Shown piece by piece: positions 1 to 33,753 of a DNA stretch of 33,753 nucleotides. The stretch is from Klebsiella pneumoniae (lineage in GTDB: Bacteria > Pseudomonadota > Gammaproteobacteria > Ga0077536): assembly GCA_945861225.1 (NCBI GenBank), contig CAMATU010000023.1:1-33753 (forward strand). The letters run 5' to 3'. Every line of letters begins with the position of its first letter. Position 1 is the stretch's first letter. The notes under the pieces are model-generated. The model did not search any database. It was not told the origin of the DNA and saw only the letters and a program-made list of their open reading frames with translations. The position numbers and the translations under genes were made by a program.

Positions 1-1036
1 GCTCGACCGCGCTTGCCTTAAGGGTTTCGATGCTGGCGACGGTTTCGACCAAGTAGGCCTGGGCCTCGGCCCCACGATTGAACTTCTCTTCCAGTCTGGC
101 CCGGAAGACCGGCGTGACCAGGGCGGCCAGCAGCACGTAACACGGCAGACTGCCCGCGACGACCCATGTGAGCAGCGGGCTGTATAACAACAGCATGCCG
201 AAGAAGACGACGGTGAAGGCCAAGTCGATGCCAAGCGTGAGTGCCGAGCCGGTCAGGAAACTCCGGACGTTCTCGAGTTCGCACACGCGGGCGACGGTGT
301 CACCTACCCGCCGGGCTTCGAAGTACGCCACGGGCAACCGCAGCAGGTGACGAAACAAATCTGCGCCCAGGCGCACGTCGATTCGATTAGTAGTGTGCGA
401 GAGCACATAGGTGCGCAGCAGACCGAGGACCACTTCGAAGATTGAGACGACCAACAGGCCAACGCACAGCACGTCCAGGGTGGAGAGGCCGCGATGGACG
501 AGGACTTTGTCGATGACCACCTGGAAGAAAATGGGCGCGGCGAGTGCGAATATTTGCAATGCGACGGAGGCTACCAGCACCTCGCTCAGTAGCGCGCGAT
601 ATTTCAGAATTGCAGGGACAAACCAGCTGAAGTCGAAGGTGCGCCACGGCAAGTCCAATGTCGCGCGCCGGGCGACCAGAATCGCGGCGCCCGACCACCG
701 CTTCAAAAAATCTTCACGCGGGTAGACCACGGGCTGCGTTGCGTCGGCCGTTTTCAGCAGGACTTCGGTATCCCGGATCGCTGCCAGCACGCCATATTCA
801 CCGTCTTTCATCTGCACGAGCGCAGGCAGCGGCGTTTTGAGCAAGCGCGCCCAAGTGGATTCCGTCGCGCGTGCTTTCAGCCCCAACCAACGCGCCGCGC
901 GCACCAGATCGCGCGCGGACCACGTGGCACCACAGCGCCCGAATTCATGCTGCAGGGTGGCGGGATCCGCCGGCACTCCGCACAGGCGCGCGAGAACGAC
1001 CAGCGAATAAAGCCCTGTGTCGAGCGTCGCGTCCAT
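1..1036 (-). CDS. Type I secretion system permease/ATPase, HlyB/LapB family (partial, 3' end outside window)
   Basis: This is the N-terminal 345 residues of an inner-membrane ABC exporter that would pair with an HlyD-type adaptor and a TolC-type channel to secrete RTX-like proteins. Translation from the ATG at 1036 matches remembered HlyB closely across its length: an N-terminal C39-like domain (about residues 1-130), then FDFSWFVPAILKYR and the first membrane helices, then IFFQVVIDKVLVHRGLSTL, RIDVRLGADLFRHLL and YFEARRVGDTVARV. In the C39-like domain the peptidase Cys is replaced (DTGLYSL, Thr at residue 7), as in HlyB-type CLDs that bind but do not cleave substrate. The nucleotide-binding domain lies beyond the left edge and is not seen. 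The gene follows the PfkB-family gene on the same strand after 129 bp; no secreted substrate or adaptor gene is visible. The family assignment is firm; the substrate is unknown. Confidence 0.93.
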   Translation of the reverse strand, partial: MDATLDTGLYSLVVLARLCGVPADPATLQHEFGRCGATWSARDLVRAARWLGLKARATESTWARLLKTPLPALVQMKDGEYGVLAAIRDTEVLLKTADATQPVVYPREDFLKRWSGAAILVARRATLDLPWRTFDFSWFVPAILKYRALLSEVLVASVALQIFALAAPIFFQVVIDKVLVHRGLSTLDVLCVGLLVVSIFEVVLGLLRTYVLSHTTNRIDVRLGADLFRHLLRLPVAYFEARRVGDTVARVCELENVRSFLTGSALTLGIDLAFTVVFFGMLLLYSPLLTWVVAGSLPCYVLLAALVTPVFRARLEEKFNRGAEAQAYLVETVASIETLKASAVE

Positions 1037-1165
1037 GCGATCTTAAGTATCCAAATAAACGACAACTCAGTGTAGCGAGCACCGCGCGCAGTCGCGCATC
1101 ACCCAAAAGCTGCGCGGCGGATAAGGGAAGGTTTCCCGTTCCCGCTCGGCGTTAACCGCCTCCTA

Positions 1166-2104
1166 CTACCACTGGATCGGCATGCCAAAAGCCTGCCGGA
1201 ACTGCGCGGCGAATTCCTCGCGCGTGAAGCGATGGTTCTGCGTACCCGCGTGGGCAATTTTGATCGACCCAAGCAAGGAGGCGATGCGGCCGGTCAGCGG
1301 CCAGTCTAGTTTGTTCATCAATCCGTAGAGCAGCCCTGCGCGATAGGCATCGCCGCAACCGGTGGGATCGACCACCGCCGACGGTTTCGCGGTCGGGATA
1401 TCGAGCCGGCCATCGCGTGTATAAATCCACGAGCCTTCGCTGCCGCGCGTCACAATCAACGCTTCCACATGCTGGCTAATCTCATCCAGGCTCCAACCCG
1501 TGCGTTCCTGCAACAGCTCGGACTCGTAATCGTTCACGGTGACCCAGGTCGCTTGCGCGATGAAGGCTTTGAGATCGTCCCCGTTGAACATCGGCATGCC
1601 CTGGCCAGGATCAAAAATGAAAGGAATGCCCACCGCCTTGAATTGCGCGGCATGCTCGAGCATGCCTTGGCGACCATCCGGCGCGATGATGCCGAGGGTC
1701 ACGCCCTTGGCATCGGTGATTTGGTTGGTCGCGGAATGTTCCATCGCGCCGGGATGGAAGGCGGTAATTTGATTGTCCGCGAGATCGGTGGTGATGAAGG
1801 CCTGCGCGGTTAAGCTACCAAGCGCCACTTTCACATGGGTGCGATCAACGCCGCACTGATCCATCCATTCGGCATAGGGCGTGAAATCAATGCCGACGGT
1901 GCCCATCGGAAGCGGATGCCCACCGAGAAGCTTTAAGTTGTAGGCGATATTGCCGGCACAGCCGCCGAACTCGCGCCGCAACTGCGGGACCAGGAACGAG
2001 ACGTTCAGGATATGAATCTTGTCCGGCAGAATGTGGTTTTTGAAATGGTCCTGGAAGACCATGATGTTGTCGTAGGCGAAGGATCCGCAGATAAGCGCTG
2101 CCAT
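1166..2104 (-). CDS. PfkB-family carbohydrate/nucleoside kinase (adenosine kinase-like)
   Basis: A 312-residue cytoplasmic kinase of the ribokinase/PfkB superfamily, which phosphorylates a sugar or nucleoside hydroxyl with ATP. Near the N-terminus it has the FGGCAGNIAYNLKLLGG substrate-loop signature. Near the C-terminus it has the family signature DPTGCGDAYRAGLLYG, whose Asp in GCGD is the catalytic base; the usual second residue of the GAGD box is Cys here. The length is normal for the family. The start is the ATG at 2104. Closely similar proteobacterial proteins are usually annotated as adenosine kinase or generic carbohydrate kinase, but the substrate cannot be read from the sequence. It lies upstream of the type I secretion gene on the same strand; the 129 bp between them argues against tight coupling. 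Confidence 0.9.
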   Translation of the reverse strand: MAALICGSFAYDNIMVFQDHFKNHILPDKIHILNVSFLVPQLRREFGGCAGNIAYNLKLLGGHPLPMGTVGIDFTPYAEWMDQCGVDRTHVKVALGSLTAQAFITTDLADNQITAFHPGAMEHSATNQITDAKGVTLGIIAPDGRQGMLEHAAQFKAVGIPFIFDPGQGMPMFNGDDLKAFIAQATWVTVNDYESELLQERTGWSLDEISQHVEALIVTRGSEGSWIYTRDGRLDIPTAKPSAVVDPTGCGDAYRAGLLYGLMNKLDWPLTGRIASLLGSIKIAHAGTQNHRFTREEFAAQFRQAFGMPIQW

Positions 2105-2191
2105 GTATACCGCTCCGTTGTCGCTTGAAGTAATCTGCTGTGCATATTAGCGAGGCAGCGCATGCGGGCGATAGTGCCGGATAGGACAGGA

Positions 2192-2335
2192 GATTAACCA
2201 CGGAGGCACGGAGGTCACGGAGGAATTTCCGTCCTCCCGGGCTTCGCGGCGTCAGCTGCTACGACCCGCGATCCAAGGGCGTTAGATATCCACGATGGAT
2301 CCCGGATATTCGCTTCGCGAATTCCCGGATGACGG
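2192..2335. repeat. Intergenic repeats in the 2105-2404 gap
   Basis: The 300-bp gap between the divergent PfkB and membrane-protein genes holds two recognisable repeats. Positions 2192-2212 are the first of three copies in this window of a 21-mer containing ccacggaggcacgg (the others are at 3064-3084 and, inverted, 3218-3238). Positions 2296-2335 form a hairpin-like unit in which atcccggatattcg is followed after a short loop by an imperfect complement ending cccggatgacgg. It resembles the widespread 'cccggatgacgg' extragenic palindromes and the unit at 14126-14203. No convincing small gene was found; a short minus-strand frame at 2282-2551 overlaps the repeat and the next gene and is not supported. 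Confidence 0.65.
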
Positions 2336-2404
2336 CGGTGGTTTCCCCATGGCTCCGTAGTTAAATGATTTAATCCGACTCCTCACACCGCCGCTAACCT
2401 CAAC

Positions 2405-3055
2405 ATGTACATCTTCGACGTGCTTCTCAGCAGTCAGCTGGTACTGACCATGGTGGTCTTCGGCCTGTTGGCCGCGTTCGAGCCTTTCTGCGAGCAATGG
2501 GTGAAGCATTTCTTTAGCAGTAACACGCCAACCTTGTGGATGTGGGAGCACCTGGGCGTGCCCCTTATGCGCGCGGCACTGGTGCTCGGCTTCGTCTATT
2601 TCTCCTATCCCGCGCTATTCGGCTTACGCGATGCGCCGGGAATTGATTTGCTGCTGAGCGCCGACGATGCGCGCATGAGCACCGTGCTCGGCGTGATGTA
2701 CCTGCTCGCACTGATCGCACCGGTGCTGCCTCTGTTCTACAGCCATCCGGAATTTGTGCTGCCCATGCAGGGCATCCTGGCGACCGCCTTTCTGTTCAAG
2801 TGGATGACCTCCTATTTGCACATGAGCGCGGTCACGCTGTGGCCGGGTGGCGATTTGGCATTCGCGATTCTGCTTACTTCGTATCTCGCGCATCGGGTTG
2901 GGCGGCGCGTGGGCCACCAACTCGGCGCGACAGTGGATGAGTTACACGAGCGGCGCGGTTTCGATGCGCTGCTCACACATGTGCTGACCTTGGAAGCGCA
3001 GTTACCGGTGATAGTGATTTATGCTGCCGGGTTGGGGCGACAGATAGCGATTTAG
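2405..3055 (+). CDS. Polytopic inner-membrane protein of unknown function
   Basis: I do not recognise this 216-residue protein. It shows about five or six hydrophobic segments (roughly residues 9-29, 55-74, 92-112, 122-140, 150-166 and 200-214). The short loop after the third segment carries YSHPEFVLPMQG, and a basic/acidic stretch HRVGRRVGHQLGATVDELHERRG precedes the last hydrophobic segment. It starts at the ATG at 2405 and has no obvious Shine-Dalgarno sequence. Its 3' end faces uvrA across a repeat-filled gap. Frame length, hydrophobic pattern and codon usage consistent with the neighbours support a real gene. No function is proposed. Confidence 0.75.
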   Translation: MYIFDVLLSSQLVLTMVVFGLLAAFEPFCEQWVKHFFSSNTPTLWMWEHLGVPLMRAALVLGFVYFSYPALFGLRDAPGIDLLLSADDARMSTVLGVMYLLALIAPVLPLFYSHPEFVLPMQGILATAFLFKWMTSYLHMSAVTLWPGGDLAFAILLTSYLAHRVGRRVGHQLGATVDELHERRGFDALLTHVLTLEAQLPVIVIYAAGLGRQIAI

Positions 3056-3063
3056 CGATTTGG

Positions 3064-3238
3064 GATTAACCACGGAGGCACGGAGTCCGCAACCTCGTCA
3101 TTCCAGAAAGCGCACCGCGCTTATCTGGAATCCATGCGGCTCGTCAGACTCCCATGGATTCCAGCTTCCGCTGGAATGACGGAGCTTAGGGTCTGCCCCT
3201 GGAATGATAGAAATTCCTCCGTGCCTCCGTGGTTAATC
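3064..3238. repeat. Nested three-layer inverted repeat between convergent genes
   Basis: The whole gap between the unknown membrane gene and uvrA is a stack of palindromes. The outer arms are 21-bp inverted copies of the 'ccacggaggcacgg' repeat at 3064-3084 and 3218-3238. Inside are 11-bp arms cgtcattccag (3096-3106) and ctggaatgacg (3171-3181). Inside those are 12-bp arms ctggaatccatg (3125-3136) and catggattccag (3153-3164). All three pairs are perfect. The inner two layers resemble the very common 'attccagc...ctggaatgacg' bacterial repeats. The outer right arm ends 10 bp from the uvrA stop codon, so the structure may also end transcription from both sides, although it has no T-tract. Confidence 0.8.
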
Positions 3239-3248
3239 CTATTCTTCT

Positions 3249-6101
3249 TCACGCCACGCTCTGCTCACGCCGCACTTCCAACCCGAGCAATGGCGCCAGA
3301 AACTGCCCCGTGTAGCTCTGCGGCTGCCGTGCAATCTCTTCCGGCGTGCCCACAGCAATGATATTCCCGCCCTTATTCCCGCCTTCGGGCCCAAGATCGA
3401 TCACCCAGTCGGCGGTTTTGATCACATCCAGATTATGTTCGATGACGACGATGGTATTGCCGTGATCGCGCAGGCGATGCAGGACTTTCAGCAACTGCTC
3501 GATGTCGTAGAAGTGCAGGCCGGTGGTCGGCTCATCGAGAATATACAAAGTCTTGCCGGTATCGCGTTTGGACAATTCCCGTGAGAGCTTCACCCGCTGC
3601 GCTTCGCCGCCGGACAAGGTCGTCGCGTTCTGACCGAGGCGAATATAGGACAGGCCCACATCCATCATGGTTTGCAGTTTGGGCGCGATCATCGGCACCG
3701 GCGCGAAGAAGGCACAGGCGTCTTCAACCGTCATGTCGAGCACTTCGCTGATGGTGCGACCCTTGTAGAGGATTTCGAGGGTCTCGCGGTTGTAACGCTT
3801 GCCCTTGCAGATATCACAGGCCACATACACATCCGGCAGGAAGTGCATTTCGACTTTGATCACGCCATCACCCTGACACGCCTCACAGCGCCCGCCCTTC
3901 ACATTGAAGCTGAAGCGACCCGGCTGATAGCCGCGGGTGCGCGCCTCGGGCACGGCAGCGAATAAATCGCGGATCGGCGTGAACAGGCCGGTATAGGTCG
4001 CGGGATTCGAGCGTGGCGTGCGGCCAATCGGGCTTTGATCGATATCGACCACCTTGTCGAAGTTGTCGAGTCCTTCATGGCGCGCATACGGCGCGGGTTC
4101 CAGACTCGCGCCGTTCAACTCGCGCGCACACAGGTGGTAGAGCGTGTCGTTCACCAAGGTGGATTTGCCCGAACCCGATACCCCAGTCACGCACACCATG
4201 AGGCCGCAGGGGATCTCGAAATCCACTTCGCGCAGATTGTTGCCGTTCGCGCCGAGTAACTTGAACAGTTGTAGGGGATTGACCGGCGTGCGGTGCTCAG
4301 GCACGGCGATTCGACGACGCCCGGAAAGATACTGTCCAGTGAGGGATTCACTGCTGGCTTCGATATCTGCCGGAGTCCCTTGCGCCACCACGCGACCGCC
4401 ATGCACCCCTGCGCCCGGCCCCATGTCCACTACGTGATCCGCGAGCCGGATCGCGTCTTCATCGTGTTCGACGACGATGACGGTGTTGCCGATATCGCGC
4501 AGGTGACGGAGCGTATCGAGCAGGCGCTGGTTATCACGTTGGTGCAGCCCAATCGACGGCTCATCGAGAATGTACATTACGCCCACCAGGCCAGCACCGA
4601 TTTGGCTCGCCAGCCGAATGCGCTGCGCTTCGCCGCCGGAGAGCGTGTCCGCGCTGCGATCAAGCGTGAGGTAGTCGAGCCCCACATTGACCAGAAACTG
4701 CAGGCGCAGCTTCACTTCCTTCACGATTTTAGAGGCGATCTCGCCGCGCTTGCCTGGGAGATCGAGGCGCGCGAAGAACTCAAGCTCGGCACCAATCGCC
4801 ATCGAAGTCACCGCCGGGATCGCATGTTCGCCAATGAACACATGGCGTGCGCTGCGGTTAAGCCGCGCGCCGCCACACTCCGAACACGACTTGGAGCCGA
4901 GAAAGCGCGCGAGATCCTCACGCACCAGATTCGATTCAGTTTCCTTGTAGCGCCGTTCCATGTTCGGCAGCACGCCTTCAAAGGGATGCTTGCGGGTGTA
5001 ATTGCGACCGCCGGAAGTGAGATAGCTAAACGCGATGTCTTCTTTACCACTGCCGTACAGAATCGCTTTCTGGATCGCGGGGGTGAGCGTATGGAAGGGC
5101 GTATCGAGTTCGAATTCGTAATGCGCAGCCAGCGCGTCGATCAACTGGAAATAATGCGCATTACGCCGATCCCAGCCATGTATCGCGCCCGCCGGCAAAC
5201 TCACCTCCGGGCGTTCCACCACGCGCTCGGGATCGAAAAATTGAATGACGCCCAAGCCATCACAACTCGCACACGCACCGTGCGGATTGTTGAAGGAAAA
5301 CAGCCGCGGCTCGAGCTCGATAATGCTGTAGCCGCAAATTGGGCACGCGAATTTCGCGGAAAACAGCAGCTCGGCACGCGCGGGTTCATCAATGAACTGG
5401 ACTTTCGCGACACTTTCGCCGAGCTTGAGTGCGGTTTCGAAAGACTCAGCGAGACGCGACTGGTTGTCGCTGCCCACTTTAAGGCGATCGACCACCACAT
5501 CGATATCGTGCTTCTTGTTGAGTGCGAGGGTCGGCGGATCATCCAGAGTAATCACCTGACCATCCACCACGGCCCGCACGAAACCCTGGCGGGCAAGTTG
5601 TTCGAACACCTGCTGGTGTTCGCCTTTGCGGCTTTTCACCACCGGTGCCACGATCATCAGGCGCGTCTCCGGCGGCAGCGCCAACACCTGGTCCACCATC
5701 TGCGAGACGGTTTGCGCCTCCAGAATTTCATTGTGATCCGGACAACGCGGCTCGCCCACACGCGCATACAGCAGGCGCAGGTAATCGTAGATTTCGGTAA
5801 TGGTGCCAACGGTGGAACGAGGATTGTGCGAGGTGGATTTTTGTTCGATGGAAATTGCCGGCGACAGACCTTCGATGTGATCGATGTCGGGCTTTTCCAT
5901 CATTGACAGGAACTGTCGCGCATATGCCGACAGGGATTCCACATAGCGGCGCTGGCCTTCGGCGTAGATCGTATCGAACGCGAGCGAGGATTTTCCGGAG
6001 CCCGACAAACCCGTGATCACGATGAGCTTGTCGCGCGGCAGATCGAGATCAATATTCTTGAGATTGTGCGTGCGTGCGCCACGCAACGAAATGGTATCCA
6101 T
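3249..6101 (-). CDS. uvrA: Excinuclease ABC subunit UvrA
   Basis: The 950-residue damage-recognition ATPase of nucleotide excision repair; it loads UvrB at bulky lesions in the cytoplasm. Both ABC modules are complete. The first Walker A is GLSGSGKSS near residue 32 with a signature [16 protein letters not shown]. The second Walker A is GVSGSGKST with [18 protein letters not shown], and the D-loop regions read [13 protein letters not shown] and [13 protein letters not shown]. Two Cys4 zinc modules are visible (CPICGYSI...CASC and CEACQGDG...CDIC). Length is normal for the family and the ATG at 6101 gives the canonical [17 protein letters not shown] start. It is divergent from the MFS gene across 143 bp, where I found no CTGT-N8-ACAG LexA box, so SOS control is not evident here. 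Confidence 0.99.
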
Positions 6102-6244
6102 CCGTGCTAGATCCAGTGCAAGGTGCGAAATAAGTTAGGTAAGCGTTTTCCCGCTCAACCCGTTGCAGTAGCGAGCCGAAACGGCAAACGATTACTATAC
6201 GGGCTTTGAGTTACCTCCGGCAAAGCAAACTTCCCTTTATTGAC

Positions 6245-7435
6245 ATGAGCGCCAACCCCGAACGCATGACCCCCAACGAGCGGCGCACTGCAATTGCGCT
6301 GGCGGCCGCGTTTTTTTTGCGCATGCTGGGGCTGTTCATGGTGCTGCCGGTGCTCGCGCTGTATGCGGATCATCTGCCTGGTGCGACGCCGCTCTATGTG
6401 GGCCTGGCGCTGGGGCTGTATGGCTTTTCGCAAGCCGCCCTGCAGATCCCGTTCGGGCGCTGGTCGGATCGGATCGGGCGCAAGCCCGTGATCGCCATCG
6501 GTCTCCTCATCTTCACCGCTGGCGGGCTGGTCGCGGCGTTCGCTGAACATATTTTTACGGTGATCCTCGGGCGTACCCTGCAAGGGGCAGGCGCCGTCTC
6601 CGGGGCAACCTTGGCCCTGGCGGCTGATCTCACGCGCCCCGAGCAACGCACCAAGACGATGGCGATCATCGGCATCAGCATTGGCGCGGCGTTTTCGCTG
6701 GCCTTTGTGTTAGGACCGATCCTCGATGCGCACTATGGTCTGCGTGGGGTGTTTGTGGGGGGCGCGCTCGCCGGGCTTGGCGCGCTGGCGTTGATTATGT
6801 TCGCGGTGCCCAAGGCGCCGCCGATGCAGGCCATTGTGATTACCTCGGCAGCCGCGACTTCGGGTGAATTGCGCGCGCTCTATTTCGGCGTGCTCTGTCT
6901 GCACCTGGTGCTTGCGGCGAGTTTTGTGTCCATCCCCCTGGTCTTGGCGCAGGACCTCGGGCTGCCGAAGACCGCGCACTACACCCTCTACCTGCCCGCC
7001 TTGCTGCTGTCTTTATTGCTGATTGGGCCACTGCTCAGTCGCTCGCATCGTGGCGAATTGACCAGCGCTGTGTTCCCAGCCGCCATCGCCTGCCTCGTCG
7101 CGGCAGAAGGCCTGCTGTGGTTGATGCCGGCCACTCGCCTCGGTGTCACTGCCACACTTACGCTCTTTTTCGCAGGCTTTAACTTTCTGGAAGCGTCTCT
7201 GCCCAGCATGATTTCGCGCGCAGCCCCTGCCTCAAGCAAGGGAGCGGCACTCGGCACCTATGCGACTGGTCAATTTGTGGGCACTTTTCTTGGCGGCCTG
7301 GCCGGCGGCGTGGCGGCAAGCCTGTTCGGCACGCATGGCGTATTCGCAGCCGCCGGGCTATTTGCCTTAGGGTGGCTGATGTTATCGCGACACCCGGCGT
7401 TTGCGTTGGGGACCTCGGCAACGGAGTCCTCGTAG
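6245..7435 (+). CDS. MFS transporter, YajR-like, lacking the C-terminal YAM domain
   Basis: A 396-residue major-facilitator protein with about 12 hydrophobic segments. The N-terminus [22 protein letters not shown] and the motif-A region [17 protein letters not shown] match E. coli YajR very closely, as does [24 protein letters not shown]. The C-terminus stops soon after the last helix, so the cytoplasmic YAM domain of YajR is absent. YajR-type proteins are drug/H+ antiporter-like; the substrate is unknown. I chose the ATG at 6245 because it leaves a short leader before the conserved MTPNERR; a TTG at 6206 or the ATG at 6266 are alternatives, and none has a clear ribosome-binding site. It lies between uvrA and ssb, an arrangement shared with many gammaproteobacteria. 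Confidence 0.92.
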
Positions 7436-7535
7436 GCCGCGTTTTGCGCAGCGGTGGCGCCCTCTCGGCGGTCTCTTTAGAATCTCTCCGTGCAGCATGG
7501 AAGCTGCATTTCATCAACCAATATGGAGAACACCC

Positions 7536-8024
7536 ATGGCACGCGGACTCAATAAAGTCATGTTGATAGGCAATCTGGGCGCCGACCCTGAGATTCGCTA
7601 TACCACCGGCGGCAGCGCAATCGCGAATCTGCGACTGGCGACTGCGGAATCCTGGCGAGACAAGGAATCCGGCGAACAGCAGGAACGCACCGAATGGCAC
7701 CGCGTGGTGTTCTTCGGACGCCTCGCTGAAATCGCGGGCGAATACCTGAAGAAGGGTTCACAAATTTATGTGGAAGGCCGCCTGCAGACGCGCAAATGGC
7801 AGGACAAGGAAGGGTTAGAGCGCTTTTCCACGGAAATTGTCGCCAATGAAATGCAGATGCTGGGCGGGCGCGGCGGTGCAGCGGGTGGTGCCGGCGGTGG
7901 CTTTGAAGGGGAATCTCGCGCGCCGCGCGAATCTAGTGCCGGTGGTGGCCGGCAACGCGCCGCGGCATCCACCCCTGCGGCGGATTCGCCGATGCCGGAT
8001 TTCGACGACGATATTCCGTTCTAG
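7536..8024 (+). CDS. ssb: Single-stranded DNA-binding protein
   Basis: A 162-residue SSB that coats single-stranded DNA in replication, repair and recombination. The OB fold occupies about residues 1-110, starting [19 protein letters not shown] and including [21 protein letters not shown] and [13 protein letters not shown] Gly/Ala/Ser-rich linker follows, then the acidic partner-binding tip DFDDDIPF, which in this family recruits RecQ, PriA, exonuclease I and other proteins. The ATG at 7536 is preceded by ggagaa at 7525-7530. Upstream in-frame sequence belongs to the gap after the MFS gene and is not part of the protein. It lies 100 bp after the MFS gene in the uvrA-MFS-ssb cluster. Confidence 0.98.
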
Positions 8025-8056
8025 TTCCGGCGTTTAAGTCCCGTCAGGGAAGCAGA

Positions 8057-8141
8057 TAGGGCGGAAAAGCGCAGCGCCTTCCGCCGTCTTGACTAATAGG
8101 CCGCATGCATACGGCGGAAGGCGCTGCGCTTTTCCGCCCTA
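8057..8141. repeat. Paired REP-like inverted repeat (31-bp arms)
   Basis: Two perfectly complementary 31-bp arms at 8057-8087 and 8111-8141 are separated by 23 bp. The left arm begins tagggcggaaaagcgcagcg and the right arm ends with its complement. The same arms recur at 23999-24027 and 24093-24121, and a degenerate single arm lies at 14276-14310. The element lies between the convergent ssb and the NTT/HEAT gene. The head-to-head arrangement is that of a REPIN/BIME doublet. No T-tract follows the stem. Confidence 0.88.
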
Positions 8142-8170
8142 CGACGTTCGTTAGCGCCGTTGCTTCCCCC

Positions 8171-10354
8171 TCACCCCGGCGCACCCCGCTTCAGATCTGC
8201 TTCCAATACGCTGGTCTCGCGCTTGGTGCGAGGTGTCGCATCGTGCATTTTCAAACGTGGCCACAGCGCCTTACGGACTTCTTCCGGCAGCACATTCTCG
8301 AGGTACTCGAGCGCGGTGCCACTGAGGTTGCGATCAGCGCTTGCGACGGCCTGCAGGGCGAGTGACAGGGCCTCGCGATCGAGCACCAGCCCGAGCAGGG
8401 TGAAGACATGCTCCATGCTGTAGTTGAGTGGCGACTGCGCGGGACTTGGGACGGCCATGAGATCCTCCGGTAAATCGATCTCAAGCTGGAGATCCTGGGC
8501 TGACCAGGTCGCCTGATCCACGTTCACTTCGCGCGCGATGGCCGCGAATACCTGCGCTTCCGCGACTTGCATGCAGGGATCGCGCGCGCGCATGCGCGCC
8601 AAGGCACGCGCGCAGCTGTAGCGGATATTGAATTCTTCTTCTTCGAGACCATACATAAGCACTGCCACCGCGCGCGGGCTGTGCACCACTTCCAGCACAC
8701 TCGGCAAACGTTGCCGCGCCGCGAGGAACAAATCCGGATTCGACATCGCGTCGGCGAGGCTGCCGATAATCTGCGGCGTCATCCAGCGCAACTCCATGCG
8801 CACGTCCTCCGCGAGGGCATCGTGAGCGAGCAGTGGAATCAGTGCTGGCACCAGGCGCGGATCCATGAAGCCGCCATGCAGACAATGCTTGATGCGGGCG
8901 AGCTCGCCTGAACTTAGTTCCACGATGGCCTTCGCTAAGCATTCAGCATTCGGATCCGCGCTCAGCTCGTCATGGGCAGGGCTCACTGGGCGCGCCGGCA
9001 CCGGCCCCCTGCGCGCGAGCTTCATCTGCCGAATGCGCAACATGAGCAGTTCACGTTCGGTGGCGGGTGACGCCTCGGCGAGGGTAAGCCTGGTGGTCGC
9101 ATCGATTACCTGGTCTTCACTGAGGCTGATCGCGCCGGCCCGCAGACTGTCCGCCAATTGCTCGACATAGCCCCGATAGAGCCGCGATACCAGCAACAAA
9201 ATAAGCAGGGCGCAGAGAATTGCGGCAGCGGCCAACAGGCGTGGCGACGGATTTGGCACGAGCCACATCAGCCCCAACAAAAACCCACTACCGAGTAAAT
9301 CGCCCACGCGATCAGAGGCCACATCGATGATGGCCTTGGTCGGGCGCTTCGTCAGAGGCGGAAGCGGTGTGTAGAGCAATTCAAACGCCGCCCGGAAAAA
9401 TGAATTTCCGAAGGCCATCTGCGCGGCGCGCATCATCACCACACTGCCGAGGCGCGGCAGTGCGAAAGTGACGAGCCCAAGAAACACCGTACACGCGGGC
9501 ATGATCGCCAACGTGACCCCGATGCCAAAGCGCCGCAGCAGCTGTGGCCCAAGCAATGACTGCACGGCGAAGGTCACCACGCCAACCACCGCATAGAATT
9601 GCCCGAACAATGCCGCGAGATCCTCGCCACTCGCGAGCCTGGCTGAGGCTTGTGACTTAAAAGCATAATCGAGAATCGCGGCGAGCATTGCCACCACGAC
9701 CATCGCGCACCCCATCAGTTGGAGGTAGCGGTGGGAGAACAGCAGCTGTAGCCCCGATTGGAAACCGAGATTGGTCGGTGCTGGCGCATGCGGGCGCTGC
9801 GACTCGCCAATGGCGCGCACCACCACCGCACAGGCGACGTGTAACAGGGCCAGCGCCAGCAACATCGCGCGCAGTCCGATCGCGGGCGGCACCTGCCCGG
9901 CAATCACGCCGCCGAGCACGCCACCAAGGGTGGCTGCCGCGCCCACTTTGGCGATGGTTTGCTTGGCGGTGTAGGGATCGAAACGTTCATTGATCACCGA
10001 CCAGAAGCCGCTGATCAACACCGCGCCGAAAGCCGCCATGTGCAGATACAAAATCACCGCGACAACCCGTGGCGCGCTCGCCATCGCCAGCCATTCGCCA
10101 GTGAAGCAAAGCGCACTGACGAGGAAGGCGCTGCAGATCACCCGCAAGGGACCGAAGCTTGCCAGCAGCCGCGCGATCAGCAGCACGGCAAAAATCGATA
10201 AGGTGGCCGCTGTCATCACCACCCTGGGTAAATCGGCGACTTCAAACTGCGAGAGAAAAATCGCGTCGCGCGTGGCTTTGCCCGCCACCTGCTGCGCGAT
10301 GATTAAGGTCGCGGCGCACAGCGCCCACGCGGTTGGCGGCAACAGACGCGACAT
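8171..10354 (-). CDS. NTT (ATP/ADP translocase-like) membrane protein with C-terminal HEAT-like region
   Basis: A 727-residue protein. Residues 1 to about 410 hold 11-12 hydrophobic segments, including GFWSVINERFDPYTAKQTIAK followed by GAAATLGGVLGGVIAG. This fits the FW-x-N-x-F...AK...GAGG-x-LG pattern of the nucleotide-transporter (NTT/TLC) and related MFS-like families. The remaining ~300 residues are soluble, Leu/Ala-rich and helical, with pieces such as RLVPALIPLLAHDALAEDVR and EEEFNIRYSCARALARMR that look like HEAT repeats. NTT-HEAT fusions are known in free-living bacteria, where the substrate is usually undetermined. I chose the ATG at 10354; a TTG at 10363 is possible. It follows its shorter relative by 33 bp, which suggests an operon. 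ATP/ADP exchange is not demonstrated. Confidence 0.75.
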   Translation of the reverse strand: MSRLLPPTAWALCAATLIIAQQVAGKATRDAIFLSQFEVADLPRVVMTAATLSIFAVLLIARLLASFGPLRVICSAFLVSALCFTGEWLAMASAPRVVAVILYLHMAAFGAVLISGFWSVINERFDPYTAKQTIAKVGAAATLGGVLGGVIAGQVPPAIGLRAMLLALALLHVACAVVVRAIGESQRPHAPAPTNLGFQSGLQLLFSHRYLQLMGCAMVVVAMLAAILDYAFKSQASARLASGEDLAALFGQFYAVVGVVTFAVQSLLGPQLLRRFGIGVTLAIMPACTVFLGLVTFALPRLGSVVMMRAAQMAFGNSFFRAAFELLYTPLPPLTKRPTKAIIDVASDRVGDLLGSGFLLGLMWLVPNPSPRLLAAAAILCALLILLLVSRLYRGYVEQLADSLRAGAISLSEDQVIDATTRLTLAEASPATERELLMLRIRQMKLARRGPVPARPVSPAHDELSADPNAECLAKAIVELSSGELARIKHCLHGGFMDPRLVPALIPLLAHDALAEDVRMELRWMTPQIIGSLADAMSNPDLFLAARQRLPSVLEVVHSPRAVAVLMYGLEEEEFNIRYSCARALARMRARDPCMQVAEAQVFAAIAREVNVDQATWSAQDLQLEIDLPEDLMAVPSPAQSPLNYSMEHVFTLLGLVLDREALSLALQAVASADRNLSGTALEYLENVLPEEVRKALWPRLKMHDATPRTKRETSVLEADLKRGAPG

Positions 10355-10387
10355 TGAAGACAACGCGTATCGCGCCTGGCTAATCAG

Positions 10388-11650
10388 CTAGGCGCTCGCG
10401 AGCACGGTGCGATACGCCTGCGCGAGCTGCACCAGGGTCAGAATCCACAGCGCACAGATTAACGCGGTAAGCCACGAAAGTTCAGCCGCATTCCCAGGCC
10501 CTAACCACGCGTTGGCCAGCAGGATCAAGCCTGAGCCAAGCGCCTTGAACAGACGATAACCGAACATGTCGATCCAGGCCTTGGCCTGATAAGTGAGGAT
10601 GGGATCGACCGGGATATACAACAGCTCTTTAGACGCGCGATTGATTGAATAGGAAAGCCCGCGATCACTGATTTTCATGATCGCGGCCATGGTAAGCGTG
10701 GTGTGAAAATAAAACGCGATGGCCCCCATCGCGAGCACTATCGGTTGCACGACCAGCCCGCCCATCGCACCAAACGCGCGATGGATGACCGGGGTTACCA
10801 AGACATTGATGAGAATTGAGACCACGCCCATCAAGCTGAAGAACTCGCTGATGTAGGCGGTGAGCTGATCGGTGTCCTGAAATTTCTGGGCGGCCACCTG
10901 CAAGAATTGAAACTCAACGATGGGTTGTGCCAGTTGCGAGAGGCACAGCAGGACTGCGATCAACATCAGGTAGCGATTATGCAGCAGCGATCGCCAGTCC
11001 CCGGCGGCGGTGTGCGGCGCGCCACTCTCGTGCACCTCGGTGTACAACCCAGCGCGCCACAGGCCGATATTGAACACGAACACCACCAGCAACAAGCCCG
11101 CGCAGGAATACAAAAGATCTGCCGTTTGCAAGCCAATGTGGGTCACTAAAAAGCTCGCGAGAAGCCCGCCCACCACGCCGCCAACCAAGCCGCCGGTGCC
11201 CACGAACCAGAAACTTTTCGCTCCCTGATCGGCGCTGCTGACCGCGTCCGTCAAACTCCAAAATTGTTCTACCAACACCACACTGAAGATATCGACAAAC
11301 ACATAGAACAGCGTCGCTCCGAACAGATCATGCGGGGTGAACACCACGCGAAACAGCACCATCCCGAGTGAAAAGAAAAGTAGCGAAATGAGCACAACCT
11401 TCACGCGTGAGTAGCGCTCAACCAACACATGGTATCCGCTAATGAGCAGCATCAGCGCGAGTGCAGAGTAAACCCAGGCATAGGGCAAGGCATCGGCGCC
11501 ACCAAATTCGATCAACAACGAACGTGAGGCGGCCTTCACTTGGTAGTAGGCGAGAATGATCAGGAAGAAATTTGCAAACAACGCGAGTGAACGGCCGAAG
11601 AGGATGGCGCGTGGCGCTGAAGTGAGTGAATTGTGCGCGCTGGCTTGCAT
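10388..11650 (-). CDS. NTT (ATP/ADP translocase-like) membrane protein
   Basis: A 420-residue protein with about 11-12 hydrophobic segments and no soluble C-terminal domain. It shares with its downstream neighbour the pattern QFWSLTDAVSSADQGAKSFWF followed by GTGGLVGGVVGGLLAS, so the two are probably distant tandem paralogues. It also has the YQVKAASRSLLIEFGG segment typical of the N-terminal part of NTT-like proteins. I chose the ATG at 11650 because the 24 residues added by the upstream start at 11722 are hydrophilic and overlap the divergent gene's promoter and 5' end. It is divergent from a serine hydrolase gene with 60 bp between starts. Its substrate is unknown, and a general MFS transporter remains an alternative. 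Confidence 0.75.
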   Translation of the reverse strand: MQASAHNSLTSAPRAILFGRSLALFANFFLIILAYYQVKAASRSLLIEFGGADALPYAWVYSALALMLLISGYHVLVERYSRVKVVLISLLFFSLGMVLFRVVFTPHDLFGATLFYVFVDIFSVVLVEQFWSLTDAVSSADQGAKSFWFVGTGGLVGGVVGGLLASFLVTHIGLQTADLLYSCAGLLLVVFVFNIGLWRAGLYTEVHESGAPHTAAGDWRSLLHNRYLMLIAVLLCLSQLAQPIVEFQFLQVAAQKFQDTDQLTAYISEFFSLMGVVSILINVLVTPVIHRAFGAMGGLVVQPIVLAMGAIAFYFHTTLTMAAIMKISDRGLSYSINRASKELLYIPVDPILTYQAKAWIDMFGYRLFKALGSGLILLANAWLGPGNAAELSWLTALICALWILTLVQLAQAYRTVLASA

Positions 11651-11710
11651 GCTGCGATTGTTAAAATGTCTTGCCGCTGGCTTAAACCCGATGCTACAGT
11701 CCGGGCACGT

Positions 11711-12604
11711 ATGGGGAGACACCGTAACATAATTGGGTCATTGCTGGCCCTGCTGCTTACCAGTAGCGCGCTTGCCGATGGCCTCGGTGACAACTCCTCC
11801 CTGCGCGAGAGCTACGACCCCGAACTGCAGAGCGCGCTGCAGGGTGAACTGAACAAGCTCGGCCTGGGCCCCGCACTCGCTGCTGAGAAACTCTGTGTGG
11901 CACTGGTCGATATGACAGAAATCGATGCGCCCAGAGTTGCTGAGATCAACGGCGACACCATGCTCTACGCGGCCAGCCTGCCGAAAATTGCGATCCTGCT
12001 GAGCGCCTTCGTGGAAGCGGAAAGTGGCGAGTTAACGCTTGACCGCCGAACCCGCGCATCACTGACCCGCATGATTCGGGTGTCTTCCAATACCGATGCG
12101 ACCTACATGCTGAATCGTGTGGGCAAACGGAGAGTCAATGCAATTCTGCAGTCTGATCGCTTTCGTCTCTACGATCCCTTGGTGAATGGCGGACTGTGGG
12201 TGGGCAAAGAATATGCGCAGGGCGCGGCCTTCGAACGCGATCCGCTGCATCATCTCTCGCACGGTGCGACGGCGATGCAGGTCGCGCGTTTCTATTACAT
12301 GCTCGAAAGCGGCGAGCTGGTCAACGCAAAGCTCACCCGCGAAATGAAGCGGATGCTGGGCAACCCAGGCATCCACCACAAGTTCGTGCGTGGCCTGGCG
12401 GATCGCCCGGGCGTTAAGATCTATCGCAAGTCCGGCAGTTGGCAGCAATGGCATGCGGACAGTGCGCTGGTGGAAGCGGCCGGTCACACCTACATCATGG
12501 TCGCCTTGGCCGAAAATCCCCGGGGTGGCGAGTGGCTGGCGGCCATCGCGCCCCGCCTGCACGATTTAATCGTCCCTACCCGCGTCGCCGCGAATACTCA
12601 CTAA
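11711..12604 (+). CDS. Exported SxxK serine hydrolase (class A beta-lactamase / PBP fold)
   Basis: A 297-residue protein with a clear signal peptide (MGRHRNIIGSLLALLLTSS, likely cut after SALA before DG). It carries all three active-site motifs of the penicillin-recognising serine enzymes: S89-LP-K92 (in AASLPKIAIL), S125-S-N127 (in RVSSNTDATYM) and K240-S-G242 (in IYRKSGSW). The last is a KSG variant of KTG. These enzymes are beta-lactamases, DD-peptidases or esterases. I see no clear Glu166-type omega loop, so I would not call it a beta-lactamase. The ATG at 11711 is used; an upstream in-frame start at 11633 would bury the signal peptide. It is divergent from the NTT pair and convergent with pyk. 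Confidence 0.85.
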   Translation: MGRHRNIIGSLLALLLTSSALADGLGDNSSLRESYDPELQSALQGELNKLGLGPALAAEKLCVALVDMTEIDAPRVAEINGDTMLYAASLPKIAILLSAFVEAESGELTLDRRTRASLTRMIRVSSNTDATYMLNRVGKRRVNAILQSDRFRLYDPLVNGGLWVGKEYAQGAAFERDPLHHLSHGATAMQVARFYYMLESGELVNAKLTREMKRMLGNPGIHHKFVRGLADRPGVKIYRKSGSWQQWHADSALVEAAGHTYIMVALAENPRGGEWLAAIAPRLHDLIVPTRVAANTH

Positions 12605-12639
12605 TTATTCCTGGCCCTCAAACATGGGTTTGGGCAAAG

Positions 12640-14094
12640 TCAAATTTTCAGCAGCGTAATCGTCGGCGTATTGAACGCCGGATCACTGTGGAAACCGCGC
12701 ACCACAATGATCAAATCGCCGCGCTTCACCAGACCCAACGTGGTGGCCGCACGGCGCGCGACGAGATTTGGATTGTCATCGCCGGCGGCCTGATCGACAT
12801 ACGGGATGGTGCCCCACAACAACGCAAGACGTCGACCGGTTTCAGGAAAACGTGAGATTGCGACGATTGGCGCGACAGGTCGTGCCGCACTGATCGTAGT
12901 CGCCGTCATGCCGTGCATCGAGATCACGATGATGGCCTTCGCCGCCGTTTCTCCCGCCAGCTGAGCGACCGAATTCGCAATTGCATCACCGAACAGAACC
13001 GTGTGCTGATCACCGCGCGGGCGCGGGGGACCGAACCCGAGATGATGTTGGATGTGGTAGGCCTCGGTCTGATGCGCGATGCGCACCATCATGCCAACGG
13101 CCGCCAGCGGGTGCGCGCCAACAGCGGTTTCGCCGGACAACATCACGGCATCGGCCCCTGCTGCCACGGCGTGCGAAACATCCGAGACTTCGGCCCGCGT
13201 CGGGCGCGCATTGGTGATCATCGATTCAAGCATCTGGGTCGCGACGATCACGGGCTTATCGTAGAGGCGCGCGCGATGAATTAATTGTTGTTGCGCGAGC
13301 GGCACCTGCTCGGGATGCAGTTCAACGCCGAGATCGCCCCGCGCGACCATGATGCCGTCTGCGGCCTGAATAATTTCATGGCTGTTGGCAAGCGCCTCCG
13401 GCTTTTCAATTTTCGCGATGAGTGCCGGCGCGTGCGGGTGAGCGCCGACGAGTGCCCGCAACGATTCGATATCCTGTGCCGTACGCACGAAGGACAGTGC
13501 GATCAAATCAGCGCCCTGGGCCAGTGCGAAACGCGCATCCACGATGTCACGCTCAGTTAGCGAGGGCGCTGAGACATTCACCCCAGGCAGATTAATCCCC
13601 TTGTGGTTGCCGACCGGCCCCCCGGCGACCACCTGGCAATACACTTCAGTGCCTGCCACCCGCTCCACTACCAGTTCCACTGCCCCATCATTCAACAGCA
13701 CGCGATTGCCGGCCCTCACATCCGTCGGCAGCGCCAGATATTGGGAGGGAATCAGCGCCGCCGTGCCCAGCACCTCGCGGGTGGTGATCACCGTACGCGC
13801 GCCAGTTTCAAGCAGCACGGAATCGCCCGCAAAGCGTCCGGTACGAATCTTGGGGCCGCAGAGATCGGCCAGCACCCCCACCTGACGCCCCAGCGCGCTG
13901 GCGTGCTCGCGGATGAGTGCAATTGCCTGGGCATGTTCCTCGTGTAAGCCATGCGACATATTGAGACGGAAAACATCCACGCCGGCTGCGATCAACCCCC
14001 GAATCACTGCCGAGTCACGCGACTGCGGGCCGATTGTCGCGACAATCTTGGTACGGCGATGCGTTAACAATTCGAGATTGGGGTCTATCGACAT
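12640..14094 (-). CDS. pyk: Pyruvate kinase
   Basis: A 484-residue cytoplasmic enzyme catalysing phosphoenolpyruvate + ADP to pyruvate + ATP, the last step of glycolysis. Recognisable pieces in order are TKIVATIGPQSRD, VFRLNMSHG, LCGPKIRTG, the B-domain, IAKIEKPEAL (catalytic Lys region), IMVARGDLGVELHPEQVPLAQ, VIVATQMLESMITNARPTRAE and VMLSGETAVGAHP. A C-terminal allosteric-type domain ends in FNTPTITLLKI. Full length for the bacterial family. It starts at the ATG at 14094. It is convergent with the serine hydrolase gene (35 bp between stops). Its upstream gap is filled with repeats, and I could not place its promoter. Confidence 0.98.
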   Translation of the reverse strand: MSIDPNLELLTHRRTKIVATIGPQSRDSAVIRGLIAAGVDVFRLNMSHGLHEEHAQAIALIREHASALGRQVGVLADLCGPKIRTGRFAGDSVLLETGARTVITTREVLGTAALIPSQYLALPTDVRAGNRVLLNDGAVELVVERVAGTEVYCQVVAGGPVGNHKGINLPGVNVSAPSLTERDIVDARFALAQGADLIALSFVRTAQDIESLRALVGAHPHAPALIAKIEKPEALANSHEIIQAADGIMVARGDLGVELHPEQVPLAQQQLIHRARLYDKPVIVATQMLESMITNARPTRAEVSDVSHAVAAGADAVMLSGETAVGAHPLAAVGMMVRIAHQTEAYHIQHHLGFGPPRPRGDQHTVLFGDAIANSVAQLAGETAAKAIIVISMHGMTATTISAARPVAPIVAISRFPETGRRLALLWGTIPYVDQAAGDDNPNLVARRAATTLGLVKRGDLIIVVRGFHSDPAFNTPTITLLKI

Positions 14095-14125
14095 TTAGTC
14101 ATCTCCTCAGCACAACGCTTAAACC

Positions 14126-14310
14126 CGTCATCCCGGGCGGAGCCACGAAGTGGCGCAGACCCGGGATCCATGGGCGCTTGATGTTTCCGTATGGATCCCG
14201 GGTAAGCCCCCAGTTGTCGCTGGGGCTTCGGCTGTGACCGCGCTTTCCGGGCTGACGGAGTTCAGGAAGTGCGCCGCATTCGGCGGGTGCGCTGCACTTT
14301 TCCGCCCTAT
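14126..14310. repeat. Intergenic repeats in the 14095-14377 gap
   Basis: The 283-bp gap upstream of pyk and of the LplT-like gene contains two repeat types. At 14126-14203 there is a 'cgtcatcccggg...acccgggatccatgg' unit whose inner 13-mers acccgggatccat (14159-14171) and atggatcccgggt (14191-14203) are a perfect inverted pair. At 14276-14310 there is a degenerate single arm of the REP-like repeat seen intact at 8111-8141 and 24093-24121; it matches over gctgc and acttttccgccctatt with changes in between. No small gene is supported here. Promoters for both flanking genes must lie in this gap, but I could not assign them. Confidence 0.7.
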
Positions 14311-14377
14311 TCGACTTTTCCGCCCCAGTCGCCATTCCTTTCAGCGGTCACACCCCATTTTCCTTTAACCTAGCAAC

Positions 14378-15688
14378 ATGAGTCAGCTTCACCTGCTTCG
14401 ATCTAGGCGCTTCTGGCCACTGTTCACGGCGCAGTTCCTCGGCGCCTTGAATGACAATGTCTACCGCTTCGCACTGATCATATTCATTACCTTCCAGCTG
14501 GCAGCTACCAGCACTATTCCGGCGGGCACCCTGGTCGTACTGAGCGGTGGAATTTTCATTCTGCCGTTCTTTCTGTTTTCAGCGCTCGCTGGGCAGTTAG
14601 CCGATAAGTACGAGAAGTCTGGCCTGATTCGCTGGATAAAGCTTGCTGAAATTGCGGTGATGGGCTTGGGCGCAGTTGGCTTTTACGCGCGCAGTCCCAC
14701 CCTCCTGATGACCGTGTTGTTTTTGATGGGCACTCATTCGGCATTCTTTGGGCCGCTCAAGTACGGCATCTTGCCGCAGCACCTCGCGGAACACGAACTC
14801 ATCGGCGGTAACGGGCTCATCCAAATGGCCACCTATGTGGCGATTCTGTGCGGCGCAGCGCTTGGGGGGTTGATCGCTTCGATCTCGACTGACAGTCCGC
14901 GACCGATGGTGGCGGCAGTCGTCGGCGTGGCGCTGGTCGGCTATTGGTGCGCGCGCCAGATCCCGCAGGCGGCCCCCAGCGAACCCGGCCTCACGCTCGA
15001 CTGGCATCTCGCGCGTTCCACACGCGATTTATTGCGTGACGCCTTCGCCACCCGCGAAGCTTTCACTTTGCTAATGACCATTTCCTGGTTCTGGTTCCTG
15101 GGGGCCACCTTCCTCAGTCTTGTCCCAAGTTATGGCAAAGATCTGTTGCACGCTGATGAGCGCGCGGTGACCTTGCTGAACGCCGCCTTCACGTTGGGTA
15201 TAGGGATCGGCTCGCTGGCCTGCGAAACGCTGACGCGAAAACGGATTGAACTCGGCTTAATGCCGTTCGCGGCGATTGGCATTTCACTTTGTGCGGGCCT
15301 GGTGTGGCAGCTGGGACTCCCAGTATTTCCTCGCGAACCTTTGACACTCGCGACCTTCTTCACGAATTCTGCGGCGCGCGGCATGTTTATCGCGCTGGTC
15401 GGCATCGGCGCCTGTGGCGCGCTCTATATCGTGCCGCTGAATACCGCGCTGCAGGCGCGCGCAAACCCCACGCAACGCGCACGCGTGATCGGCGCCCTAA
15501 ACGTGTTGAACGCAGTGTTCATGGTGGCCTCTGCGCTCTTCACAGCAACGCTCTACCAGCTGCGCGTGTCGATTCCGGGCATTTTCCTGCTGGTAGCCGG
15601 CCTCAATGTGCTGGCACTCATAGCTGCGCTACGCGCCGTGCCAGAATTCGGTACGCGCGCGCGAAGGCTCGCTGGATTTTCAGCTTGA
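14378..15688 (+). CDS. MFS transporter, LplT-like (lysophospholipid transporter family)
   Basis: A 436-residue major-facilitator protein with 11-12 hydrophobic segments. The N-terminus RRFWPLFTAQFLGALNDNVYRFA and the stretch SAFFGPLKYGILPQHLAEHELIGGNGLIQM are characteristic of LplT and of the transporter half of LplT-Aas fusion proteins, which flip lysophosphatidylethanolamine across the inner membrane for re-acylation. There is no acyltransferase or acyl-ACP synthetase domain attached and none next door, so the partner enzyme would have to be elsewhere. The start is the ATG at 14378. Its last nine bases overlap the 3' end of lon on the other strand. Confidence 0.85.
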   Translation: MSQLHLLRSRRFWPLFTAQFLGALNDNVYRFALIIFITFQLAATSTIPAGTLVVLSGGIFILPFFLFSALAGQLADKYEKSGLIRWIKLAEIAVMGLGAVGFYARSPTLLMTVLFLMGTHSAFFGPLKYGILPQHLAEHELIGGNGLIQMATYVAILCGAALGGLIASISTDSPRPMVAAVVGVALVGYWCARQIPQAAPSEPGLTLDWHLARSTRDLLRDAFATREAFTLLMTISWFWFLGATFLSLVPSYGKDLLHADERAVTLLNAAFTLGIGIGSLACETLTRKRIELGLMPFAAIGISLCAGLVWQLGLPVFPREPLTLATFFTNSAARGMFIALVGIGACGALYIVPLNTALQARANPTQRARVIGALNVLNAVFMVASALFTATLYQLRVSIPGIFLLVAGLNVLALIAALRAVPEFGTRARRLAGFSA

Positions 15689-18133
15689 ACGTCGTGCACG
15701 CGCCTTGCGCGCGAACACCAACTTGGCCACATCCCGGTAATGCTCAACGAAGTGCACCTTCACACCGCGCTTGATGTAATCCGGGAGTTCGGCGTAATCG
15801 CCCTGATTGGCCGCTGGCAGCAGCACACATTTGACGCCGTTGCGCTTGGCTGCGATCAATTTCTCACGGATACCGCCCACCGGTAACACACGACCCGTCA
15901 ACGTAAGTTCACCGGTCATCGCGCAGGCCAATGTGGGTTGTTCACTTCTCGCGAGCGACAGCAATGCGGTCGCCATCGTAATGCCGGCACTGGGCCCATC
16001 CTTAGGCGTCGCCCCTTCCGGTACGTGCAGATGCACGAATGAATCATCAAAGAACTGTGCATCGTCGGCGTACTCCGCCAGGTGTCCCGTGATGTAGCTG
16101 TAGGCGATCTCGGCAGACTCCTTCATGACATCACCCAGCTGACCCGTCAGCTTGAAGCCGCGCGTCTTGGTGTGCACGCGACTCGCCTCGACATCCAAGG
16201 TCGCGCCGCCCATCGCGGTCCAGGCCAGCCCGTTCACTACCCCGACGCCGCGTTGCGGTTGTTCCTTGCGGAATACCGGATTGCCGAGAAATTCCTGTAA
16301 GTTGTCCGCCGTCACCTGAATCCGCGAGGTCGGCTTGTCGAGCACCTTGATCACCGCCTTGCGCGCGATTCGGCTGAGTTGTTTTTCCAAGTTGCGGACG
16401 CCCGCCTCACGGGCGTATTCCTCGACAATGCGCCGCATGGCACCATCGTTAATCGCCAGCTGATTGGCTTTGAGCCCCGCCCGCTCACGTTGCTTGGGCC
16501 ATAAATGCCGCTTCGCGATCGCGAGCTTTTCCTCGCCCAGGTAACCTGCAAGGCGAATGATTTCCATGCGATCCAGCAGCGGACGCGGAATCGTATCGAG
16601 TTGATTAGCCGTGCAGATAAACAGCACGCGTGACAAATCGAAACGCACATCAAGATAGTGATCCAGAAAGCCGCTGTTCTGCTCGGGATCGAGCACTTCC
16701 AGCAACGCGGAGGCGGGATCTCCCTGGTAAGACGCGCCGATCTTGTCAACCTCGTCAAGCAAGATGACTGGATTCGCGCGCTTGGTTTCGCGTAGCGCCT
16801 GAATGAATTTGCCCGGCATCGCACCGATGTAGGTCCGCCGATGACCTTTGATTTCTGCCTCGTCGCGCATCCCGCCCAGACTGAAACGATAAAAGGTGCG
16901 ATCCAGCGCAGTGGCAATTGAACGCCCGATTGAAGTCTTGCCCACCCCTGGCGGTCCCACGAACAGCAAAATGGAGCCCGCAATTTCCCCCTTCAGAGCG
17001 CCCACTCCGAGAAATTCAATGATTCGATCCTTCACGTCGGTCAACCCTTCGTGATCCGCATCCAGAATCTTGCGTGCATGACGGATATCGACGTTGTCGG
17101 TCGAATACCGGCCCCACGGAAGATTGGTCAGATGGTCGAGATAATTACGCGTGACGCCGTACTCCGGTGAATGGCTATCCAATAGCGAAAGCTTGTGCAT
17201 TTCATCGTCAATGCGGCGCTGCGCATGTTCCGGCACCTTGCAATCTTTGAGGTTTTCCCGGAATTTCTCCAGCTCGATACTCTTATCGTCTTTCGAGATC
17301 CCGAGTTGCTGCTGAATTTCCTTCAACTGTTCGCGCAGAAAAAATTCTCGCTGCTTTTCGCTGACCCGTTCTTCGACTTTTTGCCGGATCTCGCTTTGCA
17401 GCCCCACCACCTCGATTTCGTGCTGGACCAGCAGCAAAACCTTCTCCATGCGCGCGATCAAAGGTACCGTTTCCAATACATCCTGCAATTCACGGGGCGC
17501 AGCGCTGGTCAACGCAGCAGCGAAATCTGCCAACGGCGAGGCTTCGTCTGGATTGAAACGATCGAGGTAGGCGCGCAACCCTTCCTTGTATAGCGGATTG
17601 AACGGCAGCAATTCCTTTATCTTGGCGATAATCGCCAAAGCGTAGGCCCGGACTTTTGCCTTGTCCTCGGTCGGCACGCTCGGATATTCGACCTGCGCGA
17701 GAAACGGCCGCTCGTGTGATATCCAACTCGTGATCTGAAAGCGCTGCAGGCCTTCCGCAATGAATTGGATTTTGCCGTCGGCGCGCATGGGCTGGTGCAT
17801 GCGAACCACCGTACCCATCCGCTTGATGTGCTCGAGGTTGGGCATTTCTCCAGCCTCGACCGGTGCGTAAACCAAGCCCACCAGGTGATGCGGTGTGTTA
17901 CCAACGCGCTCGATCGTTTCGCGCCAGGGTTCTTCCGGAATCACGATTGGCATCGTTTGCGCTGGGAAAAACGGTCGCGTGGGGAGCGGAAGCAGCAGCA
18001 ATTTTCCCGGCAAGGCATCACCGAGGCGGGCCGGCATGGTGCTGGGAGACACTGCTTCTGCGTTCTCGTGGGCGACATCCTGGAGCGCATTATCGCCAGA
18101 CTCAGGGCCAGACTTATCGGTTGGTTCGCTCAT
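15680..18133 (-). CDS. lon: ATP-dependent protease La (Lon)
   Basis: An 817-residue cytoplasmic AAA+ protease that degrades misfolded and regulatory proteins. It has an N-terminal substrate-binding LON domain from about residue 45 (KLLLLPLPTRPFFPAQ), a coiled-coil helical region, Walker A GPPGVGKTS near residue 391, Walker B VILLDEVDKIG, and a C-terminal peptidase domain. The catalytic dyad is intact: Ser715 in PKDGPSAGIT and Lys758 in GIREKLIAAKRNG, 43 residues apart as in E. coli. The first ~40 residues are a polar, acidic extension without homology I recognise. The gene is 75 bp downstream of the receiver-kinase gene on the same strand, and its 3' end overlaps the LplT-like gene by nine bases. 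No heat-shock promoter was identified. Confidence 0.98.
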   Translation of the reverse strand: MSEPTDKSGPESGDNALQDVAHENAEAVSPSTMPARLGDALPGKLLLLPLPTRPFFPAQTMPIVIPEEPWRETIERVGNTPHHLVGLVYAPVEAGEMPNLEHIKRMGTVVRMHQPMRADGKIQFIAEGLQRFQITSWISHERPFLAQVEYPSVPTEDKAKVRAYALAIIAKIKELLPFNPLYKEGLRAYLDRFNPDEASPLADFAAALTSAAPRELQDVLETVPLIARMEKVLLLVQHEIEVVGLQSEIRQKVEERVSEKQREFFLREQLKEIQQQLGISKDDKSIELEKFRENLKDCKVPEHAQRRIDDEMHKLSLLDSHSPEYGVTRNYLDHLTNLPWGRYSTDNVDIRHARKILDADHEGLTDVKDRIIEFLGVGALKGEIAGSILLFVGPPGVGKTSIGRSIATALDRTFYRFSLGGMRDEAEIKGHRRTYIGAMPGKFIQALRETKRANPVILLDEVDKIGASYQGDPASALLEVLDPEQNSGFLDHYLDVRFDLSRVLFICTANQLDTIPRPLLDRMEIIRLAGYLGEEKLAIAKRHLWPKQRERAGLKANQLAINDGAMRRIVEEYAREAGVRNLEKQLSRIARKAVIKVLDKPTSRIQVTADNLQEFLGNPVFRKEQPQRGVGVVNGLAWTAMGGATLDVEASRVHTKTRGFKLTGQLGDVMKESAEIAYSYITGHLAEYADDAQFFDDSFVHLHVPEGATPKDGPSAGITMATALLSLARSEQPTLACAMTGELTLTGRVLPVGGIREKLIAAKRNGVKCVLLPAANQGDYAELPDYIKRGVKVHFVEHYRDVAKLVFARKARARRSS

Positions 18134-18208
18134 TCGGTGTTATCGATTCCACGGCTATAGAGGAAATCTATATGTGGCGCCGGGGCGCGAAAATCAACCC
18201 CGCGGCGT

Positions 18209-19495
18209 TCAGCGCGCAGCAAATGAGGCGCGATGAACGCTGCGCAGCGCGGCGCTGAGTTCATCCGCCGTGCTGAACCGGTCTTCCGGCTGCTTGGCGA
18301 GCAGGCTGTCGATGATCGGTTGAAAGCGACCGAGCGCCGCCGGCAGGTGCGGAATGTCCGCATGCACGTGCTGATAGACCAGCGCGGGTGCGCTTTCCGC
18401 GCGATAAGGCTTGCGGCCAGTCAACATTTCATAGAGCACGACGCCGGCGCTGTACAGATCAGAACGGTGATCGACCAGCTTGCCCATCGCCTGTTCCGGC
18501 GAAATATAGTTCGGGGTGCCGAGCACGCTGCCATTACGAGTCAGTTCACTGGTGTCATCCAGGCGTTTGGAAATACCGAAATCTGCCAGCGCCAAGCTGT
18601 CATCCGAGCGGAACATGATGTTCCCCGGCTTGAGATCACGATGCACGATGCCGACAGCATGAATCGCGCGCAGGCCGTGCGCGATGTGCATCACATAATT
18701 CACGGCGTCGTCAACCGACACCCCGTGTTCGATCCGTTGCTTGAGATCACCGCGGGTGAAAAATTCCATCGCGATATAGCCGTAGGTTTCGGTAAATCCA
18801 TGCTCCAGAAAATGCACCACATAGGGACTTTCAAGGCGTGCAATCAGCTCGGCTTCGCGCACAAAGCGTTGCAGGACCTGATTTTCCTTCACGTTGGTGA
18901 TATCGATCACTTTCAACACCAGAGTCGAGCGATCACTTGCCCGTTCAGCCAGGTACACCCGCGAGGTTGCACCCTGACCGATCAGCCGCACGAAGCGAAA
19001 ACCGATGCGCTTGCCGTCGGGCGTCTGCTCTGCAGCAGGCGGCCGAATCTCCGCGAGGATCTGGGCATCCTTCTGGAGTTTGAGATTGCCGGGTTCAGTC
19101 GCATCCGGCTGCAGCGCAAGACGCTCGCGAATGACTTCTCTGATTAACTCAAGCAGCCGCGCAGTGGTGATGTCTTCCTTGCGAATAATCTCCGCCGCGC
19201 CGAACTTGATAGCCTTGGCAGCCACATACTCATCACCGACGGCGGTCATCAGAATGGTGGGTGGAAATCCTTTGGTCTGGCGATAGCGCACCAACCAATC
19301 CAGGCCGGTTTCCTGGGTCCCCAATTGATAGTCGAGGATCAGCACGTCATAGATCGACCAGTCAAAATCCGGTCCCGGCGCGCCCTGTTGTTCCGGATCG
19401 TATTCAGTGACTTCCACTTCCGGCAGCCCCTTGGCAATCAGCCGCCGCGTGAGGGTCATGAATTCCCGGGAGTCGTCCACAATAATGATCTTCAT
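18209..19495 (-). CDS. Response-regulator receiver fused to a serine/threonine protein kinase
   Basis: A 428-residue soluble signalling protein. Residues 1-120 are a CheY-like receiver with acidic pocket D7/D8, phospho-acceptor D55 (VLILDYQLG), T84 and K106. Residues ~165-428 are a Hanks-type kinase with glycine loop GQGATSRV (173-180), ATP-anchoring K195 (LVLKVID), catalytic loop HRDLKPGN (D287), DFG at 305-307, activation segment GTPNYISPEQ and a DLYSAGVVLYEMLTGRKPY helix. All catalytic residues are present, so both phosphotransfer chemistries look possible: a histidine kinase would phosphorylate D55 and thereby tune Ser/Thr kinase output. There is no membrane segment or PASTA domain. The gene is divergent from the dikinase-like gene across 95 bp and lies upstream of lon. 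No cognate histidine kinase is nearby. Confidence 0.92.
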   Translation of the reverse strand: MKIIIVDDSREFMTLTRRLIAKGLPEVEVTEYDPEQQGAPGPDFDWSIYDVLILDYQLGTQETGLDWLVRYRQTKGFPPTILMTAVGDEYVAAKAIKFGAAEIIRKEDITTARLLELIREVIRERLALQPDATEPGNLKLQKDAQILAEIRPPAAEQTPDGKRIGFRFVRLIGQGATSRVYLAERASDRSTLVLKVIDITNVKENQVLQRFVREAELIARLESPYVVHFLEHGFTETYGYIAMEFFTRGDLKQRIEHGVSVDDAVNYVMHIAHGLRAIHAVGIVHRDLKPGNIMFRSDDSLALADFGISKRLDDTSELTRNGSVLGTPNYISPEQAMGKLVDHRSDLYSAGVVLYEMLTGRKPYRAESAPALVYQHVHADIPHLPAALGRFQPIIDSLLAKQPEDRFSTADELSAALRSVHRASFAAR

Positions 19496-19590
19496 GCTAG
19501 CGACGATCCAGGTTGGGATTTTGCGGTATGGTTGCCAAGGTTGGTGGCTCTAAATATTGGTCAAATCGGAAAGGCTGTTGGGCGTCGATT

Positions 19591-22560
19591 ATGAATTTTA
19601 ATTTTTCGAGAGGAAAGCGCACACAACTTCAGCTCGTAGCCACCTTCCCTTCAGGTGCACTCGCGCTGCTCGCCTGCCTCAGCAGCGCGGTGCTCGCAGG
19701 CGACGCGCCGACGCTCGCTGCCGACGCAGGAATGTATCGGCAGTGGATCGCGGCCATGAAAATGGACCGACGTGGTCCTTTTGACCAGATTCGCTGGTTC
19801 TGCAACGACGGCGCCGTGCTGCTGCCCACCCCTGGCGCCTGCGTCGCGCATGACGGTGGTAATCAGCATGGACAATGGTCGGCACACACCAAAGCACTGC
19901 GCGAGGCGGGCTTTAAGATCGCAAATTTCTACGCCGATTTGGCAATCGACGAGTTGCTTGCGTCTGATCCCACCTTCAGCCCGCTGGCGCAGATGCTGGT
20001 CGAACAGTTTTTGATTCGCGCAGACGATGGCTGGATCGTGCGCCAGGCCCGCTTTTATCGCGGCGCCTATCAGGAAGAGGGCGAACGCAAAGGCGCACGG
20101 AAGCTATTGCTCCGTCTGCTCGGGGATGCGGACTGGACCGCCAATCGCTGGCTGTTTGTGCGCAACGCGGTCAGTTCGCTGCCACATGGTCCGGAGACTG
20201 GCTCGGTGCGCGAGGTGCGCCAACTCTCGGCCACCTTGTCCGCGCGGGATGCTGCCTTCATGCCGGTGCGCAATCAAATCCACGGCCGTCTGCGCGCCAG
20301 CGATGCGGAGACGGTGCGCACCTATGCCGCGCGACTTACCAGTGGACAGGCGGACTATCTGCGTCTGGCAGGTTTGATCGATGCGCTCTATGCGCAAGAT
20401 GCAGGCGATACCTTACAGGCCTTGCTGGCAAAGCTGCCTGGCACATCGCCGCTGGCAAGCGCGCTCAAACCAGAACTCGTGGCTTGGCTGGCGCCGCTTA
20501 ATGTCGAGCCGTTGACCCGTACACCCTATGTCGCGCGCGCCCTGGCCGCTTTGCGTGATGGGGCGATCGTCACGGACTCAGCCTCTTTACGGTTAGAAAT
20601 CCTCGATGCGAGCGTGCTTCTTGAGAGCGAATACTTCACTTTGCTTGCAGCGCTCAAACCAGCGCTCGCCGGTTGGTCGCGGCACCAACGAATTGATTTT
20701 GCGCGTAGTAATCTCGATGCGCTGTACGGCACGGGGTTACTTTCTGTGCGACAACGCGACGCGTTGCGCGCAGAAATCGCTGACTTCCTGGCGTCTCCGC
20801 GCACCCCACAGGATTACAAGCGAACGGCAGACTATCTCGCCCTGGTTCCCCATTGGGCGACGCAGGCACACCGCCTGTATTTCGGGCAGGCCATCGATCA
20901 GCTCACCACTATCGAACCGAAGGCCACCTTGTTTATCCAGGACGCCTTGCGCGGCAGCCCGTTGTTTTACTATTCCGCCCTGATGGACACGCTGGTGCGG
21001 GATGCCAATCAGGCGCGCGGCGTGCGTAACGAACTCTTCGGGGAGAATGTTGGCGGGGGTTTGCGCGGCCTCAATCCCGGACTCACACGCGGGGTGCTGC
21101 ATATCGTGAGCAATGAGACAGCCAGCTCAACCTTCGACCGTCACGGCATCTATGTGCTGCCGGAAACGGTGTCCGATCTGCCACCGGTAAGCGGCATCGT
21201 GACTGCAGGCGAGGGGAATCCGCTGTCTCATGTGCAATTGCTGGCGCGTAATCTCGGCATCCCCAACGTGGCGATTGAAGAACGATTGCTTACCAAGCTC
21301 CATCCTTATGACGGGCAGGAGATTGTGCTCGCAGTAAGTCCTGGTGGATCGGTCCGTTTGGCGGCACTGGATGCGCAAACCTCTGCTTTGTTCGACGCCG
21401 CGCCGGTGACGAATACCCAACCGGTGATTACCGTCGATCTGGCCAAACTGGACCTAAGTCGACGCGAGTTTATTAACCTCGCGGATCTCCGCGCGGGCGA
21501 CTCTGGCCGCGTGGTGGGGCCGAAAGCGGCGAAGCTTGGCGAACTTAAATATCACTATCCGCAGGCCGTCGCCGAGGGCATTGCCATTCCGTTCGGGGCG
21601 TTTCGCGCCGTACTCGAGCAACCACTGCCTGGTGGTACCGGAACAATTTTTGACTGGATGAAGGCCGAGTATGCCCGCCTTGCAGCACTGCCGAGCGAGA
21701 GCGCTGAGCGCCGCACGGAAACCGCTGCCTTTCGCAGTCACCTCGAGCAGTTGATCACCACCATCGATCCTGGCACCGAGTTTCGCGCGACGCTCAGCGC
21801 GAAAATGCGCGAAGTGTTTGGGGCGGACGGCAGCTTTGGAGTGTTCGTGCGCAGCGATACCAATGTGGAGGATTTGGCGGGCTTTACCGGCGCGGGCCTG
21901 AATCTCACGTTGCCGAATGTGGTTGGCTTCGCCGAGATCTTCAAGGCCATCGCGCAAGTTTGGGCCTCGCCCTTTAGTGACCGCTCGTTCGCGTGGCGGC
22001 AGTCGCTAATGACGACCCCGGAACATGTCTACCCTGCAGTCCTTCTGCTGAAGAGTGTGGATAACGACAAATCCGGCGTATTGGTGACCCACGATATCGA
22101 CACCGGGCGCGCGGACTGGTTGTCCGTTGCGCTCAACGAAGGGGTTGGCGGTGCTGTTGATGGGCAATCGGCCGAATCGGTGCGCATTCGCATGCGCGAC
22201 GGGGCGATCCGATTGCTGGCACAGGCGAGCGCGCCCTTGCGCCGGCAAATCGCCGCCACCGGCGGCGTTACCTTGCTGCCTGCGAGTGGGCGCGACGCAG
22301 TATTACAACCTGCTGAAGCCGCCCTGCTGGTGAATCTCGCGCGCGAACTGCCGCAGAAATTTCCACCGATTGTCGATGCACAAGGTGGCGCGGCACCGGC
22401 CGATATCGAGTTTGGATTTCTCAATGGCGAGTTGCGGCTCTTCCAGATTCGCCCGTTTCTGGACAATGCACAGGCGCGCGGCGCCGGCTATCTCGTAGCC
22501 ATGGACGCAGTGAGTGCTAGTCCCCCGCTTACAAAAATCGATCTTGAGCAAGTGCCATGA
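19591..22560 (+). CDS. Apparently exported phosphohistidine/ATP-grasp dikinase (GWD/PEP-synthase-like)
   Basis: A 989-residue protein. The N-terminus has basic residues, a hydrophobic core and a likely cleavage site (AVLA before GD), so it looks exported; LLAC could alternatively be a poor lipobox. Residues ~30-530 are helical and unrecognised. A phosphohistidine (PEP-utiliser mobile) domain follows, with GNPLSHVQLLARNLGIPNVA and the acceptor His547. An ATP-grasp PPDK-N domain runs from about 640 to the end: GPKAAKLGEL (from G643), FVRSDTNVEDLAGF (Arg754), SGVLVTHDIDTG, DIEFGFLNG and QIRP (952-955). His domain before ATP-grasp, with no PEP-binding barrel, is the order of glucan water dikinase. 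All key residues appear intact. I chose the ATG at 19591 over a TTG at 19513 because it exposes the signal peptide. Its stop overlaps the next gene's start. Confidence 0.82.
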   Translation: MNFNFSRGKRTQLQLVATFPSGALALLACLSSAVLAGDAPTLAADAGMYRQWIAAMKMDRRGPFDQIRWFCNDGAVLLPTPGACVAHDGGNQHGQWSAHTKALREAGFKIANFYADLAIDELLASDPTFSPLAQMLVEQFLIRADDGWIVRQARFYRGAYQEEGERKGARKLLLRLLGDADWTANRWLFVRNAVSSLPHGPETGSVREVRQLSATLSARDAAFMPVRNQIHGRLRASDAETVRTYAARLTSGQADYLRLAGLIDALYAQDAGDTLQALLAKLPGTSPLASALKPELVAWLAPLNVEPLTRTPYVARALAALRDGAIVTDSASLRLEILDASVLLESEYFTLLAALKPALAGWSRHQRIDFARSNLDALYGTGLLSVRQRDALRAEIADFLASPRTPQDYKRTADYLALVPHWATQAHRLYFGQAIDQLTTIEPKATLFIQDALRGSPLFYYSALMDTLVRDANQARGVRNELFGENVGGGLRGLNPGLTRGVLHIVSNETASSTFDRHGIYVLPETVSDLPPVSGIVTAGEGNPLSHVQLLARNLGIPNVAIEERLLTKLHPYDGQEIVLAVSPGGSVRLAALDAQTSALFDAAPVTNTQPVITVDLAKLDLSRREFINLADLRAGDSGRVVGPKAAKLGELKYHYPQAVAEGIAIPFGAFRAVLEQPLPGGTGTIFDWMKAEYARLAALPSESAERRTETAAFRSHLEQLITTIDPGTEFRATLSAKMREVFGADGSFGVFVRSDTNVEDLAGFTGAGLNLTLPNVVGFAEIFKAIAQVWASPFSDRSFAWRQSLMTTPEHVYPAVLLLKSVDNDKSGVLVTHDIDTGRADWLSVALNEGVGGAVDGQSAESVRIRMRDGAIRLLAQASAPLRRQIAATGGVTLLPASGRDAVLQPAEAALLVNLARELPQKFPPIVDAQGGAAPADIEFGFLNGELRLFQIRPFLDNAQARGAGYLVAMDAVSASPPLTKIDLEQVP

Positions 22561-23957
22561 CCTACGTCCGAACTTACGCTGCACGCGGCGACGGAGCTGT
22601 CCGGGAAATAACGGAGCGCTATGCGCGATTTCTCTACTGGATTGCTTCGCGTTCGCGCGCCAAGACGCTCAGCAAAGAACTGGCGCATGGCCTGGAGCTC
22701 GGGCTCACCATTTGCCTCTTCGCGCTCAGCCTGCCGCTTGGTGCCTATCCGCTCGATAGCTATGAAGTCACCGGCATTGGGCGCCTCGAAGAAGCGCGGC
22801 GGGTGCAGGCTGGCGAACTGAATGGGGTCAAACAACCCAGCGGCGCGCTGTTGACACGCGAGCAGGTCACGCCTCGCTTGCTGGCGTACAAAAATCTTGA
22901 ACTGCCCACACCAGATCCGAAGTTCACCGCTGAGATTACTCACTTGCTCGGCGGCTTTGCCGATCGCTACGCGTTGGCGGTGCTCGACATTAGCGATCCA
23001 GCGCAGCCGGTGTATGCAGAACTCAATGGCAAGGTGAGTCGCAATCCGGGTAGCGTGGGGAAACTTCTCGTCGCGCTTGGCGTGTTCCAGGCGCTGGCCG
23101 ACATCTACCCTGACGATCTGGAGAAACGCTGGCAGCTGTTACGCGATACACCCGTCATCGCCGACGAATTTGTGATCTCGGATTCGCACACCGTGCGTCG
23201 CTGGGATCGCCAGCACGAGCGGCTGATTCGGCGTCCACTACAACCCGGCGATCCCGGTTCATTCTTCGAGAATCTGGACTGGATGCTGTCTGCGAGTTCC
23301 AATTCGGCGGCTGGCACGGTGGCGAAACAGGGCATGCTGCTGAAGGCGCTGGGCACCGCCTATCCCCCGGACGATGCGGCGGGCAAGGCCTTCTTTCGCC
23401 AAACGCCGCGCGGGGAATTATCGGCGCTATTGGCCGATTTTATTGAAACACCCGTCACGCGTAATGGTCTCGATCTCACTCAGCTGCGCCAAGGCAGCTT
23501 TTTCACCCGCGTTGGCAAGCAGAAGGTACAAGGCAAAAGCAGTTACGCGACTGTGCGCGAACTCATGAAATTCATGCTGCGACTGGAACAAGGCCGGATC
23601 GTGGATGAATTTTCATCGACTGAAATCAAGCGCCTGTTGTATTCCACCGAACGCCGAATTCGTTACGCCTCATCGCCAGCGCTGGTCGATTCTGCGGTCT
23701 ATTTCAAGAGCGGCTCGCTGTTTGGCTGCCAGCCTGAACCGGGCTTCGTGTGCCGACCGTACCAGGGCAATGTGCGCAATTTCATGAATTCGGTCGCCAT
23801 TATCGAATACCCGTCTGGTGACCGTCGGCTGCATTACATTGTGTCGTTGATGTCGAATGTGCTGCGCCGAAATTCCGCCGTCGATCATCAGAGCTTGGCG
23901 ACTAAGATCCACCGCCTGCTGCAGGCGCGGCATCTTGCACCGGTTGGATCGAACTGA
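22557..23957 (+). CDS. Membrane-anchored SxxK serine hydrolase (PBP/beta-lactamase fold)
   Basis: A 466-residue protein. Residues 1-47 are polar and basic, then one hydrophobic segment (LGLTICLFALSLPLG, about 50-65) suggests a signal anchor with the enzyme domain in the periplasm. The catalytic motifs are S166-VG-K169 (PGSVGKLLVAL), S247-S-N249 (SASSNSAAGTV) and K384-S-G386 (YFKSGSLFGC), again a KSG variant. Two nearby cysteines (FGCQPEPGFVCRP) could form a disulfide after export. The ATG overlaps the stop of the dikinase-like gene as ATGA, so the two are translationally coupled and probably act together. Substrate is unknown: DD-peptidase, esterase or amidase are all possible. The 3' end of the gene is partly duplicated about 213 bp downstream. 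Confidence 0.83.
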   Translation: MTYVRTYAARGDGAVREITERYARFLYWIASRSRAKTLSKELAHGLELGLTICLFALSLPLGAYPLDSYEVTGIGRLEEARRVQAGELNGVKQPSGALLTREQVTPRLLAYKNLELPTPDPKFTAEITHLLGGFADRYALAVLDISDPAQPVYAELNGKVSRNPGSVGKLLVALGVFQALADIYPDDLEKRWQLLRDTPVIADEFVISDSHTVRRWDRQHERLIRRPLQPGDPGSFFENLDWMLSASSNSAAGTVAKQGMLLKALGTAYPPDDAAGKAFFRQTPRGELSALLADFIETPVTRNGLDLTQLRQGSFFTRVGKQKVQGKSSYATVRELMKFMLRLEQGRIVDEFSSTEIKRLLYSTERRIRYASSPALVDSAVYFKSGSLFGCQPEPGFVCRPYQGNVRNFMNSVAIIEYPSGDRRLHYIVSLMSNVLRRNSAVDHQSLATKIHRLLQARHLAPVGSN

Positions 23958-24159
23958 TCTGCCGCCGGTGTTGCCTTCGGGCGGCCTCCAACCAAAAATA
24001 GGGCGGAAAAGCGCAGCGCCTTCCGCCAGTTCAATTGAATGCCACGGCGTAGTCATCCTATGCCCTGCTACGAACGTGAGGTCACTGCATACGGCGGAAG
24101 GCGCTGCGCTTTTCCGCCCTATTCACTGCTGCTCCAGGCGCGGCATCCCGCACCGGTTG
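23923..24159. repeat. Imperfect direct repeat flanking a repeat-bearing segment
   Basis: The last coding bases of the serine hydrolase gene (23923-23946, beginning aggcgcggcat and ending gcaccggttg) recur at 24136-24159 with 22 of 24 identical. The preceding ctgctgc is also shared, apart from a three-base insertion. Between the two copies lies the REP-like doublet at 23999-24121. This looks like either a target-site-like duplication made when the repeat segment arrived, or a tandem duplication of the gene's 3' end. Confidence 0.65.
23999..24121. repeat. Paired REP-like inverted repeat (29-bp arms)
   Basis: Perfect 29-bp complementary arms at 23999-24027 and 24093-24121 are identical in sequence to the core of the arms at 8057-8087 and 8111-8141. 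Here they are separated by 65 bp instead of 23. In both elements the right arm is preceded by tgcatac, so the conserved unit extends slightly beyond the arm. It lies after the serine hydrolase gene, in the gap before the small transcription unit on the other strand. Confidence 0.88.
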
Positions 24160-24174
24160 CCAGCAAGTAAGCGC

Positions 24175-24204
24175 CAAAAAAAAGGGCTGCCGAAGCAGCC
24201 CTAA
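24175..24204 (-). terminator. Strong intrinsic terminator for the small minus-strand unit
   Basis: Read on the minus strand, an 8-bp perfect stem agggctgc / gcagccct (24202-24195 and 24190-24183) closes a TTCG tetraloop and is followed directly by a run of eight T residues (24183-24176). This is a textbook Rho-independent terminator. It lies 49 bp beyond the stop of the small frame at 24252-24446. A second 6-bp hairpin (gacagg / cctgtc, 24214-24230) lies between them. Confidence 0.9.
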
Positions 24205-24251
24205 TACGCTGGTGACAGGACGTGCCTGTCGTACTCACCCACGGAGGTCGT

Positions 24252-24446
24252 TCAGTGACCCGTACGCGCTAAAAGGGCGCGTCCTTTACGAGTCACAAAT
24301 CCTTCGTCGCTGACGAATCCACTTCTGATCGCGAGATCCAGGAGCCCGCTGGCGCCCGCTTTGGAGAGATACAACGTGCCATCTCCGTAACGGTTCGCGA
24401 GCAAGCCAGCTACGCGGTGTTCCAACTCGTGATTCAACTCGTGCAA
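24252..24446 (-). CDS. Small hypothetical protein (64 residues), possibly winged-helix-like
   Basis: I do not recognise this gene. The frame starts at TTG 24446 (TAA lies four codons upstream) and reads HELNHELEHRVAGLL, then RYGDGTLYLSKAGASG, then FVSDEGFVTRKGRALL, ending ARTGH. The second half, with short hydrophobic helices followed by FVT-x-KGRALL, resembles the end of small winged-helix or DNA-binding domains, but this is only an impression. Codon choice is typical of the window. Support for reality comes from context: a promoter-like sequence upstream (24544-24514), a perfect 9-bp hairpin in the leader (24467-24489), and a strong terminator downstream. No good ribosome-binding site precedes the TTG, so the true start may be one of the in-frame TTG codons just inside, or the transcript may be a non-coding RNA. 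Confidence 0.5.
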   Translation of the reverse strand: MHELNHELEHRVAGLLANRYGDGTLYLSKAGASGLLDLAIRSGFVSDEGFVTRKGRALLARTGH

Positions 24447-24513
24447 TCCATCAGCTTCGTGTTACCCATCGCCGCCATGAGCGGCGATGCCAAAATTTCT
24501 TATCAACTTAGAG

Positions 24514-24544
24514 ATTAGACTAGCAAACTAATTTTAATTGTCAA
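24514..24544 (-). promoter_or_regulatory. Putative sigma-70 promoter with flanking inverted repeat
   Basis: On the minus strand a perfect TTGACA (24544-24539) is followed after 19 bp by TCTAAT (24519-24514), a 5/6 match to the -10 consensus with rather long spacing. The element lies in an A+T-rich stretch unlike the rest of the window. It is flanked by complementary octamers agagatta (24510-24517) and taatctct (24547-24554), which could be operator half-sites. It overlaps the 3' end of zapE and points at the small frame at 24252-24446. Confidence 0.5.
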
Positions 24545-24553
24545 GATAATCTC

Positions 24554-25675
24554 TTAATTATCTGATTTATATAATTTTGACCCTTCTGCCAAGTGGGGCT
24601 TGGCGAGGTACTCCTCGGTCTGCATTTCGACCAATCGACTGGCCGTGCGACGAAATGCCGGCGCCAAGCGAGTTCCCCGATACAGCGCGTCCGGCGCCGC
24701 CGCGGCAGTGACCAATAAGTTGACTCCCCGGTCATACAGTTCATCGACCAGGTTCACCAGGCGACGCGCCGCGTCGTTGTTCTCTGCAGTGAATTCCGGC
24801 ACCCCTGAAATCAGAATCGTGTGGAAACAACACGCAATTTCAATGTAGTCGTTGGTGCTGCGCGGACCCTCGCAGAGCGCGGAAAAGTCGAACCACACCA
24901 CGCCTTCCGCGTGTGCCTTGACGGCAATTTCTCTGCCTTCAATTTGCAATGGCTCGCCAGATCCTAAGGAGGTATGCGTTAGCGCTTCGAACTGATGCCG
25001 CAGGGCCGCTTCATTTACGGCATCTGCTGGCGTGTAGTACGTCGCCGCCTGTGTCAGCGTGCGCCAGCGATAATCAACGCTGCCGCTGAATTCAAAAATT
25101 TCGAGATGCTGCTTGAGTAATGCAATCGCCGGCAAGAAGCGGTCCCGCTGAAGTCCGTCACGATAGAGTTGATCAGGCGCTTCATTCGATGTCGTGACCA
25201 CGGTCACCCCACGCGCGAACAGTGCGGCCAGTAACTGGCCCAACAGCATTGCATCCGTAATATCGACGACATGAAACTCATCGAGACACAGCACCCTGAA
25301 CTCGCGCGCCCAGCGTGCCGCCACTTCGTGTAAGGGATCCTGGGTGCCGCGGAGTCGTTTCAACTCCGCATGAACATCGCGCATGAAACTGTGAAAGTGC
25401 ACGCGATGTCGCAGCGCAGTCGGTACGCTGGCACAGAATGTATCGATGACAAAAGTTTTCCCGCGCCCCACCCCGCCCCACAGATACAGGCCTTTGAGCG
25501 GCGCGTGCTGGGTGCTGAAACGCGCGCGAAGCCCTTGCCAGCTGAATGCAGCTGGCGGCTTTGCCACCAGCTTGTGGTAGAGCGAATCCAGTTTCGCCAT
25601 GGCGAGCGCCTGGTCCCGATCTGGATAAAAATCCGCTCGCGCGCGCTCTTGTTGATACCGCTCAAGCGGGGTCAT
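24554..25675 (-). CDS. zapE: Cell division protein ZapE (AFG1-like ATPase)
   Basis: A 373-residue AFG1-family P-loop ATPase; in E. coli ZapE associates with the Z-ring and affects FtsZ assembly. Walker A is GGVGRGKT in the stretch GLYLWGGVGRGKTFVIDTF. Walker B is FRVLCLDEFHVVDITDAM, and VVTTSNEAPDQLYRDGLQR is the typical sensor region. C-terminal pieces ISGVPEFTAENNDAARRLVNLVDELYD and AFRRTASRLVEMQTEEYL are diagnostic. Length is normal. The ATG is at 25675, 24 bp after the radical SAM gene's stop on the same strand, so the two are probably co-transcribed. Confidence 0.96.
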   Translation of the reverse strand: MTPLERYQQERARADFYPDRDQALAMAKLDSLYHKLVAKPPAAFSWQGLRARFSTQHAPLKGLYLWGGVGRGKTFVIDTFCASVPTALRHRVHFHSFMRDVHAELKRLRGTQDPLHEVAARWAREFRVLCLDEFHVVDITDAMLLGQLLAALFARGVTVVTTSNEAPDQLYRDGLQRDRFLPAIALLKQHLEIFEFSGSVDYRWRTLTQAATYYTPADAVNEAALRHQFEALTHTSLGSGEPLQIEGREIAVKAHAEGVVWFDFSALCEGPRSTNDYIEIACCFHTILISGVPEFTAENNDAARRLVNLVDELYDRGVNLLVTAAAAPDALYRGTRLAPAFRRTASRLVEMQTEEYLAKPHLAEGSKLYKSDN

Positions 25676-25699
25676 GGAAGTAATTTTGCTACGCTCTGG

Positions 25700-26800
25700 T
25701 CAGAACAAGGTGAGTTGATCTGCGTGACGGGGCGGCGGCATGAACAAGGTGGTATCGAGGCGACTACGCGCTTGATTCAATCCGGCCTTGCGGCAGGCCT
25801 GCGTAAAGCGGCGAGCGAGCAATTGCGCGATGGGTCCACTGCCTTGCATGCGCTGCGCGAAGGCACTGTCATAGTCCTGGCCGCCGCGCTGCGCGCGCAT
25901 CAAGGACATCACCTTCGCCGCGCGTAGTGGATAGTGCATTTCGAGCCAGGACTGGAACATGGGATTAATTTCACGCGGAAGCCGCAGAACCACATAGGCG
26001 GCAGATTTTGCGCCAGCCTCGGCGGCCGCCCCGATCACCGTTTCCATTTCATGATCGTTCAGTCCCGCAATCGCTGGCGCGAACATCACGCCTACCGGCA
26101 CGCCCTGGGCTGCCAGCCGCCGAATAGTCTCCACGCGTCGCCGCGGTGCGGTCGCCCGCGGCTCCATGCGCCGGGCCAAATCGTGCTCGAGGGTGGTCAC
26201 GGAGACGAACACTTCAACCAGCCCAAGCGCCGCCATCGGTGCCAGCACATCCAGATCCCGTTCGATAAGCGCCGCCTTGGTGACTAAAGTCACCGGATGC
26301 TGCAATTTCGCGAGCAGTTCAAGGATCCCGCGCGTGAGTTTGAACTGCCGCTCGATGGGTTGGTAGGCATCGGTATTGGCGCCCAGTGCGAGCGGCGAGC
26401 ACCGATAGCCCGGCGCGCCGAGCTCGTGGCGCAACACCTCGACCACGTTCACCTTCGCAAACAACCGACTTTCGAAATCCAGTCCTGGCGATAAATCCAG
26501 ATAGGCATGCGACGGACGTGCATAGCAGTACACGCAGCCGTGCTCGCATCCACGATAAGGATTGAGGGATTGCGCAAACGGAACGTCGGGAGATTGATTA
26601 CGGCTGATGACCGACCGCGCGTGCTCCTCGGTGACGGTGGTTTTCAAACGCACGGGAACTTCCTCATCGGCAGCCCAGCCGTCGTCAAAATCCTCACGAC
26701 TGACTTCAACAAATCGCGCGTGTGGTGTGATCACCGCCCCTCGCCCCTTGGTGAGGGTTGCTGGCGAAGTGGTGCTGGCGGGCGGCTGGAGGATCACCAT
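25700..26800 (-). CDS. PA0069-family radical SAM protein (SplB-like)
   Basis: A 366-residue radical S-adenosylmethionine protein. The cluster-binding motif is CEHGCVYCYAR, in the context SLNPYRGCEHGCVYC that is typical of the PA0069/Rv2578c-type group, which is related to spore photoproduct lyase. YRCSPLALGANTDAYQPIE and VFVSVTTLEHDLARRMEPRA are further family landmarks. No biochemical function is established for this group as far as I know. The ATG is at 26800. It is divergent from rmuC across 67 bp and upstream of zapE. Confidence 0.92.
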   Translation of the reverse strand: MVILQPPASTTSPATLTKGRGAVITPHARFVEVSREDFDDGWAADEEVPVRLKTTVTEEHARSVISRNQSPDVPFAQSLNPYRGCEHGCVYCYARPSHAYLDLSPGLDFESRLFAKVNVVEVLRHELGAPGYRCSPLALGANTDAYQPIERQFKLTRGILELLAKLQHPVTLVTKAALIERDLDVLAPMAALGLVEVFVSVTTLEHDLARRMEPRATAPRRRVETIRRLAAQGVPVGVMFAPAIAGLNDHEMETVIGAAAEAGAKSAAYVVLRLPREINPMFQSWLEMHYPLRAAKVMSLMRAQRGGQDYDSAFAQRMQGSGPIAQLLARRFTQACRKAGLNQARSRLDTTLFMPPPRHADQLTLF

Positions 26801-26867
26801 CGGGTCTTCTTATGTCGCGAATTTGCCGGCATGATGCACGCACTCATGGCTGCTTGCATCAATTCGC

Positions 26868-28220
26868 ATGCTTCGCATGCTTGATTTTATCTCCGCGCCA
26901 AGCGTCGGCGACACCCAGGCGTTGCTCGTCATCGCGAGCTGCGTCGTGCTTGCCGGTGTGGTTTGCGGCTGGTGCTACTTGCGCCTGCAGGCTATTCGCG
27001 ATTTGCAGGCTGGCCAGCAGCAAAATCTGCTTGCCTTGCAGGCGGTGCGTACAACCCTCGAAACGCTCGATCTACGCATGGGGGAAATGCGCCAACGGGG
27101 CCTCACTGACGTCGCCGCGCTGCGCGAAAGCTTATTGGAGCGCTCGGGTACTTTGCAGCACACACTCGGCCAAAATCTCGGCCGCCAGCAGCTGGAGTTG
27201 ATGCGCACCTTGCAGGAATCGCTGCACCAAGGCTTCGCGGCCGTACACCAGCAACTCGGCGAAACCCTGCAACGCAACGCGGCAGAGGTCAGCCTGAGGG
27301 TCGAGGCGCTCACGCGTGCCACTGACGAACGTTTGAAGGAAATCAGCGGCCAGGTCGAGCGCCGCCTCGCGGAAGGCTTCGAGAAAACCACCGCGACGTT
27401 TGCGGACGTTGTGCGGCGTCTCGCCCTGATCGACGAGGCGCAGAAGAAAATCACCGCGCTGTCGGGCGACGTGATCAGCCTGCAGCAGATCCTGGCCGAC
27501 AAACGCTCGCGTGGTGCGTTCGGGGAAGTGCAACTTGGCTCGCTGGTGAGAAATGTACTGCCGGAAGCTGCCTTCAGCCTGCAACACCCGTTGCCGAACG
27601 GCAAAATCGCCGATTGCGTGCTGTTCCTGCCGGCGCCCAATGGCGCGATCGCAATAGACGCCAAATTTCCGCTGGAAGCTTATCGACGCATGACTGATTT
27701 TGCAGTCGCCGAGTTCGAGCGCAAGCAGGCAGAGCGCCAGTTCAAGCAAGACATCCGCAAGCACATCAAGGATATCGCGAGCCGCTACATCATTCCGAAT
27801 GTCACCTCAGAAGGCGCGATGATGTTCATTCCTGCCGAGGCGGTGTTCGCCGAAATTCAGGCACATCATCCAGAGCTGGTCGATGAAGCACACGCGGCGA
27901 GGGTTTGGTTGGTGTCGCCAACTACGCTGTGGGCGGTTTTGAACACCGCCTGCGCAGTGTTGAAGGATGCGGCCACGCGCGAACAAGTGGACGTGATTCG
28001 CGAACACATCGGCCTGCTTGCCAAGGATTTTCAGCGTTTCCGGGAGCGCATGGAGCAGCTGGCCCGCCATATTGAACAGGCCCATGAGGATGTTCAGAAG
28101 GTGAATATTTCAGCGCGTCGGATCACGGATCGCTTTGACCGCATCGAGCGTGTGGAAATGGACAACCCGGTCGATACCTCTTCAGAGGCGCCGATCGCGC
28201 TAAGTGAAAGTGGCAATTGA
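26868..28220 (+). CDS. rmuC: DNA recombination protein RmuC
   Basis: A 450-residue protein anchored by one N-terminal membrane helix (about residues 17-37). A long coiled coil follows (about 40-200, rich in Leu, Gln, Glu and Arg). The conserved RmuC nuclease-like domain then carries SRGAFGEVQLGSLVRNVLP, IAIDAKFPLEAYRRM, GAMMFIPAEAVFAEI and VWLVSPTTLWAVLNT. In E. coli, rmuC limits inversion at short inverted repeats, which is notable in a genome with this many palindromes. The start is the ATG at 26868 or, three codons later, the ATG at 26877; the local sequence is a short tandem repeat of cgcatgctt. Confidence 0.96.
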   Translation: MLRMLDFISAPSVGDTQALLVIASCVVLAGVVCGWCYLRLQAIRDLQAGQQQNLLALQAVRTTLETLDLRMGEMRQRGLTDVAALRESLLERSGTLQHTLGQNLGRQQLELMRTLQESLHQGFAAVHQQLGETLQRNAAEVSLRVEALTRATDERLKEISGQVERRLAEGFEKTTATFADVVRRLALIDEAQKKITALSGDVISLQQILADKRSRGAFGEVQLGSLVRNVLPEAAFSLQHPLPNGKIADCVLFLPAPNGAIAIDAKFPLEAYRRMTDFAVAEFERKQAERQFKQDIRKHIKDIASRYIIPNVTSEGAMMFIPAEAVFAEIQAHHPELVDEAHAARVWLVSPTTLWAVLNTACAVLKDAATREQVDVIREHIGLLAKDFQRFRERMEQLARHIEQAHEDVQKVNISARRITDRFDRIERVEMDNPVDTSSEAPIALSESGN

Positions 28221-28303
28221 TTCACAGCATGTTTAGCTCGCCCAGGTTCAAATCGCCAGCGTTCAACGTCAACGCCTAAGTGTCGCGAGTTCAAATCGAT
28301 CCA

Positions 28304-29113
28304 ATGACTAGATATTTGCAGGGTTTGATTTTCGATGTGGACGGCACCTTGGCCGACACGGAGGAAGTTCATCGTGAAGCCTTCAACCAGACCTTCCGCC
28401 GTTTCGACCTGCCCTGGGACTGGACACCAGCACTCTACGAAAAATTGCTTGCGACATCCGGTGGCAAGGAACGCATCACACGGTTTGCCGCGGACGTGAG
28501 CCCGGCACTGGCCGCACGCGCCGATTTTCCGGATTTCGTGCGCCAGCTGCACAGCGAAAAAACCGTGTGCTATGCGGCACTTTTGCGTACCGGCCAAATT
28601 CGGCTCCGCCCCGGGATTGAACGGCTGCTGCACGCTGCCCGTAGTCAGGGGGTAGTGCTCGGAATCGCCACCAGTTCCGCCTGGTCAAATCTAAAAGCCC
28701 TGCTCGATAATAATCTTCCGCAGGAATGGCCAACCTGGTTTGCGGCGATCGAAACCTGCGACACGGTCGCCGAGAAAAAGCCCTCGCCGGCGGTGTATCA
28801 AGCAGTTTTACGCAGAATGCGGCTCGCGCCGCAACATTGCCTGGCCCTCGAAGACACTGAGAACGGACTTAAAGCCGCACGCGCGGCGAACCTTGCGACC
28901 GTCATCACAGCGCATCAATTCACCTGCCGCGAGGCCTTCGTGGGTGCAGCTGTGGTGTTGGATGGCTTGGGCGATCCAGGCCATCCAATGTCGGTGCTGC
29001 GCGGCGCAGGTTGCGCGCAGGAATTTGTCGATCTCCCCTATCTCGAAACATTGCTCACGCAAGATGCCGGGTCAACTACGCTGTGGGAACAGAATCAATT
29101 GACCTTCGCCTAA
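28304..29113 (+). CDS. HAD-superfamily phosphatase, CbbY-like
   Basis: A 269-residue haloacid dehalogenase-type hydrolase with an alpha-helical cap. Motif I is FDVDGTLADTE (nucleophile and acid/base Asp), motif II is the Ser in GIATSSAWSNLKALL, motif III is the Lys in AEKKPSPAVY, and motif IV is ALEDTENGLKAARAAN. The LFDVDGTLADTEEVHR/AFN start and cap match CbbY, whose characterised members dephosphorylate xylulose-1,5-bisphosphate, a Rubisco inhibitor. No Calvin-cycle gene is in the window, so that role is not supported by context. I chose the ATG at 28304; a GTG at 28280 adds eight residues. It follows rmuC on the same strand after 83 bp. Confidence 0.9.
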   Translation: MTRYLQGLIFDVDGTLADTEEVHREAFNQTFRRFDLPWDWTPALYEKLLATSGGKERITRFAADVSPALAARADFPDFVRQLHSEKTVCYAALLRTGQIRLRPGIERLLHAARSQGVVLGIATSSAWSNLKALLDNNLPQEWPTWFAAIETCDTVAEKKPSPAVYQAVLRRMRLAPQHCLALEDTENGLKAARAANLATVITAHQFTCREAFVGAAVVLDGLGDPGHPMSVLRGAGCAQEFVDLPYLETLLTQDAGSTTLWEQNQLTFA

Positions 29114-29272
29114 CAGCCTTAAGGGCACCTCTATAAATTCGCTGAAGGCGCGCTGGCAGCGTTGCAAGCGAGCTCAAAATGCTCATTTACTCTCTGTAAA
29201 CTGCGCTTTTTCGCTCGCTTGCGCCTTGCCATCATCGCCTTGATCGAATTTATAGAGGTGCCCTTGAAGCTG
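29114..29272. repeat. 159-bp long palindromic, MITE-like element
   Basis: Terminal inverted repeats of 27 bp (29114-29140 and 29246-29272, 25 of 27 matching, the inner 20 perfect) enclose a 105-bp core. The core itself continues the palindrome: aaggcg / cgcctt near the ends and gcaagcgagc (29164-29173) / gctcgcttgc (29213-29222) further in. The element fills the gap exactly from the HAD gene stop to 11 bp before the degQ stop. It has no coding capacity. It could be a miniature inverted-repeat transposable element that now doubles as a transcription barrier between convergent genes. Confidence 0.8.
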
Positions 29273-29283
29273 TCCTTGTACCA

Positions 29284-30654
29284 CTATTTGATCACCAGAA
29301 ACGCCGCCTGATTGCCCCGCTGTACCCGCAGCAACAGCTGTCCCTGAATCTGCGTGACTGCGTCTACGAATGAAGTCACGTCTTTAATTGCTTGGCGGTT
29401 CACGGCAGTAATGATGTCGCCTTGACGCAGACCGGCCGCAAATGCGCGCGAGCGCTGCGCGATTTCGTAAACCATCACCCCAGACAACCGACCGTAAGCT
29501 GGCGAGTCTTCCGGTATTTCGCCGATCGACACCCCCCCTAAGCGCTCGTTCTTAATACCACTGGCGCTAGAGGCCGCGGTCTTCCGGCCGACGGCGGCGG
29601 CGATCGTCTGGCGTTTTCCGTCGCGCAGAATATCCAGCTGCAAAATATCCCCCACCCGCATCAGGCCGACTTGGTTGCGCAAATCGGAGGCATCGCGGAC
29701 CGGCTTCTGGTTCACCGCAGTCACCACATCGCCAGCACGCAAGCCCGATTGCTCAGCGGCCGAGCCCGGCAGGATATTCACTAAAACGGCGCCATGCGCG
29801 CTGGGCAAACCAAATGCCGCCGCGAGATCAGGTGTGAGGTTTTGCATTTCCGCGCCGAGGAAACCGCGGTTCACTTCACCAAATTTGACCAGTTGCTCCA
29901 TGACCTGATTGGCCATGTTGATCGGAATCGCGAAGCCAATGCCGATGTTGCCGCCGCTCTGCGAATAAATCGCGGTGTTAATCCCGATGAGCTCGCCGCG
30001 CAGATTCACTAACGCGCCGCCCGAATTGCCTGGATTGATCGATGCATCAGTCTGGATCAAATCTTCATACCCGGTGATCCCAAGTCCACTGCGCGCCAAC
30101 GCGCTCACAATGCCGGAAGTTACCGTTTGGCCGAGCCCAAAGGGATTGCCGATCGCGACCACGTAGTCGCCCACCCGCGCTTGGTCAGAATTGGCCGAGC
30201 GCAGGGCAGTGAGGTTGGTGCCTTTAATCTGGATGACCGCGACATCGGTTTCAGGATCTGCCCCGATGAGTTTGGCTTGGAATTCGCGGTCGTCAGTCAG
30301 GCGCACTGTGATCTGATCGGCGTTCGCAATCACATGATTGTTGGTAAGCACGAGACCACGCCGCGCATCAACGATCACCCCCGAACCCAGGCTCTGGGTC
30401 TTCCGTTGCTGCGGCTGATTCGGGACATCGAAAAAACGCCGAAAGAAAGGATCGTTGAACAAGGGGTTCATTTGCAGCTGCACGTGACCTTGGGTGGAGA
30501 TGTTCACCACCGCGGGCGTGATCCGCTCCAGCATGGGAGCTAAAGATGGCATAGGCTGGCCGTCCGCCACGGTGGGCAGCGCTGCATGGGAACCACCCAT
30601 CCGCAGCAACAAGCTGGCACACATCATCACGCGCATCAAAAATCGAATTGTCAT
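29284..30654 (-). CDS. Do-type periplasmic serine endoprotease (DegQ/MucD-like)
   Basis: A 456-residue periplasmic quality-control protease. It has a signal peptide (MTIRFLMRVMMCASLLLR, likely cut near SHAA), then a trypsin-like domain with the triad H107 (VLTNNHVI), D137 (ETDVAVIQ) and S211 (NPGNSGGAL). Two PDZ domains follow at about residues 260-345 and 375-455. The Q-linker after LQMNPLFNDPFFRRFFD is typical of DegQ/MucD rather than of DegS. I chose the ATG at 30654 because aagga lies just upstream; a TTG at 30666 is less likely. It starts 33 bp after coq7 on the same strand, suggesting co-transcription. Confidence 0.95.
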   Translation of the reverse strand: MTIRFLMRVMMCASLLLRMGGSHAALPTVADGQPMPSLAPMLERITPAVVNISTQGHVQLQMNPLFNDPFFRRFFDVPNQPQQRKTQSLGSGVIVDARRGLVLTNNHVIANADQITVRLTDDREFQAKLIGADPETDVAVIQIKGTNLTALRSANSDQARVGDYVVAIGNPFGLGQTVTSGIVSALARSGLGITGYEDLIQTDASINPGNSGGALVNLRGELIGINTAIYSQSGGNIGIGFAIPINMANQVMEQLVKFGEVNRGFLGAEMQNLTPDLAAAFGLPSAHGAVLVNILPGSAAEQSGLRAGDVVTAVNQKPVRDASDLRNQVGLMRVGDILQLDILRDGKRQTIAAAVGRKTAASSASGIKNERLGGVSIGEIPEDSPAYGRLSGVMVYEIAQRSRAFAAGLRQGDIITAVNRQAIKDVTSFVDAVTQIQGQLLLRVQRGNQAAFLVIK

Positions 30655-30687
30655 ACGTTCCTTCAATTGTGTTGGGCCGAGTGGGCG

Positions 30688-31335
30688 CTAGATGCGCGCG
30701 GCAATGACTGTCATCACTTTGGCTTGCAGTTTCATACACCAACGCACGAACACCGGCAGTTCTATGCCGCCTTGACGGCGCGCGGTCGCGGCGTGCTTGG
30801 CTTCATCGCGCCGCATTTGCATCACGATCAAGCGACTGGCCTGATCTTCACGCGGGAGCAGCGCCAGATGCGAATCCAAGTGCGCCACTACCTGGCGTTC
30901 TGTTTCCGCGAGAAAACCCAGACTGGCGCGCTCGCCAAACAATCCTGCAATCGCCCCAAGCGTGAAGGCGCCACAAAACCACGCGAAATTGAGACGACTC
31001 GGGCGTGCTTCCAGTTCCACCAGACGTTGGCCACACCACACCAGGTGGTCGATTTCCTCGGTCGCGGCGGCCCGTAAGATTTCGTGTTGCGCGGGGGAGA
31101 AGGCTGCGGTGGCTTGGCCCAAATACAGCGCCTGTGCGCACACCTCGCCAGTATGGTTAACCCGCATCAACGCCCCGGCGCGCGCGCGCGCCGCTGCAGG
31201 AAGCGTGACCGGTGCGCAATCACGCGCCGGATAGGGCCGTTGTGCGGCCCGCTGCTGGTACCCAACCAGGGTCCTAAGGGCTTGATCGAAGCCGGCTATC
31301 AGGGCATCGACTGGTGGGGAGGCGGAGCGTCTCAT
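30688..31335 (-). CDS. coq7: 2-polyprenyl-3-methyl-6-methoxy-1,4-benzoquinone monooxygenase (Coq7)
   Basis: A 215-residue di-iron hydroxylase of ubiquinone biosynthesis; it performs the last ring hydroxylation, giving demethylubiquinol. The di-iron ligands sit in MRVNHTGEVCAQALY, ATEEIDHLVWC, ETERQVVAHLDSHL and RRDEAKHAATARRQGG, the usual E...ExxH pair repeated. The ATG at 31335 gives MRRSASPPVDALIAGFD and the family's normal length; an upstream start would add 29 residues. Its presence means the organism makes ubiquinone aerobically. It is divergent from rplM and upstream of the Do-type protease gene. Confidence 0.96.
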   Translation of the reverse strand: MRRSASPPVDALIAGFDQALRTLVGYQQRAAQRPYPARDCAPVTLPAAARARAGALMRVNHTGEVCAQALYLGQATAAFSPAQHEILRAAATEEIDHLVWCGQRLVELEARPSRLNFAWFCGAFTLGAIAGLFGERASLGFLAETERQVVAHLDSHLALLPREDQASRLIVMQMRRDEAKHAATARRQGGIELPVFVRWCMKLQAKVMTVIAARI

Positions 31336-31415
31336 CAGATTTTCTGGATTATGTGCCAGGGCAAGATTGAGCCTTGAAAATATCATGAAAACAGACGGAT
31401 ACCGAGCACGTTTGA

Positions 31416-31444
31416 TTGACAAGCCGGGGCCTGCTCAATTACAT
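31416..31444 (+). promoter_or_regulatory. Putative promoter of rplM-rpsI
   Basis: A perfect -35 hexamer TTGACA (31416-31421) is followed after exactly 17 bp by TTACAT (31439-31444), a weak -10. It lies 28 bp before the rplM start codon, in the gap between the divergent coq7 and rplM genes, so the leader would be short. No L13 autoregulatory leader structure was recognised. Confidence 0.45.
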
Positions 31445-31472
31445 TTCGCGTCCTTTTCGCCGGGCGAATCCC

Positions 31473-31901
31473 ATGAAGACTTTCACTGCTACCCCATCGA
31501 CGGTCAAACGCGACTGGTTTGTCGTCGATGCGACCGACAAGGTGCTCGGACGCCTTGCTTCCGGCATCGCTCACCGTCTGCGTGGCAAGCACAAGCCCGA
31601 GTTTACGCCCTCCTTCGATACCGGTGACTACATCATCGTCCTCAACGCAGGCAAAGTCCGCGTCACCGGCAACAAGATCAAAGACAAGTTTTATCATGAC
31701 CATTCGGGATATCCCGGTGGGATGAAGTCCGTGAGTTTTGAAAAGCTCAATCAGAAAGCGCCCGGACAAGCACTCGAACGCGCCATCAAAGGCATGCTGC
31801 CCAAAGGCCCACTAGGCCGCGCAATGTTCCGCAAATTGAAGCTCTACACCGGTGCCGAGCACCAGCACGCCGCACAACAACCCCAACCGCTGGAAATATA
31901 A
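31473..31901 (+). CDS. rplM: 50S ribosomal protein L13
   Basis: A 142-residue large-subunit ribosomal protein that binds 23S rRNA early in assembly. [65 protein letters not shown] (in parts) and [19 protein letters not shown] are diagnostic. The ATG at 31473 gives the normal length and N-terminus; the in-frame upstream start at 31416 would run through the promoter. It is followed after one base by rpsI, as in nearly all bacteria. Confidence 0.99.
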
Positions 31902-31902
31902 G

Positions 31903-32295
31903 ATGGCGACTGACACCTACTACAGCACTGGCCGACGCAAAAGCTCCTCCGCCCGAGTTTTCATGGGCCGCGGCACCGGCAACATCACCATCAACGGCCG
32001 CAAGCTCGAAGAATACTTCGGGCGCGAAACGTCGCAAATGATGGTCCGCCAACCACTCGAAACCACTTCCATGCTGCACAGCTTCGACGTGAATGCCACG
32101 GTAAGCGGCGGTGGGATTACCGGCCAGGCCGGCGCTCTTCGCCTCGGCATCACCCGCGCATTGATTTGTTATGACGAAGCCCTACGGCGCGCACTGCGCA
32201 CAGCCGGTTTCGTCACGCGCGACGCGCGCGAAGTCGAACGCAAAAAGGTTGGCCTGCACAAGGCGCGCAAACGTCCGCAGTACAGCAAGCGCTAA
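31903..32295 (+). CDS. rpsI: 30S ribosomal protein S9
   Basis: A 130-residue small-subunit ribosomal protein whose basic tail reaches the P site. The sequence [40 protein letters not shown] and the C-terminal [15 protein letters not shown] are typical; the SKR tail contacting P-site tRNA is intact. The ATG at 31903 lies one base after the rplM stop, so the two are translationally coupled. Downstream, a small hairpin (cagcc / ggctg) has no T-tract, so transcription may continue. Confidence 0.99.
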
Positions 32296-32417
32296 TCCAC
32301 TCAAGATTTTGCGGCTCAGCCAACTGGCTGACGCCCGCACTCTCCGGCTAGAATCGGTGGCGTGGACAGGAAGTCCGCGCCCAAGCCTATCTTTCAAGCC
32401 AGTGACAAGAAGGTCAC

Positions 32418-32777
32418 ATGCCCCATCCCAACCTGCACAAAGCTCGTGCCTGGAGTCGCAGCTGCGACGTGGCCGTTAACGTTTATCGGGCTTTGACCGG
32501 CCTCAGCGATCAGCACTTCGCCGAGCGCGTCATCAAAAATGCTTTTACGATTCCTGAGTCAGTTGCCGCAGCTTTCGGCTGTCCACATCAGGCAACCCAA
32601 GATGCCGCGTTAAACCGGAGTCTTGAAGCGCTGGTAGTTCTGCAGACCCAACTGCACCTCGCCGTGGAATGTGGGCTGTTACCGGCCACCCGTTTAATTC
32701 TGCTGAATCACGACGCAACAGCGCTCGCGCATGAGCTGCTGGAGCAAACCCAACACGCGATGGTCAGCATGGGATAA
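32418..32777 (+). CDS. Four-helix bundle protein, divergent S23/IVS-like
   Basis: A 119-residue small protein. The pattern KARAWSRSCDVAVNVYRAL, then IPESVAAAFG, then LNRSLEALVVLQTQLHLAVECGLL matches the outline of the S23/'four helix bundle' family. That family is known from 23S rRNA intervening sequences and as free-standing genes, and usually reads ...VYRLT...IPSNIAEG...L..ALGSL.ELETQL.IA..LGY. The ATG at 32418 follows aagaagg (32407-32413) at good spacing. It lies 122 bp after rpsI on the same strand and before tRNA-Gln. Its role is unknown; the pentameric S23 proteins are thought to bind nucleic acid. Confidence 0.75.
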   Translation: MPHPNLHKARAWSRSCDVAVNVYRALTGLSDQHFAERVIKNAFTIPESVAAAFGCPHQATQDAALNRSLEALVVLQTQLHLAVECGLLPATRLILLNHDATALAHELLEQTQHAMVSMG

Positions 32778-32901
32778 ATCGCGCGGCCAACCTTGCGTGA
32801 CTGATCCGCAACGTCTCGCGAGCAAGAAATTCCGCAATCAATCCGCGCGCAATTTGGGTTATCCTTACGCGCGATTTACGACAGCCGGCGTGAATCCAAA
32901 T

Positions 32902-32975
32902 TGGGGGATCGTCTAACGGTAGGACAGCGGACTCTGACTCCGCCAGTCTAGGTTCGAATCCTAGTCCCCCAGCCA
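32902..32975 (+). tRNA. tRNA-Gln (anticodon CTG)
   Basis: A 74-nt tRNA with the CCA encoded. The 7-bp acceptor stem pairs 32902-32908 (tggggga) with 32965-32971 (tccccca), followed by G and CCA (32973-32975). The anticodon stem gcgga/tccgc closes the loop ctctgac, giving anticodon CTG for the Gln codon CAG. The T arm carries ggttcgaatcc. All arms fold normally. Confidence 0.97.
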
Positions 32976-33017
32976 ATTAAAACAATGAATTAGAGGGAAT
33001 ATTGACGGCCCCGCCAG

Positions 33018-33043
33018 AACTCTTCCGTAACTCTTCCGTAACT
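33018..33043. repeat. 11-bp tandem duplication downstream of tRNA-Gln
   Basis: The unit aactcttccgt occurs twice in direct tandem (33018-33028 and 33029-33039), followed by a partial third aact. It lies 43 bp beyond the tRNA in the 160-bp gap before the PAS-sensor gene. The rest of this gap shows only a short hairpin (ccgc / gcgg near 33072-33096). No integrase gene or second tRNA 3' end was seen. Confidence 0.7.
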
Positions 33044-33135
33044 AGTGGGTCCGTTTAGGGGCCAAACAAGCCGCACTCCTACGAGCGGCGCGTAATTTTC
33101 CGATGCACGGAACGGGCGATAACCGAAGGCTCAAC

Positions 33136-33753
33136 ATGAAACCAGCGACTGAATCACCGGCGGCGGCCGCCGAACTGCGCGCGCTGGCAGAAGCGGCCTT
33201 GCAGGCCAAGGTCGCCGCGTCGGCGAGCCCGGCGCCGCCTTCGCCGGAGCAACTGGCCGCCGAGCTGCACGAGTTACAAATCCACCATATCGAACTGGAA
33301 ATGCAGAACGAGGAGCTGCGCCGCGCGCAGTTGGAACTTGAAGCGTAGAGGTCACGCTACGTCGACCTCTACGACTTCGCGTCGGTGGGGTATTGCACGG
33401 TCAGCGAAACCGGGCTGATCCGCGACGCCAACCTCACGCTCGCCACCTTGCTCGGCGTCGCCCGCGGCACGCTGGCCACGAAACGATTTTCCAGCTACAT
33501 CCTGCGGGAGGATCAGGACGCATTTGACCTCCTGTTGAAACACCTACTGGCGGCCAACGCCGCCGCCAGCCCTGCCGCGTCGCTCCCGTTCCCGCCCGCG
33601 GCGATCGAACTGCGCCTGGTGAAGAGCGACGGCACCGGTGGTTGGATTCAGTTGCTGGCCACGGTGGCGGCTGACGAGCAAGGCGAGACAACTCTACGCA
33701 TCGCGGTCACCGACATCACGGCACGCAAAGAGGTGGATGGCGCGCTGCTCCGG
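33136..33753 (+). pseudogene. PAS-domain sensor protein gene interrupted by an in-frame amber codon (partial at right edge)
   Basis: The start is the ATG at 33136, six bases after gaagg. The first 70 codons encode an Ala-rich helix and the linker LHELQIHHIELEMQNEELRRAQ, typical of PAS-containing histidine kinases and diguanylate cyclases. At 33346-33348 the frame reads TAG, but continues open in the same frame for 135 codons to the window edge. That continuation is a normal PAS domain: RYVDLYDFASVGYCTVSETG, LIRDANLTLATLLG, ILREDQDAFDLL, ELRLVKSDGTGGWIQL and VTDITARKEV. Remembered homologues have LEASRxRYxDLYD at the junction, so TAG stands where a Ser codon (TCG) is expected; one base change explains it. 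It may be a recent pseudogene, a suppressed stop or a sequencing error. The output domain is beyond the edge. Confidence 0.85.

Follow-up and report, generated by a model that had tools for sequence, protein, structure and literature searches.

Introduction

In glucan water dikinase (GWD) and phosphoglucan water dikinase (EC 2.7.9.4 and 2.7.9.5), a phosphohistidine domain comes before a C-terminal ATP-grasp domain (PF01326). PEP synthase and pyruvate phosphate dikinase (PPDK) begin with the ATP-grasp domain and end in a PEP-binding barrel. Rifampin phosphotransferase (RPH) has the order ATP-grasp, rifampin-binding domain and His domain. ATP/ADP carriers of the NTT kind are those of chloroplasts and parasites. 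According to standard teaching there is no ATP in the periplasm, and chemistry in the cell envelope is assumed to use other energy sources.

In the plant carrier NTT1, ADP binding depends on K155 and ATP binding on K527, and transport requires E245 (PMC3306366). According to a 2017 survey, the characterised NTTs of parasites import ATP, NTTs are found in many free-living bacteria, where they are functionally uncharacterised, and experimental work covers a small part of NTT diversity (PMC5381601).

We analysed a stretch of 33,753 nucleotides, here called the window, that encodes a dikinase-like protein (P1), two SxxK hydrolases (P2 and c2), and two transporters of the NTT/TLC family (Table 1).

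Table 1. Features of the window, with the evidence for each.
Feature	Coordinates	Strand	Evidence or remark
Second NTT, 730 aa, with C-terminal HEAT-like repeats	8171..10363	-	PF03219 43.5 bits; HEAT_2 22.1 bits (under the cut-off)
NTT/TLC-family nucleotide transporter, 444 aa, true start uncertain	10388..11722	-	PF03219 64.8 bits
c2, second SxxK hydrolase, predicted to be exported, true start uncertain	~11711..12604	+	PF13354 67.9 bits
Response regulator-Ser/Thr kinase, divergent from P1, possible regulator	18209..19495	-	PF00072, PF00069
P1, dikinase-like protein, predicted to be exported, 989 aa	19591..22560	+	frame confirmed
P1 signal peptide, residues 1-36	19591..19698	+	predicted cleavage near VLA-GD
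P1 N-terminal domain, residues 50-485	19738..21045	+	WFCxDG...C motif, then helical array
P1 phosphohistidine (swivel) domain, residues ~490-600 (approximate boundaries)	21058..21390	+	PF00391 at 524-561; alignment to PEP synthase 8a8e
P1 His547 codon	21229-21231	+	
P1 ATP-grasp (PPDK_N) domain, residues 641-961	21511..22473	+	PF01326, Foldseek
P2, SxxK serine hydrolase, predicted to be exported, 466 aa	22557..23957	+	PF13354, 24.3 bits vs cut-off 22

Results

P1, P2, c2 and an NTT form a conserved gene set. The frames of P1 and P2 overlap by ATGA. A first-pass annotation of this DNA had pointed to this overlapping hydrolase and its S-VG-K, SSN and KSG motifs, and we found the frames, the overlap and the motifs as described. 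That annotation had missed the partners that lie about 8-14 kb upstream of P1 in the same window, namely a second SxxK hydrolase and two NTT/TLC transporters, and these bear directly on a paradox that it had raised, that an exported enzyme of this type would need ATP where ATP is not normally available. Mapping of the neighbours of P1-P2 gave two further conserved clusters, c2 and the NTT/TLC transporter.

We found P1 in 14 of 58 related genomes and P2 in exactly those 14, so that the conservation of the gene pair, which the first-pass annotation had proposed checking, was complete among these relatives. The gene for c2 was present in 13 of the 14 genomes with P1 and in none of the 44 others; the sole P1 genome without it, G044, has a P1 that is broken by a TAG codon. 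NTT matches at E 1e-8 or better were found in all 14 P1 genomes (as a fragment in G044) and in 10 of the 44 others, and NTTs of one type (g10) were found in 11 of 14 versus 0 of 44 (Fisher p 1.6e-9, with kinship ignored). These co-occurrence counts ignore phylogeny, and most of the compared genomes are drafts. Presence is patchy even within the genus of the window. The response regulator-Ser/Thr kinase adjoins P1 only within the same bacterial family.

The association between P1 and NTTs extends beyond these relatives. We also sampled 247 genomes of the phylum to which G454 belongs, the genome that includes contig L040 (Desulfobacteraceae). P1 was present in 2 of them and NTTs in 30, and in each of the two P1 genomes the contig with P1 also carries an NTT, about 4 kb away at most. 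Altogether, 21 genomes, drawn from two phyla, have an NTT at most about 12 kb from P1; 17 of them were identified by locus map and four by coordinates (G004, G033, G182, and G317). The NTTs linked to P1 belong to three subfamilies, which suggests repeated association. A check of the NTT loci of ten P1-lacking genomes found no P1, P2 or c2 nearby. One draft genome, G124, has an intact P1-P2 pair, and no NTT was found in it. In G294, a degenerate P1 from which His547 and a large part of the ATP-grasp motifs are missing is not adjacent to P2, and a search of that genome found no NTT. A search of plasmids for P1 gave only PEP-synthase-like ATP-grasp matches. Gene set, conservation and co-occurrence are direct observations, and the module is almost certainly real and conserved.

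Several details were seen at individual loci. A P1 homologue at L078:7832-10885 is split by an in-frame TAG, due to decay or an assembly error, in a genome in which c2 was not found. At two loci (L070 and L071), a large protein with a sequence like that of SpoIIE-type phosphatases is encoded a short way after P2; together with the response regulator-kinase, this is a possible kinase-phosphatase regulator pair. At L140:6039-10619, in a genome that lacks P1, an NTT gene lies between genes for two exported-looking proteins that resemble, by eye, a glycoside hydrolase and a calcineurin-like phosphoesterase, and from this locus NTTs may have other envelope partners.

P1 is almost certainly exported, judging from its N-terminus and those of its homologues. 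We collected P1 homologues from related genomes and named contigs and checked the 38 full-length ones, with start codons picked by a script that favours a hydrophobic core; all 38 have such a core before the first conserved block, mostly preceded by a basic start. The best-core hydropathy of the P1 homologues was 1.4-3.6, compared to 0.0-2.1 for the 11 scorable cytosolic relatives of PEP synthase, two ranges that overlap slightly. Conservation of P1 residues 1-25 is only 13%, whereas mature P1 is well conserved, as expected of a signal peptide. The signal-peptide-like start reported in the first-pass annotation is therefore borne out, and a search for homologues that begin past the hydrophobic segment, which would have meant a cytoplasmic enzyme, gave a result that favours export. 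Cys71 and Cys84 in the N-terminal domain of P1 are invariant and Cys391 and Cys399 of P2, which are candidates for a disulphide, are nearly so, and together these fit an oxidising compartment. We considered P1 as a lipoprotein and rejected this; its homologues have no consistent lipobox Cys.

The N-terminal domain of P1 gives no hint of the substrate, since it lacks a solved fold match. This region corresponds to the roughly 500 residues that had been left as unrecognised in the earlier reading. AF2 models the domain with confidence as an array of helices (pLDDT 89.4), and a fold search against solved structures gave no match below E 0.001 (best E 0.086).

P1 has a phosphohistidine domain followed by an ATP-grasp domain, each with conserved catalytic residues. 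The Pfam PPDK_N profile (PF01326) matched P1 residues 641-961 with 78.5 bits (cut-off 27), and the PEP-utilizers profile (PF00391) scored just under its cut-off on residues 524-561 (21.7 vs 23.1). The order of the two domains is as the first-pass annotation had claimed. His547 is within the sequence SHVQLLARN, which aligns to the catalytic-His region of PEP synthase (8a8e). This histidine and the QIRP motif, the loss of which in relatives was one of the points to be checked, are invariant across the P1 homologues, with the sole exception of the degenerate homologue (L087:7057-9972) mentioned above for G294. Residues K645, R754, E760-D761, E940, Q952 and R954 are invariant or absent from a single homologue; all of these other than E760-D761 align to ATP-binding residues of PEP synthase and PPDK and are invariant save in L087. 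The degenerate homologue has kept the signal peptide and the N-domain motifs and has lost His547 and the ATP-grasp residues. The model of mature P1 has a pLDDT of 86.6 and a pTM of 0.83, and in a Foldseek comparison it matched the ATP-binding domain of RPH (5hv6) with a TM-score of 0.82 (by target). His547 is probably phosphorylated from ATP.

The export signals and the conserved catalytic residues are seen directly, and from them we infer export and catalysis themselves. It is very unlikely that P1 is instead a cytoplasmic or catalytically dead protein with a misread signal peptide. The start of P1 in the window is a predicted one and L087 shows that catalytic residues can be lost in this family, but signal peptides are present in 38 of 38 homologues and in both hydrolase partners, and the catalytic residues are invariant in every homologue other than L087.

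P1 combines the domain order of one group of dikinases with the ATP-grasp fold of another. It resembles PEP synthase, PPDK and RPH in its ATP-grasp fold and ATP-binding residues (5hv1, 5hv6, and 2ols) and in its catalytic-His motif, and differs from them in its reversed domain order, its predicted export, and the absence of a PEP/pyruvate barrel or rifampin domain: no Pfam profile for a PEP barrel matched P1, and NCBIfam scores were far below cut-offs. P1 shares its domain order with GWD, and its His and ATP-grasp motifs presumably resemble those of GWD. By analogy, a His relay is expected in P1. Unlike GWD and phosphoglucan water dikinase, which were compared by domain order only, P1 is bacterial, predicted to be exported, and has a helical array as its N-domain, and neither of the starch-binding modules CBM45 and CBM20 was matched in it by Pfam at E up to 1. 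We do not claim that P1 is a member of the GWD family.

The similarity to RPH raises the question of whether the gene set might inactivate antibiotics outside the cytoplasm, with a rifampin-phosphotransferase-like enzyme acting together with beta-lactamase-like hydrolases. The closest solved ATP-grasp folds are indeed those of RPH, and PF13354 is a beta-lactamase family. However, P1 matches RPH in the ATP-grasp part alone, and its domain order and N-domain are unlike those of RPH. Within one genus (g126), many of the members sampled also have the set, which is more like a standing function, and the NTT would be left unexplained. We consider this role very improbable.

P2 and c2 are SxxK hydrolases of the PF13354 class-A-like type, with which they have the SxxK, SxN and KSG motifs in common. 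In P2 these are S166-V-G-K169, S247-S-N249 and K384-S-G386, and they are kept in its relatives; in c2, the open frame of which runs from 11633, they are SLPK, SSN and KSG. P2 differs from the known PF13354 hydrolases in its conserved disulphide candidates and in having no match in a PDB sequence search, and c2 had short PDB matches only (Tll2115, 2j7v). Signal peptides are present in both. The first-pass annotation had taken P2 to be membrane-anchored. Its hydrophobic stretch, which is near the start in most relatives, ends (mostly, in relatives) in AxA directly before a conserved YPLD, and thus has the appearance of a signal peptide that is cleaved off, not of an anchor. In P2 of the window the hydrophobic segment is preceded by about 48 residues, which is unusually long, and no further in-frame ATG, GTG or TTG is found downstream.

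The linked transporters belong to the NTT family and differ from plant NTT1 at residues needed for nucleotide binding and transport. The two NTT genes of the window are the only TLC matches in the whole host genome. A profile of the NTT family matched the solved ADP,ATP carriers NTT1 9j3n (E 8.5e-34) and 9j3j (E 1.4e-22), with all next matches at E 0.011 or worse, and the alignment to 9j3n is nearly full length, spanning positions 22-417 of the 426 in the profile. We compared individual residues using partial chains from the PDB search output, from which the residue numbering was also inferred. In the linked NTTs the position of K155 is a gap, and E245 is replaced (by Asp in the g10 type). A Lys or Arg at the K527 position is kept in the g10 type only, and is replaced in the other two of the three linked subfamilies. 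A Glu or Asp is found at the position of E385, although not equally in all. Thus, the family of the carrier is clear from its homology, whereas exchange of ATP and ADP, and with it the nucleotide and its direction, is something that we infer. The tandem arrangement of two NTT genes of different subfamilies (8171-11722, minus strand), the second with HEAT-like repeats, is found in the window and in several relatives.

Whether the linked NTT supplies the nucleotide to P1 is, in our judgement, evenly balanced. The exported set might instead be as described above, with the NTT-like carrier moving some other nucleotide or a phosphorylated compound, as the product or the substrate of the pathway, and P1 obtaining its nucleotide from elsewhere, for example from released or environmental ATP. 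This is unlikely, but it deserves real weight. The missing equivalent of K155 and the replacement of K527 in two of the three linked subfamilies are consistent with it, as is G124, with P1-P2 and no NTT found. It fits less well with the association of three NTT subfamilies with P1, and with the fact that, among solved structures, the linked family aligns over its full length to ATP/ADP carriers only.

We also considered that P1 might run in reverse, using a phosphorylated donor to make ATP outside the cytoplasm for the NTT to import, as a form of energy scavenging. PPDK-type reactions are reversible, and import would be in keeping with the parasite NTTs mentioned above. However, neither a PEP-type barrel nor a donor domain is found in P1, the reaction would require AMP, together with PPi or phosphate, outside the cytoplasm, and the neighbourhood gives no pointer to such a donor. 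Only a very slight chance can be given to this direction.

Discussion

We propose a four-part envelope module that consists of an exported His-relay dikinase, two envelope hydrolases, and a linked NTT as nucleotide supply, a model that we regard as having equal chances of being right or wrong. In this model, an NTT-family carrier in the inner membrane would supply the periplasm with cytosolic ATP, taking up spent nucleotide or phosphate in exchange. P1, exported by Sec, would bind that ATP in its C-terminal ATP-grasp domain, transfer a phosphate onto His547 of the swivel domain, and pass it on to a substrate bound by the helical N-terminal domain. P2 and c2 may serve the same envelope pathway, with their action either preceding or following the phosphoryl step; this order of steps is conjectural. 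As for the substrate, an envelope glycan or peptide polymer is a guess, and a rather doubtful one. The model in its most specific form, in which ATP reaches the periplasm of some free-living Gram-negatives through a dedicated exporting NTT and an exported His-relay dikinase uses it to phosphorylate an envelope substrate with two SxxK hydrolases, has somewhat less than an even chance of being correct.

Several points count against the model: the missing equivalent of K155 and the retention of K527 in the g10 type only, the draft genome (G124) in which no NTT was found, the His-domain match just below its Pfam cut-off, the genome counts, which ignore phylogeny and come mostly from drafts, and the product of the reaction. 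A dikinase would release AMP, a nucleotide that known carriers of ATP and ADP would not be expected to accept, and if P1 is a true dikinase, then a second enzyme or carrier would be needed to handle the AMP.

No system known to us from published descriptions combines an NTT with an ATP-grasp enzyme that is exported. Each of the proteins, considered singly, is a divergent member of a known family. The transporters are like known NTT/TLC carriers (PF03219; NTT1 9j3n, 9j3j) in the full-length profile alignment, and unlike them in the missing K155 equivalent and in the linkage of their genes to that of a putative exported dikinase. No description of the gene set was found among open-access papers, and the available part of the 2017 survey of NTTs makes no mention of P1-P2-c2-NTT (PMC5381601).

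The gene set suggests a dedicated way of powering cell-envelope chemistry, and offers a first concrete candidate role for the NTT carriers of free-living bacteria. If the model is correct, a clade of NTTs would have a function outside parasites and plastids, and the rule that there is no usable ATP in the periplasm would be contradicted. That rule becomes open to testing through a gene set in which an ATP-grasp enzyme, predicted to be exported, is paired with a relative of the ATP/ADP carriers.
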